From positions 1-64,000 of IMG/VR virus record IMGVR_UViG_3300037071_001584: 64,000 bases of DNA; one strand, written 5' to 3'. This document shows positions 1 to 64,000 of the stretch, piece after piece. Within the stretch, counting starts at the first letter, position 1; each line of letters begins with the position of its first letter. Made by a program: the position numbers and the translations under genes. Below the pieces are notes generated by a model. The model had not been told where the DNA came from. It saw nothing but the letters and a program-made list of their open reading frames with translations, and did not search any database. The DNA comes from a virus.

Positions 1-1
1 T

Positions 2-91
2 GAAAGAATTGTTGAAGACGCTCCTCTTGGAAGCGTAGATATTAGTCGTATAGTTGAACAAACTCCGACTAAGTCACCTTGGGCATTGTAA
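2..91 (+). CDS. C-terminal end of an unidentified protein (partial)
   Basis: An open frame enters from the left edge and stops at the TAA at 89-91. It gives 29 residues ending in KSPWAL. The acidic, hydrophilic tail resembles the end of many small DNA-binding or structural proteins but is too short to identify. A terminator follows within 15 bases, so this gene ends a transcription unit separate from the primase that follows. Confidence 0.6.
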   Translation, partial: ERIVEDAPLGSVDISRIVEQTPTKSPWAL

Positions 92-104
92 TATTTAATA
101 GAGG

Positions 105-127
105 GGGGCAGAAATGCCCCTTTTCTT
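105..127 (+). terminator. Rho-independent terminator with GAAA tetraloop
   Basis: A perfect 6-bp stem, GGGGCA (105-110) with TGCCCC (115-120), encloses a GNRA-type GAAA loop and is followed by TTTTCTTT. It lies between the upstream partial gene and the primase and would end the upstream transcript. Confidence 0.75.
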
Positions 128-142
128 TAATAAACAAAAAAG

Positions 143-1174
143 ATGACAGAAATAAATTTAAATAAAGTTTTTGTTACAAAATCTAATCTTTTGAATCATA
201 TATCAGACTATGAAATATACAAAATGTATATAGGTAACACTGCTATAAATACAAAAGGGAGGATAAGATCTCCGTTAAGAGAAGATGAATCTCCTTCATT
301 TGGATTCTTTATTGGAGAGACTGGTGAATTATGTTTTAAAGACTTTGTTCTTGGTTCAGGTGATTGTGTAAGGTTTGTTATGTTTAAATTTGGACTTACT
401 TATTTTGAAGCATTAAGCCAGATTGCAATAGACGCTAACTTAGATGATAAATTTATTATAAAAGCTTCGTTTAAAACAAGCGTAATAAGTGACAGTAAAG
501 GAAAAAGAGAAGACTTCGTTAAAACAGTAAATTCGAACTATCTTGGTAAAACAAGTAGGAATTGGGAAATAAGAGACTACGTCTTTTGGAATCAATTTGG
601 TATAACTAAGCCAATATTAGAGAGGTATAATGTTCAACCTGTAGCATATCTACATGTTGGAATAGATAAGAAGATAGTTAAACCTGATTTTCATACGTAT
701 TGTTACAATGAAATGAAAGATGGAATTAATTCTTTTAAAATATATCAACCTAATAAAGAGGAATACAAATGGTTAAACAACCATAATGATTCTGTATGGC
801 AAGGATGGACTCAATTACCAGAAAAAGGAGATACTCTTATAATTACTAAATCATTAAAAGATGTTATGGCTATTGCTGGAGTAACAGGAATACCTGCTGT
901 AAGCTTACAAGCTGAAGGTAGTAAACCTAAACAAAGCGTGATAGACGAACTTCAAGAAAGATTTGAAACTATATTCGTATTATATGACAACGATTATGAT
1001 AAAACTGTCAATTGGGGTAGAGAGTTTGGACGAAAACTTTCTAGCGCACATGGATTTTGTCAAGTTGAAATAGAAGAGGCTTATAGATCAAAGGATTTCA
1101 GTGACTTAGTAATGAATCATGGCGAAAAGCTTTCAAGAAAATACTTAGAAGAACTAATAGAAAGACCTTTTTAA
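143..1174 (+). CDS. DnaG-like DNA primase, divergent
   Basis: Probably makes RNA primers for phage DNA replication. The first ~110 residues follow the DnaG zinc-binding (CHC2) domain pattern around SPLREDESPSF, but most Cys/His zinc ligands are absent. The second half (about residues 225-320) matches a TOPRIM fold: a strand-turn reading LIITKSLKDVMAI, then the acidic cluster LYDNDYD. The usual TOPRIM glutamate is not seen at the first motif (TKSLKD instead of EGxxD). At 343 aa it is shorter than bacterial DnaG (about 580-600) and lacks the DnaB-interacting C-terminus. It starts 15 bases after a terminator's T-run, with an A-rich leader. The fold is likely; activity and partners are inferred. 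Confidence 0.75.
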   Translation: MTEINLNKVFVTKSNLLNHISDYEIYKMYIGNTAINTKGRIRSPLREDESPSFGFFIGETGELCFKDFVLGSGDCVRFVMFKFGLTYFEALSQIAIDANLDDKFIIKASFKTSVISDSKGKREDFVKTVNSNYLGKTSRNWEIRDYVFWNQFGITKPILERYNVQPVAYLHVGIDKKIVKPDFHTYCYNEMKDGINSFKIYQPNKEEYKWLNNHNDSVWQGWTQLPEKGDTLIITKSLKDVMAIAGVTGIPAVSLQAEGSKPKQSVIDELQERFETIFVLYDNDYDKTVNWGREFGRKLSSAHGFCQVEIEEAYRSKDFSDLVMNHGEKLSRKYLEELIERPF

Positions 1175-1176
1175 AA

Positions 1177-1599
1177 ATGGAAGAAAAAATCATAGTTGGA
1201 GTATATGATGGCCTTAGAAAAAATGGAGAATCTCATGATTTATTTATGTCAAAAGCTAACTACTTAGGCACATTTTATACTGAGCCAGAATTCTCACTAT
1301 TTTCATTCTCTAAAAAATATCCAGCACTAAGTTTAGGAGGTTCCACTTCTGTTTTGTTAGAAGTCTATGAGGTTACTGAAGAAATTTTAAAGACAATAGA
1401 TTACTATGAAGGGTGTAATGACATAGATCCTTATATGAATATCTATAATAAAGCAGAGATTGAAACTCCGTTTGGTGAATGTATTATCTATATCTACAAC
1501 AGGATGGTAGTAAACAAGCCGCTTATTGAATCAGGTGATTGGTTTAGATTTAAAAAAGAAGTAAGACAACGAATAGAAGAAACAAGAAAAATAGTATAA
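1177..1599 (+). CDS. Gamma-glutamylcyclotransferase-like (AIG2/GGCT) protein
   Basis: This 140-aa protein has the GGCT/AIG2 pattern: the N-terminal strand and loop VGVYDGLRKNGESH corresponds to the YGTLRRG-type substrate loop. A later segment, TIDYYEGC, fits the position of the family's D/E-rich catalytic region. Family members release pyroglutamate from gamma-glutamyl amines or peptides. The ATG lies 3 bases after the primase stop, and the ATP-grasp gene starts 3 bases after its own stop, so it is embedded in an operon with ligases and glutamine-handling enzymes. That context suggests it trims or turns over a gamma-glutamyl-type product made nearby. The fold assignment is fairly secure; the substrate is unknown. 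Confidence 0.75.
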   Translation: MEEKIIVGVYDGLRKNGESHDLFMSKANYLGTFYTEPEFSLFSFSKKYPALSLGGSTSVLLEVYEVTEEILKTIDYYEGCNDIDPYMNIYNKAEIETPFGECIIYIYNRMVVNKPLIESGDWFRFKKEVRQRIEETRKIV

Positions 1600-1602
1600 A
1601 TC

Positions 1603-2481
1603 ATGGTAATAAACATTAATTCAAAAAAGAAAGTAGGAGATGTTCTATTATCAGTTGCATTAAGAACTGGTAAATATGTTCCAATGATTAGAAGCAGACA
1701 TCCTTCTCATGCAGGTTTAAGAAGAGCTTTACCTAAACTTCCGTTTAGAAGTGTCATCAGACTAGGCTCTCTGACTGTATTAGAGGACGATAGCAGCAAG
1801 AAAGGGAACAGGGTGGAACTGAACAGTGCATTGGCTATAAAGAATAGCTCTAGCAAGCTTAAAATGAAGCAATGTTTTACTCAAGGAGGCGTTAAAACAG
1901 CTGAATGGATATATTCTACAAGTGAGAATGATATCATAAATTGGCTGAAGGAATATCCAATTGTGGCTAAAAGCCATATGGGTTCTCGCGGAAGAGGAAA
2001 TACATTGTTGAAAACTGAAGCTGAAGTAAGAGCTTTTATTAGAAGCAAGGATCTTTCACATTACATTTTTGAAAAGTATTATAACTACAACAAGGAGTAT
2101 AGATTGCATGTCAGTGCTGACGGTTGCTTTTATGCTTGTAGAAAAATGCTTAAGAATGAATTTAAAGATCATCCTAATGCGTGGCAAAGACATGATGACA
2201 ATTGTTCTTGGATACTTGAAGAGAATGAAATGTTTGACAAACCTACAAATTGGGCTAATATAATTGATCATTGCGTTAAAGCATTGATTAGTTGTGGTCT
2301 TGATTTTGGAGCATGTGATTTGAGAGTTCAAAACAATATTGATAAAGAAGGAGTTAGAAGACTTCAACCTGACTTCATTGTTGTAGAGATTAATTCTGCG
2401 CCATCATTTGGTAAAGTTACTCTTGAAAAATACAAAGAAGTATTACCTCAACTTTTAGTTAAAAAACATGAAAATCGTTAA
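1603..2481 (+). CDS. ATP-grasp ligase, RimK-like
   Basis: This 292-aa protein shows ATP-grasp landmarks. A lysine-containing strand, YPIVAKSHMGSRGRG, is followed by a glycine-rich nucleotide-binding loop. IFEKYYNYNKEYRLHV carries the acidic hinge and the basic strand. The metal-binding end reads DFGACDLRVQ and then VVEINSAPSFG, where E and N are the usual Mg-ATP ligands. ATP-grasp enzymes activate a carboxylate as acyl phosphate and join it to an amine. The 14-base overlap with the next small gene, and the flanking cyclotransferase and amidotransferases, place it in an amide-forming pathway. Substrates cannot be read from sequence. Phage ATP-grasp ligases next to glutamine-synthetase-fold amidoligases have been noted in comparative genomics. 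Confidence 0.8.
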   Translation: MVININSKKKVGDVLLSVALRTGKYVPMIRSRHPSHAGLRRALPKLPFRSVIRLGSLTVLEDDSSKKGNRVELNSALAIKNSSSKLKMKQCFTQGGVKTAEWIYSTSENDIINWLKEYPIVAKSHMGSRGRGNTLLKTEAEVRAFIRSKDLSHYIFEKYYNYNKEYRLHVSADGCFYACRKMLKNEFKDHPNAWQRHDDNCSWILEENEMFDKPTNWANIIDHCVKALISCGLDFGACDLRVQNNIDKEGVRRLQPDFIVVEINSAPSFGKVTLEKYKEVLPQLLVKKHENR

Positions 2482-2689
2482 AAAAGGAGATGAACCAACT
2501 TTTGTTCCTATAACCTTATATATTACTATAGAGAGCAAAGAGGAGCAAGAGACGTTATTATCATTATTTAAAACAATAACTTCTCATGAGTTAACAACAA
2601 TTGCTTTAAAGAATACAAAAGAACATCTTAACCAAAAGGTTATTAGCACATTTATAGGAGGTTTTTATAATTCATTATTAGATAAATAA
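2468..2689 (+). CDS. Small protein of unknown function in the amidoligase cluster
   Basis: A 73-aa protein that I do not recognise. It begins with ATG inside the 3' end of the ATP-grasp gene (14-base overlap), which suggests translational coupling. The sequence alternates short beta-like (FVPITLYITIES) and helical stretches and is neither membrane-like nor Cys-rich. Its position between the ligase and the two amidotransferase-like genes suggests a carrier, adaptor or regulator for the pathway, but no motif (for example a carrier-protein serine) supports a specific role. Confidence 0.65.
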   Translation: MKIVKKGDEPTFVPITLYITIESKEEQETLLSLFKTITSHELTTIALKNTKEHLNQKVISTFIGGFYNSLLDK

Positions 2690-2696
2690 AAAAAAC

Positions 2697-3437
2697 ATGA
2701 AAAAAATAATTGGAGTTTATGCTGATGTAGCAAATGGTAGAGTTGGTCAAACAGCTCCGTATATGCAATTCTTAGGTCAATTTGGTAATGTACGTTTAAT
2801 ACTACCTACTGACAATTTAAGAGAGGTTGCAAAAAGTATTGATATGTTAGTATTGCCTGGAGGTTCTGATATAAATTCTGCCAAATATAATCAAGCGCCA
2901 GATATTATGACAGGACGTCCTAATATGCATTTTGATTATTTAGATGCTAATCTGTTGCCTTTGGTAATTGAGATGAAGAAACCTATTTTAGGTATTTGTC
3001 GAGGTATGCAAGCATTAAATGTTCACTTTGGTGGTACATTAAATCAGCATGTTATTGGTCATCACCAAGGAGACAATCGTGCTGCTACAAAGCAAGAAAT
3101 TCAATTTGAAGACGGAAAGAAACCGCATATGATTAACTCTATGCACCATCAATCTGTTAACATTTTAGGAGATGGTTTTGAAATTGTAGCTTATAGCCAA
3201 TGTTATCAAGGATGTTATTCTGAAAAGAAACATGTTAGAAACTGGTATTTTGTTGATGACAAGAAGAAGAAAGAATTCTTTGAATGTATTGTCATCATTG
3301 AGATGATTAAGCACAAAAATCTTCCTATTGTTGGAGTTCAATGGCATCCAGAGGAGTTCAATTGTAAAGTTACAGTTGATTGTATTAACACTTTATTAAA
3401 AGAATATGAAGAAAAAGTTAGCAGTCCTAGTAAATGA
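2697..3437 (+). CDS. Class I glutamine-amidotransferase-like hydrolase (peptidase C26 type), copy 1
   Basis: This 246-aa protein has the class I glutamine amidotransferase triad: nucleophile C101 in LGICRGMQ, then H and E in QWHPEEF near residue 220. VLPGGSDINSAKY and the MHHQSV segment are typical of the gamma-glutamyl-GABA hydrolase (PuuD) or C26 peptidase branch, which cleaves gamma-glutamyl amides. It could release ammonia for the neighbouring amidoligases or hydrolyse their product. It overlaps the next gene by 32 bases, and the next gene is a divergent second member of the family. The enzyme class is confident; the substrate is not determined. Confidence 0.85.
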   Translation: MKKIIGVYADVANGRVGQTAPYMQFLGQFGNVRLILPTDNLREVAKSIDMLVLPGGSDINSAKYNQAPDIMTGRPNMHFDYLDANLLPLVIEMKKPILGICRGMQALNVHFGGTLNQHVIGHHQGDNRAATKQEIQFEDGKKPHMINSMHHQSVNILGDGFEIVAYSQCYQGCYSEKKHVRNWYFVDDKKKKEFFECIVIIEMIKHKNLPIVGVQWHPEEFNCKVTVDCINTLLKEYEEKVSSPSK

Positions 3438-4086
3438 TTCAGCAGATTATGAATCTTATGTTGCGTTCCTTAAACTAAAATATGATATTGAGCTTGTAAA
3501 GCTTTCTTCTATTGCAAAGAAAGAAACGATTCCTGAGATTGATTTAATGTTGTTTACTGGAGGAGAAGATGTTGATCCAGCTTATTACAATGAGAAACCT
3601 GGAAAAAGAACATTCTATAATCCTTCAAGAGACAATGATGAATCTAAAATGTTTAGAATGCTAAATCAAAAGATTCCAAAACTTGGAATTTGTAGAGGAA
3701 GTCAATTCTTAACTGTAATGAGTGGTGGTAAATTAATACAACATGTGGAAAATCATGGTATTGGTGGAACTCATTCAATTACATTTGATTATATTCATAA
3801 TCATAAAATGCAGATTACGTCAACGCATCACCAAATGATGTATCCTTTTGATTTATCAAAGAAAGAATATATACTTTGTGCTTATGCAACCAACTATTTA
3901 AGTCCTATATACTTAAATGGTAATGACAGAAACATTGAAGTGCCTGAAGAATTCTTGGAGCCAGAGATTGTATTCTATCCTAGAAGTAATTCTTTAGCAA
4001 TTCAAGGTCATCCTGAATCTGGTATTATGTCAGATGATGGAAAAATGTTTATATTGAACTATATAGACAATGTATTAAAGCTTTAA
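3406..4086 (+). CDS. Class I glutamine-amidotransferase-like hydrolase, copy 2
   Basis: A second, divergent C26/PuuD-like protein of 226 aa directly after the first. The nucleophile is C96 in LGICRGSQF, a HHQMM segment corresponds to the HHQSV of copy 1, and H-E of the triad occur in IQGHPESG near the C-terminus. MLFTGGEDVDPAYYN matches the PGG(S/E)D substrate loop. The two copies share motifs but little else, so they may act on different gamma-glutamyl substrates or form a heterodimer. The ATG at 3406 lies within the end of copy 1; about 25 A/T-rich bases separate the stop from the next gene. Confidence 0.85.
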   Translation: MKKKLAVLVNDSADYESYVAFLKLKYDIELVKLSSIAKKETIPEIDLMLFTGGEDVDPAYYNEKPGKRTFYNPSRDNDESKMFRMLNQKIPKLGICRGSQFLTVMSGGKLIQHVENHGIGGTHSITFDYIHNHKMQITSTHHQMMYPFDLSKKEYILCAYATNYLSPIYLNGNDRNIEVPEEFLEPEIVFYPRSNSLAIQGHPESGIMSDDGKMFILNYIDNVLKL

Positions 4087-4111
4087 CATTAAACCTTTAA
4101 ATTATAAAAAC

Positions 4112-4930
4112 ATGGAAAAAATTGTAGAAAACAAGCATGGAGTTACCTTAGGTAGTGATCCTGAGATTTTTATATGTAATGCTGAAGAGATCGTCTCAGC
4201 AGAAGGTTTAACAGGTGGAACGAAACACGATCCCGTTCCAATTAGCGAGGAAGGACATATGATTCAAGAAGATGGTATTGCTCTCGAGTATAACATACCA
4301 GCTTGCTCCACAGTAGAGGAGTTTATTGCTCATCATGAATTTGTTCAAGACTATTTTAAAGTTTTAATCGCCGCTCATGGTTATGAGTTTAGCAAAGAAA
4401 GAAGTGCGGATATTAATCCAATCTTCTTGCAAACTGAGCAAGCTCAAACATTTGGGTGTGAACCTGATTATAACGTTTATACTAGAAGCGAGAACGAAGC
4501 TCCTGAATCAGGACAGAATTTAAGATGTGTTGGAGGTCATATTCACATTGGATATCCAGATCCAGACCAAGACGTTACTGAGAAAATTGTAATGATGTTT
4601 GACATGTTTGCAACCTTGCCATCTCTATTTAAAGACAATGATACGCGTCGTAGAGAATTGTATGGTAAAGCCGGTAGTTTTAGGTTTAAGATTTTTGGAT
4701 TAGAATGTAGAGCATTGTCTAACTTTTGGATTCATACAAGAGAAGACATGACTTGGGTATGGAATCAAACAATGAGAGCTGTTAATTGTGTTCTTGACGG
4801 AGAGTCTGATGCTTTAATTGAAAAGTATTCTTCTGATGTTAGAAATGCAATTAATACTGCTGATTTAAAATTAGCAGCTGAATTGATGATCATGATTGAT
4901 CATGAAGTACAAAAAGAAGTGGTAGAATAG
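4112..4930 (+). CDS. Glutamine-synthetase-fold amidoligase (phage COOH-NH2 ligase type 2)
   Basis: This 272-aa protein matches the phage amidoligase family described around phiEco32-like phages. Near the N-terminus is LGSDPEIFI, carrying a metal-binding acidic residue. DGIALEYNIPA supplies further glutamates, GGHIHIGYP a histidine pair, and KIFGLECRALSNFW a basic/acidic pair at the active site. The family has the glutamine synthetase catalytic fold and is predicted to ligate a carboxylate to an amine using ATP. It sits between the glutamine hydrolases and the class II amidotransferase. Product and acceptor are unknown. Confidence 0.8.
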   Translation: MEKIVENKHGVTLGSDPEIFICNAEEIVSAEGLTGGTKHDPVPISEEGHMIQEDGIALEYNIPACSTVEEFIAHHEFVQDYFKVLIAAHGYEFSKERSADINPIFLQTEQAQTFGCEPDYNVYTRSENEAPESGQNLRCVGGHIHIGYPDPDQDVTEKIVMMFDMFATLPSLFKDNDTRRRELYGKAGSFRFKIFGLECRALSNFWIHTREDMTWVWNQTMRAVNCVLDGESDALIEKYSSDVRNAINTADLKLAAELMIMIDHEVQKEVVE

Positions 4931-4951
4931 ACAAACAAACAAGACTAAATA

Positions 4952-6919
4952 ATGGAAATAAAAATTTTATTACTACTATTATTAGCACATTATATACTCT
5001 TCTTTCTATTTAGAGGGAAGGGTGATGTGCTCGCTTGCGGTATATTTGGATGGTCTGGAAGCAGAACTACAAGATTTAACAAGCAAAAATTTGATATTCT
5101 AGGACTTTTTAACAATTCAAGAGGTGGAGATTCATGTGGAGTGTCTACAGATGGAGAAATCTATTATGGTACACTTTTAAACAAAAGTTATGATGACTTT
5201 GTTGTTAACAAGAATTATCTTTCTCCTGTAAGAATTCCTGTTGTTATTGGACATTCTCGTAAAGCAAGTGTTGGAGCTGTAAGTGAAACAAATGCTCATC
5301 CATTTGGATTTGGAGATTTAGGAGAAGGTCATGCTTTTATTGGGTGTCATAATGGTACTTTAAGCAATTATGAGGAACTTGGTAAAAAATATGAAGTCGA
5401 AACTTCTGTCTACAGTGAAAGAAATATGTTCCTAAGGACTAAAGTAGATTCTGAAATACTATTGGAGATACTATATAAAACTAAAGATACGGAAGTATTA
5501 CAAGAATATATAGGAGGAGCTGCTTTATTATTCCAAAATTTAGAAGAACCTAACACATTATTTGCATTTCATGGAGCTTCTAAAAAAGAAGTTGGAGATA
5601 GAGGTGAAACTTTATACGAAGAAAGACCTTTATATTACTATCAAGAAGCAAAAGATTCAGTTTACATTTCTTCAATAGAAGAAGCTTTAATATTCATAGG
5701 TGGAGAAAAAGACAAAACTGTTTTTGAATTTGATCACAATCTTTTGTACAAAATCAAAGATGGAAATGTTGATAAAGCTGTAACTTATGAAGTGGACAGG
5801 AGAGGAGCTGGCCAAAAGAAACCCTATGGGGGTGCGGGTTTTTGCATGGGTGGGACGGCTACTGGGACTAATACTGCCAGAAACCACGGTCCTGCCAAAA
5901 GGGGAAAGCGAAAAGAAAGAAGTAAATCTAGACGGTTCAAACAAATAGCAAATGTCGCAAATATATACGATGAAACTGTTATTGAGGGAGACTTTAAATC
6001 TGCAATATATTATAACAAATTAAGATATTGGAGAAATGGTCACTTAATAGATGGTGTTTTCACATATATTAAAGGATTTGGTTTGTATAAGATCGGAGAT
6101 CAAGCTTCTGATTCAAATAATAAATTGTATCAATTGATGGGAGAACACTTTAGTCTTGAAGATGGTATGTTTTTAGATACTGTTTATTTAGAACAAAGAC
6201 TCGCTCTTGATGAAACTATATTTGTACCATTTGAATTTAGTACAAAGGAACCACCTGTATTCTTCTTTCATAATGGAATCATGCTAGAAACAATGCATGA
6301 CTTTGCTGCATTAAATGGAGAGTATGCAAGTAAATTTTCCTTTGAACATTTATCGCAAATGTCTAAATACCCTATCTGTAGAATGCGCAAGAATCGGCCA
6401 GACAATAACAGACAAGAAATACTTTATAATGGTCAGCCTTATACCAATAATTTTATACCTTTGCAATGTAATAATTGCTACAATATTGAAAATGGTAATT
6501 TAATCAATATAGATAGGTTAGAAGAAATTGTTGTGAAAGAAGCTGAAATTTGTTGTTCTGTTAAGATTCCTTCTACTAATGAGGTGATACAGTTGCCCAT
6601 GGAATTTGATGCTCCAATTATGGGGCCGAATAGTTTGATCAATGCATATCATCCTGCTAGACCAACTGTTGAATTTCTGGATGAAGATCCTCCTATTGAA
6701 GATTATTTCCAAAAAAAGGGAGATGATGAAAAGGTTTTGAGCATCATTAATAAGCACATTATGCCAGTTTACACACAATTGCAAACTTGTAATGAGGATC
6801 TTAAAAATGAAGAAGATGAAACTATTCAAGAGCTTATTGACTTAAACAAGGATTACTTATTGAGTGTTGACTGTATTGTTGAATCAAAATCCAAAGAAAA
6901 TGAAGGAGAAGCTAGTTAA
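4952..6919 (+). CDS. Class II glutamine amidotransferase with C-terminal extension and hydrophobic leader
   Basis: Residues ~29-290 form a class II (Ntn-type) amidotransferase: ACGIFGW with candidate nucleophile C29, SRGGDSCGV, IGHSRKASVG, and CHNGTLSNYEEL. The family releases ammonia from glutamine using an N-terminal Cys. Here C29 is preceded by a leader with a strongly hydrophobic stretch (about residues 3-20), so the nucleophile must be exposed by processing or by a later start. An in-frame GTG at 5027 would give a start three residues before the Cys. Residues ~300-335 form a Gly/Lys/Arg-rich linker encoded by a locally GC-richer stretch (about 5800-5930). The remaining ~320 residues are unrecognised. 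The end overlaps the next gene by 20 bases. Confidence 0.8.
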   Translation: MEIKILLLLLLAHYILFFLFRGKGDVLACGIFGWSGSRTTRFNKQKFDILGLFNNSRGGDSCGVSTDGEIYYGTLLNKSYDDFVVNKNYLSPVRIPVVIGHSRKASVGAVSETNAHPFGFGDLGEGHAFIGCHNGTLSNYEELGKKYEVETSVYSERNMFLRTKVDSEILLEILYKTKDTEVLQEYIGGAALLFQNLEEPNTLFAFHGASKKEVGDRGETLYEERPLYYYQEAKDSVYISSIEEALIFIGGEKDKTVFEFDHNLLYKIKDGNVDKAVTYEVDRRGAGQKKPYGGAGFCMGGTATGTNTARNHGPAKRGKRKERSKSRRFKQIANVANIYDETVIEGDFKSAIYYNKLRYWRNGHLIDGVFTYIKGFGLYKIGDQASDSNNKLYQLMGEHFSLEDGMFLDTVYLEQRLALDETIFVPFEFSTKEPPVFFFHNGIMLETMHDFAALNGEYASKFSFEHLSQMSKYPICRMRKNRPDNNRQEILYNGQPYTNNFIPLQCNNCYNIENGNLINIDRLEEIVVKEAEICCSVKIPSTNEVIQLPMEFDAPIMGPNSLINAYHPARPTVEFLDEDPPIEDYFQKKGDDEKVLSIINKHIMPVYTQLQTCNEDLKNEEDETIQELIDLNKDYLLSVDCIVESKSKENEGEAS

Positions 6920-8912
6920 AACAATTAAAGGAGAAGATCGTAATGAGAAAGACTGTAGACTTATTGATGGACAATACTATTATATAGGGGACATCCATAG
7001 AGAAAACTCTGGAGATATATATCTAATTAACAATAGATATATAAGAGCGTCTACTGAAAGAATCGTATTCGATCATTTTGAAGGTGAGTATAAGTTGAAA
7101 AATAGCAGTTTAACTCATGGTATAATTGATATTGAAGACGGAACTCCTGTATTTGGTTATTTCTCTAAAAATGATCTTTATAACGTAAAGGTTATAGTTA
7201 AGGATTTGAGCGAAAGAGTTGCAATTTCAGCAAATGTACTTGGATATGAATTCAGAGAAAGAAGATCTGATGGAGTGTTCTATCACATTTCCCTTTTAGA
7301 TGCTAATAAGTTTAACCTGCTTAGAGGTATTTCAAGAGAAATAAAAGAAAGCTTTCCTTATGATTCTAAAGGGTCTATTGCTAAAATTACAAAAACATTT
7401 GAGTCTAATTACAAACCTGTTATTTGTAGAAATGCAGAAATTGTAGGTAAAACTTTAAAGGATTATACATTTGGATTAGAGTTTGAAACATGTGCTGGAA
7501 TAATACCTAATAATAAATTAGTATACTTGCCATTAATACCATTGAGAGATGGTTCAATTAGCGGTATAGAATATGCTACAATTCCATTAAAAGGTCCAGT
7601 AGGAGTTCAAGCATTAATTGATTCTGTAGATGAATTGAAAAGAAGAACATCCTATAGTGATGAATGCTCTTTACATATACATGTTGGTGGTATGCCAAGA
7701 ACGACTGAGTATATATTAGCATTCTACAAGACTATATCATTGTTGCAAAATGACATATTTTCAATGTTCCCGCTTTACAAGAAATATAATTTTGGCGTTA
7801 AACGTAAAAACTATAGCGCGCCATTTCCATTTGAAGAGATTAACTTTAGAATGGATCCGATCATAAATTATAATGATAAAAAGCAGGTTAATAAGAATTT
7901 TGATCATTTGTTCACATATTTATCTGGAGGTGTAACTTTCGCAGAATATGGTAATGATTTAAGTCAAGTACTTGTACATCCTCAAGATCCTCAAGGAGCT
8001 GCTAAATGGAATATTAAGCATAGATATTCTTTTGTAAACTTAATTCCTTTAATATTTGGAAATCATCAAACTATTGAATTTAGAATTCATACACCAACGT
8101 ATGATATAAATAAAATATTGGATTTCTTGATGTTGAATATTTATATAATTGATTATGTTAACATAAACTATAAATTGATTCTTGCAGGCAAAGATACTTT
8201 ATCTATCATGAGACCAAGCTTGCAGTTTATGTTAAATGATTATGTAAATAACATTGAAGGAAGTAGTAGAAAAACTATATTTAATGAGTTAAATCGTTAT
8301 ATTAGTGAAAGAAAACATGCTTCTGAAGACATTGCAAGAACAAAAGGTGTTGTTTACCAAGAAGAAGACTTAAGACTTCCTAAAGGTTTAGGATTTAATA
8401 CCTACAAATACCATAGATCAAATGGATCTTATTTTTCAGCTTCATATCTTGAAGATATTCTATACGAAAGTAGTCTGAGTAGCTTTGACAGCCCTTTTGC
8501 TGAGGCTTCTATTAAATTCGAAGATGTAAATCCTTCTGCTAAATTAAAACTTCGCAGTGATGTTGGAGTTTCTCCTAAAAGGAGGCCAAGAGATTTAGCT
8601 AGAGAGAAAGAAGTTTTAGAATCTTCAAGAAAAGCTCTTGAACAGATACAAGCATCTGAAAAAGAACGTTTAGATAAGGGGTTAGGTGGAGGTTTATATG
8701 AGCAAATGAGACAAGCTGCTGAAATTAGATATTCTCTTAAAGACAATGGAACTAGGCCTGTAATTTCAGATCCTGGAACTTTATCTGGACTTGGTGTATC
8801 TACTTTTGGAACTAGCGGCTCTGTTCAAGTTAAAGAAAGTTCTTATGATTGGACTCTTAAGGCTTCTAAGTCTAATGATGATTGGGAAGAATCTATACAT
8901 AAACCAGAATAG
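6900..8912 (+). CDS. Second amidoligase (Amidoligase_2-type, glutamine-synthetase fold)
   Basis: A GTG at 6864 also opens this frame, but I choose the ATG at 6900, which gives 670 aa and a 20-base overlap with the preceding amidotransferase. The first ~180 residues are unrecognised. The core starts at YTFGLEFETCAG and continues with RDGSISGIEYAT, a CSLHIHVGG histidine segment, and TIEFRIHTPTYD near residue 400. This order is characteristic of the Amidoligase_2 family. The C-terminal ~200 residues are Ser/Lys/Glu-rich and probably flexible. With the type 2 ligase upstream, the phage has two different predicted amide-forming enzymes plus an ATP-grasp ligase in one operon. Confidence 0.78.
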   Translation: MKEKLVKTIKGEDRNEKDCRLIDGQYYYIGDIHRENSGDIYLINNRYIRASTERIVFDHFEGEYKLKNSSLTHGIIDIEDGTPVFGYFSKNDLYNVKVIVKDLSERVAISANVLGYEFRERRSDGVFYHISLLDANKFNLLRGISREIKESFPYDSKGSIAKITKTFESNYKPVICRNAEIVGKTLKDYTFGLEFETCAGIIPNNKLVYLPLIPLRDGSISGIEYATIPLKGPVGVQALIDSVDELKRRTSYSDECSLHIHVGGMPRTTEYILAFYKTISLLQNDIFSMFPLYKKYNFGVKRKNYSAPFPFEEINFRMDPIINYNDKKQVNKNFDHLFTYLSGGVTFAEYGNDLSQVLVHPQDPQGAAKWNIKHRYSFVNLIPLIFGNHQTIEFRIHTPTYDINKILDFLMLNIYIIDYVNINYKLILAGKDTLSIMRPSLQFMLNDYVNNIEGSSRKTIFNELNRYISERKHASEDIARTKGVVYQEEDLRLPKGLGFNTYKYHRSNGSYFSASYLEDILYESSLSSFDSPFAEASIKFEDVNPSAKLKLRSDVGVSPKRRPRDLAREKEVLESSRKALEQIQASEKERLDKGLGGGLYEQMRQAAEIRYSLKDNGTRPVISDPGTLSGLGVSTFGTSGSVQVKESSYDWTLKASKSNDDWEESIHKPE

Positions 8913-8914
8913 AC

Positions 8915-9613
8915 ATGAAGGTAATCTATTACAAAGAAGATAGTAGCTTTAATTTGGCTGTTGATTATGGTAAAATGATTGGTAATGGTTGGTCTAGAAG
9001 ATTGAAAGAATATCTTCACAGTAAGGATATGCAAGATACTATGTATGAAGTTTCTAAATTATACACTAACAAGCATTTAGCTATGTTTCCTGCAAAGGAT
9101 CAAATTTTCGCTTCATTAGGTAAAATGGATCTTACTGAGATTAATGTTGCCATAATAAATTGTAATCCTACGTTTAATTATAGAAGTAATGGCGTTGCCT
9201 TTTCTAATACATCTAAGCACAGAGGAGATATCGACCTTCAATTGTCTAACTTATTTGATAAGATAAACATCTATGAAAGAAGAACATCTTCTGCTGAGGA
9301 TTACACTTTAGACCATTGGATAGAACAAAGTGTGTTTTTATTCAATGTATCATTAACTGGATTCACTAGTTATAACCAACGTTCTTTATGGTTTGGATTC
9401 TCAAGAGCTGTTATTGAGACCATTAGTAGATGTAGGCAAGGATTAGTTTTCTTATTTATAGGTACAGAAGAACAATGCAAGCTTTACAGCGAAAAAGTCG
9501 ACCAACGAAAACATACGATTTTAAGACACGATACACTTAGCTATGACGCGCTAAATGAAGTCAACCTTGAAATCGATAGTATAGATGGTAAAGATTATAG
9601 AATTAAATGGTGA
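8915..9613 (+). CDS. Uracil-DNA glycosylase-fold protein with substituted catalytic motif
   Basis: The 232 residues follow family 1 uracil-DNA glycosylase. MDLTEINVAIINCNPTF aligns with the strand and catalytic loop that normally ends GQDPYH, followed by SNGVAFS for HGLAFS. A middle segment, SVFLFNVSLTG, corresponds to VLLLNxxLTV. In that loop N84 replaces the catalytic Asp and the Gln is Cys. The C-terminal HPSPLS-type DNA-intercalation loop is also not recognisable (ILRHDTLSYDA instead). It may therefore bind DNA without excising uracil, or act on another base. It overlaps the RusA-like gene by 29 bases. Confidence 0.7.
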   Translation: MKVIYYKEDSSFNLAVDYGKMIGNGWSRRLKEYLHSKDMQDTMYEVSKLYTNKHLAMFPAKDQIFASLGKMDLTEINVAIINCNPTFNYRSNGVAFSNTSKHRGDIDLQLSNLFDKINIYERRTSSAEDYTLDHWIEQSVFLFNVSLTGFTSYNQRSLWFGFSRAVIETISRCRQGLVFLFIGTEEQCKLYSEKVDQRKHTILRHDTLSYDALNEVNLEIDSIDGKDYRIKW

Positions 9614-10052
9614 AGACTTCCTATTTATACAAGGGAATGTCCCGTCACTTAAAAATGCCAAGATAAAGACTACAAGAGGTATATTCTCATCGAAAACGGT
9701 GCAGAATTACCTTAGGTCTCTTGGTATCCAAAGATACTCTTCAAGTAAAAAGATCGTAGTAAAGTATGCACGCAAGGATAATGAATTCCAGAAGTGTTCA
9801 GCTTATTTCGATAAATACCTTGTTGAAGTTCCTCACGAAGTTGGGTTTCATTTCATTAGAGGTTCTAAGCACAGATTCGATTTCAATAATGCTTCACAGA
9901 TACTAGCAGATTTAATGACTGCTCATGACTTCATAGAAGATGATGATATGGATAATTTCCTTCCATATCCAATGAAAATCGATGGAAAAGCTTATTCCTA
10001 CGATAAAGAGAATCCTGGAGTATTAATTAAAATACTTAATAAAAATGGATAA
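9585..10052 (+). CDS. RusA-like Holliday junction resolvase
   Basis: This 155-aa protein resembles RusA: an early Pro-Ser-x-x-Asn turn (NVPSLKNAK), the acidic strand HRFDFNNASQ (D99) matching RDLDN of RusA, and FIEDDDMDNF (D119-D121) matching the second acidic cluster. RusA dimers resolve four-way DNA junctions with Mg2+, useful before packaging. The ATG at 9585 lies inside the UDG-fold gene, and the gene ends by overlapping the next by 8 bases, so translation is probably coupled. The family call rests on motif order; overall similarity is weak. Confidence 0.65.
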   Translation: MVKIIELNGEDFLFIQGNVPSLKNAKIKTTRGIFSSKTVQNYLRSLGIQRYSSSKKIVVKYARKDNEFQKCSAYFDKYLVEVPHEVGFHFIRGSKHRFDFNNASQILADLMTAHDFIEDDDMDNFLPYPMKIDGKAYSYDKENPGVLIKILNKNG

Positions 10053-10293
10053 AACTATATCAAACATCAAAAGCCTAGCTTTATCTGTACTTAATTATGA
10101 TGAATATGTCACATTTATGTCTTATATCTATAATGGTGAATACAATCTAGCTAGGTTGTTTTTAAAAAGCTATTATCATCACGATGATGCTGAAAACCAT
10201 AATAGATTAGAAGACATTCTGATCGATTTAATCATGAAGAAGGAAGATGAAGGAGGAGATGAAAGTGAACAAGCTAACAGAGATTCTGGATAG
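10045..10293 (+). CDS. Small acidic protein of unknown function
   Basis: An 82-aa, probably helical protein with a highly charged C-terminus (KKEDEGGDESEQANRDSG) that I do not recognise. The ATG at 10045 overlaps the RusA-like gene by 8 bases. Its own 3' end overlaps the nuclease gene by up to 47 bases, and the purine-rich AAGGAGGAG sequence coding its tail probably serves as the ribosome-binding region for that nuclease. It may be an accessory subunit of a neighbouring nuclease. Confidence 0.6.
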   Translation: MDKTISNIKSLALSVLNYDEYVTFMSYIYNGEYNLARLFLKSYYHHDDAENHNRLEDILIDLIMKKEDEGGDESEQANRDSG

Positions 10294-11269
10294 CAGTGAA
10301 ACCATAGATTTATTTGTGTCCTATAGTAAATTATCTGATTTTGATCGAAATGGCCCTAGTTGCTTAGTCCACAAGACCAGTGGAGGTAAAGAAGCGGTTA
10401 AGCTTGGATCTTTAGTAGATGACTTGCTGTTTTTAGACAAATCAGCATTTGATGAAAAGTATTATCTATATGATGGTGACAAGCCATCAGCCACATTAGG
10501 ATTGTTATGTGATGTTATAACCAACAACTACATGGAGATACCTTCTAAAGAAGATGTCATCAAGATTGGTGTTACAAACAATTTCTGGACAAACATTAAA
10601 AAACCTGAATTATATTTAGCAAAATTCAATGTCCCAGAATTCTGGGATTATTTAGATACCATGTTTAAAGTTAGCAATAGAACCATTATAACATCGTCTG
10701 AACTTAACACAGCAACAGATCTCGCTGAGATCCTTCGAACTCATCCGTATTCAAAGAGTATTCTTGACAATGAACTCGATAACTATTACCAAGTTAAATT
10801 CCAATACGATTATAATGGTTTTAAAGTTAGGGGAATTATTGATATTTTAAGTGTAGACCATAAGAGTAAAAAAGTCGTTATGACTGACTTGAAAACTGGA
10901 AAAGGGTCTTCTACAGAATTTGAAGAGAGCTTCGTTAAATGGAGATACTACTTTCAAGCCGCACTATATGTGAAAGCATTCCAAGAGATTTGTGATGCAT
11001 TGGAGCTTAAAGATTATACTCTAGAACCTTTTCAATTTCTATATATTTCTAGATCAGACAAAACACCTTTATTATTTATCACCACAGACAAATGGATTAA
11101 AGCCGCTTGGAAAGGGTTCCGTATTAGTAAATACATATATAAAGGGATCGACGAGATATTAGAAGAAATATACTGGTGTTGGAAGAACAAAGAATACATT
11201 ATTCCAAAACGTGTAGCAGAAGCTAACGGAGTTGTTGAACTTAAAGATAATTTTATTGAAGTTGACTAG
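10247..11269 (+). CDS. PD-(D/E)XK nuclease (RecB/Cas4-like)
   Basis: A 340-aa nuclease of the PD-(D/E)XK superfamily. The catalytic core is visible as GIIDIL (D199), then MTDLKTGKG (D214, K216), followed by a helix starting WRYYFQAALYVKAF, the usual QxxxY-type motif of RecB/Cas4-like exonucleases. It probably degrades or resects DNA in recombination or host DNA breakdown. Candidate starts are ATG 10247, ATG 10259 and GTG 10265; AGGAGG at 10251-10256 favours GTG 10265 by spacing, but the shorter forms remove only 4-6 residues. It is placed between a resolvase and the nucleotide-reductase region. Confidence 0.8.
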   Translation: MKEEMKVNKLTEILDSSETIDLFVSYSKLSDFDRNGPSCLVHKTSGGKEAVKLGSLVDDLLFLDKSAFDEKYYLYDGDKPSATLGLLCDVITNNYMEIPSKEDVIKIGVTNNFWTNIKKPELYLAKFNVPEFWDYLDTMFKVSNRTIITSSELNTATDLAEILRTHPYSKSILDNELDNYYQVKFQYDYNGFKVRGIIDILSVDHKSKKVVMTDLKTGKGSSTEFEESFVKWRYYFQAALYVKAFQEICDALELKDYTLEPFQFLYISRSDKTPLLFITTDKWIKAAWKGFRISKYIYKGIDEILEEIYWCWKNKEYIIPKRVAEANGVVELKDNFIEVD

Positions 11270-11831
11270 TAAGAGTAGATATAACAAGTCCAAAACCTAT
11301 CTTTTACCATTGATCTCTGAGGTCGTTGGTATAGAAAGTGACTTCATAGACTACTTGGAAGATACTTACTTGTTTGATGAACAAGGCGAATTTAAAAATT
11401 GTATTTTTATAAAGTATGAATCTGATTTTAGGAATCCTGATTTTACTTCATATGAGTATAAATTGACGAATAGTTCTTATTTTGTTAAGCACGTAGATAT
11501 TGGAAATAAAGTAGTCTATGTTTTCAACTTTCCAGAAGAATATCTTCCTGAGTATAATCATTTTATAAACGGGGAATATTCAAGATTTGGAGAGGATGCT
11601 AAGATTTTAATCTTGCATTTTTGGACTCAAATGTATGGTAGAACTGCTTCTGGAATCAACGCGATTCTTAAGATAAAACAAGTACTATATAGAGACAAAA
11701 AACTAAAGCAACAAATAGAAGAGCGTTTAAGTTCAGAGCACTGTCGCATTATCTTAGATGATAATGCTGAATTAGGGGATTTGGTTTTATTGGAAGATGA
11801 AACTTTTAAATTAAATGATAGTGATTTATGA
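11262..11831 (+). CDS. Conserved-looking phage protein, function unknown
   Basis: A protein of about 189 aa in a frame that is also open from a TTG at 11232. No ATG lies near the beginning. I prefer the TTG at 11262, which overlaps the nuclease stop by 8 bases, like other junctions here. I recognise no domain. The N-terminus is basic (SKSRYNKSK), the middle is beta-rich (KVVYVFNFPEEYLPEY), and a Lys-rich helix (KIKQVLYRDKKLKQQIEERL) precedes an acidic tail. Its place just before the ribonucleotide reductase suggests a role in replication or nucleotide supply. Confidence 0.6.
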   Translation: MTSKSRYNKSKTYLLPLISEVVGIESDFIDYLEDTYLFDEQGEFKNCIFIKYESDFRNPDFTSYEYKLTNSSYFVKHVDIGNKVVYVFNFPEEYLPEYNHFINGEYSRFGEDAKILILHFWTQMYGRTASGINAILKIKQVLYRDKKLKQQIEERLSSEHCRIILDDNAELGDLVLLEDETFKLNDSDL

Positions 11832-11844
11832 AAGGGGATATTAA

Positions 11845-13713
11845 ATGAATTTGAACTTAGATAAGCAAATATTAAGTGATATAACGGTACATACAAAGTA
11901 CGCGAAATACTTACCTGTAGAACAACGTAGAGAGACGTGGGCGGAATTAGTCAATAGGAATATGAACATGCACATTAAGAAGCATCCAACTTTAGAGGAG
12001 GATATCAAATATGTGTATGAACATTACGTAATGACGAAGAAAATCCTACCTTCCATGCGAAGTCTTCAGTTTGGTGGTAAAGCCATTGAGTTAAATAATA
12101 GTAGAATATATAATTGTGCATTCTTGCCTATTGATGATATACGGAGTTTCAGTGAAACAATGTTCTTATTGTTAGGTGGATGTGGAGTTGGATATAGTGT
12201 TCAAGGACATCATATCGATAAGTTACCTGAGATTAGGAAGCCTAACTATAGCCGTAGAAAGCGATATGTAGTACAGGATAGTATAATTGGGTGGGCTGAT
12301 GCTATAAAAACTTTATTTAAATCATATACTGGCTCTATTAATTCACATATTGAATTTGATTTATCAGATATAAGGCCAAAAGGAGCACTTTTGGTGACAG
12401 CAGGTGGTAAAGCGCCAGGCCCGGAGCCTTTGCGTATTGCCCTTGTTAAAATAGAAGCAATTCTTCGAGAGAAGAATGACACTTCAAAACTTACAGACAT
12501 TGAATGCCACAGAATTCAATGTTTTATCGCAGATGCTGTACTAGCGGGTGGCATAAGAAGAGCAGCTATGATAAGCTTATTCGATTTAGATAGTGATTCT
12601 ATGTTAAATTGCAAAGCTGGTAGCTGGTGGGAGACTATGCCAGAATTAGGTAGAGCGAACAATTCAGTCGTATTACTTAGACATAAAATTGATAAAAAGA
12701 CTTTTGACAAAGTTTGGGAACGTATAGAAGTTTCAGGTTCCGGCGAGCCAGGTATATACCTTACTAATGACAAAGATTGGGGAACTAACCCTTGTTGTGA
12801 AATTGCGCTTAGACCTTATCAATTCTGTAACCTATGCGAGATCAATATGTCTAACATACAATCACAGGCCGATCTTAATGAAAGAGCGAGTGCAGCTTCC
12901 TTCGTAGGCACGTTACAAGCCTCGTATACGGACTTTCATTACCTTCGTGATGTATGGAGAAAGAATACAGAAAAGGATGCCTTAATTGGTGTCTCAATGA
13001 CTGGAATTGCATCAAAAAGTAATCTTGAATTAGACTATTCAGTAGCTAGTGAAATAGTTGTTGAACAGAACAGAGTTACAGCTGAAAGGCTTGGAATAAA
13101 TCAGGCAGCTCGTACTACAGCAGTTAAGCCTGCAGGAACAACTTCGTTGGTCTTAGGTACGTCATCTGGAATCCATGCTTGGCATAATGATTATTATATT
13201 CGTAGAATTAGATTAGGAAAGAATGAAGCAATTTATACTTACCTTTCTATCTATCATCCAGAGCTTCTAGAAGATGAATATTTTAATCCTAAGTCACAAG
13301 CAATCATCGCTGTACCACAGAAGGCTCCTGAAGGGGCTATAACTCGTCATGAATCAACGATCGACCTATTAGAGAGGGTAAAGCTCATTTCAAAAGAATG
13401 GGTTAAAACAGGGCACTTAAAAGGGCAAAACACGCACAATGTTTCTTGCACAGTATCTGTTAGACCTGACGAATGGAAAATAGTTGGAGAGTGGATGTGG
13501 GTTAATAAAGATTATTATAATGGACTTTCTGTATTGCCATTTGATGGTGGTACATATAAACAAACTCCGTTCGAGGATTGTTCTAAAGAGACTTATGACA
13601 ATATGATGAAAACATTGAAAGGTGTAGATTTATCTAAAGTTGTAGAGCTTCAAGACAATACATCGCTGAATGAAAATTTAGCGTGTGGACCAGGAGGATG
13701 TGAAATATTGTAA
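11845..13713 (+). CDS. nrdJ: Class II (B12-dependent) ribonucleotide reductase
   Basis: This 622-aa protein matches the monomeric adenosylcobalamin-dependent reductase (RTPR-type). C91 in IYNCAFLP and C328 would form the substrate-reducing pair. N315, C317 and E319 in NPCCE match the Asn, thiyl-radical Cys and Glu of Lactobacillus leichmannii RTPR, and the 11-residue spacing from C317 to C328 agrees. C614 and C619 at the C-terminus form the CxxxxC redox shuttle. It is shorter than the 739-aa RTPR but all catalytic residues seem present. It makes deoxynucleotides for phage DNA and would need host B12. An ATG with AAAGGGG upstream starts it; a hairpin follows. Confidence 0.92.
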   Translation: MNLNLDKQILSDITVHTKYAKYLPVEQRRETWAELVNRNMNMHIKKHPTLEEDIKYVYEHYVMTKKILPSMRSLQFGGKAIELNNSRIYNCAFLPIDDIRSFSETMFLLLGGCGVGYSVQGHHIDKLPEIRKPNYSRRKRYVVQDSIIGWADAIKTLFKSYTGSINSHIEFDLSDIRPKGALLVTAGGKAPGPEPLRIALVKIEAILREKNDTSKLTDIECHRIQCFIADAVLAGGIRRAAMISLFDLDSDSMLNCKAGSWWETMPELGRANNSVVLLRHKIDKKTFDKVWERIEVSGSGEPGIYLTNDKDWGTNPCCEIALRPYQFCNLCEINMSNIQSQADLNERASAASFVGTLQASYTDFHYLRDVWRKNTEKDALIGVSMTGIASKSNLELDYSVASEIVVEQNRVTAERLGINQAARTTAVKPAGTTSLVLGTSSGIHAWHNDYYIRRIRLGKNEAIYTYLSIYHPELLEDEYFNPKSQAIIAVPQKAPEGAITRHESTIDLLERVKLISKEWVKTGHLKGQNTHNVSCTVSVRPDEWKIVGEWMWVNKDYYNGLSVLPFDGGTYKQTPFEDCSKETYDNMMKTLKGVDLSKVVELQDNTSLNENLACGPGGCEIL

Positions 13714-13725
13714 GGTTAAAGGGTT

Positions 13726-13748
13726 GGGGGAATATTTCCCCCTTCCTA
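13726..13748 (+). terminator. Hairpin after ribonucleotide reductase, probable terminator
   Basis: A perfect 7-bp stem, GGGGGAA (13726-13732) with TTCCCCC (13736-13742) and a 3-base loop, extendable outward by TTAAAG/CTTTAA pairs. The trailing tract (TTCCTAACTTT) is only moderately T-rich, so termination may be partial. Confidence 0.6.
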
Positions 13749-13766
13749 ACTTTAAAAAAGATAATT

Positions 13767-13955
13767 ATGGAAATTTTATTTTTTGCTTTATTTGTAATTT
13801 ACTCATTAATTACAGCCTTATGGGTGGCTAATCTTGCTGAATCTAAAGGCATTGAATTTTTAAATGCATTTTTGGTATCTTTCTTTTTAGGTCCAATCAT
13901 TGGGTTACTGTATGTTGTTGTTAAATCTCTTGATTCAAATTGTAGTTGTAAATAA
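13767..13955 (+). CDS. Small membrane protein with two predicted TM helices
   Basis: A 62-aa protein with two hydrophobic stretches, residues ~2-23 and ~32-54, separated by the short polar loop AESKGIEF, and a C-terminal SNCSCK with two cysteines. The ATG follows an A-rich leader between a terminator hairpin and the next gene. It resembles small phage membrane proteins such as superinfection-exclusion or holin-like proteins, but no family is recognisable. A role at the host inner membrane is the only fair inference. Confidence 0.6.
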   Translation: MEILFFALFVIYSLITALWVANLAESKGIEFLNAFLVSFFLGPIIGLLYVVVKSLDSNCSCK

Positions 13956-13999
13956 TTATTTTTAGTGGATGCACATGCGTCATTTAAACATGTTATTCT

Positions 14000-15280
14000 A
14001 TGGAAGCAAATGAATTAAAGAATACTATACAAGATTTTGCTATTGAGAAATGGAAATCCAAAGATAAGGTTGGAACTATAGAAACACCTTCATTAAACAG
14101 TAAAACTTTTATATTTCTGAAAGCTCTTTATACTATGCCTAAAGACGATAAGAAGACAATTCACTTGTTCTTATCTGAAACTATGACTAGGGAAAAAGAA
14201 GCTTTGGCTGAGATAGTTAAGTTTGATGAAATTTTTAATTTAGATGTTTTAAGAGATTATAATCTGCAGTTCTTTTCATATGTTGGAGTTTCATCTTGGC
14301 AGAATAGAGAATTTGGCTTAGTTTGTTGTGATAAATTTCAAGAACAATTAACCGTTGGGAATTTTAAATTCCATCTAAATAATAAGTATAAAGCTCTAAT
14401 TGGAGTTACCAATTCTATAAACAAGTATAGTTTCTTTAGTATCAAATCTGATCTATTATTATCATCTTATTTCGATAAGAAAGTGGTTAGTAAAGAAGAA
14501 ATGCTTGATAAAATTGCTCCTGTCTGCTTTAAATATAATATTAGAGGTGATTACAAGAAACCAGTCAAGAATAAATTGAACATCTTTGTTATTAAGAACA
14601 AATTAGATGCAACAAATCGTAATGTTAGACATGAAACTTTCAAATCTATAACTTACAAAACTGAAGAAGATTCATACAACCTTATAATGAGTGAGATCAA
14701 TGAACTTAAACTTAGGATTCCTGAAGAGGGAGAAGATTTGTTTGAGTTTACTGAAAATAAGATTGCAAGAATGAAGATACTTCTAAATAGAAGAAACAAA
14801 CTACTTTATACGCTAGGCTCTAAAAAGATATTAGCTGAAGGTCTTTTGTTTAGGCTAAGAGGAAGAACAATGATTTTTGGCAACAATCTTCAATCATTGG
14901 AAATACTTACTGTAAGTAAGGTATTGTGTATGAAAAATACAGACGAAAGAAACTCTTTAATAAAGAGAACTTTTGATAATGGAAAATTGAGAGCAATTAG
15001 CAACTATTGTGATATGGAAGAAAATCCTGATATATCAATGGCTGACAATTGTTTATTCAAAGATGTTCCACAATCAAAAGAAGACTTTGTTGAAAAGATT
15101 GCTAGCTTAAGAACTTTAAACAAGGAAAAAGCTGGTAATGTCTTTATTTTTGTAACTGAAGGAACACAAGAAGTTGCGTGGTTGAATGAGTCTCTAAAAG
15201 GACTTAATGAACACAAATACATGCTTTGTGACAATTTAATTTCAACTTTTAACAAATATTCAATAATTGAAGACTACTAA
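14000..15280 (+). CDS. SF2 helicase-like protein with degenerate motor motifs
   Basis: The 426-aa chain follows SF2 helicase order but with eroded motifs. TPSLNSKT (about residues 30-37) occupies the Walker A site, keeping K-T but losing two glycines. LFLSET fits motif Ia. LVCCDKFQEQL sits where the DExH box should be, with only the first Asp kept. KALIGVTNS fits motif III, and GRTMIFGNN begins the second RecA-like domain. The final region, ending ADNCLFKDVPQSKEDFVEKI, matches motifs V-VI, but the arginine fingers are not obvious. It may bind nucleic acid without full motor activity. It is separated from the membrane protein by 44 bases and is followed directly by the MazG-like gene. Confidence 0.6.
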   Translation: MEANELKNTIQDFAIEKWKSKDKVGTIETPSLNSKTFIFLKALYTMPKDDKKTIHLFLSETMTREKEALAEIVKFDEIFNLDVLRDYNLQFFSYVGVSSWQNREFGLVCCDKFQEQLTVGNFKFHLNNKYKALIGVTNSINKYSFFSIKSDLLLSSYFDKKVVSKEEMLDKIAPVCFKYNIRGDYKKPVKNKLNIFVIKNKLDATNRNVRHETFKSITYKTEEDSYNLIMSEINELKLRIPEEGEDLFEFTENKIARMKILLNRRNKLLYTLGSKKILAEGLLFRLRGRTMIFGNNLQSLEILTVSKVLCMKNTDERNSLIKRTFDNGKLRAISNYCDMEENPDISMADNCLFKDVPQSKEDFVEKIASLRTLNKEKAGNVFIFVTEGTQEVAWLNESLKGLNEHKYMLCDNLISTFNKYSIIEDY

Positions 15281-15281
15281 T

Positions 15282-15581
15282 ATGATTACAAAGGAAGAAA
15301 AAGATCAAGTGTACCAACACTTGGTTGAAAAGAATTATCATCACTATAATCTTTTAAAAGCTTCTGAAGAACTACAAGAGTTAGCTCTTATATTGACACA
15401 GAAGGTTAATAAGAAGAATAATGTGCCTGATCAAAAGATTATTGATGAAATAGGAGATGTGAAGATAAGACTTAAGGTTTTAGAGAAAATGTTTCCTAAA
15501 GAATTAATAGACGAAAGAGTAAATAAAAAATTAACTTCATTTCAAAGTTATATCCAAACTGAGAAATACAAAAACATTTAA
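15282..15581 (+). CDS. MazG-like nucleotide pyrophosphohydrolase
   Basis: This 99-aa all-helical protein (ATG at 15282, one base after the helicase-like stop; an in-frame TTG at 15267 is less likely) carries the MazG metal-binding pattern EExxE...ExxD: E29, E30, E33 in KASEELQEL and E56, D59 in DEIGDV. MazG-type enzymes hydrolyse NTPs, dNTPs or ppGpp-like nucleotides to monophosphates. Phage copies are thought to sanitise pools or blunt stringent responses. It sits among reductase and thymidylate synthase genes, consistent with nucleotide control. Confidence 0.75.
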   Translation: MITKEEKDQVYQHLVEKNYHHYNLLKASEELQELALILTQKVNKKNNVPDQKIIDEIGDVKIRLKVLEKMFPKELIDERVNKKLTSFQSYIQTEKYKNI

Positions 15582-15585
15582 AAAC

Positions 15586-16404
15586 ATGAGAACAGTAGAA
15601 TGTAAAAAGTTAGGAAGCGTTACGTCTTTAACAGTTGGAAAAGTATATAATATCATTGAAGAAACTAATGATCGATTTTCTATTGAAAACGACAAAGGCG
15701 TTCAGATGAGGTATGGTAAGAATTTGTTTAATAATCCTGTAGAAGTTCCTGTAGAAGACAATCCATTATTAGGATTACCAGGAGCACCTGTAAGAAGAGG
15801 TCCTGGAAGACCAAGAGGAAGAGCAGTAGGTCAAGAAGGTAGAATGCTTGCTCCAGAAATGGCTCAAGTTCCTGCTCCAGCACCTGCACCTGTACCTGTT
15901 GTTAATCAAATTCAAATTAACACTTCTGCAAGCAATTCTAATGGACTTGTATCATTTAGAGTAGAGTCTATATTCTTGCAAGATGTAGTTCATACATATT
16001 CTACTGGGAATATTATCTCTACAAATGGTATTTCTGCATCTTGTGGTATTCAATCTTTAAGTGGTCTTGATGAATTAAGATATCATATTACTCAATTAAG
16101 ATCTGAATTTACGATCTTCGTAAATGAAAATCGAGGAAGATTTATATTAGCTGGAGATATTGACTTAAATTTACTATTTGAAGAAATTGCTGTTGCATTG
16201 GTTCAAGACCTTGTAGCTTCTTATCAAGGAGGAGATGCAGACATCAAAGCAGGTATCTTGATTTTATCTACAACAGAAGATTCAATCAGACAAGAACCTT
16301 GTTTAAGAAGAGCACTTAATAATGCCTCTGCTGGAAACATTCCTGTTTACAATCCAAATAGCGGTAATGATATTGTTATGTGGAATATACCTGTTGAGGC
16401 ATAA
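15586..16404 (+). CDS. AT-hook DNA-binding protein with Pro/Ala linker
   Basis: This 272-aa protein has three parts. Residues ~1-50 look like a small SH3-like beta domain (LTVGKVYNIIEE, FSIENDKG). Residues ~66-80 contain RRGPGRPRGR, a clear AT-hook (GRP core flanked by basic residues) that binds the minor groove of AT-rich DNA. A linker of repeated Pro-Ala follows (residues ~94-105). The remaining ~160 residues, starting NQIQINTSASNSNG, are unrecognised. An AT-hook suits this AT-rich genome; the protein could be nucleoid-like, a replication accessory or a transcription factor. The ATG follows a short A-rich leader. Confidence 0.65.
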   Translation: MRTVECKKLGSVTSLTVGKVYNIIEETNDRFSIENDKGVQMRYGKNLFNNPVEVPVEDNPLLGLPGAPVRRGPGRPRGRAVGQEGRMLAPEMAQVPAPAPAPVPVVNQIQINTSASNSNGLVSFRVESIFLQDVVHTYSTGNIISTNGISASCGIQSLSGLDELRYHITQLRSEFTIFVNENRGRFILAGDIDLNLLFEEIAVALVQDLVASYQGGDADIKAGILILSTTEDSIRQEPCLRRALNNASAGNIPVYNPNSGNDIVMWNIPVEA

Positions 16405-16411
16405 AATAAAA

Positions 16412-16441
16412 AGCCCTGTAGACAATTAAGTTTACAGGGCT
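16412..16441 (-). terminator. Strong hairpin oriented as a minus-strand terminator
   Basis: A 12-bp stem (16412-16423 with 16430-16441, one G-T wobble) and a 6-base loop. Read on the minus strand, the stem is followed by TTTTATTTT, so it would stop leftward transcription. On the plus strand it is followed by TATAATACC, a poor terminator tail. Genes on both sides run rightward. Confidence 0.6.
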
Positions 16442-16482
16442 ATAATACCTTCTAAATAGATAATAACAAAAACAGTGACAAA

Positions 16483-16704
16483 ATGGCAAATCGTGTTTTA
16501 TTTACAAATGTTAAGTACTGGGTTGGAGGTGGTAAAAGTGGGAAGCCTTTAAGGATTCGAAAACACCAAAACATTCATTTGACGATTCATATGCCAGTTG
16601 ATGGAATAAAACCATATTACTTGGATATACTGTCTGATGGAAAATACATGTCTACAAAACTAACCAAAATTAAAATTAGAAATCATGAGCAACTACAAGA
16701 ATAG
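16483..16704 (+). CDS. Small basic protein of unknown function
   Basis: A 73-aa basic protein that I do not recognise. The first half is Gly/Lys-rich (VGGGKSGKPLRIRKHQN); the rest is beta-like (HLTIHMPV, YYLDIL). It starts at an ATG 41 bases after the hairpin and overlaps the next gene by 20 bases. The basic charge allows nucleic-acid binding, but nothing specific supports it. Confidence 0.55.
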   Translation: MANRVLFTNVKYWVGGGKSGKPLRIRKHQNIHLTIHMPVDGIKPYYLDILSDGKYMSTKLTKIKIRNHEQLQE

Positions 16705-16939
16705 ATATACTAATAGATTGATTACGGAAACTGAATATTACAATTTGTTTCCATCTGAAAGAGGTGATTATGAAAGAATTAGTATTCATGATGTTCCTCA
16801 AAGAGATTCTGGTGGAGATTTTATGACATCTGCTGTGATTGGAGCTGTAACAGATTCTGCATTCCTAGGAGGTTTTATTGGAGGAGATATGCTAGGAGGA
16901 ATTGTTGGAGATATAATTGACGGTGATTTAGGAGACTAA
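16685..16939 (+). CDS. Small protein with glycine-zipper C-terminus
   Basis: An 84-aa protein. The N-terminal ~45 residues are polar and Tyr/Arg-rich; residues ~47-80 are hydrophobic and rich in small residues with repeated GG pairs (AFLGGFIGGDMLGGIVG), the pattern of glycine-zipper segments that insert in or oligomerise at membranes. It ends in an acidic tail. The stop overlaps the next ATG (TAATG). It could be a membrane-active or packing protein; no family is recognised. Confidence 0.6.
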   Translation: MSNYKNRYTNRLITETEYYNLFPSERGDYERISIHDVPQRDSGGDFMTSAVIGAVTDSAFLGGFIGGDMLGGIVGDIIDGDLGD

Positions 16940-17430
16940 TGAGCGTCGTTAGATATATTTCTGACCTTCATCTTGGACACTTAAATATGGCTACTAAAAG
17001 AGGCTTTAAAGACCAACATGAAATGAATGACCACATTATTAAGAGCTGGAACTCTGTAGTTGGAAGGAAAGATGTCACTTGGATACTTGGAGACATAACT
17101 ATGGAGAAAGCGGTTCACTATCATATGTTAAACAGACTTAATGGACTTAAAAAAGTTGTATTAGGAAATCATGATAGACCAGAACATGTGCCTCATTTAC
17201 TAAATTACGTAAATAGTGTTTGCTCAATGAAATATCATAAAGATAAAGAATTTGGCAACGTTATATTTACACATGCTCCTATTCATCCTTGTGAATTAGA
17301 CTATAGATTTACTATAAATATTCATGGTCATGATCACGAGAGAAATCTTAAGGATGAAAGATATATAAATATTTGTGCAGAATTTATAGACTATAAACCT
17401 AAATTACTAAGTGAATTGATATGTCGATAA
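16939..17430 (+). CDS. Calcineurin-like metallophosphoesterase
   Basis: The 163-aa protein carries all metallophosphoesterase motifs in order: SDLHLGH near residue 8, GDIT, GNHDRPE, FTHAPIH, and HGHDHE near the C-terminus. These ligate two metal ions for phosphoester hydrolysis. Small phage members act on nucleotides, 2',3'-cyclic phosphates or nucleic-acid ends; the substrate here is unknown. The ATG overlaps the stop of the preceding gene by one base, and the next small gene overlaps its end by 10 bases. Confidence 0.88.
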   Translation: MSVVRYISDLHLGHLNMATKRGFKDQHEMNDHIIKSWNSVVGRKDVTWILGDITMEKAVHYHMLNRLNGLKKVVLGNHDRPEHVPHLLNYVNSVCSMKYHKDKEFGNVIFTHAPIHPCELDYRFTINIHGHDHERNLKDERYINICAEFIDYKPKLLSELICR

Positions 17431-17552
17431 TAAAATCAATAATTAATGGCAATGAAGTTTATGTATATTGGAATGGTGAATTGATTTACAAGAAATGGTT
17501 TAATCAAGAACACGGTGTTGTTTTTCAAAATTACAAAAGATGGCATACATAG
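17421..17552 (+). CDS. Small protein bridging phosphoesterase and thymidylate synthase
   Basis: A 43-aa frame from ATG 17421 to TAG 17550-17552, read directly from the sequence. It overlaps the phosphoesterase by 10 bases and the thymidylate synthase start by 13 bases, filling an otherwise empty 109-base gap in the same overlapping style as neighbouring genes. The content is protein-like (EVYVYWNGELIYKKWF), with a beta-hairpin flavour and a basic tail. Function unknown. Confidence 0.5.
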   Translation: MSIIKSIINGNEVYVYWNGELIYKKWFNQEHGVVFQNYKRWHT

Positions 17553-18622
17553 ACAGAGAATACCATAAATTGCTAAATGCAATTAAAAGAGATGGTTATA
17601 CGTACGAAGATCCTAACAGAGAAGGAGTTTTTAGGACAGAGATTACAAGTTTTACAATAAGGCATTTGTTTAAAAATGGATTTCCATTGATAAGTACAAG
17701 GGAGTTGAATTATAATAATATTATAGTCGAACTTCTTTGGTTTCTTAAAGGAGATACAAACATTAAATATTTAGTTGACAGAGGTTGTAATATTTGGAAT
17801 AAAGATGCTTATAAGTATTATTTAAAAAAAGGAGGACACGCTTCTGAAAAAATGTTTAAAACTTTAGTATCACAACAAGATGAATTTGACTCAAGGATTA
17901 AAGATTATAAGTATGGTGATTTAGGTCCAGTTTATGGTAGACAGTGGCGTAATTTTAATGGAGTTGACCAAATAGCTAAGTTGATTAAAGGTCTTAAAGA
18001 AAAACCTTTAGGAACTGAACATATTGTAAACTCTTGGAATCCAGCAGATATTCCTGATATGGCTTTACCTCCTTGTCATTATGGATTTCAAGTTGTAGTT
18101 AGACCATTAACCGTATCTGAAAGGTTTCATGCAACTCCTGGTGCTAATCTAAAAGATGTTGATGTGTTTGTTGAGAACGCACATATTATTTATTTAGATG
18201 GAATAGGGGCGCCTAAATATGGCTTCGAATTACACTGGGAACAAAGATCTGTAGATACCTTCTTAGGTTTACCCTATAATATAGCCTCCTACGCTTCATT
18301 AGCGTTGATCTTAGAGAAGATAACAGGTCATGTGGCACTAGGTATCCAAGGAAATTTAAAGAAGGTGCATTTGTACGATAATAGCCTCAATGCAGTAGCT
18401 CAACAATTGAAGAATGATCAGTATTTGAATGACGAATGTAAATTAGTATTTCCTGAAGACGAAGTTAATCCAGATGGACTTGATTTTAATCTTAGAATGG
18501 GATATTTAAGGGGGAATTTGAGCCTAAATGATTTCATTGAGGAAATGAAACCTGAGTGGTTTTCTATTGAAGGGTATTCACCTTATCCTTCAATTAATGT
18601 ACCAATGTTAGCAAAAGATTAA
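17540..18622 (+). CDS. thyA: Thymidylate synthase (ThyA type)
   Basis: Makes dTMP from dUMP with methylene-tetrahydrofolate. Recognisable ThyA motifs are FPLISTRE, LLWFLKGDTN, GDLGPVYGRQWR, nucleophile C179 in LPPCHYGFQ, and RSVDTFLGLPYNIASYA. At 360 aa it is longer than bacterial ThyA (about 264). The extra length includes a segment after TNIKYL and about 35 residues between CHYGFQ and the RSVD motif, which look like surface insertions. It is the last large gene of the plus-strand block and fits the nucleotide theme of reductase and MazG. Confidence 0.93.
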   Translation: MAYIDREYHKLLNAIKRDGYTYEDPNREGVFRTEITSFTIRHLFKNGFPLISTRELNYNNIIVELLWFLKGDTNIKYLVDRGCNIWNKDAYKYYLKKGGHASEKMFKTLVSQQDEFDSRIKDYKYGDLGPVYGRQWRNFNGVDQIAKLIKGLKEKPLGTEHIVNSWNPADIPDMALPPCHYGFQVVVRPLTVSERFHATPGANLKDVDVFVENAHIIYLDGIGAPKYGFELHWEQRSVDTFLGLPYNIASYASLALILEKITGHVALGIQGNLKKVHLYDNSLNAVAQQLKNDQYLNDECKLVFPEDEVNPDGLDFNLRMGYLRGNLSLNDFIEEMKPEWFSIEGYSPYPSINVPMLAKD

Positions 18623-18624
18623 TT

Positions 18625-18678
18625 ATGTGGTGGATTGTTATTATTATAATTGTGTGGATATTATTATCTGAGGATTAA
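18625..18678 (+). CDS. Possible 17-residue membrane micropeptide
   Basis: An ATG two bases after the thyA stop opens MWWIVIIIIVWILLSED, a single hydrophobic helix-length peptide with an acidic end, stopping just before the shared terminator. It may be a real micropeptide or chance in AT-rich spacer DNA. The composition is the only support. Confidence 0.25.
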   Translation: MWWIVIIIIVWILLSED

Positions 18679-18684
18679 AAATGG

Positions 18685-18730
18685 AAAAACCGCTAGAAGA
18701 CCTTAATTGGTTGTCTAGCGGTTTTTTTTT
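18685..18730. terminator. Bidirectional terminator at the convergent block boundary
   Basis: The inverted repeat 18685-18697 (AAAAACCGCTAGA) with 18714-18726 has A-tracts on one flank and nine or more Ts on the other, so it has a U-run on either strand. It separates the rightward block ending with thyA from the leftward block ending with the 1378-aa gene. Confidence 0.85.
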
Positions 18731-18743
18731 GACTTTTCAGAAG

Positions 18744-21700
18744 CTACTCTAATATCGTGTATAATTGATAATAATCTTTATCTAACTGAGACCATATTGG
18801 CACAAGTCTTTTAGTTGCTTTAACTAATTCATTCTTGTGTTTAGCGTCTTCATCTAAATATGAAAAGAAATTTTCATCATCCTCTGGGAAGAAGTTAATT
18901 GGAGTTACAACTTGTTGTATAAAGTCTAAACCTGTTTGTATTAATTTAATACCTGCAACAGGATTTGTTAAAATCTTAGCTGTCTCTCTAGGATCTCTAA
19001 ATTGAGATAATTCAGACTCTAATCTTCTAAGTTGATATACTAAGAACCATAATTCATCATCATCAGGGGCTGCTGCTCCTGCAATTAATGCTCCAATAGC
19101 TGGTAAAATTACAGATGTTAACATTATCTCAAGAGTTGCTTTCTTTAAATTAGCCTTCTCGTGGTCTGATAATGAGTTATATACATCTTTCATATACATC
19201 AATTGCATAGACTTCATTGATGGAACAACTCCATTTACGAAATATCTAGCTAAAGATGTGTAAATACCTTCAGTATATTCTTTCTTAGCAGAACTATAGT
19301 TTAATTCATCTTCAGTTAAGTCTTCTCTACTTTTAAGTGATGTAGATATACCTGTATATCTGTAAGCAAGAGCGCCTAAGAAGAAGTTTTTAAACATCAT
19401 CACTAGTTTACCTGAGATAGTTTTAGACAATTCATTCTTAAAGTTATTATCATAAACACCATACAAGTCAAATACTTTGCTCTTAATCAAAAGATTTATA
19501 TGAGTTTTACCTCCTTTAGCATATTCAGTAGTAAGATTGTGTTTGGTAAATTTAACTTTATCGTCCATTACTAACTTACCTTTGTTGTCCATCTTAAGCA
19601 TATCTAATAATGAAGAAGCTTTAGATTCATCTACAACTTTACCATTCTTATCTATAAATTTATTGTCAGAATTCATCACTTTAAGAGAGTCTAGTACGGC
19701 CATAGTAAGTATAGAGTTCATCATGTGCTCTCCAACTTCGTTTATACCATTCATATTCTTTCTAGAAGCTAACTTCTTTGCCAATGTATTTCTAAGATAT
19801 TCTTGTGTAGCAGGATCAAATCCTCCAAATACATCATACATTTCTAAAGTTTGATTTACAAAAGATGTTTTAACTGGATTACTTAAGTCAGACAATGTGT
19901 TAGGAAGTTCAGTTCCATAAAGTTTCTCAGCTTTAAGTAAATTCTTAGGACTAATAACGTCTCCTCCAAATGACTCTATAAACAATTGAGTGAATCCATT
20001 GAATAAGTTAGCAGTTCCTGATGCTACGTTTAGAGACATAGCAATACTTGCAGTAGCTCCATTTACGTAAGATACAATCTTATTTCCATCTAAAGGACCT
20101 AATCTTCCTCCATGTTCATGAAATACATCATATATCATCCTGTCCATTAAACCTTTTATTCTCTTATATTCATTAGTAAATTCACCTGGAATAGTTACAA
20201 CTGGCTGATTCTTGTTCCAAATATTCATTAAAGGAAGTCCAGTTTTAGTAGAAGTTTGAAAATACCTTTTACTTTTAGATACATCTGCCAACATAATAGC
20301 ATTAGTTTCGACCTTACTTTTCTCTCTAAAGCTAATAACATTGAAATATTCTTTTCTCAGCATTGTAGCTACGTCTAAAGATTGAGTTTTTGGATCTATA
20401 TCACCTCTATAATGAACTTTAACACCGCGAACAGACTCACCTGTTTTGTTATCTATAGCTTCACCATATCCAACATCATCTGGTTTAATCTCAGTAGCAT
20501 CTGTCCACTTTTGTTTAACTAAGCCTTTAAAGTCTTTCTCTACACCTCTTTCGAAATCAGATTTAGTTATAGATGGAAACTTATAGAAACTTACTTGGCC
20601 TGTCTTTCTAACAAGACTCCTACTTCCGCCTGTAGTTGTGTGACCTAATTTGGCTAAAGAAACTGCTTCTTTAAGCATTTCAGCACTAGCTCCAGTTGGT
20701 TTAGTATTTCTATATTTGTCTTTAGGATACCATTTAAGACCATGTTCATCAGATTGATCTCTAACTGTATGCTCTTTCATCCAGGCTTTAGTCTTCTGAT
20801 ACAATGCTTTGTATTCATCATTCTTCATGAAATCTTTAGCCATTACAGCTCCTTCTGCTTTAAGTTTATCCTTCAATTCACTAAGCTCTAATTCCATAGG
20901 TTTGTATTCTTCTAAATAGATATCTCTAAATTTTACACTATAAATACCTTTAAAGAAGTAATTACCATCTTTGTCTTGCTCATATATATCTTTATATAAC
21001 TCAGACGGAGCAAGGTTACCTTTTTCTTTAACTAAATCATTAAAAACATTTTTAAGAGCTAAATCATAATCTTTGTACAAATCTATAATAGTATCTCTTG
21101 CTGCACTAATCATATTAGTGATTATTTGTATAAGTTTACTGTTAGTATTTAAAGGGTCTTCAAAGTTCTTTTTAAATGAACTTATGTCGAATGCTGGATT
21201 GTATACAATTTTCTCTGCAGCTTTAATTAAATCTTCTTCAAATAAATCTTTATCTCTAGTAGTCAACATTCTAGATGCATATTCAATTCTAGATTCACCA
21301 GTTATTTTCTTATCTACATATTCTTTGTAAAGTCTATTTCTGTGATCTGTCTCTACTTGTGTATTAAACTTTGGATTAGCAAGAAATTTAACAGCTTGTT
21401 CGTTTTTTATAGCGTGAAACTGAGATTTAAGTGATTTACTTTCACCTGCAGCATAAGATATAATCTTTCTTATAGAATTAAAATCTTCAACTTCCTCTTC
21501 AGTTAAGTCTTTTTTAAGGACAGAGGCTCCAACAAGTTTACTTATATCATCAATAAGATCATATGCGGCTAGATACTCTTCATAACTATTTATAGTCTTA
21601 AGTAGATCTTCGTCTCTATAGTCTTTTGTTTTCTTATGAAGTCTTTCTAAACCTTTTGTAACTTGAATAACAGTTTTGTTTAATGTATTAGCATAACCTA

Positions 21701-22880
21701 AAATAACTTTAACTTTTTGAGTCTCAGACATTTTGTCCATCTCTTTAATTAAAGCATCTATATTCTTCAAGTGATCTTTTTTGTCTTTCCTTGATATAGG
21801 TTTTTTTGTCTTAGCAGTTCTAGCTCTAGCTTGAGCAATTCTATCTTTAGTTTCTTTTACAAGCTCATCAAGTTTGTTTTCAAAACTAGTCATCTCTGGT
21901 TTAACAAATTCAAGCTCTTTAGCAAACACACCTTTATATTGAGTCTCTTCATTTTCATCCTGAACATTTTGTTCATTGAAGTCCATTATCGTGTTGAATA
22001 AGGTTGTATATTCACTATTTAGTGGTATATTGAAAAATCTTCTTATTGCGTTAATGAATTGATTCCACAATCCTTCAGATTCAGATTTAACTTGATCTCT
22101 AAATTCAGGATTAGAATAAAACTCAGCAACAAATTCAAATTCATTTTTAAATCCATATTCCTCTGCTAAATCACTATCTTTGTATTTCTTCATAAACTTG
22201 TCAACAACTTCAACAAGTTCTTTCTCTGCAAGAGTTCTATTCTTAGGATCTTTAGCTAAAGCATCAGCAGTAATACTATGAACAACTTCATGAAGAAAAG
22301 CTACAACAACATCTTTCTCACTAAGACCTTTAATTCTCTCTGAAGAAACTTGAATTTTCTTAGATACTGGGTCATATTGCATAACTGCAGAAGTAGATAT
22401 CATGACTTCTTCATCAACTAATTCAACTTTTGCTTTCGATCCACCCATAATACGTGCCGCTCTAGTAGCTAAATCTTGCGCGTAAGGCGTTAAATCAGAA
22501 ATTCCAGTACTTATATTAGATAAAATATTATCGACGCTTAAATCGCCTTTAAATAGGTTTTCAGTAAATACTTCAACTTCAGGATCATATGAAATTTCTT
22601 CATCAAGAGTATTTGGAGCATTTTCATCAACTAAATCATGAAAATTTACTTCATCTGACAATCCTATCTCACTAATTGGTTCTGTTAATTTTTGTTCAGG
22701 TTTTGCATTTTCTTTAACAACTGATGCAGTATGTAGTTCGTCTACTGTAGGAAACTTTTCAAGTCCATTTACTTCTTGCCACAAAGATATCTTAGCAGCA
22801 GCAATTAGGGGACTAACCCCTAACTCGCTAGCCAAATCAATAACAGCATGACTCTTATGATTAACACAATGTATTGCCAT
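18744..22880 (-). CDS. Giant virion cargo protein with zincin motif
   Basis: A 1378-aa protein, last gene of the minus-strand block. HEVVH at residues 197-201 followed by NEFEFVAEF at ~250 is the arrangement of a zinc metallopeptidase, with the second segment giving the third ligand. Long Lys/Glu-rich helical stretches fill residues ~320-700. A hydrophobic Ala/Gly segment (LTSVILPAIGALIAG) lies about 110 residues from the C-terminus. Crass-like phages carry sets of very large genes beside the virion RNA polymerase whose products are packaged and ejected; position and size fit that role. The peptidase may process virion proteins or the host envelope. Starts at ATG 22880, six bases after the preceding gene. 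Confidence 0.7.
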   Translation of the reverse strand: MAIHCVNHKSHAVIDLASELGVSPLIAAAKISLWQEVNGLEKFPTVDELHTASVVKENAKPEQKLTEPISEIGLSDEVNFHDLVDENAPNTLDEEISYDPEVEVFTENLFKGDLSVDNILSNISTGISDLTPYAQDLATRAARIMGGSKAKVELVDEEVMISTSAVMQYDPVSKKIQVSSERIKGLSEKDVVVAFLHEVVHSITADALAKDPKNRTLAEKELVEVVDKFMKKYKDSDLAEEYGFKNEFEFVAEFYSNPEFRDQVKSESEGLWNQFINAIRRFFNIPLNSEYTTLFNTIMDFNEQNVQDENEETQYKGVFAKELEFVKPEMTSFENKLDELVKETKDRIAQARARTAKTKKPISRKDKKDHLKNIDALIKEMDKMSETQKVKVILGYANTLNKTVIQVTKGLERLHKKTKDYRDEDLLKTINSYEEYLAAYDLIDDISKLVGASVLKKDLTEEEVEDFNSIRKIISYAAGESKSLKSQFHAIKNEQAVKFLANPKFNTQVETDHRNRLYKEYVDKKITGESRIEYASRMLTTRDKDLFEEDLIKAAEKIVYNPAFDISSFKKNFEDPLNTNSKLIQIITNMISAARDTIIDLYKDYDLALKNVFNDLVKEKGNLAPSELYKDIYEQDKDGNYFFKGIYSVKFRDIYLEEYKPMELELSELKDKLKAEGAVMAKDFMKNDEYKALYQKTKAWMKEHTVRDQSDEHGLKWYPKDKYRNTKPTGASAEMLKEAVSLAKLGHTTTGGSRSLVRKTGQVSFYKFPSITKSDFERGVEKDFKGLVKQKWTDATEIKPDDVGYGEAIDNKTGESVRGVKVHYRGDIDPKTQSLDVATMLRKEYFNVISFREKSKVETNAIMLADVSKSKRYFQTSTKTGLPLMNIWNKNQPVVTIPGEFTNEYKRIKGLMDRMIYDVFHEHGGRLGPLDGNKIVSYVNGATASIAMSLNVASGTANLFNGFTQLFIESFGGDVISPKNLLKAEKLYGTELPNTLSDLSNPVKTSFVNQTLEMYDVFGGFDPATQEYLRNTLAKKLASRKNMNGINEVGEHMMNSILTMAVLDSLKVMNSDNKFIDKNGKVVDESKASSLLDMLKMDNKGKLVMDDKVKFTKHNLTTEYAKGGKTHINLLIKSKVFDLYGVYDNNFKNELSKTISGKLVMMFKNFFLGALAYRYTGISTSLKSREDLTEDELNYSSAKKEYTEGIYTSLARYFVNGVVPSMKSMQLMYMKDVYNSLSDHEKANLKKATLEIMLTSVILPAIGALIAGAAAPDDDELWFLVYQLRRLESELSQFRDPRETAKILTNPVAGIKLIQTGLDFIQQVVTPINFFPEDDENFFSYLDEDAKHKNELVKATKRLVPIWSQLDKDYYQLYTILE

Positions 22881-22886
22881 ATATTT

Positions 22887-23249
22887 TTATTTTAAAAATT
22901 TTAATTTATATAGCGTACTATATATTAATTCTAATATGTCATCAATTATTTGTTGTAGATATCCGCAGTCACTTAAAGACTCTCTAAAGGATTTAAAAGA
23001 CTCAATAAATCCTTCTAAATAAGAAATTGGACTAATGCTTTCAGAAATAGAAAACGACTTATAGCCTTTTATAATTCCATATTCTCCTTGGTAAGACTCA
23101 ATGAATCTATCTCTAAGATCTACAATATCTCTATATAATCCATCTAAAGCTTTATGCTCTGCAAAACTAGATGTTTGCAAGTGAGCAATATGTGCATTTA
23201 CTTCTATTGCAAATAGGTTAGACACAAACTCTTGTACTTTATTTTCCAT
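22887..23249 (-). CDS. Small helical protein between the giant genes
   Basis: A 120-aa, almost entirely helical protein (EFVSNLFAIEVNAHIAHLQT, then KALDGLYRDIVDLRDRFIES) with a spacing of helices that recalls ferritin/Dps-type four-helix bundles, although no di-iron motif is complete. It overlaps the end of the 3046-aa gene by 11 bases. Similar small proteins of unknown function accompany RNA polymerase genes in crAss-like phages as far as I recall; I cannot assign a role. Confidence 0.6.
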   Translation of the reverse strand: MENKVQEFVSNLFAIEVNAHIAHLQTSSFAEHKALDGLYRDIVDLRDRFIESYQGEYGIIKGYKSFSISESISPISYLEGFIESFKSFRESLSDCGYLQQIIDDILELIYSTLYKLKFLK

Positions 23250-26200
23250 AACATTCTATTAATTTTTCTTTTTCATCGTCACTTAACGCCATGAATGACT
23301 CCTTAGTCATAGTAGGATCTGCTTGTTGGAAAGCCTTAGAATGCTTATTCCATGAATCTTCAATAAACTTATCATAATCTTGTTCAGTAGTCTCTTCTCC
23401 AGTTAAATTCAATGCTCTTGAGGCATTTCCTTCAATAGTCTCAGCTTTGTTACTAATTCCAATTACAGTAGTTTTAGCTCTAGTTAAAGCCGTATAAATA
23501 CTTCTAGATTTAGATTTTGCTGATAAAGGACCAACACTATTGATGTCTTGGATATCTACTATAACACTATCATATGTAGAACCTTGAGATTTATGTGAAG
23601 TTATAGCATAAGCATAATCTATGTTAGCAAAAGACTTTTTAAGTCCCCATGCTTGTGCATACATTTGCTTTCTTAATGCTCCAGGAGGCATTTGTTTAGC
23701 CTTAGCGAACATCTCAGCTACTCTTTCATTAAACTCAACTTTAGATTCATCTGCAAGTACTGGAAATGACATATCAGTATTAGTTCCATCACCACGCTCT
23801 ACAGTAACTGCATAAGCTTGAAAACCATTATATGTAGTCTTTCTAACACCTTTTATAGAGAATTCATCACTATTAGATACCTTAGTTCTAGAATCAACAT
23901 CAAAGTTGTCTTGGAACATTATAATATCATTCTCAATTAATTGAGGCACATCTTCTCCGAATACAGCTTTTCTAATATCATTATTGTAAGCAGTTCTTGT
24001 AGCGTTTCTATATGTAACAACTTTGATTACATTAGGGTTTTGCTCAAGTATACCTCTTTTAAATGAGTCTACTACATCTTCAAATATATGACCAAATGAT
24101 CTTACAAATACTAAATTACCTTTAGGAGATAATGTATCTTTCATAACTCCATCTGGAACAGGATCTTGTTGAGAAGTTTCTAACTCAGAGTTATCCCAAT
24201 AATAATCTGCAAATGGAAGTATAGGAGACTCTTCTCCTTGACGAACACGTTCAGTTAGGCTAGCTTTATTCTCAGAATCAAATACAGGACTAATGCTATC
24301 TAAATCAGTTTTAGACCATCCATGATAATAAGGATTTTTAAGATCTCTAATAGGAGGCAATTGACCTCTATCTCCCAAGAACACTAATTTAGCAGATCTT
24401 CTTTTCATCTCCATCATCATCTCAATAGCCTCTTCATTAACCATAGAAGCTTCATCTATAATAATAATATCATGTTTAGTAATCTTAGCATCTTCAGAAA
24501 ATGAATCAGTAAACTCACCTGTCTCAACATCCATAGTCTTGCCTAATATACCAGCTATACTTCCACTTTCAATCTTCCCAGGATATCTATTGTCAAGCTT
24601 CTCTGATAAAACTAACTTAGCTTTATGAGATAATGCTGCAATTAAAATCTTTTTACCTGCATTTACAAATGGGGCAATAGCTTCTTGTACAATAGTAGTT
24701 TTACCAGTACCAGCCTTACCTTCAATTACAAGTATCTCTCCTGGATTACCATTCTTAACAAACTCTTGAATTACGTTAATTGCATTCTCTTGTTGTTCAT
24801 TTGCAGGTTTAAATACTTGCTTATTATTAATGCTGTCATAAGGAGGGTTTGTTATAATATCAACTTTAGGTGTTGCAAGAATACCATGTTCAGCTAAACT
24901 AAGTATGTTCCTTCTTTCAGAAGATTCATCTACCCATTTCATTATCTTATTATTAGTAAGAGAAATAATTGTATTATTAGGAGTAACAACATAATCACTA
25001 CCTAAGTAAGTAACAAATTTACCTTTCTCTTTTCTACTTGTAAGTTTAGATTTAGATACAGACAGCTTAGCTAAAGCACCTTCCATTCCTGGATTATATA
25101 TTTGAACAGTTCCTATTGCATTAAATTGAGTAACTATATATGGAACTCCATTATAATCTACAAATCTACCAATTTCTAAAGGATATTCGCTAATAGGTTC
25201 AATTTTCTTGATATTAGTACCAGCTTCTCTTTTAACTGCTTCATATTCTTCTTCGGTTAACTCATGAGGAACAACATCTGCATCAGCTGCGTCCATTATA
25301 GCCTCTTCAGTTCTTTTATACAAATCTCTAATGGCTTGTTTTGCAGCTTCTTCTTTTTTAGTTCCTAAATACTCTTGTCTAGGAGTCCATTTATTAGTAG
25401 ATTTATCTAAAGTATTATAATTTTCTATATCTCTAGTTCCAACACCTGCAAAATCCTTAGTCAAAATAGGTGGTTTATGTAGTTCAAAATACTTACCATT
25501 CCATCTATTCCACTTTTCAGTTTTAGTGTCCCATACGTAAACAGGTTTTCTTAACTTAATACCTAATTGAACTGCAGTATTAGTTCCTCCATGTACAGCT
25601 GTTGAATTGAATTTATCATTAATATCTAAAGGAGCTACAGCAAATACAGCATCAGAATTAGCTACTTGATAGTAATTTCTAACTTGAAGATTGCCTTGAA
25701 CTGTATTTGGGAATTTTTTACCAAGCAATCTCTCAACTTCAATCCTAGCAGTTTCCATTTGTTCATCTGTTAATACAGTTGCTTCTACTTTGCTATTTTT
25801 AAGTTTTTGAGATAGTCCAGTATTTTTGCCCTCTCTATAATGTTTATGTTCAGTAACACCAAATTCTCTACCAATAATATCAAAGTATGTATCTGCACCA
25901 TAAGCTCCACCACTATGATTAGTTATTTCAGACATAGAAGATACTTCTAGTACAGGTTCTTTTAATACTATAGAATCTTTTATATCTTCAACTTTACGAT
26001 ATACTGGAGCAAGTTCTTTAACTTCAACAGGTTTCCCTGGCTCTTCAATTCTTTCATCAACCTCTGATAATTCAAAGTTAGGATTAAAGTTTTCTCTTTC
26101 AGTTACAACCATATTCATTAAATAGTCAATTTCTTCTTTATTACTTAATTCTGGTCTCTTAATGAATCTATCTCCATATTCTATAACAACACTTCCTTTA

Positions 26201-29200
26201 AGTTTCTTACCAAGAGGATTTACTCTTGTATAAATTCCTTTGTTTTCAGAATCATATCCTTCAAGTTTATAAATATGATTATCATCTAATTGAACATAGA
26301 ATCTAGACTTACCAGATTCTTTCTTAATGAAGCCAGATTCTTTATCTCTAGTAACCATTTCATTCTCGAATACTAAAGGAACATATTTGTACTTATGTGT
26401 ATTGTTTAAATAGAATTTATCTATGAAATCTTCTTGATTTGCTCTAGAAAATTTAGGAACAAAGTAATTTACACCTTCATTTATCATATATTCATGAGGA
26501 ATATATGTATAGAACTGATTAGAGTTCATTCTAAATCCTGAAGTAAGAAATGAATACTTTATTAAATCTTCAGCAAATTGAACATGGTCTAATCTTAAAT
26601 CTCTCCATGAATCAGTAAACTTCTCTTCAAATGATGTAGATTTCTTTCTATTATTCAAAGATATGATCTTAACTTTACCATCTCTTTTAATTTGAAGCTC
26701 ATCTAAGATCATATACTTACCTCTATATTCCTTTCTAAATTCATCAAATTTAGCAGGAAGATTATTAAGTAAATCTCTAGACTCTTCTTCAGATAAGTTA
26801 AATGGATTAAAGTTAGACATTACATAAGTGTAGTAGTTTTTCTCTAAATCTGTAGTAAGCTCTTCATTTGTAGCAGGCATACTATATAAATCATCAGAAA
26901 TTGTATTAAACATTTTCTGAACTTTCTCCTGTCCTTGAGGAAATAAACTTGGATTAGATTGGACTATTCTCATCATCTCTTTAAGAGATTCAAAGTAATG
27001 TCCTAATGTAGTATTGTCAAACTTAGATTGAAGTCCATTTAAAGCCTTGTAATTATCATTCTCTTCTTTACCTAAAATATATTGTTTTAAGTTAAAAATA
27101 GAATATAATGAGTTAATATTTTTACCCATACCATTAGTGTCTAATTTAGAGACATCAACATTCTCTTTCATAGTTTTACTAACTTCTTGCAATTCTAAGA
27201 ACTTTTTATATACAGCTAATTGAAATGGACCATCTGGCTTGCCAGTAATTTGTTCTCTAAAGAATTGTAAGTCATATTCTTTACTAGTTATATTAACAGT
27301 TTCTTCCTTAAAGATTTCATTATGAGCATCTCTAATCTCATCCAATATTGGATTTATTTCATCAAATGTAGCTTTCTTTCCAAGAACTTTTTTAATCTCA
27401 CTAACTCCTTTATCTAGTGCCTTATCATTAAGAATCCCATCTGCTTTCATTTTTTGATAAACAACTCCATAAGGAAATCCTTTTTCATCTTGAAGCTTGA
27501 TAAGATTTTCTAATACAAGATTTCTTTTAAATTTAGTCTTAGTGTCTCCACTATTCTTAGATGTAATTGATTCAAGACTAGATTGATACTGAACATATTG
27601 CTTTATTATTGGCTGAGCCATAAATGCAGTAACATACAAAGGATGTGTGCCTGATCTTAACAATAAGTTTCCTATATTAGTTGTAGATGTAGTCCAGTTT
27701 CCTCTAGTAATATAAGGGTCTTTGGCTATATCCACAAATGCATTAAGAATTGCAGTTAATGAATCGCCTATCTTAACTTTACTAATTTCGTTAGCAAGTT
27801 CTTCAGATCCATTCATTGCTTTAAGATAATACTCTAAATCAGATGGACTTAATTGTTCAGAAAACTCTTTATCAAATACTGTCTCTCTAATATTATTTCT
27901 AACTTCACTATGTCCCCAACCAATGTAGTATTTATTTAGACTTAAATTACCTATTCTATTAATATCAACCAAAGCGTTAGCTTCTTGACCAACACCTGCT
28001 TTACCCCCAATAAATTCATATCTAAGTTTGATATCACTAACAGCGTCAAAGTGAAACATAGGTTTACTTGTATCAGCCTTCACAAGGTCTTTTATCTCGT
28101 TCTCAATGAACTTAATATCTACGGGCTTCATAACATCCTTAATTACTTTTGGATTCGTTAAAACAGCCTTATATAGCTCCACAAGCCTATTCTGAACAGC
28201 TTCCTTAGATTGTTCTTCATTGGACAACTCTGGATTGTATTCAGTGTACTTAAGTTTGCCTTCTGATAATGTATAGTTAGACATCATAATGAACATCTTA
28301 TCAATATCAAAATCCGATCCAGTTTTAGTTGTAATACCTGTGTAAGCTACAATTGTATCGCCATTCTCTTCAGGAAGGATTCCTACTATTTGTAATGCAT
28401 CATTAGATGAAAGTCCTTGATTTGGAATACGATATCCTACTATATTACTTAAAATTCTATCATCTATAATCCCTTCAACTTTATTACCATCTTCATCTGT
28501 ATATCCAAATAATTCTTCAGCTTTATATTTTTTGTAGTCAGGAATATATTTAGCAATAAACGATCCTGATATTAATATACCTCCTGGTCTAATCTTAGTT
28601 TTACCAGTATCTTCATCTACATATATTGTAGGTTCAAATGTGGTATCTCCATTGTTTAATACAGGACTCCATATAATACCTTTGTCTCCATTTTCTTTAG
28701 ATATGCCAAAGTTAGACATCTGAATGAATGCTCCACCATTAGTTTTAATCTTAATCAGCCTATCATTCATAATAGAAGAATAGATGCTTATGATCTTGTC
28801 TATAGACTGTGGCATTCCATATAAAGTAACTTGTTTATTAAGAGCATCAATTATATTTTTAGATCCACCTCTTTTTTCAAGCTCTTTAACTAAAGCGTTA
28901 TATAATCCTTTTACATTGTTTATCTTACCACTCTTACCTATACTAAACTCTTTGTTAACTTCTTCAAGTCCTTTACCTATAAGGCCTTTAACTATGTCAG
29001 AAATTCCATCTGAAATCTCCTTTCCAGTTACATCTTTTCCATCTAAATAGAAACCTTTTTGTTTTGCATTAAACTTTAGACCTGCAAATATATTCTTTTG
29101 AATTTGAGATCCTACATCAGTTTGTTTAAATGTTTTAATAGGAAGATCTTGTTGCAATTTCCATCCATAATTAGACAGACTTACCTTATTAAAAGTAACA

Positions 29201-32200
29201 TTATCTATCTCTCCTTTAGCATTATGAATAGTAGTTGGAGTAGGAGAACCTACTTTAAATCCATCTATTGTAATAAGCTCATCAACACCTTGCTCTTGCA
29301 TTCCATTAAACAACTTCTCTAGTCCAGTATTTTTAACTAAACCTCTAGTTAATACAGCTTGAGAGTATTTAAGGTATGTAGGAGTTTTTCCATTCATATA
29401 AAAGTAAACACCCTTTAATGGTTGTGCCATTATCTTAAGTTCGTCTTTAGTATAGATTGGATGTGTATCTGATGTCATTTTCTCATACACAGCATTGTGA
29501 GTTTTATTATCCCACTTACCAAGTCTTTCAAGTAAGAATCTCCATCTTTGAGGAGTTATCCAAGCTTGAGCATCAGCAGAGTTAATTTTTTTGTATGGTT
29601 TAGCACCATCTTCTCCAAGCATTTCAACTAACTTATCAAATACAGGAGATTCTATTTCTATACTATTAATTGTAGCAGCAGTAAAAGTTTCTTCTCCCTC
29701 TTTCAATCTCAATTGAAGTCCATCAGTATATGTACCAGGAATACGTTTCTTATAATCAACCATGTTTTTATAGAAAGCAACATCTCCTGTAAACAGTTTA
29801 GAGTACTCTATATTTTGAATTAATCCGTTAATATAGAAGTCAGATGCTGCAGATGTAACTGCATTAGTTGTATCTCCAAAATTATTTTCTAAATACTTTT
29901 TAAAAACGTCTTTATCTATTCTTTTATTAGAATAACCGTCTTTATTTATTTCTACAACTTCTTGGTTAATCAATGAGAATACAGTTTCTTGTATACCACC
30001 TTGTAGCATATCATTAATATATGCTTCTATCTCAGATCTTAACTCTGGATTAGTAGACAAGTCAGCAGTATGTTTAATACTACCATCACTGTTATATAAC
30101 TTACTTTTAATTTCATTAACAGCACTATTGTCAGATTTCTCTGAGAAAGATAACTCTGGAAAGTATTGAGAATTAAATGCATTACCATTCTTTGAGTAAA
30201 TATCTGAACCTGCTTTGTAATGATAATGTATTCTAAGATTCTCAGGGTTCTCACCAGCAACATCTACTTCAGCATTAGCCTCCTTCATTCTATTGAATTC
30301 AGAGTTAAAGTAGTTGAAGAACAATCTTAATGTTCTATCATTAATAGAAACCTCATCATTTCTAATAGTAGTTGTATCTACAAATAGTCCAGTTCTAATT
30401 TGAAGATCTGTAGTCTTATCAGCAGGAGTTGTTGTTCTTACATATGAATTTGATAATACCTTATTTAAGTTATCATTAAAGTAATCATTGTAAGATATAT
30501 CACTTGCAGACACATAGTCTCCGTCTTTCTCTTGAAATGTATTGAACACGCCTAAATTTAAACTATCAAGTCTTTCTTTAGATACTTTTCTTCTTTCTTC
30601 TTTTAGTCCATCTTTAAGAACTTTTTTATTTCCAAATTCATCTTTAGGATTAATATCTAATGCTAGTAAGTATTTTGCAAGTTCAGATCCTTTATTATAT
30701 GCAGATTGGTCATACCAATTTCTTAACAATTCAGGATTTTTCTTCCATTGTAAAATTCTAGTAGAGATATATGACGGATATGAAAACAACCATTTATTCT
30801 TACCTGAAGTCCATATACTTGCATCAGAACCTTCTGACAAAAAGAAAGACTCTGCTTTAGCTAACTCTTTAAATATACTTTGAGTTTCAAAAGGATTGTT
30901 AAAATCTTTATGAGCTTTTTTAAAATAGTTTAAAGATTTCTTTAGAACATAACTAGTTCTTTGAACAGATTTAGTTAACTTACCTTTCTGATGTTCAATA
31001 TTGAATGATTTGGATCCATTATCATCTAAATAGTTAATAAAACCATTCTTTGTCAATTCAACTCCTAACTCTCTAGTTAAAGCAACATATTCATTAGAGT
31101 ATTTAGTAAATTCCTCTTCGGACATATCTTTAGAAACTAAATTAAGAAGTGAATCTAGCTCACTTATAATACCTTCTAAATTAGCTTTAGCTCCTTCTTT
31201 AAATGAATTATCTTCTTTCAAGAAACTTAGTCTAAAGTTATTACCCCATTCTGATTCAACAATAGATGCCTTAGATCCAGACTCTGAAACTTCTTTCACG
31301 TCTAACTTAAATGTCTTTTCGACATTGCTAGTTTCCGTATCTACAACTTTAGTTCTTATCTCAGATACAAGAAAGTTTTGCTTATGTAAGTTAAATGCTT
31401 GAGCAAATTGATTCTTATCGCTTTCAGTAAATCTCTTATCGTTAAAGAATCCAATCAATTGATTTAGGTATTCTTTTTTGTAGGCTATTTTCTTAATCTG
31501 AGTTCTTTGCAATTCAAACATATCTTCACCAGGAAGAGCAACTTGATTTGAAATGTTGTTTAAAAGAGTTGAGTATACATCATTAAATGGAACAAACGTA
31601 GGTTCATTCCATACAGGATCTCTTTCTTCGTTGTTTTCAAGCAAAGACAATCTAAGTTTAATGTTGTTACTTAAAGAATTCTTACTGTCTTGTTCAAATG
31701 AAGCTTTGTTGAATACAGGATCTTTACCTTCTTCACTTATCGTTTGTAAGTCAGAAGCTTCGTCGTTATCAACTCTTTTAATACTTATCTGTTTGTAAAA
31801 ATTGTCAATTCTATCTACATATTCATCTAAATAATCTAATGACTTTCCGAGAGATCTAGACATAAATTTCCCTTTAGGACCTTCTGTTTGAAGAGAAGCT
31901 ATCTTCTTTTTTATTTCAGATTCAACATGATCTCTTAATCTAGGAAGTTTTTCTCCTTCTTCGAATTCAATGTTATTGAAGTTAATATTAGGAGATTGTT
32001 TAAAGTAATTTAAAGCAAGTCTAGAAACAATTCTATCCATTTGTTTATAGTCAAAAACAGAACGAAGTCCTCTTTTTTCTATTGGATATGGTATCTGTTC
32101 ATCATTTTTACTAATGAAGTAATACTTTTTAGACTCTTCACTATAAAACAATTTAGGTTCTCCATTATCGTAAACTCTTTTACTGAATGAAGGATCTCCT

Positions 32201-32379
32201 TCTTTATATCCTTCAACCCAATCTCCAAATTCTTCTACAAATGCAGATTGTTCACCAGGAACAACATCAAAATAAGCATAAGCTTCCTCAGCTTTAAACT
32301 CATTACTATAGATATGCTCTAATGTTTTAATCAATTTCGATTCAGAACCATTTGTTCTTGTGATCTTTTTACACGCCAT
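23239..32379 (-). CDS. Virion RNA polymerase fused to SLOG domain and SF1 helicase
   Basis: A 3046-aa protein. DFDID at residues 1356-1360, in a GSDFDID loop, is the metal-binding motif of the double-psi beta-barrel RNA polymerases of crAss-like phages (such as phi14:2 gp66), placing a polymerase core around residues ~900-1900. Residues ~2150-2280 (HSGGAYGADTYFD, then VHGGTNTAVQLG) look like a SLOG-type nucleotide-binding fold (YpsA/molybdenum-carrier-like). The C-terminal ~550 residues form an SF1B (RecD/Pif1-like) helicase: Walker A GKAGTGKT (2554-2561), DEASM (2642-2646), GDRGQLPP, and TSHKSQGST near 2930. Probably packaged, ejected and used for early transcription. A promoter lies just upstream, with a leader of about 10 bases. 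Confidence 0.85.
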   Translation of the reverse strand: MACKKITRTNGSESKLIKTLEHIYSNEFKAEEAYAYFDVVPGEQSAFVEEFGDWVEGYKEGDPSFSKRVYDNGEPKLFYSEESKKYYFISKNDEQIPYPIEKRGLRSVFDYKQMDRIVSRLALNYFKQSPNINFNNIEFEEGEKLPRLRDHVESEIKKKIASLQTEGPKGKFMSRSLGKSLDYLDEYVDRIDNFYKQISIKRVDNDEASDLQTISEEGKDPVFNKASFEQDSKNSLSNNIKLRLSLLENNEERDPVWNEPTFVPFNDVYSTLLNNISNQVALPGEDMFELQRTQIKKIAYKKEYLNQLIGFFNDKRFTESDKNQFAQAFNLHKQNFLVSEIRTKVVDTETSNVEKTFKLDVKEVSESGSKASIVESEWGNNFRLSFLKEDNSFKEGAKANLEGIISELDSLLNLVSKDMSEEEFTKYSNEYVALTRELGVELTKNGFINYLDDNGSKSFNIEHQKGKLTKSVQRTSYVLKKSLNYFKKAHKDFNNPFETQSIFKELAKAESFFLSEGSDASIWTSGKNKWLFSYPSYISTRILQWKKNPELLRNWYDQSAYNKGSELAKYLLALDINPKDEFGNKKVLKDGLKEERRKVSKERLDSLNLGVFNTFQEKDGDYVSASDISYNDYFNDNLNKVLSNSYVRTTTPADKTTDLQIRTGLFVDTTTIRNDEVSINDRTLRLFFNYFNSEFNRMKEANAEVDVAGENPENLRIHYHYKAGSDIYSKNGNAFNSQYFPELSFSEKSDNSAVNEIKSKLYNSDGSIKHTADLSTNPELRSEIEAYINDMLQGGIQETVFSLINQEVVEINKDGYSNKRIDKDVFKKYLENNFGDTTNAVTSAASDFYINGLIQNIEYSKLFTGDVAFYKNMVDYKKRIPGTYTDGLQLRLKEGEETFTAATINSIEIESPVFDKLVEMLGEDGAKPYKKINSADAQAWITPQRWRFLLERLGKWDNKTHNAVYEKMTSDTHPIYTKDELKIMAQPLKGVYFYMNGKTPTYLKYSQAVLTRGLVKNTGLEKLFNGMQEQGVDELITIDGFKVGSPTPTTIHNAKGEIDNVTFNKVSLSNYGWKLQQDLPIKTFKQTDVGSQIQKNIFAGLKFNAKQKGFYLDGKDVTGKEISDGISDIVKGLIGKGLEEVNKEFSIGKSGKINNVKGLYNALVKELEKRGGSKNIIDALNKQVTLYGMPQSIDKIISIYSSIMNDRLIKIKTNGGAFIQMSNFGISKENGDKGIIWSPVLNNGDTTFEPTIYVDEDTGKTKIRPGGILISGSFIAKYIPDYKKYKAEELFGYTDEDGNKVEGIIDDRILSNIVGYRIPNQGLSSNDALQIVGILPEENGDTIVAYTGITTKTGSDFDIDKMFIMMSNYTLSEGKLKYTEYNPELSNEEQSKEAVQNRLVELYKAVLTNPKVIKDVMKPVDIKFIENEIKDLVKADTSKPMFHFDAVSDIKLRYEFIGGKAGVGQEANALVDINRIGNLSLNKYYIGWGHSEVRNNIRETVFDKEFSEQLSPSDLEYYLKAMNGSEELANEISKVKIGDSLTAILNAFVDIAKDPYITRGNWTTSTTNIGNLLLRSGTHPLYVTAFMAQPIIKQYVQYQSSLESITSKNSGDTKTKFKRNLVLENLIKLQDEKGFPYGVVYQKMKADGILNDKALDKGVSEIKKVLGKKATFDEINPILDEIRDAHNEIFKEETVNITSKEYDLQFFREQITGKPDGPFQLAVYKKFLELQEVSKTMKENVDVSKLDTNGMGKNINSLYSIFNLKQYILGKEENDNYKALNGLQSKFDNTTLGHYFESLKEMMRIVQSNPSLFPQGQEKVQKMFNTISDDLYSMPATNEELTTDLEKNYYTYVMSNFNPFNLSEEESRDLLNNLPAKFDEFRKEYRGKYMILDELQIKRDGKVKIISLNNRKKSTSFEEKFTDSWRDLRLDHVQFAEDLIKYSFLTSGFRMNSNQFYTYIPHEYMINEGVNYFVPKFSRANQEDFIDKFYLNNTHKYKYVPLVFENEMVTRDKESGFIKKESGKSRFYVQLDDNHIYKLEGYDSENKGIYTRVNPLGKKLKGSVVIEYGDRFIKRPELSNKEEIDYLMNMVVTERENFNPNFELSEVDERIEEPGKPVEVKELAPVYRKVEDIKDSIVLKEPVLEVSSMSEITNHSGGAYGADTYFDIIGREFGVTEHKHYREGKNTGLSQKLKNSKVEATVLTDEQMETARIEVERLLGKKFPNTVQGNLQVRNYYQVANSDAVFAVAPLDINDKFNSTAVHGGTNTAVQLGIKLRKPVYVWDTKTEKWNRWNGKYFELHKPPILTKDFAGVGTRDIENYNTLDKSTNKWTPRQEYLGTKKEEAAKQAIRDLYKRTEEAIMDAADADVVPHELTEEEYEAVKREAGTNIKKIEPISEYPLEIGRFVDYNGVPYIVTQFNAIGTVQIYNPGMEGALAKLSVSKSKLTSRKEKGKFVTYLGSDYVVTPNNTIISLTNNKIMKWVDESSERRNILSLAEHGILATPKVDIITNPPYDSINNKQVFKPANEQQENAINVIQEFVKNGNPGEILVIEGKAGTGKTTIVQEAIAPFVNAGKKILIAALSHKAKLVLSEKLDNRYPGKIESGSIAGILGKTMDVETGEFTDSFSEDAKITKHDIIIIDEASMVNEEAIEMMMEMKRRSAKLVFLGDRGQLPPIRDLKNPYYHGWSKTDLDSISPVFDSENKASLTERVRQGEESPILPFADYYWDNSELETSQQDPVPDGVMKDTLSPKGNLVFVRSFGHIFEDVVDSFKRGILEQNPNVIKVVTYRNATRTAYNNDIRKAVFGEDVPQLIENDIIMFQDNFDVDSRTKVSNSDEFSIKGVRKTTYNGFQAYAVTVERGDGTNTDMSFPVLADESKVEFNERVAEMFAKAKQMPPGALRKQMYAQAWGLKKSFANIDYAYAITSHKSQGSTYDSVIVDIQDINSVGPLSAKSKSRSIYTALTRAKTTVIGISNKAETIEGNASRALNLTGEETTEQDYDKFIEDSWNKHSKAFQQADPTMTKESFMALSDDEKEKLIECYGK

Positions 32380-32394
32380 TTTTTATAGTTTATG

Positions 32395-32426
32395 TAAATA
32401 TACAATTTTTTTATTTAATATGCAAA
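32395..32426 (-). promoter_or_regulatory. Promoter of the virion RNA polymerase gene
   Basis: On the minus strand: TTTG (32423-32426), 20 bases, then TATATTTA (32395-32402). This is close to the Bacteroidota primary-sigma pattern (TTTG, ~19-20, TAnnTTTG), but the last base differs. It shares TTTGCATAT and GTATATTTACAT with the promoter at 51891-51922. The ATG is only about 10 bases past the expected start site. Confidence 0.65.
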
Positions 32427-35400
32427 TTAAAATCCACATATTTGTTTTATATCGTCAATAGACTTGTTATTTTTCTTAGCAACATCTATTAGCTCATTAA
32501 AAGTCTTATTAAGATTCTCTGAAGAGAAAGATTCATCAGAAGTGTATTTATCTAAAACGTTGAATTTGTCAGCAAGACTAAATATAACTTCTGCCTTAGT
32601 ATCATCATCAACTTTATTAAATAAAATTTCTAATTCATTGACATTAGTTTTAACATCTTGTTTACTATTAGGAGCTTCTTCTTTCTTTTTCTTGGCATTA
32701 AGCATATCTTGAAATAATTGACTAGTTCTAGCAACTTTACCTTCTTCATTAGACTCTACAGTAATCTCCTTCTTAACTTCCTCTTTAACTTTCTTAGCAA
32801 CAGGTTTGCTATTTTTAACGTCCTGATTAAGATATATATTACTATATCCTTGAAATGTAGGTTGATTAACTACAGCATTTGTTGTCAATAGTGGCATATT
32901 CTTATTTAGAAGGTATTCTACATATGCTGGGTTATTGAAAACAAACTGACCTGGAGCATCTCTAGTTATAAGAATGTTATGTCTCTTATATTGAACATAT
33001 CTCATTATAGCCTCTCTAGCTTCAGGAGAAGCTAACTCTTCTTTAGTTATAGACAATTTATGTTCAAATCCAGAACCATCTAATAAATGCATTGCTAATG
33101 AACCTAGAATTAAATTACCGTCAGGCATTAAATTAAAACCAGTTTTAGGATTTAAACTTTTATGATATATGATTAAGTCTAATAACCTAGAAAGACTTTC
33201 ATTCCTTTCATCACCTTTAGCAGTTCTTTTAACAAATCCTATCTCACCTTTCAAAGCTTCTTGTAATGAAGCACTAAGATCTGGATCTATTTCATCTAAT
33301 TGTTTAAAGAATTGTCCTACAGTTAAAGCTTGAAAACTAGTCTTCTTGCCTATAGACTGAGATACTTGACTTAAAGATTTAACAATCTCATATACAGCTT
33401 CAGCTTTCTCTTCATTTATTCTAGACACATTTAGCTTTAAAGGGAATGGAGTTCCATTGTTTTGATTGACCATAAGGAAAACTTCTCCCTTAGACTTTAT
33501 ACCAATATTAGTTTGCATAATATGATCTTTGTCTAATGTACTAACTAAGTTTCCTTCCCAGTTAACATAACCAGTATTCTTTTGAAAATATTCAATCTTC
33601 TGAGCTTTAGTCATACCATCAAATACCTGTAAATCAAGTACACTGTTCATTGGAACAGGACCATCCTCTTCTCTCTGAGTTATTTTAAGGACTCCAGGGA
33701 ACTGATCTATTACGTTTGATGATATACCATCAAAACCTTTATTTAATACAGCCTGAGCGATTATATTGCGTCTGAGAGGCATAGTTTGCTTCTCTAGTAT
33801 CTCTTGAGAATCAGGATGAGCTTGATTGTCTTCAGTTTTGTTTTCTATAAAAGAATGTACTTTTTTCTCTTTACCATCTTTCTTGTATGTAAACGTAACT
33901 CTAATAGGTAATTCATCTTCAAGTAACTTAATGTCGCTTGCTGTGGCAATACCAGAAACTAAATTATTAAATGCAGCTTCGACTTCTTTAGTAGTTGTCT
34001 TAATTACTTTACCAACATTATTAGGATCTGCTATAGAACTTACAAATGAGAAAGTTACTCCGTCACCAGATTTATCTCTAGGAGTTCTTTCATATTCAAC
34101 GAAAGATTCTAAATTAGGATATAAAGCTTTGCCAGTTTTTCTTTTTGTACTAATAACTTTAGCTCCAGCTTGAGGAGAATCTAAATCATCGTCAATTTCT
34201 TTCTCAGTTTTGTTAGCTCCAGTTTCAACTTCTTCATCTTCAACTTCATCTTCTCTAGTAGGTAATGATTCAGATTGATAATCTCCTTCTTCATCTTCAG
34301 TTACAGGAGGAACTACGATTTCTACAACTTCTTCAGGTTCGTCTATCTTTTGAGTTTCTTCTAGTTCTGTTTGAATGTTTTTCTCTACCTCTTTTTCTAC
34401 AGCCTCTTCTTCGTTTAATTGATCTTCTTTTTCTTTAATCTTCTGAGCTATAACAGGATTCTTGACTAGAGGATTAACCTTCCTATCTTTAAGATTCTGT
34501 ATATCTTCCCAAAACTCTCGTTCATTATTTAATGAATTAAGAGCTTGCTTATTAATTACAGCCTTATTTATCCTATTAAGTTTATCTTTAGTGTCTTTTA
34601 AATCAGATTTAGCTTCTTGTAAGTTTTTAGATGTTCTAAGAAACTCATCTCTAACATACTTATAATCTTCCATATTAGTACCAGGCTTAATCTTGCCTAA
34701 CATGTCTGCATATGTCTCAAGTATACCTTTAAGTACAGTTCTATATCCATCTAATGAATCTACAGCTTCTTCAAGTTCTTCAACTCTACGTTCTGTACCT
34801 AATTGATGTGTTAACAAAACTCCTAAGTCTTGACGATGATCTTTAAATAGATCTGAACTTTTATTTAAGTAATCTACAATATCCTGAATGGTTTCTAATT
34901 CAAGATTATTCACTTGATTATACCTGTCAAAGATATAGTTAATTTCTTTATTTAGTTGTTTAAGTTCACCTTCAAGGTCATTGATAGCTTTTTCATACCT
35001 AGAGATGTCTTTATTAACCTCTTCTAGCTGGTTTTCAGCCTCTCTAATGAGTTGTTTTAATATTTTGGCATTACGACCTCTAGGAGATTTATTCTCTTCT
35101 TGTAGAGCCTTAATTAAAGCCTTCTGAATTGATATAAGATTGTTTAACTCGTCTTGATGTTTAGATAAAGTCTCTTGAACTTCTTCAGCATGACTATAAT
35201 ATTCGTCTAATACATCTTCTAAAGTATCTTTAAAAGCTTCTTGCTCTTCAATTCTTCCTGACAATGTATCTTCTATATCATCTATTAAGTCATTAATTGC
35301 AGATGAAGTCATATTCAATGCTTTCAACTTATCTAAATTTGACTTTAAATTAGAAGTAGAATCATCATTTGATATACTTTTAGAAACTTGACTAACAACA

Positions 35401-37865
35401 TGTTCTTCTGTTGCTCTATCATAATCTTCATTAGATACATGAGCAGGAAGCATCAACATATTTAACTCATCTTTTGATTGAGCAGAATCAACATTGTCTA
35501 TAAACTCTTGAGCCTTAGCAACAGCTTCAGGTGAAGATGCATTTTCTTCAGCTTTCTCATGACCTATGAACTTATTAAAAGCTTCTTGAATATTGTCTCC
35601 ACCTTTCCAAATATCAGCAATATCTTTCTTATGTTTTTCAACTTCTAATTTTTTAGCTTGATAATCTTTATCTATATTTTTAATTAATTCATTTGATTCT
35701 AAGGCTTCTTTTGTTTTAGTAGCTCTTTCTTCTAATTTTTCATCAGTTACTAATCCTGGTTTCATTTTACTAGTAGGGAATTCAGAAGTAGGATCATATA
35801 ATTCATCTACTCCAGCTTCATCATAAGCTTTTCTTCTTTTATCTTCTAGTTTTTTTAAGTCATTTTCAGCGTTTCTAAGGGCATATTTTGAGTTAAGGTA
35901 ACTTGCACTAAGTCTTTCAAAGAATTGTTCCTTATGCGCCTCCGTACCATCTCTATTGTCAAGTCTAATGACGTCTCTACTAAAGTCTTGAAACCTTTCT
36001 TTTTGAGACTGTAACCATTTAGCGCTTTCTAATGTTTCTTTAACAAAGTTTTTAGAGTTATCTTTAGAGTCAGACTTAGCATCTCTTTCTACAATTTCAT
36101 TGAATTGAGCATCTTGATTAAGCTTTTGTTCTAACGCTTTTAAGCCAGCCTCTCCATTATGAATAGCTGGCATTATTAAATTAAATATTGCTTGTCTCTT
36201 AATTTGATCAACAACTTCTGTATTGCCAGATTGAACAGCTAAATCGAAAAGTGCAGATTGTCTCTCTGTAAAGTTTAAATTCTTGGCAACTCTTCTTACT
36301 TCTTTGTTGTCTAAAATTCTTTCAGTAGTTTCTTCACCATTTTCATCTAACTTGTATTCAAAAGAACCGTCTTCTTTCTTTTTGTATATGTTATTTTCAA
36401 ATGTAGTGTTGAAATTTAATATCTCACTATCTATGTTATCAAGAATTGCATTAGTTCTTTTTCTATTTTTAACATCTTCTTTTCTTCCTTGATAAGACAT
36501 CATTGGTCCTCCAAGAACTCCTCCTAAGAATATAGCTTTCTGTCCTTCTACTGTAGATAAAGTATTGGCATACTCTTTAGTAAACTCTCCAATTAAGTCA
36601 AATGAATTAGCATCTTTCTTTCCCAATTCACCTCTCATTGCTTTGTTTACAAACATATTCTCTACAGTGGTTTGAGAACCTTCTTCCCACAAACCTTCAG
36701 ATACTCCTGCTTCTCCCCATCTTAGAGCAGCTTTACCAGCTCTTTTTGCAATACCTTTAATTCCTACTTCAGCAGTTTTTTCAAACTTCTCTGCAGCTTT
36801 ACCCCATATGGCCTTATGCATTATAGCATTAGGCCCTAACAAGATAGCGACGTTAGATACAAATGTGTCTCGCATTGCTAAAGCACGTTGAGCGCTAAAA
36901 GCTTTTTCTGCCTCTTCACCTATATTTTGAGATAATTCATTATATTGGTCTATGCTTATTTGACCTGATCTTCTTTGTTGATCAAGCTCTGTCATTCTTT
37001 TTTTATTGTATGTTTCTACAAATTGTGGCTTTTTAGCATCTAAATCATCACCAACACCTTTAGCCTCAGCTCCTGCTTCTAATAATGTATTTCCTGTTAC
37101 AGATAATGCTGTGTCTATATTTCTACCAGTCATTCCCATAAGCTTAGCAACTTGTGTGCCTTCTTCAGCTTTACCTGCCATATTAGTTAACCATCCTAAT
37201 TTCTTAGAATTAGCTGCAGATTCAACAAGTTTACTTCCTAAGCCTAACTTTTCAAATGCCATTCCAGGGGCCATCATTCCTACAAGAAATCCAAGTCCAT
37301 CAGCACCATCAGTTGCCCAAAAAGCTGTGGAAGATATATTGTCCCAAAGGTTACCTTCTTTCATTGCTTTAGACGCATAAACAGGAAGTAAATCTTCATT
37401 TACATTCTTGTTTAATTTATCTACACTTTTAACCCATTCATTATTAAATATAGTGTCAAAACCTTCACCATCTTCAGCAAAAGGAGCTGCAATAGCACCA
37501 GCAATTACTCCAGGAATTTTAGCAACCTCAGCTGCAGCTTTAGCTACTGCTCTTGTAGGAAGTTTACCTAATTGCTCCCATCCAGATTGGTTCTCAGCTC
37601 GTATATCTTCATATGGATCTTCAGCGTTTAAATTAGCGAATTGATCAAGTAATGGATTTGTGCCAGGAGTTACTTCATCTTGATTAGACGAATTAATATT
37701 AACACTATGTCTTTCTGTATCAAAAGCATTAGAAGTAGCTGTTCTTAGTTTGCCTTTTTGAGATGACCATTGTTTATACGCATTTGTATTAGCAAGACTA
37801 TCTAAAAACTTATCATCATAACTACTTGCTGTCTTCTTTCCTTTAGGCGGATCTATTTCACTCAT
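32427..37865 (-). CDS. Giant coiled-coil virion cargo protein
   Basis: The ATG at 37865, one base after the preceding stop, is chosen over an in-frame TTG further upstream; this gives 1812 aa. The N-terminal ~100 residues are polar. A stretch at ~120-160 (AKIPGVIAGAIAAPF) and another at ~180-220 are small-residue hydrophobic. Residues ~600-1250 are long Glu/Lys/Leu-rich helices with coiled-coil character, ending in an acidic Pro/Glu/Val region (~1270-1320). The final ~450 residues are mixed alpha/beta. I recognise no enzyme motif. It sits directly before the RNA polymerase gene, as expected for an ejected RNAP-associated protein. Confidence 0.65.
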   Translation of the reverse strand: MSEIDPPKGKKTASSYDDKFLDSLANTNAYKQWSSQKGKLRTATSNAFDTERHSVNINSSNQDEVTPGTNPLLDQFANLNAEDPYEDIRAENQSGWEQLGKLPTRAVAKAAAEVAKIPGVIAGAIAAPFAEDGEGFDTIFNNEWVKSVDKLNKNVNEDLLPVYASKAMKEGNLWDNISSTAFWATDGADGLGFLVGMMAPGMAFEKLGLGSKLVESAANSKKLGWLTNMAGKAEEGTQVAKLMGMTGRNIDTALSVTGNTLLEAGAEAKGVGDDLDAKKPQFVETYNKKRMTELDQQRRSGQISIDQYNELSQNIGEEAEKAFSAQRALAMRDTFVSNVAILLGPNAIMHKAIWGKAAEKFEKTAEVGIKGIAKRAGKAALRWGEAGVSEGLWEEGSQTTVENMFVNKAMRGELGKKDANSFDLIGEFTKEYANTLSTVEGQKAIFLGGVLGGPMMSYQGRKEDVKNRKRTNAILDNIDSEILNFNTTFENNIYKKKEDGSFEYKLDENGEETTERILDNKEVRRVAKNLNFTERQSALFDLAVQSGNTEVVDQIKRQAIFNLIMPAIHNGEAGLKALEQKLNQDAQFNEIVERDAKSDSKDNSKNFVKETLESAKWLQSQKERFQDFSRDVIRLDNRDGTEAHKEQFFERLSASYLNSKYALRNAENDLKKLEDKRRKAYDEAGVDELYDPTSEFPTSKMKPGLVTDEKLEERATKTKEALESNELIKNIDKDYQAKKLEVEKHKKDIADIWKGGDNIQEAFNKFIGHEKAEENASSPEAVAKAQEFIDNVDSAQSKDELNMLMLPAHVSNEDYDRATEEHVVSQVSKSISNDDSTSNLKSNLDKLKALNMTSSAINDLIDDIEDTLSGRIEEQEAFKDTLEDVLDEYYSHAEEVQETLSKHQDELNNLISIQKALIKALQEENKSPRGRNAKILKQLIREAENQLEEVNKDISRYEKAINDLEGELKQLNKEINYIFDRYNQVNNLELETIQDIVDYLNKSSDLFKDHRQDLGVLLTHQLGTERRVEELEEAVDSLDGYRTVLKGILETYADMLGKIKPGTNMEDYKYVRDEFLRTSKNLQEAKSDLKDTKDKLNRINKAVINKQALNSLNNEREFWEDIQNLKDRKVNPLVKNPVIAQKIKEKEDQLNEEEAVEKEVEKNIQTELEETQKIDEPEEVVEIVVPPVTEDEEGDYQSESLPTREDEVEDEEVETGANKTEKEIDDDLDSPQAGAKVISTKRKTGKALYPNLESFVEYERTPRDKSGDGVTFSFVSSIADPNNVGKVIKTTTKEVEAAFNNLVSGIATASDIKLLEDELPIRVTFTYKKDGKEKKVHSFIENKTEDNQAHPDSQEILEKQTMPLRRNIIAQAVLNKGFDGISSNVIDQFPGVLKITQREEDGPVPMNSVLDLQVFDGMTKAQKIEYFQKNTGYVNWEGNLVSTLDKDHIMQTNIGIKSKGEVFLMVNQNNGTPFPLKLNVSRINEEKAEAVYEIVKSLSQVSQSIGKKTSFQALTVGQFFKQLDEIDPDLSASLQEALKGEIGFVKRTAKGDERNESLSRLLDLIIYHKSLNPKTGFNLMPDGNLILGSLAMHLLDGSGFEHKLSITKEELASPEAREAIMRYVQYKRHNILITRDAPGQFVFNNPAYVEYLLNKNMPLLTTNAVVNQPTFQGYSNIYLNQDVKNSKPVAKKVKEEVKKEITVESNEEGKVARTSQLFQDMLNAKKKKEEAPNSKQDVKTNVNELEILFNKVDDDTKAEVIFSLADKFNVLDKYTSDESFSSENLNKTFNELIDVAKKNNKSIDDIKQICGF

Positions 37866-37866
37866 C

Positions 37867-39846
37867 TTATTTCTTTTTAGCTTGATTCTTGGCAATTCGT
37901 ATCATCAATGCTTCTCTTGCATCTGAATCTACTTCTGCTCTTTGAACTAATTCTTTAGTTGGAATATTAGCGTATTGATTTTCTATTAATGCATTAGAAA
38001 CTTCTGATCCTTGAAAATTACCAGTAACTTCATTTCTACCTCCCTTATCTTTCCAGAAATCAGCTATAGCTCCAGATAAAGATTTATATCCAGCTGCTGA
38101 TCCTGCATCAAAAGAGTTAGAGAATTTTTTAAGTCTAAATGTTACAGTAACAGGTTTCTCTGCTCCTCCATATTGATCGTCTTCTCCTTGAATTCCTTTT
38201 AAATCATAATCACTAGCACCTTTTCCAGTGTTAAATGTCATTGTAATCTCAGGAGTTTTACTATCTCCATATGTTTTAATATTGTTTATTTTAAATGATT
38301 TTGGATCACCATTTTTCAACAACTCTTGTATGTTAGAAACATCTTTACTATTAACATCTTTTCTATTACCACTAGGAGTTGAAATACTTGTTAAATCTAA
38401 TACGTTTCCTAAACTAGGAATACCTCTTAATGTATTATAAACACCTTCATTATGTAAATTCCAAATACTTTCCTCTTTAGGATTAGTTGGCATATATGAA
38501 TAGTTATGTCTAGTTGAAGAAGATTCTTTCCAAGCAGCATTTTTTATTTCAGTATATTGACCATCTATTTGCCTAAGATCATTTCTTAATTTAGCTGTTT
38601 TAATTCTTGAACTCTTACCATTAAAGGTTGGAGCATTATATTCTATTTCAGCTAAATAATCATTATCACTCATTCCAGGTTTTCTTGGAACTTTGAATTC
38701 TTCTCCAAGTTTTTTAGCTTCTTCTTGTATTTTCTTTCTCTTCATATTAAGAGCAACATATTCTTTATTCTGATTTAATTTAGAATCTGCATTTCTTCTT
38801 AATTCATTTAAGTCTTCTAATTTAGCGGCATCTGCTGCACTAAGAGCTCCTTTTGATCCAGAAAGTCTTTTGATTTCAGTAAGAGCATCTGTGTAAGTTT
38901 TGTTGTCTACAGCATTACTTTGTAATGTACTATCATTACTTATAATGGTTCCACTTCCAAAACCTTCTTCTGCTTTAGGATTTAAGGACTCTGGTATGCT
39001 AAAATTTTCTCCTCTAGTGTCTTCGCTTCCTGTAGATACCATAGAACCAAATTTACCTTTAGCTTGATTTTGTAAGTTTTGTAAATCTAGTCCAGCATGT
39101 TCTGCCCACTTACGTCCTTCTCCTTCTTTTTCAAACCATCTGGCATTAAATGCCTTAATAGCGTCATTAACTTGAGGAACATTAGTTGAAGTTGTAAGAT
39201 TACCTTTTCTATCAGCAAACATCATTTTACCTGTAGTAGGGTCTTGGAACACTCTATACCCGCTATTAGCTAATGCTGTAGAGTTATGTCCTAAGATAGA
39301 CTTAGCTTCCAATATATCTTTATCAAAGTCTTGCTTAGCAGGTGCTCCGTAAGCTCCTATATTAGATATTTTGTTATTACTATCAAATCCTGTATAGTTA
39401 TCTTTAGCATATTTAGCCCAATTCTCTTCAGCTCTAGCTTTACCTATTCCAGATTTATCTACAGCATCTTTAATATAAGCTTCTTTTTCTTTTGCATAAA
39501 TTTCTTTAGCTGTATTAATTCTACCAATCTCTCCAGTAGGAGAAACTAAATCTTGTATTTCTCTATTTAGTCCTAAGGTCTTGCCTATCATATCAGGATT
39601 AACTCCTTGAGAAGCAAGTTCTGCAGCAGTGGCGTCCATTTTACCTTCAATACCTTTCTTTAACTCAAGAGCTCTTTGATAATGAACGTCTAACGGATCT
39701 ACCTTAGCTAATCCACTACGTATTGCTTCTTGCTGAGCTATTACAGCATCATGCTGCTTCCGCTTCATGGCAGGAAGCATGGCTATTTCTTCCAAAGTTA
39801 GAGGAGTGTATGCGCTAGGCGATAAATTTGTGTAACGGTTAGCCAT
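37867..39846 (-). CDS. Crass-like virion/cargo protein
   Basis: A 659-aa protein beginning MANRYTNLSPSAYTPLTLEE. The first ~110 residues are Ala/Lys/Glu-rich helix (MKRKQHDAVIAQQEAIRSG); the rest alternates polar loops with beta stretches. No catalytic motif is visible. It lies in the cargo operon between the zincin protein and the coiled-coil giant. Its first five codons have been rebuilt around a homing endonuclease gene insertion: the upstream homing gene's stop lies inside ATGGCTAA at its start. Role inferred from context only. Confidence 0.65.
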   Translation of the reverse strand: MANRYTNLSPSAYTPLTLEEIAMLPAMKRKQHDAVIAQQEAIRSGLAKVDPLDVHYQRALELKKGIEGKMDATAAELASQGVNPDMIGKTLGLNREIQDLVSPTGEIGRINTAKEIYAKEKEAYIKDAVDKSGIGKARAEENWAKYAKDNYTGFDSNNKISNIGAYGAPAKQDFDKDILEAKSILGHNSTALANSGYRVFQDPTTGKMMFADRKGNLTTSTNVPQVNDAIKAFNARWFEKEGEGRKWAEHAGLDLQNLQNQAKGKFGSMVSTGSEDTRGENFSIPESLNPKAEEGFGSGTIISNDSTLQSNAVDNKTYTDALTEIKRLSGSKGALSAADAAKLEDLNELRRNADSKLNQNKEYVALNMKRKKIQEEAKKLGEEFKVPRKPGMSDNDYLAEIEYNAPTFNGKSSRIKTAKLRNDLRQIDGQYTEIKNAAWKESSSTRHNYSYMPTNPKEESIWNLHNEGVYNTLRGIPSLGNVLDLTSISTPSGNRKDVNSKDVSNIQELLKNGDPKSFKINNIKTYGDSKTPEITMTFNTGKGASDYDLKGIQGEDDQYGGAEKPVTVTFRLKKFSNSFDAGSAAGYKSLSGAIADFWKDKGGRNEVTGNFQGSEVSNALIENQYANIPTKELVQRAEVDSDAREALMIRIAKNQAKKK

Positions 39847-40399
39847 TTGTTAAAAATTTAAAAGTTGTTTTATTAATTGTTTGCCCTCTTAAATATTGAC
39901 TTAATGTAATCATTACAAAGCCATTTTCATTTGCACAATCTGCAATCGAGTCCCAAATTTTCCCAGTCTCAGTGCAAATAACTTTTTTAGCCATTCCACT
40001 ATTTTTTTTAAGATTTTCTTTATGATATTCAGAATGTTTTATTCCTTTATTCCATGAAGGTTTTCCTAATTTATTTTTTGACATTTTCTTTTTAGATTTA
40101 TCTGAATGTTTTAATCCAAAAGAACCTTCTCCTCCTAATGTTATATTACATAAAGTTCCGGTTCTAGAAGTTTTTCTTCCATAATAATCAATTAAAATAA
40201 TCTCTAATTCTTTAGCATCTTCTAATTCCATATCTTTTTTCAATATTTCAACTAAATAATCAGGATATTTTTTAATTGTTTTAGACCAAATATCATTTCT
40301 ATGTCTTCTTTCATATGGTCTTTTTATATTACCTATGCCTATATAAAAGACTTCTCCATTTGGTTTTATATGTCTATATATGCAATATCTATTTGCCAT
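39839..40399 (-). CDS. GIY-YIG homing endonuclease with NUMOD motifs
   Basis: This 186-aa protein has an N-terminal GIY-YIG nuclease domain (YRHIKPNGEVFYIGIG, then YERRHRND with the catalytic Arg region and a later Glu). Lys-rich NUMOD3-type segments follow (FGLKHSDKSKKKMSKNKLG, PSWNKGIKHSEYHKENLKKN), and the end (KVICTETGKIWDSIADCA) matches NUMOD1, a DNA-binding helix module. It cuts unoccupied alleles to copy itself. The start overlaps the upstream gene by 11 bases, and its stop overlaps the downstream ATG by 8 bases. Confidence 0.9.
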   Translation of the reverse strand: MANRYCIYRHIKPNGEVFYIGIGNIKRPYERRHRNDIWSKTIKKYPDYLVEILKKDMELEDAKELEIILIDYYGRKTSRTGTLCNITLGGEGSFGLKHSDKSKKKMSKNKLGKPSWNKGIKHSEYHKENLKKNSGMAKKVICTETGKIWDSIADCANENGFVMITLSQYLRGQTINKTTFKFLTNG

Positions 40400-43300
40400 A
40401 ACTTCTTCTTGTTAAAAATCCACCATATGCTGAAACGGTAACTTCTTTACCTTCTGCATTTAAATATTTGTCTCCAGCTTTAAGTGTAGGAGGAGTTTTT
40501 CCTAATGCAGCTTCTTTCATTTTAGAAATCTCTTCTGGAGTTGCAACTTTACCTGTCTTTTTATTTACAAGATAATTACCTCTTCTATCGTATCCATACA
40601 TATTAGCAACTTGATCCATTCTGTCATTTTCTAATCCAATTGCTCCAATATCATTACCTATTTGAGATGTAAACTTAGATCTTTGTGAATCATAATTTGC
40701 AATATCTTTATCATAAGTTTCTCTATCATAGTCAGATTTACCTGCATTATATTGAGCAATTTGACTTTTGTATTGTTGTTCTTGCATTGCTCTGTTTATT
40801 CTAATATTCTCAAGACCTTCTTGCGTTTTAGATATAGCCTCATTTTGCTGTGCGCCTATACCTAACATTGCTGCTCTTTGTTGTGCTTGACTACCTCCCA
40901 TTTGACCTAAAGCTCTATACTTATTATTGTATGCAGCATTTATATCTCTCATTGCTCTAGCTTCATCTACTTGAGGCACATTGTAAGCATCATTAAGTCT
41001 AGCAGAATATGTTCCTGTAGGTTTAGTTATTTTATCTCTTTCTATGTAGTTAGATATAGCAGGATATAATCTCATTGCTGAATTAGCTGCGCCTTTTAAA
41101 TCTCCAGCATTTTCACCTAAAAATGAACTTGCATTTGGATTACTTGCATTTGCACTTATATTACCAAAATCATTTTGTAAAGTATTTCTATTTAAATATT
41201 GACTAGCTAAATCATCAGTTATGCCTTTATCTGTTAAAATACCTTCTTCGCCATATTTACCTCCTCCTAAATATTTCTTTTTAATCAATCCACCATTCTT
41301 GGCATAAGTAGGAGTAGTCTTGTCTTTATTTTGAGCTATTGTGTTTACTGCTTTCACTATATTATCATTATCATATGTTCTATAAAAATTTTCAGATTCA
41401 GCACCTGCTGCTTTAGTTCTAGCTTCAAGATCTGCTCCGTCTTTGATAACTTCTCCAGGTTTTAAACCAAGTTTAGTTCTAAATTGATGAAAGTTCCCAT
41501 AAGTCTCTTCAGGAGTTTGCATGTATCTTTTTACATCTCTCTTGGCATTTTTCACCTTTTGATCATAAGGACTTCCTAAAACTTTCTGAGTTGCTGGTCC
41601 TAAGATAGAATCAACTCCCATTCCATGTGCAATCTCATGATCTACTACACCTTTACCTGCTCCTTTTTCAAATACTGTATTCTCATTTGGATATCTAGAG
41701 AATTGAGCTTGAGTTCCATCTCCAGGAGTTCCTGCGCTTATTGGCACATTTAGACCGTGAGCTATTAAAGGATTTAATACATTAGAATCCATTCCTGTAT
41801 TCTGAGTAAATCTTCTTCTAGTTTCAGGATTGTTGTACCAGTTTTGAATATTATTTCTTGCAGAGATAACTTCTTGGTCGTTGCCTGTGTATGGTTTTAT
41901 TTTTTCATTTAAACCAATTCTTCTAGGTTCTTTTCTAGTTCCTGAAGCAGTTGCTTGAACTATTCCAGTTGTGCTTGGTATTGCATACATTCCATATTCT
42001 TGTGGCAATGTAGGTCTAGACATTTTGTTTACACCAAGTATATCATTAGGTTTATTGTAGAAATCATTAGCATTATATTTAGGAGGATTTATATGACCAC
42101 CATCTGCAAAACTATCTTTAACAGTTGAATATCTTTCTTTTAATTCTATTTTAGGATTTATTTTTCTAGCTTTTTTAGCATATTCATCAATCATTCTTTT
42201 TTCCCTGCTGCCTTGATCAATTGTTTCTGACAACATTTGAGGAACTCCTCCTGGTAATATTCCTATAATATCAGCAGGATTGTAAGATTTATTATTATTA
42301 TACGAGTCATAAATACCATACATAGATCCAACATTACCTGGAAATTTTGAAAGGACACCTCTATTTAACAATTTACTTGACACTTGCAATGCGTCTGCAC
42401 CTCTTTGTACTGTATTAGTATCGTCTTCTGAAGTAACTTTTCCTCCACTTGCATATTTAGAAGGCTTATGTGTAATATAACCACCCATTGCAGCTACACG
42501 TTCTTCTGCAGGACCACCTATACCTGTCCATGCACTTGAATTAGGCATACCCGCATTAACTTTATTAATCAACATATCTTGGCCTTCAGCTATATTCTTT
42601 TTAGCCTTTTGTGAACCAAAATATCCTGACGCTCCACCTATAACTGCACCTGCTGCTGCACCCCAAGGCCCAAACATCATACCAGCTGAAGCTCCTTGTA
42701 CAGCTCCTGACGCTATAGCACTACCAGCCTTTGGTGAAGTATTACCAGTTTTAGCAGTATTGTATAGATCAAATGCTGTTCCAGCTGCTTTCATATAACT
42801 TCCAGCACCACTTAACATCCCTGACGTAGCATCAGCTCCGCCTGCAGCAGCTCCGGCTCCAGATCCAGTTAAACTAGTTGGCATAGCAGGAGCCTCAATA
42901 GACTGAGGCATAGATTTACTTTGATCATACATACTACTAAACATACTACCATAAGAACCTCCATTATCAAATGATTGTTGTTCTCCAGCATATTCTTCCA
43001 TTCCTTCAGGAACTTCTGTATTTTCAGGAGCAACTTGCTGAGAGTTCATCTGCATAGCTTGTTCTAGTTGCTCTTGCTGAATTCTCTTTTGTTCAGCTAA
43101 CTGTGTGGCTCTTTTTGTAAACGCATCTAAAGTTTCTTTATCAGCTTTACTACCAGCTTTATCTTTAAACTTACCACTAAGTTTACCCATGTATTCACCA
43201 GCAGTTACAGGAACTCTACTAGATGGTAGTCCAGCTGCTTTAATCTCTTCAGGAGACCATACTTGTCTATCTGAAAATATATACTTAGATCCTGTAGGTT

Positions 43301-43505
43301 TTTCTGTAGGAACGCCACTTTGATCAAGATTTACAGAAGTCTCTCCTTGCTCAACTAATGAATCTTCACCTAAAGGAATTCCTGAATGTGGGTTAGACTC
43401 ATGACTTCCACCGACATTATATGTAGTAAAAGGCCCTCCATTATCATATGTCTTTCTAGGATTTAGATAATCATTATATTTGTCTTTAATGTTATTATTC
43501 TGCAT
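40389..43505 (-). CDS. Cargo/virion protein with glycine zipper and zincin motif
   Basis: A 1038-aa protein. The N-terminus (NVGGSHESNPHSGIPLGED) resembles conserved N-termini of large crAss-like virion proteins. Residues ~255-300 are a glycine/alanine zipper (GAVQGASAGMMFGPWGAAAG) suited to membrane insertion. HEIAHGMG at 623-630 is a metzincin-like HExxHxxG zinc site. The C-terminal third is Gln/Asn/Tyr-rich with helical repeats (LGIGAQQNEAISKTQEGLEN). It might help cross the host envelope during ejection and cleave peptide bonds there; this is inference. It is flanked on both sides by homing endonuclease genes. Confidence 0.7.
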   Translation of the reverse strand: MQNNNIKDKYNDYLNPRKTYDNGGPFTTYNVGGSHESNPHSGIPLGEDSLVEQGETSVNLDQSGVPTEKPTGSKYIFSDRQVWSPEEIKAAGLPSSRVPVTAGEYMGKLSGKFKDKAGSKADKETLDAFTKRATQLAEQKRIQQEQLEQAMQMNSQQVAPENTEVPEGMEEYAGEQQSFDNGGSYGSMFSSMYDQSKSMPQSIEAPAMPTSLTGSGAGAAAGGADATSGMLSGAGSYMKAAGTAFDLYNTAKTGNTSPKAGSAIASGAVQGASAGMMFGPWGAAAGAVIGGASGYFGSQKAKKNIAEGQDMLINKVNAGMPNSSAWTGIGGPAEERVAAMGGYITHKPSKYASGGKVTSEDDTNTVQRGADALQVSSKLLNRGVLSKFPGNVGSMYGIYDSYNNNKSYNPADIIGILPGGVPQMLSETIDQGSREKRMIDEYAKKARKINPKIELKERYSTVKDSFADGGHINPPKYNANDFYNKPNDILGVNKMSRPTLPQEYGMYAIPSTTGIVQATASGTRKEPRRIGLNEKIKPYTGNDQEVISARNNIQNWYNNPETRRRFTQNTGMDSNVLNPLIAHGLNVPISAGTPGDGTQAQFSRYPNENTVFEKGAGKGVVDHEIAHGMGVDSILGPATQKVLGSPYDQKVKNAKRDVKRYMQTPEETYGNFHQFRTKLGLKPGEVIKDGADLEARTKAAGAESENFYRTYDNDNIVKAVNTIAQNKDKTTPTYAKNGGLIKKKYLGGGKYGEEGILTDKGITDDLASQYLNRNTLQNDFGNISANASNPNASSFLGENAGDLKGAANSAMRLYPAISNYIERDKITKPTGTYSARLNDAYNVPQVDEARAMRDINAAYNNKYRALGQMGGSQAQQRAAMLGIGAQQNEAISKTQEGLENIRINRAMQEQQYKSQIAQYNAGKSDYDRETYDKDIANYDSQRSKFTSQIGNDIGAIGLENDRMDQVANMYGYDRRGNYLVNKKTGKVATPEEISKMKEAALGKTPPTLKAGDKYLNAEGKEVTVSAYGGFLTRRSYGK

Positions 43506-44142
43506 TTGCTAAATATATAAAATTAGTATTATTTTTTCTAGAACCACTTAATTTTCTAGACATATTTTTTGGATTTAAATTATTTTCAATACAACATTCG
43601 CTTAAAGAATTCCATATTTTTTTGGTGTCCAAGCATATTACTTGTTTAGATGCTGGATTATCCTTTCCAGTTTTTCCATACATTCCATTTTTATCTCCTT
43701 TTTTTGCTTCAGATATATTTTTACGAACATCTATTGTTCTTTCTGGTCTTTTTTTACCTTTTCTTGATAAACTCATTTTTTCACAACACTCTTTTGATCT
43801 TTTTTTCCCTTTATTAGAATTACTTATTTTTAATCTAGACTCTTCACTTAATCTAATTGGTAAAATATCTGTTTCTGTTAAAACGCAGTTTAATCCATTT
43901 TCACTTAAAACATTGTAATAGTCTTGCCAATATCTTTCTTTAATGTTTAAATCATCAAAAATACATTCATCAATAAATTCAAAAACATGATTATCGTATC
44001 CATATTTGTATAAAGAGCTATACAATTTAGGTTGACCTTTACAACTTAAGTTTTTATAATATGAAATCCTCTTTTCATAATTAGAACTTTGTCCTATATA
44101 TATCTTTCCAGATGGACTTGTTATTTTATATATCCCTATCAT
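43495..44142 (-). CDS. GIY-YIG homing endonuclease with NUMOD motifs (second)
   Basis: Starting at ATG 44142 (an upstream in-frame TTG at 44160 lies inside a terminator tail and is less likely), the 215-aa product has GIYKITSPSGKIYIGQSS (the GIY-YIG signature). Basic NUMOD3-like repeats follow (LKISNSNKGKKRS, MSLSRKGKKRPE, ISEAKKGDKNGMYG), then a NUMOD1-like end (QVICLDTKKIWNSLSECC). It is distinct from the first homing gene. Its 3' end overlaps the start of the 1038-aa gene by 11 bases, so it also sits exactly at a gene start. It lies downstream of a terminator hairpin. Confidence 0.88.
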   Translation of the reverse strand: MIGIYKITSPSGKIYIGQSSNYEKRISYYKNLSCKGQPKLYSSLYKYGYDNHVFEFIDECIFDDLNIKERYWQDYYNVLSENGLNCVLTETDILPIRLSEESRLKISNSNKGKKRSKECCEKMSLSRKGKKRPERTIDVRKNISEAKKGDKNGMYGKTGKDNPASKQVICLDTKKIWNSLSECCIENNLNPKNMSRKLSGSRKNNTNFIYLANAE

Positions 44143-44156
44143 ATTAATATATTTAT

Positions 44157-44195
44157 ACAAAAAATGGGAAGAAAGTTTTTAGCTCTCCCCCCATT
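44157..44195 (-). terminator. Terminator/attenuator hairpin before the cargo operon
   Basis: On the minus strand, 44183-44195 pairs with 44163-44175 over 13 bp including three G-T wobbles, with a 7-base loop, followed by a U-rich run. It lies after the muzzle gene, but also just downstream of the promoter at 44224-44255, so it could act as attenuator for the following genes. Confidence 0.7.
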
Positions 44196-44217
44196 GTATT
44201 TGGTTGTTTAGTAAGTT
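44157..44217 (-). ncRNA. Possible short leader RNA ended by the hairpin
   Basis: A transcript from the promoter at 44224-44255 would begin near 44217 and reach the hairpin after ~20 bases, ending after about 60 bases unless it reads through. There is no coding frame within it. It is a candidate small RNA or attenuated leader, by inference only. Confidence 0.25.
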
Positions 44218-44223
44218 GTTCTG

Positions 44224-44255
44224 CAAAGATAATACATTTTTGTTTGCAAACCAAA
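44224..44255 (-). promoter_or_regulatory. Host-type (Bacteroidota) promoter with internal palindrome
   Basis: On the minus strand: TTTG (44252-44255), 20 bases, TATCTTTG (44224-44231), an exact match to the Bacteroidota primary sigma pattern TTTG-N(19-20)-TAnnTTTG. The spacer contains a perfect 10-base palindrome, GTTTGCAAAC (44242-44251), which could be an operator. It precedes the homing endonuclease and cargo operon. Confidence 0.7.
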
Positions 44256-44300
44256 CTTTTTAGGAGTTATTTTATTATAAAATATTTGATAACGCATTAA

Positions 44301-47300
44301 TTACACAGTATAGTACACGTTTAGTGGGTGTAAAATCAACTTATAATCAATATTACCAGGATTATTATAGGTTTGATCAAAGTCAATTTCTAATTTAATC
44401 CATGGAGCTCTTATTCTATTACGTCCTTCTCTAGGTATTAATGCATTCCAATCTCTAAACTTACGTCTAAGATTATTATTACGTCCTAATATTAAGTCCT
44501 CATATCCTGAATCTTGATAATCATTATATGCTCGTATATGAGATATTGTTTTGTCAGGAGCGTCTAACCCACTAAATGTATTATATACCTCAGATTTGAA
44601 ATTGATATTATCAAATACACAATCTAAAAGTGGTTCTGGATTCACATTGAATATAACAGAAGATTTATACTTAGTTCCAAAGAACTCATTATAGTTTCCT
44701 TCATATTGTCTATACAATCTTAAGTCAGTTGGATCAATTGCTATTAATACAGATCCTTTACTTATATACATTGTAGGTAGATAATCATAGAATGATACAA
44801 ATGATGCAGACTTCTCATTATAAGACAACGTAAAGTCTAGTCCATTAGGTTGATGAAATGTCATCAGTACATCATCATTGATATAATCATACCCAGAAGA
44901 TATACCATCTAGCAATAAAGGATTATCTGTTTTAAGCTCATTTGCGACCACATTATTTAAAAAGAATGTATGGAGACCTTTTATATCAGATAGTGGCTCT
45001 ATGCCACCTTTAAATACCTGAAACGACTGGTTTAACGTATCATAGTAGTATACACCTGAAGGCGCGACTACAACTCCCCATTTATTTAATGTTCCAGAGT
45101 TAGTTGAAGCATAACTATAGTTGTTCAGAACTTGACCTGTACCTAACTCAATTGCAAGACCATCTTGACCTTGAACTTGAACTCTAGGATTAATAGATAA
45201 GAAAGCAAATGCTTTATCTTGTAACGCATATAAGTAGTCATTGAAGCTAATCAATGCATTAATAGCTCCATATTTACCATCTAAAGTTAATACTTCATTT
45301 TGCAATATATCTGTCCAACTATCAATTATTTCTCCTGCAGACTTCTCTTTAGACGCAATTACATTAGTGTCAAATCCATCTACCTTCTTAACATTGAAAT
45401 CTAACTCTCGTTTTGATATCAGGTTAGGTAATTGTGAATAAACTTTATTGTATTTATGATATTCAGCATCTAAATAATGAAATTTACTATCCCATGTTGT
45501 GAAACTTGCATCGTTTCTATTCTTCATATCTACAGTAGATTCTGAAGCAAACTCAACTATCTCTTGCCATGATGGAACACCTTGTGAGAATGTAGCAGGA
45601 GTCTTAGGAATAACTCTAAGGAATTTAAAGAAGTTTACGAATGTATCTCCAGGTGAAACGATTAAGTTTACAGGAGTTAATTCATCAAAGTTTTTAAAAT
45701 CCCCTATCTCTATATATTTAGTTCTTTTCTTATCTTCCCAACTGTTACCTCCATATATATTACCTAAATATATTTGATCTCTTGGCTTTATAATTTCACC
45801 TACAATTCCTAAATTTGTTATACCTGATCCAAATGCAGCATCTGTAAATAAGTTTTCAGCTAATGGCCTGTCATACCAGTTAGTTGCTGTAGGAGTTTTA
45901 TCTAATACAAATGTTATACATCTGTTATTGTCACTATTCCCTGAAATTATAGCTCTACCATATTTACCTCCTTCTGCATAATAATTATTTTTATCTGAGC
46001 GTATGTCTAGAAATGTGTTAATATACTTATACTTAGAATCACCATTGTATGACGTCACATTCTGCCCTTTAACGGTCAATTCTGGCGTCCCATATATATT
46101 ATATACACTTTGTGTAGTTGATGGCTTAAACGCGTCCGTAGGAGGTGCAGGAGCCGCTAATGTAGCTGATATCGCATTGTTAATTGAGTCAACACCTACT
46201 AACATAGGAGATCCACTTACATCTCTGATTTCTGCATGTATATCTACATCGAAGACCATGTCAGCAGTTGGTACAATTTTAAAGTAATAATGATATTCTT
46301 TATAGATTCCACCAAAGTCTGGTTGATCTATTATAGGTAATGATACAACTGAGTTGCCTACACCAGTAAATGATGCTAAAACATTGTTTCCTTCAGAGTC
46401 AGCACATATAGCTGCAGTATAACTTATTGCTCCATTAGTTGGAGTTAATGTATATGTAAGTACAAATTCTCTATCATTATCAACTGCAATAAAAGTTATA
46501 TCTCTATTGTTAGATTGAAATCTAATAGCTTCTGCAGGATAAGGAGGAATTGCTGGCATTGGCGGACTTGGAGGAACTGTAGACAATACAAATGGAACCA
46601 AGAATGAAACTATGTAGTTGTTTGCAGTAAATGTGTCATTAATGGAAACATTGCCATAACCTCTATACCAACTCAAAAATGCAACCCTATTTGGATCACT
46701 TCCTGCAGGATGACATATAAGACCTAAATTTGTAGGAGATTCTCCATTACCAGTTATTGTGACTTTTGTATCTGCATATGTTAAAGACAATCCATTAAGT
46801 CCTTTACCTTCGTCTATAAGCTCTTGATTCTCTTTAAATGACTTACCCCATACAGCATTATATTTATTTTCAAGACCACCTTTCATTCTAAATTGATATC
46901 CCTGACTTAATTGAATAGATTCGTTAAATACAATTTCTGGAGAGTATAGTTGATACATTGCATTATACTGGTAAAATCTACCCCTAGTATCATCGTCTCC
47001 TTGATTAGCTCTTTGAATTTCATTGTCAGTACTCATTTTCACATTACACATTTCTTGTAAGTTTTGAGAAAGTTCTAGTGGTCTTGTGTTAGACCCAAAA
47101 TGTCTGCTAAAGTCATTAAAGAAAGGGCCTATATTTCTAAATAGAATGTTAGGAAGTTTTGGTATAGAGTCGGCTTTAGTTTTTAAATATGTAAGGTCAG
47201 CTGCATTTGGTAGATTGACATTTTTAGTGTTTTTGTCATTAATCATAACTGGAGTTACAAGTCCATTAGCCACAATAGTCTTATCATTAACAGTTCTTTC

Positions 47301-48893
47301 TGCAATTAAAACTCTATAACCTACTGGCTTATCGTATTCAGTTTCAAAGTTACTAGCGTCGTTTAGCCAAACGAAAAATTCTGGTTTGAGTGTAAATATC
47401 AAAGCATTATAAAAACCTCTTAAATTGCCCTCTCTGGCCTTGAAATCAGCTACCCAACTAGGTAGCGAGTATTGTCCAAATCCATTTACAAATTCTATTC
47501 CTAATCTATATATCTCATCATCCTTAAAGTATCTTGCATCTGCGCTATACACAGTTGTTTGATGAAGCTCATATTTTAAATACAAACCTTCTCCTCCAAA
47601 CGTTATACCATTCTTTTGAAACTTATATATACTATAGTCTAGATTGACAGAATCATTCTTTTCATCTGGTCCTAGAAATGTACTTGGATTAACAACTGTA
47701 GGATCGCCTGTAAGGCCTCCTACATCTGGTGTAAGATCTCCAGGTAACCATAACTTTACATTGTCATAAACTGTAGATAATCCTCCTGCGGTAAAGCTAT
47801 ATGCTCTTGTATCTAAATTAACATCATAATTTCTTTCCTCATAGTTAGCTAAAAACATTCTATTGTCTTTAGAGTTAATATGTCTTGGTATAAGTATATC
47901 AGATCCAAGGAAAAGAAACTCTTCTAGTGATATTGATGTTATAACATTACCATCATCAAACACTTCTATTTCTCTAGATGAAGGAACTTCTCTGTCATCT
48001 ATAATAGATATTGTAGGAGATTGATTGTATGAAGTATATTTAATTGCGTATACTTTTATATGTGTGTAGTCTTCATCTATATCTCTAATTGAAACTACTG
48101 GAGTAGATCCTACAACTTCGTTTAAAGCACCACCACCTAATGCATCTTTATCTAAAGACACTAATTGACTAAGCGGACTTAATCTAGTTTGAGATGAGTT
48201 AACTCTATATAAGTTGTAAGCATATTGTATCATACCTGCAGTATGTATACCTCCAGTAAGTATTCTAACTATAATTGGTTGTGACACATCATATTGTCCT
48301 ACCATGTCAATAGTAGTTAAAGATACGTCTATTAAATTCTCTAGATCTTCGTTCTCAATAGAATGCTCTATGTTAATGAATCTCATTTGATGAACTCCAT
48401 CTACCCAATATACTTTATCTATCGCTTTGTTTTCAAAGTTGTTTATAGCTTGAATAGGATAGTCTCTTTTAAATCCCATACTTCTTAAATATAGAAGAGT
48501 GATCTCATATCCAGGTTTCTCTATATCTATTTTCCAGATACAATCAAAGCCATTCTCATCAGATGTGAATAGTATTGCATAATGTCTTGTAGTAGTGTGC
48601 CCTATAATGTATTGAGGTCCTGACGAACCTGTTAAATCATCTAATTCATCTGTTGTAAATGGCAATTCTTCATCTAAGTATGTTATTTTACTATTTGTAT
48701 GGTCTACTGTAACTATTGGTATGGTGTAAATAAACTTGTTGCCTTTCTCATTTGATATTGCACCTGTAGATTGAGAATCTGTTGCTACAATCCTTATGTT
48801 TTTACCTTCGAAATAGAAGTTACTTCTAAATAGAGATTGGGCAACATCTTGATTCATCCCTTGGTAATTAAATTGTGTTGCTTTATTTGCCAT
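44301..48893 (-). CDS. Muzzle-type tail protein (tail tubular/stabilisation-like)
   Basis: This 1530-aa protein (ATG 48893; a TTG at 48899 is in frame but unlikely) begins MANKATQFNYQGMNQD. Its N-terminal section (IRIVATDSQSTGAISNEKGNK, then LFTSDENGFDCIWKIDIE) has the repeated beta-blade style of phage tail tubular protein B or P22 gp10-like nozzle proteins, which crAss-like phages use as a large tail muzzle. The middle has Ig-like and loop-rich regions (about 830-1000); the end contains further beta blades (YASTNSGTLNKWGVVVAPSG). It closes the tail block before the cargo operon, with a ring-type gene immediately upstream. Confidence 0.72.
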   Translation of the reverse strand: MANKATQFNYQGMNQDVAQSLFRSNFYFEGKNIRIVATDSQSTGAISNEKGNKFIYTIPIVTVDHTNSKITYLDEELPFTTDELDDLTGSSGPQYIIGHTTTRHYAILFTSDENGFDCIWKIDIEKPGYEITLLYLRSMGFKRDYPIQAINNFENKAIDKVYWVDGVHQMRFINIEHSIENEDLENLIDVSLTTIDMVGQYDVSQPIIVRILTGGIHTAGMIQYAYNLYRVNSSQTRLSPLSQLVSLDKDALGGGALNEVVGSTPVVSIRDIDEDYTHIKVYAIKYTSYNQSPTISIIDDREVPSSREIEVFDDGNVITSISLEEFLFLGSDILIPRHINSKDNRMFLANYEERNYDVNLDTRAYSFTAGGLSTVYDNVKLWLPGDLTPDVGGLTGDPTVVNPSTFLGPDEKNDSVNLDYSIYKFQKNGITFGGEGLYLKYELHQTTVYSADARYFKDDEIYRLGIEFVNGFGQYSLPSWVADFKAREGNLRGFYNALIFTLKPEFFVWLNDASNFETEYDKPVGYRVLIAERTVNDKTIVANGLVTPVMINDKNTKNVNLPNAADLTYLKTKADSIPKLPNILFRNIGPFFNDFSRHFGSNTRPLELSQNLQEMCNVKMSTDNEIQRANQGDDDTRGRFYQYNAMYQLYSPEIVFNESIQLSQGYQFRMKGGLENKYNAVWGKSFKENQELIDEGKGLNGLSLTYADTKVTITGNGESPTNLGLICHPAGSDPNRVAFLSWYRGYGNVSINDTFTANNYIVSFLVPFVLSTVPPSPPMPAIPPYPAEAIRFQSNNRDITFIAVDNDREFVLTYTLTPTNGAISYTAAICADSEGNNVLASFTGVGNSVVSLPIIDQPDFGGIYKEYHYYFKIVPTADMVFDVDIHAEIRDVSGSPMLVGVDSINNAISATLAAPAPPTDAFKPSTTQSVYNIYGTPELTVKGQNVTSYNGDSKYKYINTFLDIRSDKNNYYAEGGKYGRAIISGNSDNNRCITFVLDKTPTATNWYDRPLAENLFTDAAFGSGITNLGIVGEIIKPRDQIYLGNIYGGNSWEDKKRTKYIEIGDFKNFDELTPVNLIVSPGDTFVNFFKFLRVIPKTPATFSQGVPSWQEIVEFASESTVDMKNRNDASFTTWDSKFHYLDAEYHKYNKVYSQLPNLISKRELDFNVKKVDGFDTNVIASKEKSAGEIIDSWTDILQNEVLTLDGKYGAINALISFNDYLYALQDKAFAFLSINPRVQVQGQDGLAIELGTGQVLNNYSYASTNSGTLNKWGVVVAPSGVYYYDTLNQSFQVFKGGIEPLSDIKGLHTFFLNNVVANELKTDNPLLLDGISSGYDYINDDVLMTFHQPNGLDFTLSYNEKSASFVSFYDYLPTMYISKGSVLIAIDPTDLRLYRQYEGNYNEFFGTKYKSSVIFNVNPEPLLDCVFDNINFKSEVYNTFSGLDAPDKTISHIRAYNDYQDSGYEDLILGRNNNLRRKFRDWNALIPREGRNRIRAPWIKLEIDFDQTYNNPGNIDYKLILHPLNVYYTV

Positions 48894-48914
48894 CTTCAAA
48901 ATGTATAAATATTA

Positions 48915-49676
48915 TCATCGGAATTTTCTAAGGCGTTCCTTCTCACCCATTTTTTTGTAAAAGTTTTCGTGCATTGTTGTATTAAGAATAAGCCTATTGA
49001 TACCATTCATGATAGATTCCATTCCATCGTAGTTTGGCATTTGCAATGATGTGTAAGCTGAAGGCATGTAGAAGTATCTCTTTTGTTGTATGTATTCAAA
49101 AGCCTTGTCAGTTATTTTGCCCATCAACCATACTGGTTCTAAGTATCTTGATAATATATAGTATTCCATTGCTAGAGCCACCTTCTCATTATCAGGTATA
49201 AGTGGGAATCCATCTTCATCTGTAGCAAGACCTTTATAAGCCATCTCTATACAACCATCTCTCATAGATGTAAAGATAACTCCATTCTGAAGTTTATATG
49301 TGAACTCAGCTCTTCTATGATTTCCTCTTAAATTGAACTCAGTATCTTGTTCACCTGCATGTTCCATTGGATCAAAGTGATAGATATCCGTAGCTTCTCT
49401 CATTGCTATAAATCTAGACGCATGAGACGTTTCTGGCTCACTGGTGTCAAGATAACGTACTCCATCTACTTTAAGTATATCGCATGGAATTGGTGCCTTA
49501 TAATTGACTAAATCAACTGAATAAAGCTTGTTTTCTTGTGCCGCTGGAGCTCCTAATAGTTTTAAGAATTCCATTGCATATTCTGCTGCTTCTTCATATG
49601 TTAGTTCCTCACATAATCCATGCTTCATTACTTTCCACATTATTGTACCTAATGAGGTATAATGTCCATTTGTCAT
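48915..49676 (-). CDS. Tail ring/connector protein
   Basis: A 253-aa protein with N-terminal helices (HYTSLGTIMWKVMKHGLCEE, TYEEAAEYAMEFLKLL), then a beta region with VDGVRYLDTSEP, and a helical end (YMPSAYTSLQMPN). This alpha/beta arrangement and its location directly before the muzzle gene fit the ring or tubular A-like proteins that join head and tail in crAss-like and T7-like phages. The intergenic gap to the muzzle is 21 bases. The assignment is mainly from order. Confidence 0.65.
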   Translation of the reverse strand: MTNGHYTSLGTIMWKVMKHGLCEELTYEEAAEYAMEFLKLLGAPAAQENKLYSVDLVNYKAPIPCDILKVDGVRYLDTSEPETSHASRFIAMREATDIYHFDPMEHAGEQDTEFNLRGNHRRAEFTYKLQNGVIFTSMRDGCIEMAYKGLATDEDGFPLIPDNEKVALAMEYYILSRYLEPVWLMGKITDKAFEYIQQKRYFYMPSAYTSLQMPNYDGMESIMNGINRLILNTTMHENFYKKMGEKERLRKFR

Positions 49677-49695
49677 TGTATTATTTATTTAGTTG

Positions 49696-50214
49696 TTAAT
49701 ATAGAAGAAACGAGTCATATTTATCTTTATCTTCATCCTTTATTCTTTTAGCTAATCTCCTTGAAAAGTATCTAGAAGATTTATAACTATAGTATTTCTT
49801 ATTCATAAAAGGATATACATTCTTTTTAAATGATACTTTGAAGACATATTTAGATGTATGGTTGTTTAGATACCTAACAAGAAGCTTCTTTTCTTTAGCC
49901 TCTTCATCTTCATCCCATAGTTTGTTAGTAGCAACCCAGTCAACTGGTGTAGGATTATACAACTTACCATCTTTAATCCTAGGAACACTTTTAGTTTTCT
50001 TTATAGATAGTGTAGCTCCAACATGTGGTAAGGCATACTCTAAATTATTCTCTATAATAAGGTCAATAAGTCCTATATTAAATTTACTAACTATCTCAGA
50101 GAACTCTCCTTTAGATATCTTTATTCCAGGATTATCCTTCTTAAAGAACTTATAGTAGTCTCTCATGCCATAATGTACAGGTATCTTACCTTCTGTTCGT
50201 TTGTTCTTGCTCAT
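49696..50214 (-). CDS. Conserved basic protein of the tail block
   Basis: A 172-aa lysine-rich protein (about one residue in six) ending KDKYDSFLLY. Its segments include MRDYYKFFKKDNPGIKISKGEF and YVFKVSFKKNVYPF. I recall similar basic proteins beside ring-protein genes across crAss-like phages, with unknown role. It overlaps the preceding gene by 29 bases. It may be a small structural or packaging factor that contacts DNA. Confidence 0.6.
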   Translation of the reverse strand: MSKNKRTEGKIPVHYGMRDYYKFFKKDNPGIKISKGEFSEIVSKFNIGLIDLIIENNLEYALPHVGATLSIKKTKSVPRIKDGKLYNPTPVDWVATNKLWDEDEEAKEKKLLVRYLNNHTSKYVFKVSFKKNVYPFMNKKYYSYKSSRYFSRRLAKRIKDEDKDKYDSFLLY

Positions 50215-50887
50215 CGTCTGAATCGTTTTCTCTGTCTTGAGGCGTATTAACGCTTATTGTAAGTTCTTTTATGATTTCAGCTTTAATGAAATCTATATAG
50301 TGTGGTTGTAATGGATAGTTTGTTGTATACATATCATAACACGGTTTAGCATCATCACATCCACAACATGTACTATAATCCATCAATGCCAAAGGATCTT
50401 CAAATATTCCTGTAACAGTTACGCATTCAATTAAGTTTAACTCTGCTTGTTTACCAACTATATAAATATACATATCATTATCTAAGAATGCATATACAGT
50501 ATTGAATGGAGAGTACTTGCTATACACGGCTTTCTGTTTAGTTGTAAAGCTAAAAGGAACTGCTAGTCTAGTAGTCGGTTTAATGGCAATTATAGCTGAT
50601 TTAAGGTGCAAATCTAATGGAGTTGGTATTTTATCTACAGTTCTTAAAATAGTCTCGCAATCGTACTCTAAACCACATTCATTGGCAGATACAACTTCAG
50701 TTGCCATACAGAGTGTTTGTGTTACAGATATATCTGTAGTATGTTGGTAATTGTTAAGATCTTGTCTTAGATATCTAGCTCTCTTTATATTATATAGATG
50801 TATAATATATCTATCGTCTATATCTCCATCATCTGAAAACTGTCTTAATTGTTCACGGACATCGTAAACGATTCTTTCTATGATCAT
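50186..50887 (-). CDS. Crass-like tail ring protein
   Basis: A 233-aa protein beginning MIIERIVYDVREQLRQFSDD, an amphipathic helical start typical of T7 gp11-like tail-tube/ring subunits, followed by a beta core (NTVYAFLDNDMYIYIVGK) and a Cys cluster, CCGCDDAKPCYD, near residue 185. The C-terminal ~20 residues are charged. It starts the ring-protein trio, 53 bases after the exonuclease terminator region. The ring role comes from order and fold impression, not a diagnostic motif. Confidence 0.65.
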   Translation of the reverse strand: MIIERIVYDVREQLRQFSDDGDIDDRYIIHLYNIKRARYLRQDLNNYQHTTDISVTQTLCMATEVVSANECGLEYDCETILRTVDKIPTPLDLHLKSAIIAIKPTTRLAVPFSFTTKQKAVYSKYSPFNTVYAFLDNDMYIYIVGKQAELNLIECVTVTGIFEDPLALMDYSTCCGCDDAKPCYDMYTTNYPLQPHYIDFIKAEIIKELTISVNTPQDRENDSDDEQEQTNRR

Positions 50888-50899
50888 ATTTATTTAAAT

Positions 50900-50936
50900 T
50901 AAAAAAGCTCCCCAACATTTGAGTCAAGAAGCTTTA
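50900..50936 (-). terminator. Terminator after the exonuclease gene
   Basis: On the minus strand, AAAGCTTC (50928-50935) pairs with the GAGCTTT segment ending at 50904, followed by TTTTTTAATTT. The stem begins within 10 bases of the exonuclease stop and would isolate it from the ring-protein genes. Confidence 0.7.
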
Positions 50937-50940
50937 TATA

Positions 50941-51867
50941 TTATTGGTTTGATTTATATTTTAAATAACTTGTATTTGACATATTAAAATATTGTCCAGT
51001 TTCAAGATCTTTCATTGTATGTTTAATAGTTCCTGCAGGTGTAGTAGCTACACTTATGTGTTCTAAATTACTAGTTCCACTATATGGAGAAGTTTCTTTA
51101 GACCTTTCATTCAATACTCCTGCATGATAATAAGGACCTTCATGATACATTAATTTGCAGTAAACTTTCTCAAGTAGCTCTACATCTTTATTACAATACT
51201 CAATCATCTTATTTAAAGCATCATCTGATTTTCTAAGAATAATATCATCCCATAAAGACATATCTGTTTTAATCTTATTACCAAATCCTAAGAACTCAGA
51301 AATGTAATCAAGTTTATTTGAATTGAAGTTAAACTTACGTCTACATACTTTTAATGTATCAAACTGCTTGTAATCAATCTTCATTGGAATATTGTGTAGT
51401 AATGCTCTTGTTCTAATCCAAGGTAGATCATATCCATCTCCATTATGAGCTACAATAAGATCTGCTTTATTTAGAACTTCAACAAATCTTTCTACTAATA
51501 TAGCATCATCTTGTTTACTATTCCACGCAATTGAGTGAACTTTATCTTCACCTAACCATTTATATGATACACATATAATCTTACGTTCACTTATAATGTC
51601 ACCTGGTTGTATAGTCATATTATAACCCACTCTCCAAGACTTTACAATATTATAAGAAGTTTCAATATCATAGAATAACACCTTAAGTTTTTCTATAGGA
51701 GAATATCCTTTTTTAAATTCTGCATTCACTTCTCTCAAAGCTGTTTTACAGTTATTTGTAGTGGTAGTAAATCCTTTATTATTTAGATGGTTTCTTAATC
51801 TCTTAGATCCTTCTTTCAAATAGCCTGGCTTATTCCTTAAAAATTCCTTAATTTCATTCAGTTCCAT
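50941..51867 (-). CDS. Stand-alone DEDDy 3'-5' exonuclease (PolB-exo type)
   Basis: With ATG 51867 (an in-frame start at 51921 lies across the promoter), the protein has 308 aa. Exo I is LFYDIET (D67, E69), Exo II is VAHNGDGYDLPW (D147), and Exo III is EYCNKDVEL (Y-x3-D). This is the DEDDy pattern of family B polymerase proofreading domains, with no polymerase domain attached. It could degrade host DNA, trim ends or assist a separate polymerase. Unusually it lies among structural genes with its own promoter and terminator. Confidence 0.85.
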   Translation of the reverse strand: MELNEIKEFLRNKPGYLKEGSKRLRNHLNNKGFTTTTNNCKTALREVNAEFKKGYSPIEKLKVLFYDIETSYNIVKSWRVGYNMTIQPGDIISERKIICVSYKWLGEDKVHSIAWNSKQDDAILVERFVEVLNKADLIVAHNGDGYDLPWIRTRALLHNIPMKIDYKQFDTLKVCRRKFNFNSNKLDYISEFLGFGNKIKTDMSLWDDIILRKSDDALNKMIEYCNKDVELLEKVYCKLMYHEGPYYHAGVLNERSKETSPYSGTSNLEHISVATTPAGTIKHTMKDLETGQYFNMSNTSYLKYKSNQ

Positions 51868-51890
51868 ATGTTTATTTTTTAAGATAAATG

Positions 51891-51922
51891 TAAATATACG
51901 AAATATATTTAACATATGCAAA
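51891..51922 (-). promoter_or_regulatory. Promoter of the exonuclease gene
   Basis: On the minus strand: TTTG (51919-51922), 20 bases, TATATTTA (51891-51898). It shares TTTGCATAT and GTATATTTACAT with the RNA polymerase gene promoter at 32395-32426. It lies just before ATG 51867. Confidence 0.65.
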
Positions 51923-51938
51923 TATTTGCTTACTTATT

Positions 51939-52901
51939 TTAACAATAAGCTGTTTCTAAAATATTACCACTAGCATCAACTCTGAAACTTTGCATTGTAG
52001 TTATACAGCTATGCCATCTATTGTCGCCACCTCCATTAAATCCAACATGTAAAGCGAAATCTGTACAAATTCTGTTTCCTACATATAAAACTCCTTCTGA
52101 ATTTGGTGTAGAACAATACCACACTCCTGTTTGAGTGCTATCACAATAATGTAAAGTAGTACTTGATCCACCATGATTATATACTCCTACTCCACAAGTA
52201 GCAGAATCTGTAACATATCCATTAACTATTTTCCATAAGTAACCAGTACTTATATCTTTATACCAGTTTTGTTGTAATTCATCTTGACCAAAAGGTATCG
52301 TAAATGCGGCATCATGAAATACTTTTTTAGTAATTCCTAATTCAGGAGAAGGAGAATAACCTATTGGCATAACTTGAGTTTCTGTACAAGCTTCTACAGG
52401 ATCAGAATATCCAAATCCAAATCCAGTTTGATATACTAGACATGAAAATTCAGCTAAAACCAATCCATCATCATTTACATAATATGACTTCCGTTGAGGG
52501 ACAGCTTGAAACCAAGTTCCATCTCCAAACAAAGGACCTGTTAAATTGCTATTATGATATAATATTGTTGTGTTTACTACTATAGTAGGTGTGCTAGTAT
52601 ATAAAACCATTGTTGGCTCTAAAAATTCACAAGCTTCCCATTCACTACCTATTCCATTAACTGGAGTAAAGTCCCATTTAGTCAAACCTACTGCTACATC
52701 AATATAATTTGTACAATTACCCGCTGATTTAATTCTAACATAATTTGAAAAATCAGGAACAACTGATGAAGTATATCCTGCAACCAAAGAAGATTTAGGA
52801 ACGCCTGTTGCAAAAGCAGTAGTATATCCATCTAAATTAGAATACAAATTAAAAGGACCTACGTCTGTTCCTGCAGCTGTTAATGTTATTATTGCTGTCA
52901 T
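51939..52901 (-). CDS. Putative tail/fibre protein
   Basis: A 320-aa beta-rich protein with many Ser/Thr/Gly residues and about a dozen cysteines spread through the chain (for example SCLVYQ, ACEFLE, TDSATCG). The phrase KVFHDAAFTIPFGQDELQQNWYKD and repeated short strands suggest receptor-binding or fibre architecture. Its neighbour upstream is the FN3-containing protein, separated by 17 bases. No enzyme motif. The fibre assignment is contextual. Confidence 0.55.
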   Translation of the reverse strand: MTAIITLTAAGTDVGPFNLYSNLDGYTTAFATGVPKSSLVAGYTSSVVPDFSNYVRIKSAGNCTNYIDVAVGLTKWDFTPVNGIGSEWEACEFLEPTMVLYTSTPTIVVNTTILYHNSNLTGPLFGDGTWFQAVPQRKSYYVNDDGLVLAEFSCLVYQTGFGFGYSDPVEACTETQVMPIGYSPSPELGITKKVFHDAAFTIPFGQDELQQNWYKDISTGYLWKIVNGYVTDSATCGVGVYNHGGSSTTLHYCDSTQTGVWYCSTPNSEGVLYVGNRICTDFALHVGFNGGGDNRWHSCITTMQSFRVDASGNILETAYC

Positions 52902-52918
52902 AGTTTAAATTTTTTTTA

Positions 52919-53911
52919 TTAGCATAAACGCTTAAAGTCCCATTTTGTTCCTCCTGCTGGTCCTGTTACTCTTATTTTTACTGTATTATTAATATTAAAA
53001 TCTGCTGTTGTGTATTTCCACCAAATAAGTTGAGTATAAAGACCTCCTGGCCAAGGTATAGTAGATCCAGTTTCTGCTCTATATTCAGCTTCTCTTGATG
53101 GAGTATTTCCACTATGAACATTACTTTCTGAACCAATAAACTGTGGTACATTTCTTGATTGACTAGTTTGTGGAATATTGTTACTAGGCTCTGTTCCCCA
53201 TGAATTGTCAAAAGGTCCTGCATTTGTTCCTGTCATCCCAGATGTTGCTTTTTTAACTCCATTATGTATTATTTCTATTTTATCAGGTTCCTGATTTGGA
53301 TTCATAGCAATAGTAATAAATCCTCCTCCTTGAGATAGCCCAATACTTGTATCTTGAATACCTTCTCCTCCAGAAGGAGTAACTGTATTACATCCAGCAT
53401 CAACTAATGATGTCATAGTTATTGGATTACTAAACCCAGTACTACCAGTTTTAATTGCCCTGATTTGATAATTATAAGGTGTGCCTGACACTACTGCATT
53501 ATCAGTATAACTTCCTGTTGAAGCGGATACTGTAGTAAGTAAGTCACCACCTTTAAAAATTTGATAAAAAGTAACACCTCTTGTTGAATTAGGCACTAAA
53601 TCCCATGAAAAAGATAATGACGTATAGTTAACTGCGCCTGCAGTTAAATTGAATGAAACTAATTCAACAGGACCAACAGTTATTTGTATAGCACCTGCCA
53701 AGATACAATCATATGCAGGATTAGGTGGATAACACCACCAATCATCAGGAAGAATATATGGACCTCCTTGATTAGCTTTAAGTTTAGGTGTTGAATTAGG
53801 CACAGCTAGTGCCCATAAAGCACCCCATTCTATGTATTGTACACCAATACCAAGGCCGTTTGGGCCCATTATATCATCTGTACTTATTGGTCCGCTACAA
53901 TTTAGTGCCAT
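52919..53911 (-). CDS. Virion protein with fibronectin type III-like domain
   Basis: The 330-aa protein has an N-terminal Trp/Pro-rich segment. At residues ~95-170 it has an FN3-like domain (SLSFSWDLVPNSTRGVTFYQ, SGTPYNYQIRAIKTGSTGFS) with the conserved Trp and Tyr-x-Ile-x-Ala strand. The C-terminal half is beta-rich. FN3 domains in phages decorate tails and capsids and bind carbohydrates loosely. The stop is one base from the S74 fibre gene's partner block, so it is likely a fibre or decoration protein. Confidence 0.65.
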   Translation of the reverse strand: MALNCSGPISTDDIMGPNGLGIGVQYIEWGALWALAVPNSTPKLKANQGGPYILPDDWWCYPPNPAYDCILAGAIQITVGPVELVSFNLTAGAVNYTSLSFSWDLVPNSTRGVTFYQIFKGGDLLTTVSASTGSYTDNAVVSGTPYNYQIRAIKTGSTGFSNPITMTSLVDAGCNTVTPSGGEGIQDTSIGLSQGGGFITIAMNPNQEPDKIEIIHNGVKKATSGMTGTNAGPFDNSWGTEPSNNIPQTSQSRNVPQFIGSESNVHSGNTPSREAEYRAETGSTIPWPGGLYTQLIWWKYTTADFNINNTVKIRVTGPAGGTKWDFKRLC

Positions 53912-53912
53912 A

Positions 53913-56900
53913 CTACTTAGATTCTAATGTTAATACTCTTTGTTCCAACTCTTTAATCGCTTCAACTAATACAGCAACCATTGCTTGGTAATTAACTGAT
54001 TTTATTTTTTCTTCTGAATCATCAGTTTTAACCAACTCAGGAAATACTTTCTCTAAATCTTGTGCAATGAAGCCAATTTGATTTTTATCTTCATTATCAG
54101 TTCTATCAAAATTAACACCTTGAGTTTTCAATACTTTTGACAATGAGTTTTCAAGTGGCTTTATGTTTGTTTTTAGTCTAATATCTGAAGAGGCTGTTAC
54201 TGTTCCATTAACACTAAGTCCGGAAGCAGTTATAATCATTCTTTGAACAGGTGTGTTCCCAACCCAAAAAGCAATTCCTTGAGCTACAGATGATAAGCCT
54301 AAACCAACACCGCTTTGTGGAAATATACAATAACCTACGCCAGATGGAGGCGCAAGTAAACCACCTCCACTAAATTGTATGTTACCAGTAAAATCAGCAA
54401 TACCATCATAACTTAATCTTAGTCTTTCGCCTCCGTTAACATAAACTATAAAAGGAGCTAGACCATCTCCGTAAAGAACATTTGCGTATGGTATGCTTCC
54501 AAGCGATGTTCCTGTAGAATTATTTTTTCCAAAGTAAAAATTACCATTATCATTTCTTGTATTTATAAAAGACGTTTCTGTAGATTGATTAAAAGTAGCT
54601 CCACCATAAACTTGTAGCTTTCCTCCAATATCAGAAGTCATTCCAATTAAAACATTTCCTGATGAATTAACTCTTAATCTTTCAAGACCAGTTGTATGAA
54701 TGATAAAATCATTACCGGTTACCCCTATAAATGGAGTATAAGTTGTATTTGCTGCTTCAAATAATATACCTGATAAATTTGTAGTTCCATTTGTACTAGA
54801 TAACAACAAAGGTTCAGAATAAATACCTTTAATATGTAACGACCTATTTGGAGTATCAGTTCCGATACCAACATTACCACCCATTAACGCTAATGAGTTA
54901 GTGAAGTTAATATATCCAGTAGATTTAACACTATCTGTAATTCCAATTTCTGCATAGCCACCAGACGTATTACTTGCTCTTATAGAAGTAGCGCCATCAG
55001 TAGGTTTTCTTACATCAAGTTGAGCTAATGGACTATTAGTTCCAATACCAACACTTCCGTTAGAATTAATAAACATTTTATTACTACCGTTAATATTGAA
55101 ATACAAAGCCCCTGTACCACCTACACTATCAATAGCTGCACCGCCTCCACCTAATGCGTTTAAACGAATAGTTGAACTATATGCACCAGCAGAACTACTA
55201 AGAGTTAATATAGCATCAGCTGTAGCATGAATATGTAAGTTAGTACTTGGTGTTATAGTTCCAATACCAACATTACCACCTAATGGATTTAAAATTAATT
55301 GTCTTGGAACATCAGAATTATCAATAACACCTTGTATAGAAGGCTCGCCACCATCAGCACCAAATACCAGTCCTCTATTTGTAGAAGTTGAACTTACTTT
55401 AAACCCTAGGTTACTAGTTGTTGATACGTGAAGTTTGTAAAAAGGTGAATTTGTTCCAATCCCAACATTGGCTCCGTCATCGTACATTACTCCAGTACCT
55501 AAATTTGAAGCTGATCCCCATTTTGCTATATAATTTGGTGACCCAGAACCTGAAGGTTTAGAATTCCAAATTCCTATGTCTGTTGTAGTAACATGTTGAA
55601 ATGCAACATTATCATTCTTTCCTGTTAAAGCATCATGAGCAGTTACTCCTACAGAAGAACTTGAAGATGTTGCTGTTATTGGTCTAAAATAGAAATCATT
55701 TGGATCTCCTAATAGCGAACCATTTGCTGGGGTACCAGCTCTTAAATAGAATGTACCTAAAGCTATACTGTCTCCTGCAGGTAATACATCTGCAAATACT
55801 GTTGACGTTAAACCAGCTATTGCATCATCTCTATTTGCAAAGATTGCGTTTACTCCAAATGCAGGAGCATTACTTGTAGAAGCTTTGGTTTGTATAACCA
55901 TTGTTCCAGTTACAGTGACAAGTAATTTATATACTTGGTAATTAGTATTTGCAACGGCTCCTGCTCCTACAGTACCTCCAGCATTATACCATTGTGTTGG
56001 ATTGATAACTGTTGATAAAGCAATACTAGTTGCTAATGAAGATAAGTTTGGCAATGCAAATAAGAACTGCATTGGAGTAGGATTAACTGTGTCTGCAATA
56101 GTTAAATAGTTTGGGTCTAATTTGTTGTTAGCATAGTTAATTGAATTCTTACTAAAAGTAACTCCTCTGTTCCCAAATGATATAGATGCTGCTCCAGATG
56201 GAACTATTGTTCCTGAAGAAAGGACAAGTCTGTCTCTATTGTTGACTCTATTATTAGCTAAATCAGGAAAGTATTTAAACGAAACAATGCTATAAACTCC
56301 TGCTGTATTTGCAACAATCATACGAGCTAGATAACAAGTATCTTGGTCATAAACTTTAGAACCTTGAAATACTGCATTGCCTAACTTGTTTATCCCTACA
56401 TAGAATACACCTCTTGTATTAACAGCTAAAGGAGTATTAGTAGCATTAACTACAAATGATTTATTCCCAAAACTTAATAAAAAGTTTGCTATTTTATTTG
56501 CAGGAGTATCAACTACTATCTCATTAATGAAAAGTATATTGTCAACTGCAGTTATATTTAATGTATCAGCAGGAGATATAGATAATACAGATACATCTGT
56601 ATCTGGTCTACTTCTACCTGTTTGATATAAGTTTTTAAAATCTGTCTTATCAGTCTTAACTAAAGCTATTAATGAAGTCTCAGTTTGATCTAATTGAGTC
56701 TGAACATTTGATCCTGTAAGATAATCTACATGAGGAGTTGCTGGTACTTGTAATGCTGTTGTATTATGAGGATTAGACATATTTGCAATATGTGCATCCA
56801 ATACAGATTTATCTCCTTTTAAAAGTAATCCTTCATGCACAGCTTCTCCACTAGGAGCATGTGTTGTATCTCCATCAGTAATTGTTTGCGTAATAATAGC

Positions 56901-57146
56901 ACTACCTCCTAAATCAGTCCAATTCAAAGCATTGGTCCAGTTTGGATCAGTAACATCTAATCCATCAAATCTTGCAGTAGTTCCTGATTGAGATACAATG
57001 TGTCCAATAGTTCTTTTGTTAATTGGAATAGTATTTCTTTCGCTTATAGATGAAACTGCAAGAGCTCCACCTTTAAGTGAACTAGAATTCATTAAAGGAT
57101 TTGCTGTGTTGTTATGTTCGAGTATGTCTGGATAAAAAATTGCCAT
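53913..57146 (-). CDS. Tail fibre with C-terminal S74 chaperone peptidase
   Basis: This 1077-aa protein has an N-terminal anchor region, beta-helix-like repeats with recurring NVGIGT and LHI phrases (residues ~550-800), and a C-terminal intramolecular chaperone. The chaperone segment SSDIRLKTNI has the Ser-Asp-x-Arg-x-Lys arrangement of peptidase S74, followed by GFIAQDLEKVFPELV and a C-terminal helix. S74 domains trimerise and then cleave themselves from mature fibres, so the released fibre would be shorter. It probably recognises a host surface polysaccharide or protein. Confidence 0.85.
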   Translation of the reverse strand: MAIFYPDILEHNNTANPLMNSSSLKGGALAVSSISERNTIPINKRTIGHIVSQSGTTARFDGLDVTDPNWTNALNWTDLGGSAIITQTITDGDTTHAPSGEAVHEGLLLKGDKSVLDAHIANMSNPHNTTALQVPATPHVDYLTGSNVQTQLDQTETSLIALVKTDKTDFKNLYQTGRSRPDTDVSVLSISPADTLNITAVDNILFINEIVVDTPANKIANFLLSFGNKSFVVNATNTPLAVNTRGVFYVGINKLGNAVFQGSKVYDQDTCYLARMIVANTAGVYSIVSFKYFPDLANNRVNNRDRLVLSSGTIVPSGAASISFGNRGVTFSKNSINYANNKLDPNYLTIADTVNPTPMQFLFALPNLSSLATSIALSTVINPTQWYNAGGTVGAGAVANTNYQVYKLLVTVTGTMVIQTKASTSNAPAFGVNAIFANRDDAIAGLTSTVFADVLPAGDSIALGTFYLRAGTPANGSLLGDPNDFYFRPITATSSSSSVGVTAHDALTGKNDNVAFQHVTTTDIGIWNSKPSGSGSPNYIAKWGSASNLGTGVMYDDGANVGIGTNSPFYKLHVSTTSNLGFKVSSTSTNRGLVFGADGGEPSIQGVIDNSDVPRQLILNPLGGNVGIGTITPSTNLHIHATADAILTLSSSAGAYSSTIRLNALGGGGAAIDSVGGTGALYFNINGSNKMFINSNGSVGIGTNSPLAQLDVRKPTDGATSIRASNTSGGYAEIGITDSVKSTGYINFTNSLALMGGNVGIGTDTPNRSLHIKGIYSEPLLLSSTNGTTNLSGILFEAANTTYTPFIGVTGNDFIIHTTGLERLRVNSSGNVLIGMTSDIGGKLQVYGGATFNQSTETSFINTRNDNGNFYFGKNNSTGTSLGSIPYANVLYGDGLAPFIVYVNGGERLRLSYDGIADFTGNIQFSGGGLLAPPSGVGYCIFPQSGVGLGLSSVAQGIAFWVGNTPVQRMIITASGLSVNGTVTASSDIRLKTNIKPLENSLSKVLKTQGVNFDRTDNEDKNQIGFIAQDLEKVFPELVKTDDSEEKIKSVNYQAMVAVLVEAIKELEQRVLTLESK

Positions 57147-57147
57147 G

Positions 57148-58128
57148 TTATGTAATTGCTAAAGTTGTACCTGATGCAAACGCTTTGTCTGAATTAGATT
57201 TATAAACTGTCATATTTAAAACCACTCCTTTAGAGTTGGTATAACTGAAACTTCCAATATTAGTGAAAGCTGATAACACTGATAATGCTCCGTTCATTAT
57301 TATGTTGGATAGATTACCATATGTGCTTGCATAAGCGATATAAGTAAAGTTTCCTGTAACATCATTATATGCTCCTGCTGTATAGTTTGCTGCTTTACCT
57401 CCAACTAAAACTGATTGTTGTAATGCATTTATAACACTAGCTACTTGAGCAGGCGTAGAAGCGCCAGTCAATACAGTGTTTGATGCTCCAAAAAAATGTC
57501 TAAAGAACCATGTTCTTGTTGTAGATACACTTGATATAGGAACGTTGTTATCATCTGTACCAGATATAGTCCATGTTTTAGTTACAGAAGAATTGCTTGT
57601 CGAAGGAGCAGATCCTAAGTATGGAGAAGTTTCTGCCATAATACTTCTGTTATATCCATCTCCAGTTATGAATCTATTTTTAGGTTGATTACCTAAACTG
57701 TCATTTACAGCTGTATATGTTATAGACAAACTATTAAGTATCTCTCCAACTTCTATTGGATTAGAGTTAGGAGCAGCTGTTAATGTAATGCCTGTGTACG
57801 CAGGCTTAACATACTCAAGAGCAATGTCTTTGAATAATTCAATAATAGTCATTCCTGTTGAATGAATAGTTGTTACACCTTCATATTTACCTAAAGTTTT
57901 TCCTGCAGATAATACAACAGGTATATCTTCAGTAAATGTAGATCCAACTTGTATTTTCTCAAAATCTCCAGGAGATAGTAATCCAGCATTAATGCTATTA
58001 GCTAAAGGAATAGTCGCGTCTTCTCCTCCTGTATTGGTAACTATACCATCTATAGGGGAAGCTATGTATCCAAGATCTATAAACGTTAATCCTGAATTTG
58101 ATAATATATTTACTACTTTAGCGCACAT
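57148..58128 (-). CDS. Putative fibre-associated structural protein
   Basis: A 326-aa Ser/Thr/Gly/Asn-rich beta protein. It contains YTGITLTAAPNSNPIEVG and WTISGTDDNNVP, the style of Ig-like/Big-type domains in bacterial surface and phage fibre proteins. Its stop is one base from the S74 fibre start, and its ATG overlaps the preceding stop by one base, so it is likely coordinated with the fibre. No family is firmly recognised. Confidence 0.58.
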   Translation of the reverse strand: MCAKVVNILSNSGLTFIDLGYIASPIDGIVTNTGGEDATIPLANSINAGLLSPGDFEKIQVGSTFTEDIPVVLSAGKTLGKYEGVTTIHSTGMTIIELFKDIALEYVKPAYTGITLTAAPNSNPIEVGEILNSLSITYTAVNDSLGNQPKNRFITGDGYNRSIMAETSPYLGSAPSTSNSSVTKTWTISGTDDNNVPISSVSTTRTWFFRHFFGASNTVLTGASTPAQVASVINALQQSVLVGGKAANYTAGAYNDVTGNFTYIAYASTYGNLSNIIMNGALSVLSAFTNIGSFSYTNSKGVVLNMTVYKSNSDKAFASGTTLAIT

Positions 58129-58529
58129 TATATTGTCTCTATTATGTATTGAACATATACTTTTGAATTAGCTTTAACTGTAAATGTGTAAACTGTTTGA
58201 TTTAAGGTAGACACTTCTAAATTAAGACTTGATCCTGCTGGAAATGTAACATTATCTACTCCTACTTGTTTATATATTCCACCTTCCATTACATTGATTG
58301 ATATAGAGTGAAATGTGTTTACTGGATAGGATACAACTAAGTCTGCTAATGGTTCGAATATCTCATCAACAACAGTACTATAATCTGCTCCACCATTTGC
58401 ACAAGAACTTACAGCAGCAACTAAATCTACTAATTTTCTTAAATCTGAATTCTTTATTTTATTACAATCTTGAAAGGCTATAAGTAATTCATTTATTACT
58501 TGGTCGATTTCATTACACTCTATAACCAT
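58128..58529 (-). CDS. Small structural protein in the fibre cluster
   Basis: A 133-aa protein with a helical N-terminal third (CNEIDQVINELLIAFQDCNK) and a beta-rich remainder (YPVNTFHSISINVMEGG, SLNLEVSTLNQTVYTF). It overlaps the 326-aa gene by one base. It is not recognised; by context a fibre base or adaptor protein. Confidence 0.58.
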   Translation of the reverse strand: MVIECNEIDQVINELLIAFQDCNKIKNSDLRKLVDLVAAVSSCANGGADYSTVVDEIFEPLADLVVSYPVNTFHSISINVMEGGIYKQVGVDNVTFPAGSSLNLEVSTLNQTVYTFTVKANSKVYVQYIIETI

Positions 58530-58554
58530 CTTGTTTTATTTTAAATTATTTATT

Positions 58555-59382
58555 TTATATCTGTACAACTTCTAAATGAATTTTTAAGTTCTGAGCTCCA
58601 GTAGAACTCTCTCTTAGTCCAAAGTCAAATTGTGTTGCAGTTATTACTTTTAGAACTCCTTGTAATACTCTACTATCTGCATCATAAGGAGATGCCGCTA
58701 AAGTTTCTACACATTGTCTAAAGAAGTAACTTGTATTAGTCATAGAATTAGCTACAGTACATCTAACTACAGTCAATCCAGCTACATCATTAAACGTAAC
58801 TTCTGCAACAGTTATATCTCCAAATACAGGCAAAAACGTTCCTACAGGTGTGCTTCCTAAATTCAATCCACTAAATCCACCAACATTAAATACTTTGTTT
58901 ACTGGACTAGTACCTGGAATTCCTTGTGGACCTATAGGTCCTTGTGGACCAGTAGCTCCTTGAGGCCCAGTTGCGCCAGTATTACCAGTATCTCCTTTTG
59001 GTCCAGTCGCTCCAGATCCTGCAGGTCCAGTTGGCCCTGTTGGTCCTTGAATACCTTGAGGCCCTTGAGCGCCTGTTGGTCCAGTTTGAGATGGAAAGAA
59101 ATTGAATATTCTATTAGAATAGTCTATACCAAAAGAAGTTACTCCATCAGGATATGTAAAGTTAGTTGAACGTAGCCCTACTTCAGCACCTACAACTTCT
59201 CTCCATTCCCATCTAGATTTCTCTTCTATACATAGCACAACTAATCCTTCAGGATATACATATGCTAAATTATCATTAACACCTAAATCTTTAAGTGCTG
59301 CTTCGCTTAATGAATACTCTTTTACACTCAGTGGTATTTGGTTCTGTGTTCTTAAGCCTAAAGGTATATTTGCGTAATCCAT
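58555..59382 (-). CDS. Collagen-like fibre protein
   Basis: The 275-aa protein has an N-terminal ~95 residues of anchor-like beta region, then a run of Gly-x-y triplets at residues ~98-154 ([14 protein letters not shown]... type), then a C-terminal ~120-residue globular beta domain. Gly-x-y runs form triple helices and make thin trimeric stalks of phage head or tail fibres. The C-terminal domain would be the host-contacting knob. Overlaps the preceding gene by one base. Confidence 0.82.
58918..59090 (-). repeat. Collagen Gly-x-y coding repeat
   Basis: About 19 consecutive Gly-x-y codon triplets within the collagen-like gene; at DNA level recurring ggtccagttggccct-type units on the coding strand. 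Such low-complexity tracts recombine easily and can vary in length between related phages. Confidence 0.8.
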
Positions 59383-60029
59383 TATATTTGTTTTATTTTA
59401 AATTTCATAGTTCCAATAGAGTATAAATTATTACCAATAAATATTCTAGTTTTTAGTTCGTCATTATAATGAGATTGAAATCCTTCAGTTACATTATTTC
59501 CAAGAACATCATATATTTCGTATTCAGTATCTTCTTCTGAGCAGTTCAATGCGAATGCAATTAAACCTATATCTTCATATACTATATCAATACCTTCAGC
59601 AAATACTTCTCTAGTTGCAGCATCTTTTGTTTCTAAGTAAGTGCCTGAAGCAACTAAATCAAGAATGTTTTGATAGGTGATACCTAGAGACTCTTGCCAA
59701 TATACTACAGAAGGAACTGGAAGAACAACAACTTGTTCATTCTTGTCTGCTACAACAAACTTAGTATCTAAATTAACTGGGAATCCAGTAACTGTTTTTA
59801 CTTTGCATATATATTTAGAATTATTATACAAAGTTATGTATAAGCATTCTAGTTGTTTTCTTTGTTTATTAGAGATAGTGACATTGCATTCATTTAAAAG
59901 ATTGAATATTAAGTTTAATACATATAAATCTTCTGATTCAAGTTTTCCGTTTAGTCTTGCTTGATTGTGTAGTTTTTTTAATGAAGCATTCAGAACTAAC
60001 GCATGGTTGTTTTCTGTTATTTCTATCAT
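59382..60029 (-). CDS. Structural-region protein of unknown function
   Basis: A 215-aa protein with an N-terminal helical segment ([22 protein letters not shown]) and a beta-rich rest ([21 protein letters not shown]). It overlaps neighbours on both sides by one base, indicating a tight fibre-operon member. No motif recognised; a fibre attachment or decoration protein is plausible. Confidence 0.58.
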
Positions 60030-60610
60030 TACTCTATCTGTTTAAATCCGCCACATGTAGTGCATTTACTTGACTCACATGACACGCAATTATTATTTAG
60101 ACTACAAAGCTTCTTCAGCATATTTATGTTGTTCATAGCGTCTGAATAGAAGCCTAATTCTATACTTTTAAGTGTTGCATCAATTAGTAATCCTACTTGA
60201 ATTACTAAATTTGAATTTAAATTTGGTTGATAGTTTGTACAGTTAGCTGTATTAGCTTTCATAAATTCATTCAACAAACATATGTAGTAATCGTATAAGT
60301 TATAAGTAATGGCCAATGCAGGAGAACCACATGTAGAACAGTTTTCTTCTGGAACATTATCAGTTATTTCAACGAACCATAAGTCCTTGAAAAAGTCAGT
60401 TGATAACTCTGTATTCGTATATATAAGAACTTCTTTATTGTTAGTTCCTACAATTTTGTAAGAACCATCTATAGCTAGAGAATAGTCTTTAAAGGTATTC
60501 ATGTTCCAGAATTTTATAGATACAATTTGATAACCTACTAATGTTTCTACATCTAAGGCTATTTGACTACCATCTTCTATTATTGAAAAGTTATTTACAA
60601 TTATTGCCAT
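60029..60610 (-). CDS. Cysteine-rich protein, possible zinc-binding decoration
   Basis: This 193-aa protein has a beta N-terminal half, an ENCSTCGSP turn near residue 92, and a C-terminal cluster CVSCESSKCTTCGG near residue 175, giving several CxxC pairs that could bind zinc or form disulphides in the virion. It starts downstream of a strong terminator with no obvious promoter in the 26-base leader, so transcription may be readthrough. It begins the fibre/decoration cluster. Unrecognised family. Confidence 0.6.
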   Translation of the reverse strand: MAIIVNNFSIIEDGSQIALDVETLVGYQIVSIKFWNMNTFKDYSLAIDGSYKIVGTNNKEVLIYTNTELSTDFFKDLWFVEITDNVPEENCSTCGSPALAITYNLYDYYICLLNEFMKANTANCTNYQPNLNSNLVIQVGLLIDATLKSIELGFYSDAMNNINMLKKLCSLNNNCVSCESSKCTTCGGFKQIE

Positions 60611-60627
60611 TTATATATTTTTTAGTC

Positions 60628-60661
60628 AAAAAAAAAGGAGAGGAAAAATATCCTCCCCTTA
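60628..60661 (-). terminator. Strong terminator ending the capsid gene group
   Basis: On the minus strand, 60652-60661 pairs with 60636-60645 (10 bp, one G-T wobble) with a 6-base loop, followed by a run of at least seven Ts. It separates the 331-aa structural gene from the fibre cluster. Confidence 0.85.
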
Positions 60662-60681
60662 ATTTCATTAGGTTATTGTTA

Positions 60682-61677
60682 TTACGGTGTTGGTGTTACA
60701 GGTACTGGAATTCTTCCATCAACTGCAGTAGCAATTTCTGCCAATATTAAGTCAGCAACTGTAGAAGAAATTCCATCAGGAGTTTCAGCAAAAATTGTCA
60801 ATACTTTGTATTGTCTTTCAACACTAGTCTCTTTACGCGGCATGTAGTAAATGATATTGATAGTATCATAAAATGCAGCCTTGTCTGCGTAATAAGGAGT
60901 ATCAAAGTTTGCAGGATAACCTACTTCTCTTGCAGGATCATACTTGTATCCTTTAACGAACCATTCGTAGTTAACTGCTTGTTTACCAGTTCCATTTCCA
61001 GGATTAGGTTGAACAGTAGTAGCTACTGTAAGTAATCCTAAGTTAACTGCAAGAGCAGTCAAACTATAAGCATTACTAAATGATTTCCCAAGCGCACTAA
61101 ATTCAATTTGTTTTCCGATAATTTTACCAGGAACAACGTCTTGATATTTACCAGTAACAGTGAATTGTGCTGCACCTACTGTTGCTACTACAAACTCAGA
61201 GTTTCCTCTTTTAATTAAATTTTGATTCAAAGATAGAACTAGTCCATCACGAATTGTAGTAGTAGTGTCTCCAGCTCCTGACACATAAAATCCTTGGATA
61301 ACTGCAAAGTTTTCAGGAGACAATGATCCACCATCATTATATAAAACAATCTCTGCTTCATATGTAACTTCTGGTGTTGCTGTAACAACTGTATAGGTTA
61401 CTTGCTTTTGTACTTCAGCCACATAGTTATGTGCTGTAACTTTTTCTATATACTGTGAATAGATAGTATCTGAGAATTCAAAATTTAAATTCTTTACAGG
61501 ATCACCTGCGGTTCCCTGATAAAATTTAATAGTAGAATTTGCAGTTACTGGAGATCCAGATGCAGAAAAGGCTTGAATATATCCAGGTAAGGCGTTAATT
61601 AAAAAGGCCTGTAAGTTTACGGCTCCAGCATATGTATCCCCAATTATAACTTCGCCAACTTGATTTGGTCCAAACAT
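60682..61677 (-). CDS. Structural virion protein
   Basis: A 331-aa beta-rich, Thr/Val/Ala-rich protein without Cys-rich or helical stretches, ending TAVDGRIPVPVTPTP. It has the composition of a capsid, sheath or tube subunit. It is the last gene before a strong terminator and two genes after the protein following the capsid gene. Such a position suggests high expression and a virion role, but its family is not recognisable to me. Confidence 0.62.
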   Translation of the reverse strand: MFGPNQVGEVIIGDTYAGAVNLQAFLINALPGYIQAFSASGSPVTANSTIKFYQGTAGDPVKNLNFEFSDTIYSQYIEKVTAHNYVAEVQKQVTYTVVTATPEVTYEAEIVLYNDGGSLSPENFAVIQGFYVSGAGDTTTTIRDGLVLSLNQNLIKRGNSEFVVATVGAAQFTVTGKYQDVVPGKIIGKQIEFSALGKSFSNAYSLTALAVNLGLLTVATTVQPNPGNGTGKQAVNYEWFVKGYKYDPAREVGYPANFDTPYYADKAAFYDTINIIYYMPRKETSVERQYKVLTIFAETPDGISSTVADLILAEIATAVDGRIPVPVTPTP

Positions 61678-61705
61678 AATTTATTTTGTTTTAATTTTAT
61701 TATTA

Positions 61706-62443
61706 TTACTCATTTCTTTGATCGAGTTGAATCTTTGATTCAAGGTTCGAAGGTTTATAATCTCTTAAGGCCAGTTCTACTGCCCTGTCTAAAATTTCTC
61801 TATGAATTTCTTCATTGAGTTCACATGGAGTTTCTGCAGTTATATTATCAATTGAAAGTCCTTCATCTGGGAATGCCGCTTCTAGATCTGTTAAAACTAT
61901 TGGCATTGGATACTTTATGTATCTGACCTTATACTCTACAATATTGTAAGGACTTATTAATTCAACAACTTTTTTGTTACTTAATTCAGAATAGTCCATT
62001 CTCCAAACATGTTCTTGATCAGGTCTTTTAAATGGGTTTTTAATATTCGTATTAAATTCATCATGTGTTTTAGGATATACATCAATGTATTTCCCATTCA
62101 AACAATCGTCAGTAGATACTTTTGCTAGCTCTTGCACAATTACAAATACATTATTTGGTATTCCGAAAAACTGTGATTCTGGTACTATACCTAGTGTGCT
62201 GATAAGCTTATCAATAGATGCATAGGCAACCAATAACTCTCTTAGATCATTTCTTCTTTTTTCTGAATTTTCAAATCCGTCTCTATATTTATTTCCTAAA
62301 GGATTATAATAGTTCTTTACTAACTCTAATTGCGCTTTAGTTAAGAATACACTAATCTCATAGTCATCTAGGCCTGGAGCACTATTAGTCGCAATCGCAT
62401 TATAATGAATAAGAAACTCATTTTTTAACTCAGAATTTGTCAT
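61706..62443 (-). CDS. Probable head-tail adaptor/ring protein
   Basis: A 245-aa mainly helical protein. Its N-terminus (MTNSELKNEFLIHYNAIA) and LTKAQLELVKNYYNP, with a later VEYKVRYIKYPMPIVL strand pair and a helical end (IHREILDRAVELALRDY), are typical of adaptor or completion proteins that pack below the portal in podovirus-like phages. It follows the 287-aa gene by two bases. The assignment rests on pattern and order. Confidence 0.62.
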   Translation of the reverse strand: MTNSELKNEFLIHYNAIATNSAPGLDDYEISVFLTKAQLELVKNYYNPLGNKYRDGFENSEKRRNDLRELLVAYASIDKLISTLGIVPESQFFGIPNNVFVIVQELAKVSTDDCLNGKYIDVYPKTHDEFNTNIKNPFKRPDQEHVWRMDYSELSNKKVVELISPYNIVEYKVRYIKYPMPIVLTDLEAAFPDEGLSIDNITAETPCELNEEIHREILDRAVELALRDYKPSNLESKIQLDQRNE

Positions 62444-62445
62444 AT

Positions 62446-63309
62446 TTATTTAGCGTTTAAAATTTTAGCTTCTATAAAGCCTCTAACGTCTTGATGCTTT
62501 GGATTATCTAAATAATTAATGGCATTATCAAATGTAGCAACTTGACTATTTTCACATAAATCTAATCCATCTTCAGTTTTGTATTTGTTACCATGTTTGA
62601 TAATAATACCTTTCTCTTCAGCTGTATGTAGTAATAATTTAGTTTCAAATTTAGTGTCATTCAACAATGCAATAAATCCTGCTGGTTTAGTATCAATAAA
62701 TTCTTCAACTTTAGTTTGTAACCATTTTAAAGGCGATTCTTTTGATATAGGTTTGTTTGTTAACAATTTCAATATACCAACAAGCTTTTCTCTATCATCC
62801 TCGATTTTACCATAAAGTTTAAAAGCATTTTTCTTATTGTCATAACCAACTTTCTTTTCAGTTATTTCTTCATCTGGTGTAGTTATTACAAAACGATATG
62901 TTTGTTTGTCATTTCTCTCTGCCCATGATTGAGCAATATCATCTTTCAAGAACAACATAATCTTATAAGATATGTAATCCAGTGGATTACCTAGATTAAA
63001 TCTATTGTCATCTTTATATAAAGATACGAAATGTTCATTCCAGAACTCTCCATAAACAGACAAGTCTAACCCTGTTAACTCTTCGATTGCGGCTTTCTCT
63101 TCTTTAGTAAGAACATTTGCAATTGAACCATTTCTTAACAGAGGTGCTTGATATTTATTTACAGCTCCTTCTAACATACCACCTGCAATAACGTGATCAT
63201 CATTCACGCTAGATGCCATTCCTTGTCGTCTTTTAATAAACTTAACTACAATCTCTTTTTGAGGTAATTCAAATTTATCTAAGACTTCTTCTTTTGCTTC
63301 TCTTCCCAT
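62446..63309 (-). CDS. Conserved structural-region protein after the capsid gene
   Basis: A 287-aa Lys/Glu-rich, mostly helical protein with a beta segment (TYRFVITTPDEEITEK) in the middle. The N-terminal FIKRRQGMASSVNDDHVIAGG and a WNEHFVSLY phrase recur, as far as I recall, in the gene after the major capsid protein in crAss-like phages, where it is an accessory virion or assembly protein. Preceded by a short leader after the capsid terminator. No enzymatic motif. Confidence 0.6.
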   Translation of the reverse strand: MGREAKEEVLDKFELPQKEIVVKFIKRRQGMASSVNDDHVIAGGMLEGAVNKYQAPLLRNGSIANVLTKEEKAAIEELTGLDLSVYGEFWNEHFVSLYKDDNRFNLGNPLDYISYKIMLFLKDDIAQSWAERNDKQTYRFVITTPDEEITEKKVGYDNKKNAFKLYGKIEDDREKLVGILKLLTNKPISKESPLKWLQTKVEEFIDTKPAGFIALLNDTKFETKLLLHTAEEKGIIIKHGNKYKTEDGLDLCENSQVATFDNAINYLDNPKHQDVRGFIEAKILNAK

Positions 63310-63320
63310 TTTCTCCCTAT

Positions 63321-63346
63321 TTAAGAAAAGGGGAATTGCTTCCCCT
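63321..63346 (-). terminator. Terminator after the major capsid gene
   Basis: On the minus strand, AGGGGAA (63340-63346) pairs with TTCCCCT (63329-63335) across a GCAA tetraloop, followed by TTTCTT. A compact terminator just after the capsid stop that probably allows partial readthrough. Confidence 0.8.
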
Positions 63347-63359
63347 AATCAATTTATTA

Positions 63360-64000
63360 TTATCCTAAAATTGTTGGTTTCAATGTAAGAGTTCTTGATG
63401 GATCTTTTACCATTGCACCTGTACCACACATTGCTGTCATAGTAGCAGAATCTTCCATTAATTGCATAATTCCACCTCTACGTCCAGAGAATGGATCTCT
63501 AATACCCGCCATGTACCCACGTAACTCATCGTCACCACGTACTTTAATTTTCTGGATATTAGGTTCTTCCATTGAGCCGATATACAAGATGTCATATCTG
63601 TAAGATTCAGCTACACCTCCGTCTGGGTGAAGGATTTTATTACGAACTTTATCATCATACATTGGATCAACTTCCAACATTACGTGAATGTTATTAGGAG
63701 CTCTCCATTCTACGAATTGGAACCCTGCAATAAATGCGTTATCGTTAAATTTAGAAGAAACTTTTCCGATTGCATTTTGATTTGTGTTATCGAACAATTC
63801 TTTCCAACCAGATGCTGCTTGTGTTGCTGCTCTATTGAATTGAGCTGCTCCACGTTCTCCAGTTCTCATCATGAACTTTCTTTCACTGAAATCTAACTTA
63901 CCTTCTGACAACTCAGACAATACATCTTCTAAAAGACGAATTGTAAATTTGTTGTAAGAGATAGTGTTAGATACCTCCATTTGTTCACGAATTCCAGAAC
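63360..64000 (-). CDS. Major capsid protein, C-terminal part (partial at window edge)
   Basis: The frame is open to the right edge; at least 213 residues are visible. The segment RKFMMRTGERGAAQFNRA and the strand-rich remainder (FQFVEWRAPNNIHVMLEVDP, then MAGIRDPFSGRRGG) have the style of the HK97-fold major capsid protein C-terminal half in crAss-like phages. A tight terminator follows, and adaptor/structural genes come next, as usual for a capsid gene. The true start is outside this window. The ATG at 63980 is internal. Confidence 0.78.
   Translation of the reverse strand, partial: SGIREQMEVSNTISYNKFTIRLLEDVLSELSEGKLDFSERKFMMRTGERGAAQFNRAATQAASGWKELFDNTNQNAIGKVSSKFNDNAFIAGFQFVEWRAPNNIHVMLEVDPMYDDKVRNKILHPDGGVAESYRYDILYIGSMEEPNIQKIKVRGDDELRGYMAGIRDPFSGRRGGIMQLMEDSATMTAMCGTGAMVKDPSRTLTLKPTILG

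Follow-up and report, generated by a model that had tools for sequence, protein, structure and literature searches.

We analyzed a 64,000-nucleotide stretch of phage DNA, referred to here as the window (positions 1 to 64,000 of IMG/VR virus record IMGVR_UViG_3300037071_001584; 78,775 bases in total). The record belongs to the Crassvirales, as indicated by a portal protein that is 57% identical to that of Cellulophaga phage phi14:2 over 97%, and it also has portal, terminase, and major head matches in PHROGs. A cassette of seven enzyme-like genes and one small open reading frame (ORF) occupies window positions 1177 to 8912, entirely on one strand, and no intergenic gap or overlap within it exceeds 32 bases. 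A preliminary description of this DNA had placed these genes head to tail, and both its coordinates and the shared direction were correct. The genes and their two flanking neighbors are as follows (PF, Pfam profiles; phrog, PHROGs profiles).

143..1174, + strand: DNA primase (flank, outside the cassette; phrog_12622, 4.6e-59; the same neighbor is found in phi14:2 and cr108_1)
1177..1599, + strand: GGCT/AIG2-like gamma-glutamyl(amine) cyclotransferase, 140 aa (GGACT PF06094, 6e-14; phrog_2520)
1603..2481, + strand: RimK-like ATP-grasp ligase, 292 aa (phrog_2599, 9e-34; PF02222, 5.6e-6)
2468..2689, + strand: orphan 73-aa ORF, absent from relatives (no Pfam or PHROGs match)
2697..3437, + strand: C26a, class I glutaminase-like/PuuD-like hydrolase, 246 aa (Peptidase_C26 PF07722, 7e-32)
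3406..4086, + strand: C26b, class I glutaminase-like/PuuD-like hydrolase, 226 aa (PF07722, 8e-20)
4112..4930, + strand: type 2 COOH-NH2 ligase, 272 aa (PF14395, 2.6e-6; phrog_3815, 7e-72)
4952..6919, + strand: class II glutamine amidotransferase (GAT-II)/Ntn hydrolase with a hydrophobic N-terminal helix (residues 2 to 19), catalytic Cys29, and a C-terminal domain (GATase_6, 6e-10)
6900..8912, + strand: Amidoligase_2 protein (GS/GCS superfamily), 670 aa, with a mostly beta N-terminal domain at residues 1 to 166 (PF12224, 1.4e-4; phrog_2443, 2.6e-23)
8915..9613, + strand: UDG-like protein (flank, context; phrog_12143, 1e-20; PF03167 at an E value of only 0.036)

The primase is separated from the GGCT gene by 2 bases, and the GGCT gene from the ATP-grasp gene by 3. 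The ATP-grasp gene overlaps the small ORF by 14 bases, 7 bases precede C26a, and C26a and C26b overlap by 32. Gaps of 25 and 21 bases lie on either side of the COOH-NH2 ligase gene, GAT-II overlaps the amidoligase gene by 20 bases (assuming a start at 6900), and the UDG-like gene follows after 2 bases. The phi14:2 homolog of this last protein is annotated as a uracil-DNA glycosylase. The cassette lies in a replication block, surrounded by replication and nucleotide genes, with a thymidylate synthase further along the record and the head and tail genes on the opposite strand.

Profile searches placed all seven enzymes in the families proposed in the preliminary description (Pfam/PHROGs). The Pfam score of the ATP-grasp protein (26.5 bits) is just below the cutoff of 27; its profile matches alpha-L-glutamate ligases (7qys/7qyr), RimK, and cyanophycin synthetase. 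Residues K85, E165, R167, K181, D239, and E262 of this protein are kept in 109/109 rows and N264 in 102/109; here and throughout the cassette, such conserved residues are taken to be catalytic on the basis of the enzyme families. Two further ligases are GS/GCS related, the Amidoligase_2 protein by fold and the COOH-NH2 ligase by family only. In the latter, D16, E18, D54, E59, R138, H143, R191, E198, and R200 are kept in all 113 rows; a search against PDB sequences gave a single match (uteroglobin; E value, 1.5), which we regard as noise. The Amidoligase_2 protein scores 22.2 bits with PF12224, barely above the cutoff of 22, and had zero matches among PDB sequences. Residues 184 to 513 of its model match Dop, YbdK, and GshF (Z, 11.5 to 10.8; rmsd, 4.3 to 4.6; 231 to 235 aligned) as well as PafA, the scores for Dop/PafA and for YbdK and GshF being in a tie (within 1 Z), and the best E value from a plain Foldseek search was only 0.019. 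The GS-like fold is accompanied by conserved acidic and His/Arg residues, among which E206, E208, D229, E236, H271, and H273 (numbered from GTG 6864) are kept in 97/97 rows. This gene had been identified correctly, but its start is most likely ATG 6900 rather than GTG 6864, because the Met at residue 13, counted from the GTG, is conserved in 46 of 49 rows.

The remaining enzymes include a cyclotransferase and two hydrolases. The nearest solved relative of the GGCT protein is YtfP (1xhs; 1.5e-8), and its Glu78 is kept in 67 of 78 rows and replaced in 11. Both C26 proteins fit the PuuD-like C26 family by profile and by a Cys-His-Glu triad (C26a: C101 in 56/57 rows, H217 in 56/57, and E219 in 57/57; C26b: C96, H202, and E204 in 72/75 rows each), and their predicted activity is hydrolysis of gamma-glutamyl amides. 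Solved relatives of C26a include 3fij and PuuD (6vtv).

The 73-aa ORF is present, as had been described, but it does not belong to the shared cassette, because among the first 49 loci (L001 to L049) it was found only in one with identical DNA (L001). Together with the lack of a family match, this led us to reject the ideas that it encodes a substrate peptide or is a conserved member of the cassette. Nor did a profile search that included phage CVT22 (L046) relate it to the many small ORFs between the CVT22 cassette genes. The slot between the ATP-grasp and C26 genes holds another small family of about 135 aa ("NCQ") in 11/49 crAss-type loci (defined below).

GAT-II has the class II (Ntn) fold together with glutamine-binding residues. 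Residues 29 to 292 match PurF, GlmS, and EgtC folds (Z, 24.5 to 21.5), EgtC having the lowest of these scores (Z, 21.5; 197 residues), and resemble AsnB in fold as well. Cys29 is kept in 109/110 rows, R103, N134, and G135 in 110/110, and D166 in 104/110; we take Cys29, Arg103, Asn134-Gly135, and Asp166 to be the glutamine-binding set of class II amidotransferases. Pfam did not recognize a PurF, GlmS, or AsnB synthase domain in GAT-II, and the C-terminal domain (about residues 331 to 522) had no family match there either. What the protein adds to EgtC, PurF, GlmS, and AsnB is a putative membrane anchor before the Cys: a hydrophobic helix that spans about 18 residues and has a basic flank, followed by a short linker. 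The AlphaFold model (pLDDT, 82) has a helix at residues 2 to 19. The phi14:2 record annotates its own GAT-II from the same upstream start, and that N terminus is also hydrophobic.

Among the cassette enzymes, such an N-terminal helix was found in 31 of 124 GAT-II ORFs, compared with 0/83 GGCT, 0/112 ATP-grasp, 0/65 and 0/76 C26, 0/119 COOH-NH2 ligase, and 3/108 amidoligase ORFs. Most relatives without the helix begin with Met-Cys. In a tree of 48 GAT-II rows (L124 was left out of the scoring), the anchor is present in 23 (the window and 22 others), none of which has Met before the Cys, and 24 have Met or Val directly before the Cys and no anchor; the latter group includes the Val-Cys rows L003 and L015 and also L038, with Met-Cys after 13 further residues. 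L023, whose nonhydrophobic extension ends in a Met before the Cys, was scored neither way. The upstream-DNA control for the anchor consisted of 21 hand-picked loci from the group without it. Anchored sequences mostly end in N/T-x-L-x ahead of the catalytic Cys, with Leu at position -2 in 22/23, and the anchor codons had a pN of 0.15 and a pS of 0.35 over 15 nonindependent pairs. On the tree, anchor presence flips 15 times, at least 9 of which are forced by supported branches; shuffled labels gave a mean of 16.0 flips, and 180 to 196 of 500 shuffles were as low, i.e., there was no clear departure from chance. Because the anchor is missing from about half of the GAT-II rows in this tree and its flips show no clear departure from those of shuffled labels, membrane binding is not indispensable.

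Class II amidotransferases require their nucleophile Cys at the N terminus, and thus an anchored GAT-II would have to be cleaved to become active. The same holds for the propeptide-bearing members of this class, such as Bacillus subtilis PurF and glutamate synthase, in which an N-terminal extension has to be removed to free the Cys. Unlike those propeptides, the extension in the window forms a hydrophobic helix, has Leu at -2, and comes and goes among close relatives. These sequence features suggest that the window's GAT-II, like roughly half of the related GAT-IIs, is a membrane-anchored proenzyme. The alternative of a lipoprotein, with a lipobox before the Cys, is unlikely on sequence because a basic linker parts the helix from the Cys and because a lipidated Cys cannot act as a nucleophile. 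None of the literature matches listed in our search concerned a membrane anchor on a cassette enzyme, which suggests that the anchor is new as far as the literature was searched.

To place the cassette among its relatives, we compiled 160 sequences (the window and 159 loci), of which 121 were kept after removal of the window's own contig (L001, L113, and L114) and of repeats sharing >30% of 31-mers. Co-occurrence was scored only where the COOH-NH2 ligase gene had 6 kb or more of sequence on each side; 42 sequences with less than 6 kb on one side (including the window) and 2 without this gene were left out. Loci with a homolog of the window primase, UDG, RusA, or 199-aa ORF are called crAss type, which is not a taxonomic label. 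The ATP-grasp, COOH-NH2 ligase, GAT-II, and amidoligase genes occurred together in 49/49 crAss-type and 28/28 other loci, a 77/77 count that is conditional because the loci were gathered mainly with COOH-NH2 ligase and C26b queries. The profile scores and this synteny exclude chance. GGCT was absent from 5/49 crAss-type and 17/28 other loci, and C26 was absent from 5/49 and 7/28, respectively; the turnover provided by these enzymes is thus optional. Paired C26 genes inside the cassette were found in 24/49 crAss-type loci compared with 1/28 others, not counting L067 (one gene split in two) and L013 (one C26 before the primase). Group I introns were considered as a reason for split cassette genes but found no support: at the gathering threshold, Rfam matched nothing in the window, L002, or L005, and its only hits were three tRNAs, located in L006 and L015.

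The preliminary description held that only smaller phage sets of these families had been described, which was not supported. A seven-gene "peptidoglycan modification cassette" with two amidoligases, an ATP-grasp protein, GGCT, and a glutamine amidotransferase is in print for podoviruses in PMC5498523, which names RIO-1/PSA-HP1, phiEco32, LUZ24/PaP3, tf, and CW02 as carriers and attributes the cassette to Iyer et al. and Hardies et al. 2013. (The "Iyer 2002" citation given there for the cassette is a transcription-regulator paper; we take Iyer 2009 to be meant.) The window likewise has two amidoligases, ATP-grasp, GGCT, and GAT-II in one block, although the gene order differs. In addition, podovirus-type loci have a stand-alone family of about 200 aa (family X; phrog_4877) between the COOH-NH2 ligase and amidoligase genes (21/28 other-type loci and 0/49 crAss-type loci). 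The crAss-type amidoligase carries an N-terminal domain of its own. In hhalign comparisons, family X had no significant profile match to the amidoligase N terminus or the GAT-II C terminus, so that its identity with either is not supported; the NCQ profile matched none of these three.

A closer counterpart is found in phi14:2 (Crassvirales, Steigviridae), where g037 to g041 comprise five of the window cassette genes in the same order. Both genomes have the order primase-GGCT-ATP-grasp-COOH-NH2 ligase-GAT-II-amidoligase-UDG, followed by RusA and exonuclease, but no C26 hydrolase was found in the phi14:2 block, compared with two in the window. Related cassettes are also present in cr108_1, PaP3, and CVT22. 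The composition of the locus is therefore not as special as had been proposed, given the related blocks of PaP3 and phi14:2 and the frequency of paired C26 genes. We conclude that the locus is the Crassvirales version of the published phage amidoligase cassette; the podovirus cassette and the phi14:2 block leave the pathway reading novel only in part. We found no cassette report for crAss-like phages in the literature searched ("ligase" and "amidotransferase" are absent from the main texts of PMC10136315 and PMC7886860), and no experimental test of the cassette was evident by title or abstract among the matches listed.

The enzyme content supports a predicted pathway of gamma-glutamyl-type amide synthesis and turnover, as the preliminary description had read it, because two GS/GCS-related ligases and a RimK-like ATP-grasp protein are combined with PuuD-like hydrolases, GGCT, and a GAT-II that is EgtC-like in its modeled fold, with active sites largely kept. 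Gamma-glutamyl amides or glutamine are the substrates of known relatives of the C26/PuuD-like, GGCT, and GAT-II/Ntn enzymes. Alternatively, the role of GAT-II may be to provide ammonia, as is the case for PurF and GlmS, which its model matches at higher Z scores than EgtC.

Cell-envelope precursors are the best-fitting target and our best guess among the three offered by the preliminary description (DNA, a cell-wall peptide, or a virion protein). Tentatively, and with somewhat less than even confidence, we favor a Crassvirales amidoligase cassette whose ligases modify a host-envelope peptide precursor, whose hydrolases edit it, and whose GAT-II is an anchored precursor. Early in infection, the ligases would attach a glutamyl or other amino-acid unit to the envelope peptide precursor by side-chain amide bonds, the most plausible acceptor being the peptidoglycan stem peptide or a lipid-linked form of it, and the hydrolases would trim, recycle, or deprotect these bonds. 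The GAT-II precursor would be cleaved before Cys29, probably by itself, to yield the active enzyme, and its anchor would localize the protein to the inner membrane. The altered envelope may hinder other phages or favor the phage's own growth. The cell-wall reading of the published cassettes is itself a comparative-genomic prediction as presented in PMC5498523, PMC10580990, and PMC11945000. In PSA-HP1, the cassette genes are described as transcribed immediately, ahead of the DNA metabolism genes (PMC7082346), a timing that suits taking over the host and not building virions.

The product might instead be a small metabolite, i.e., a soluble gamma-glutamyl compound (an antioxidant, a signal, or a polyamine/amine store) that is made and broken, or glutamine and gamma-glutamyl peptides might be mobilized for nucleotide synthesis. 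The Puu (PuuA and PuuD), ergothioneine (EgtA and EgtC), and butirosin (an ATP-grasp and GGCT protecting group) pathways are analogous, and this reading is in line with the EgtC match of GAT-II and with the replication and nucleotide genes around the cassette. It is nevertheless rather unlikely in our judgment: the cassette has no obvious amine- or thiol-partner gene, simple recycling would need fewer than three ligases, and an anchor on one enzyme is unexpected if the product is soluble.

A more specific form of the envelope reading, which we consider unlikely, makes GAT-II a membrane-tethered zymogen. Its helix would sit at the inner membrane, it would free its nucleophile by cleaving itself just before the Cys, following the linker with Leu at -2, and edit gamma-glutamyl bonds on lipid-linked cell-wall precursors, and the cassette would form a membrane-associated envelope-remodeling machine, the anchor being gained and lost repeatedly as hosts change.

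Protein modification is doubtful as well. Here, the RimK-like ATP-grasp protein and the two GS-type ligases would tag host or phage proteins with glutamyl or other amino acids, and the hydrolases would untag them, by analogy with RimK or with the Pup ligase/depupylase system. The ATP-grasp profile best matches RimK and alpha-L-glutamate ligases, PHROGs labels the protein "ribosomal protein S6 glutaminyl transferase," and, besides YbdK, both Dop and PafA are matched by the fold of the amidoligase; however, that match is tied as described above, and the 73-aa ORF is not conserved. Relatives of GGCT and C26/PuuD act on small gamma-glutamyl compounds and are not known to act on proteins.

Ligation of an amino acid or peptide to a modified DNA base is very improbable. 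The primase and UDG-like genes adjoin the cassette, thymidylate synthase lies further on, and GAT-type enzymes serve some phage 7-deazaguanine pathways. However, none of 32 ORFs of the record scanned with PHROGs, Pfam, or both was recognized as a gene for base hydroxymethylation, a base kinase, or a glycosyl- or deazaguanine function, and many of them had no informative match. DNA as the target, one of the possibilities raised in the preliminary description, is further disfavored because the DNA of Pseudomonas phage tf, which carries the cassette (L040), is cut by several restriction enzymes; PMC3517423 describes clones made from RsaI, HpaI, EcoRV, and SmaI fragments, as well as digestion with HaeIII. 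Cross-linking or decoration of a virion protein, which had likewise been raised and is without support, seems just as remote: amide ligases might in principle stabilize a capsid, but the cassette belongs to the replication block, the head and tail genes are encoded by the other strand, and in the PSA-HP1 account (PMC7082346) the cassette genes are transcribed first, not late.

The envelope reading concerns a cassette that is widespread in phages of Gram-negative bacteria. Relatives of the COOH-NH2 ligase were found in 314 of 50,697 phage records, and of the ten most frequent first words in these records, nine were Gram-negative genera, the tenth being "phage"; the bacterial hosts that could be read in 60 rows spread over the 314 records were Gram negative. 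The cassette is not general in Crassvirales: a related portal protein was present in 131 records, and phi14:2 and cr108_1 were the only Crassvirales recognized with a GAT-II match among the 25 listed of 29 records. If the envelope reading is right, the cassette would give phages a chemical means of altering the host wall from within, and the GAT-II anchor would be a clue to where its product is made. Cultured phages that carry it (PaP3, tf, PSA-HP1, and phi14:2) bring the question within reach.

The window covers bases 1 to 64,000 of a 78,775-base virus record. The portal protein of this record shared 57% identity with the portal of Cellulophaga phage phi14:2 (97% coverage), and the portal, terminase, and major head proteins of the record matched phage families. 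Judging from these sequence likenesses, the record is that of a Crassvirales phage. Another IMG/VR contig (L001; 104,771 bases) was identical to the window in the whole compared stretch (14,927 bases). The + strand carried seven enzyme genes and a small open reading frame (ORF) between the genes for a primase and a UDG-like protein, with gaps no longer than 25 bases and overlaps no longer than 32 bases:

143-1174, DNA primase, flanking the cassette upstream
1177-8912, + strand, cassette: GGCT, ATP-grasp, small 73-aa ORF, C26a, C26b, COOH-NH2 ligase, class II glutamine amidotransferase (GAT-II), amidoligase
8915-9613, UDG-like protein, flanking the cassette downstream

The co-directional cluster proposed in the preliminary description was thus borne out, and profile searches placed its proteins in every family named there (two were near the Pfam cutoff and strong in PHROGs). 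The amidoligase start was better set at ATG 6900 because that Met was kept in 46 of 49 rows.

The broad chemistry suggested for the cluster also held, while its supposed rarity did not. In PSA-HP1 and RIO-1, PMC5498523 reports a "peptidoglycan modification cassette" of seven genes, which include those for two amidoligases, an ATP-grasp protein, a GGCT, and a glutamine amidotransferase; phiEco32, 7-11, PA11, tf, MR299-2, LUZ24, PaP3, and CW02 are also listed there. The phi14:2 record annotates five cassette genes in the window's order. Such genes are tabulated for UFV-P2 in PMC3890496. PMC10580990 and PMC11318856 credit Iyer et al. 2009 with proposing that enzymes of this sort alter the cell wall and prevent superinfection, and PMC11945000 repeats the proposal for a LUZ24-like phage. 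Given these published cassettes and the phi14:2 annotation, the cassette is not new; the window carries a known cassette in a crAss-type variant.

Most catalytic residues, whose roles we take to be those of the enzyme families, were near-invariant in alignments of relatives. Nine COOH-NH2 ligase residues were kept in 113/113 rows (His145 in only 95/113), six amidoligase residues in 97/97, and six ATP-grasp residues in 109/109 (Asn264 in 102/109). In GAT-II, Arg103, Asn134, and Gly135 were kept in 110/110 rows, the Cys in 109, and Asp166 in 104. The C26a triad was kept in 56, 56, and 57 of 57 rows and each C26b triad residue in 72/75; GGCT was looser (Glu78, 67/78). Residues 29 to 292 of the predicted GAT-II model (mean pLDDT, 82) matched PurF and GlmS (Z, ~24) as well as EgtC, the ergothioneine gamma-glutamyl hydrolase (Z, 21.5; 197 residues). 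Residues 184 to 513 of the amidoligase model (pLDDT, 82) matched the GS/GCS superfamily, i.e., Dop, YbdK, GshF, plant glutamate-cysteine ligase, and glutamine synthetases (Z, 11.5 to ~9.4 among the best 50 listed, with matches within 1 Z tied); the best E value in plain Foldseek was only 0.019. The nearest profile relatives were RimK-type alpha-L-glutamate ligases and cyanophycin synthetase for ATP-grasp, 3fij, GMP synthase glutaminase subunits, and PuuD for C26a, and YtfP for GGCT. A sequence search of structures found no solved relative of the COOH-NH2 ligase.

For comparison, 160 sequences were reduced to 121 nonredundant loci, 77 of which had the COOH-NH2 ligase and at least 6 kb on both sides. 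The loci were found mainly via COOH-NH2 ligase and C26b, and the counts describe carriers rather than all phages. The ATP-grasp/COOH-NH2 ligase/GAT-II/amidoligase core was together in 49/49 loci with crAss-type neighbors and in 28/28 other loci. Crass-type loci carried GGCT in 44/49 (two or more in 9/49) and at least one C26 in 44/49 (two inside the cassette in 24/49). The other loci carried GGCT in 11/28, C26 in 21/28 (two in 1/28), and family X, a stand-alone family of ~200 aa, in 21/28. GAT-II matched 29 phage records, with phi14:2 and cr108_1 the only recognized Crassvirales among the 25 matches listed, versus 131 records with a related portal; the cassette is therefore sporadic within the order.

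Several loci showed additional features. Inserts split cassette genes at L002:7648-9339, L006:12751-15470, and L015:4871-6130, in L065, L067, and L077 (C26), and in L088 (amidoligase). Two of the splits interrupt active-site motifs: in L002, GICRG of C26a, and in L015, GGHIHIG of the COOH-NH2 ligase. The L002 and L006 inserts each carry an ORF (233 and 237 aa) for a possible endonuclease; no group I intron reached the Rfam threshold in L002, L006, or L015. C26b had an N-terminal extension (282 to 392 aa in all), absent from the window copies, in L064, L065, L071, L072, L075-L077, L081, and L090, as did a 334-aa C26 in L056. The former loci also had a second GGCT near the cassette, as did L001 (155-553, upstream of the part that corresponds to the window). 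In L082, L083, L085, L087-L089, L092, L095, L098, L099, L102, L108, and L109, the amidoligase was followed by another class II amidotransferase-like ORF; of nine examined, eight started Met-Cys and one had Met-Cys after 11 residues. A family of small proteins (~135 aa; several carry an NCQ motif, and tandem copies occur) lay between ATP-grasp and C26 in 11/49 crAss-type loci; five members scanned gave no clear Pfam or PHROGs match.

NCQ family members
L002:7152-7646
L003:7526-8349
L004:7783-8601
L005:7788-8595
L006:8173-8589
also in L050, L052, L053, L064, L065, and L071

The window GAT-II has a hydrophobic N terminus before catalytic Cys29, modeled as a helix at residues 2 to 19. An N terminus of this kind, a putative membrane anchor, is also present in distant relatives. 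Among them is phi14:2, for which the same upstream start is annotated in the record. Hydrophobic N termini (mean hydropathy of ≥2.0 in a 17-residue span of the first 60 residues) were present in 31/124 GAT-II ORFs, 3/108 amidoligases, 0/83 GGCT, 0/112 ATP-grasp, 0/65 and 0/76 C26, and 0/119 COOH-NH2 ligases. For 21 relatives whose GAT-II starts Met-Cys or Val-Cys, stops interrupted the in-frame DNA upstream, and with these removed the hydropathy peaked at 1.43, never reaching 2.0. Of 48 GAT-IIs in a tree, 23 had the anchor, 24 had no anchor and a Met or Val immediately before Cys, and 1 fell in neither group. None of the 23 anchored proteins had Met before Cys, so an ATG immediately upstream of Cys cannot be their start; position -2 was Leu in 22/23, and -4 was Asn in 13/23 and Thr in 5/23. 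Across the anchor codons, pN (0.15) was below pS (0.35) in 15 overlapping pairs, which suggests that this stretch is translated and selected. Presence of the anchor is highly labile: on the tree it changed 15 times, with supported branches forcing at least 9 of these changes, and shuffled labels gave a similar number (mean, 16.0). The crAss-type variant often has paired C26, and about half of the tree GAT-IIs have the anchor.

The basic flank of a membrane helix faces the cytosol (the positive-inside rule), and a basic flank follows this helix; the GAT-II catalytic domain is therefore predicted to be cytosolic. Because class II amidotransferases need Cys at the mature N terminus, the natural reading is that anchored GAT-II is a putative cleaved proenzyme. 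No description of an anchored GAT-II was found in the literature searched, which lacked two founding papers, and the membrane anchor may be new.

By family assignment, the cassette combines three amide ligases with three kinds of gamma-glutamyl- or glutamine-directed hydrolase, with residues in place, genes co-directional, and the core kept together. The ligases would build side-chain amide bonds on a carboxylate or amine acceptor, and the hydrolases would edit or deprotect them. According to PMC7082346, PSA-HP1 cassette genes are transcribed immediately on infection. This early timing and the putative anchor make an inner-membrane acceptor, and so an envelope precursor, likelier than a virion protein, a soluble metabolite, or DNA. 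DNA is also disfavored by findings on the carrier phage tf: clones were made from its RsaI, HpaI, EcoRV, and SmaI digests, and HaeIII cut its DNA (PMC3517423). Action on a cell-envelope precursor is our tentative proposal, to which we give slightly less than an even chance.

Outside the cassette, a GroEL-like chaperonin gene adjoins the terminase gene in the virus record (positions 70,771-72,231; L161:7272-8732; phrog_5725, 1e-112).
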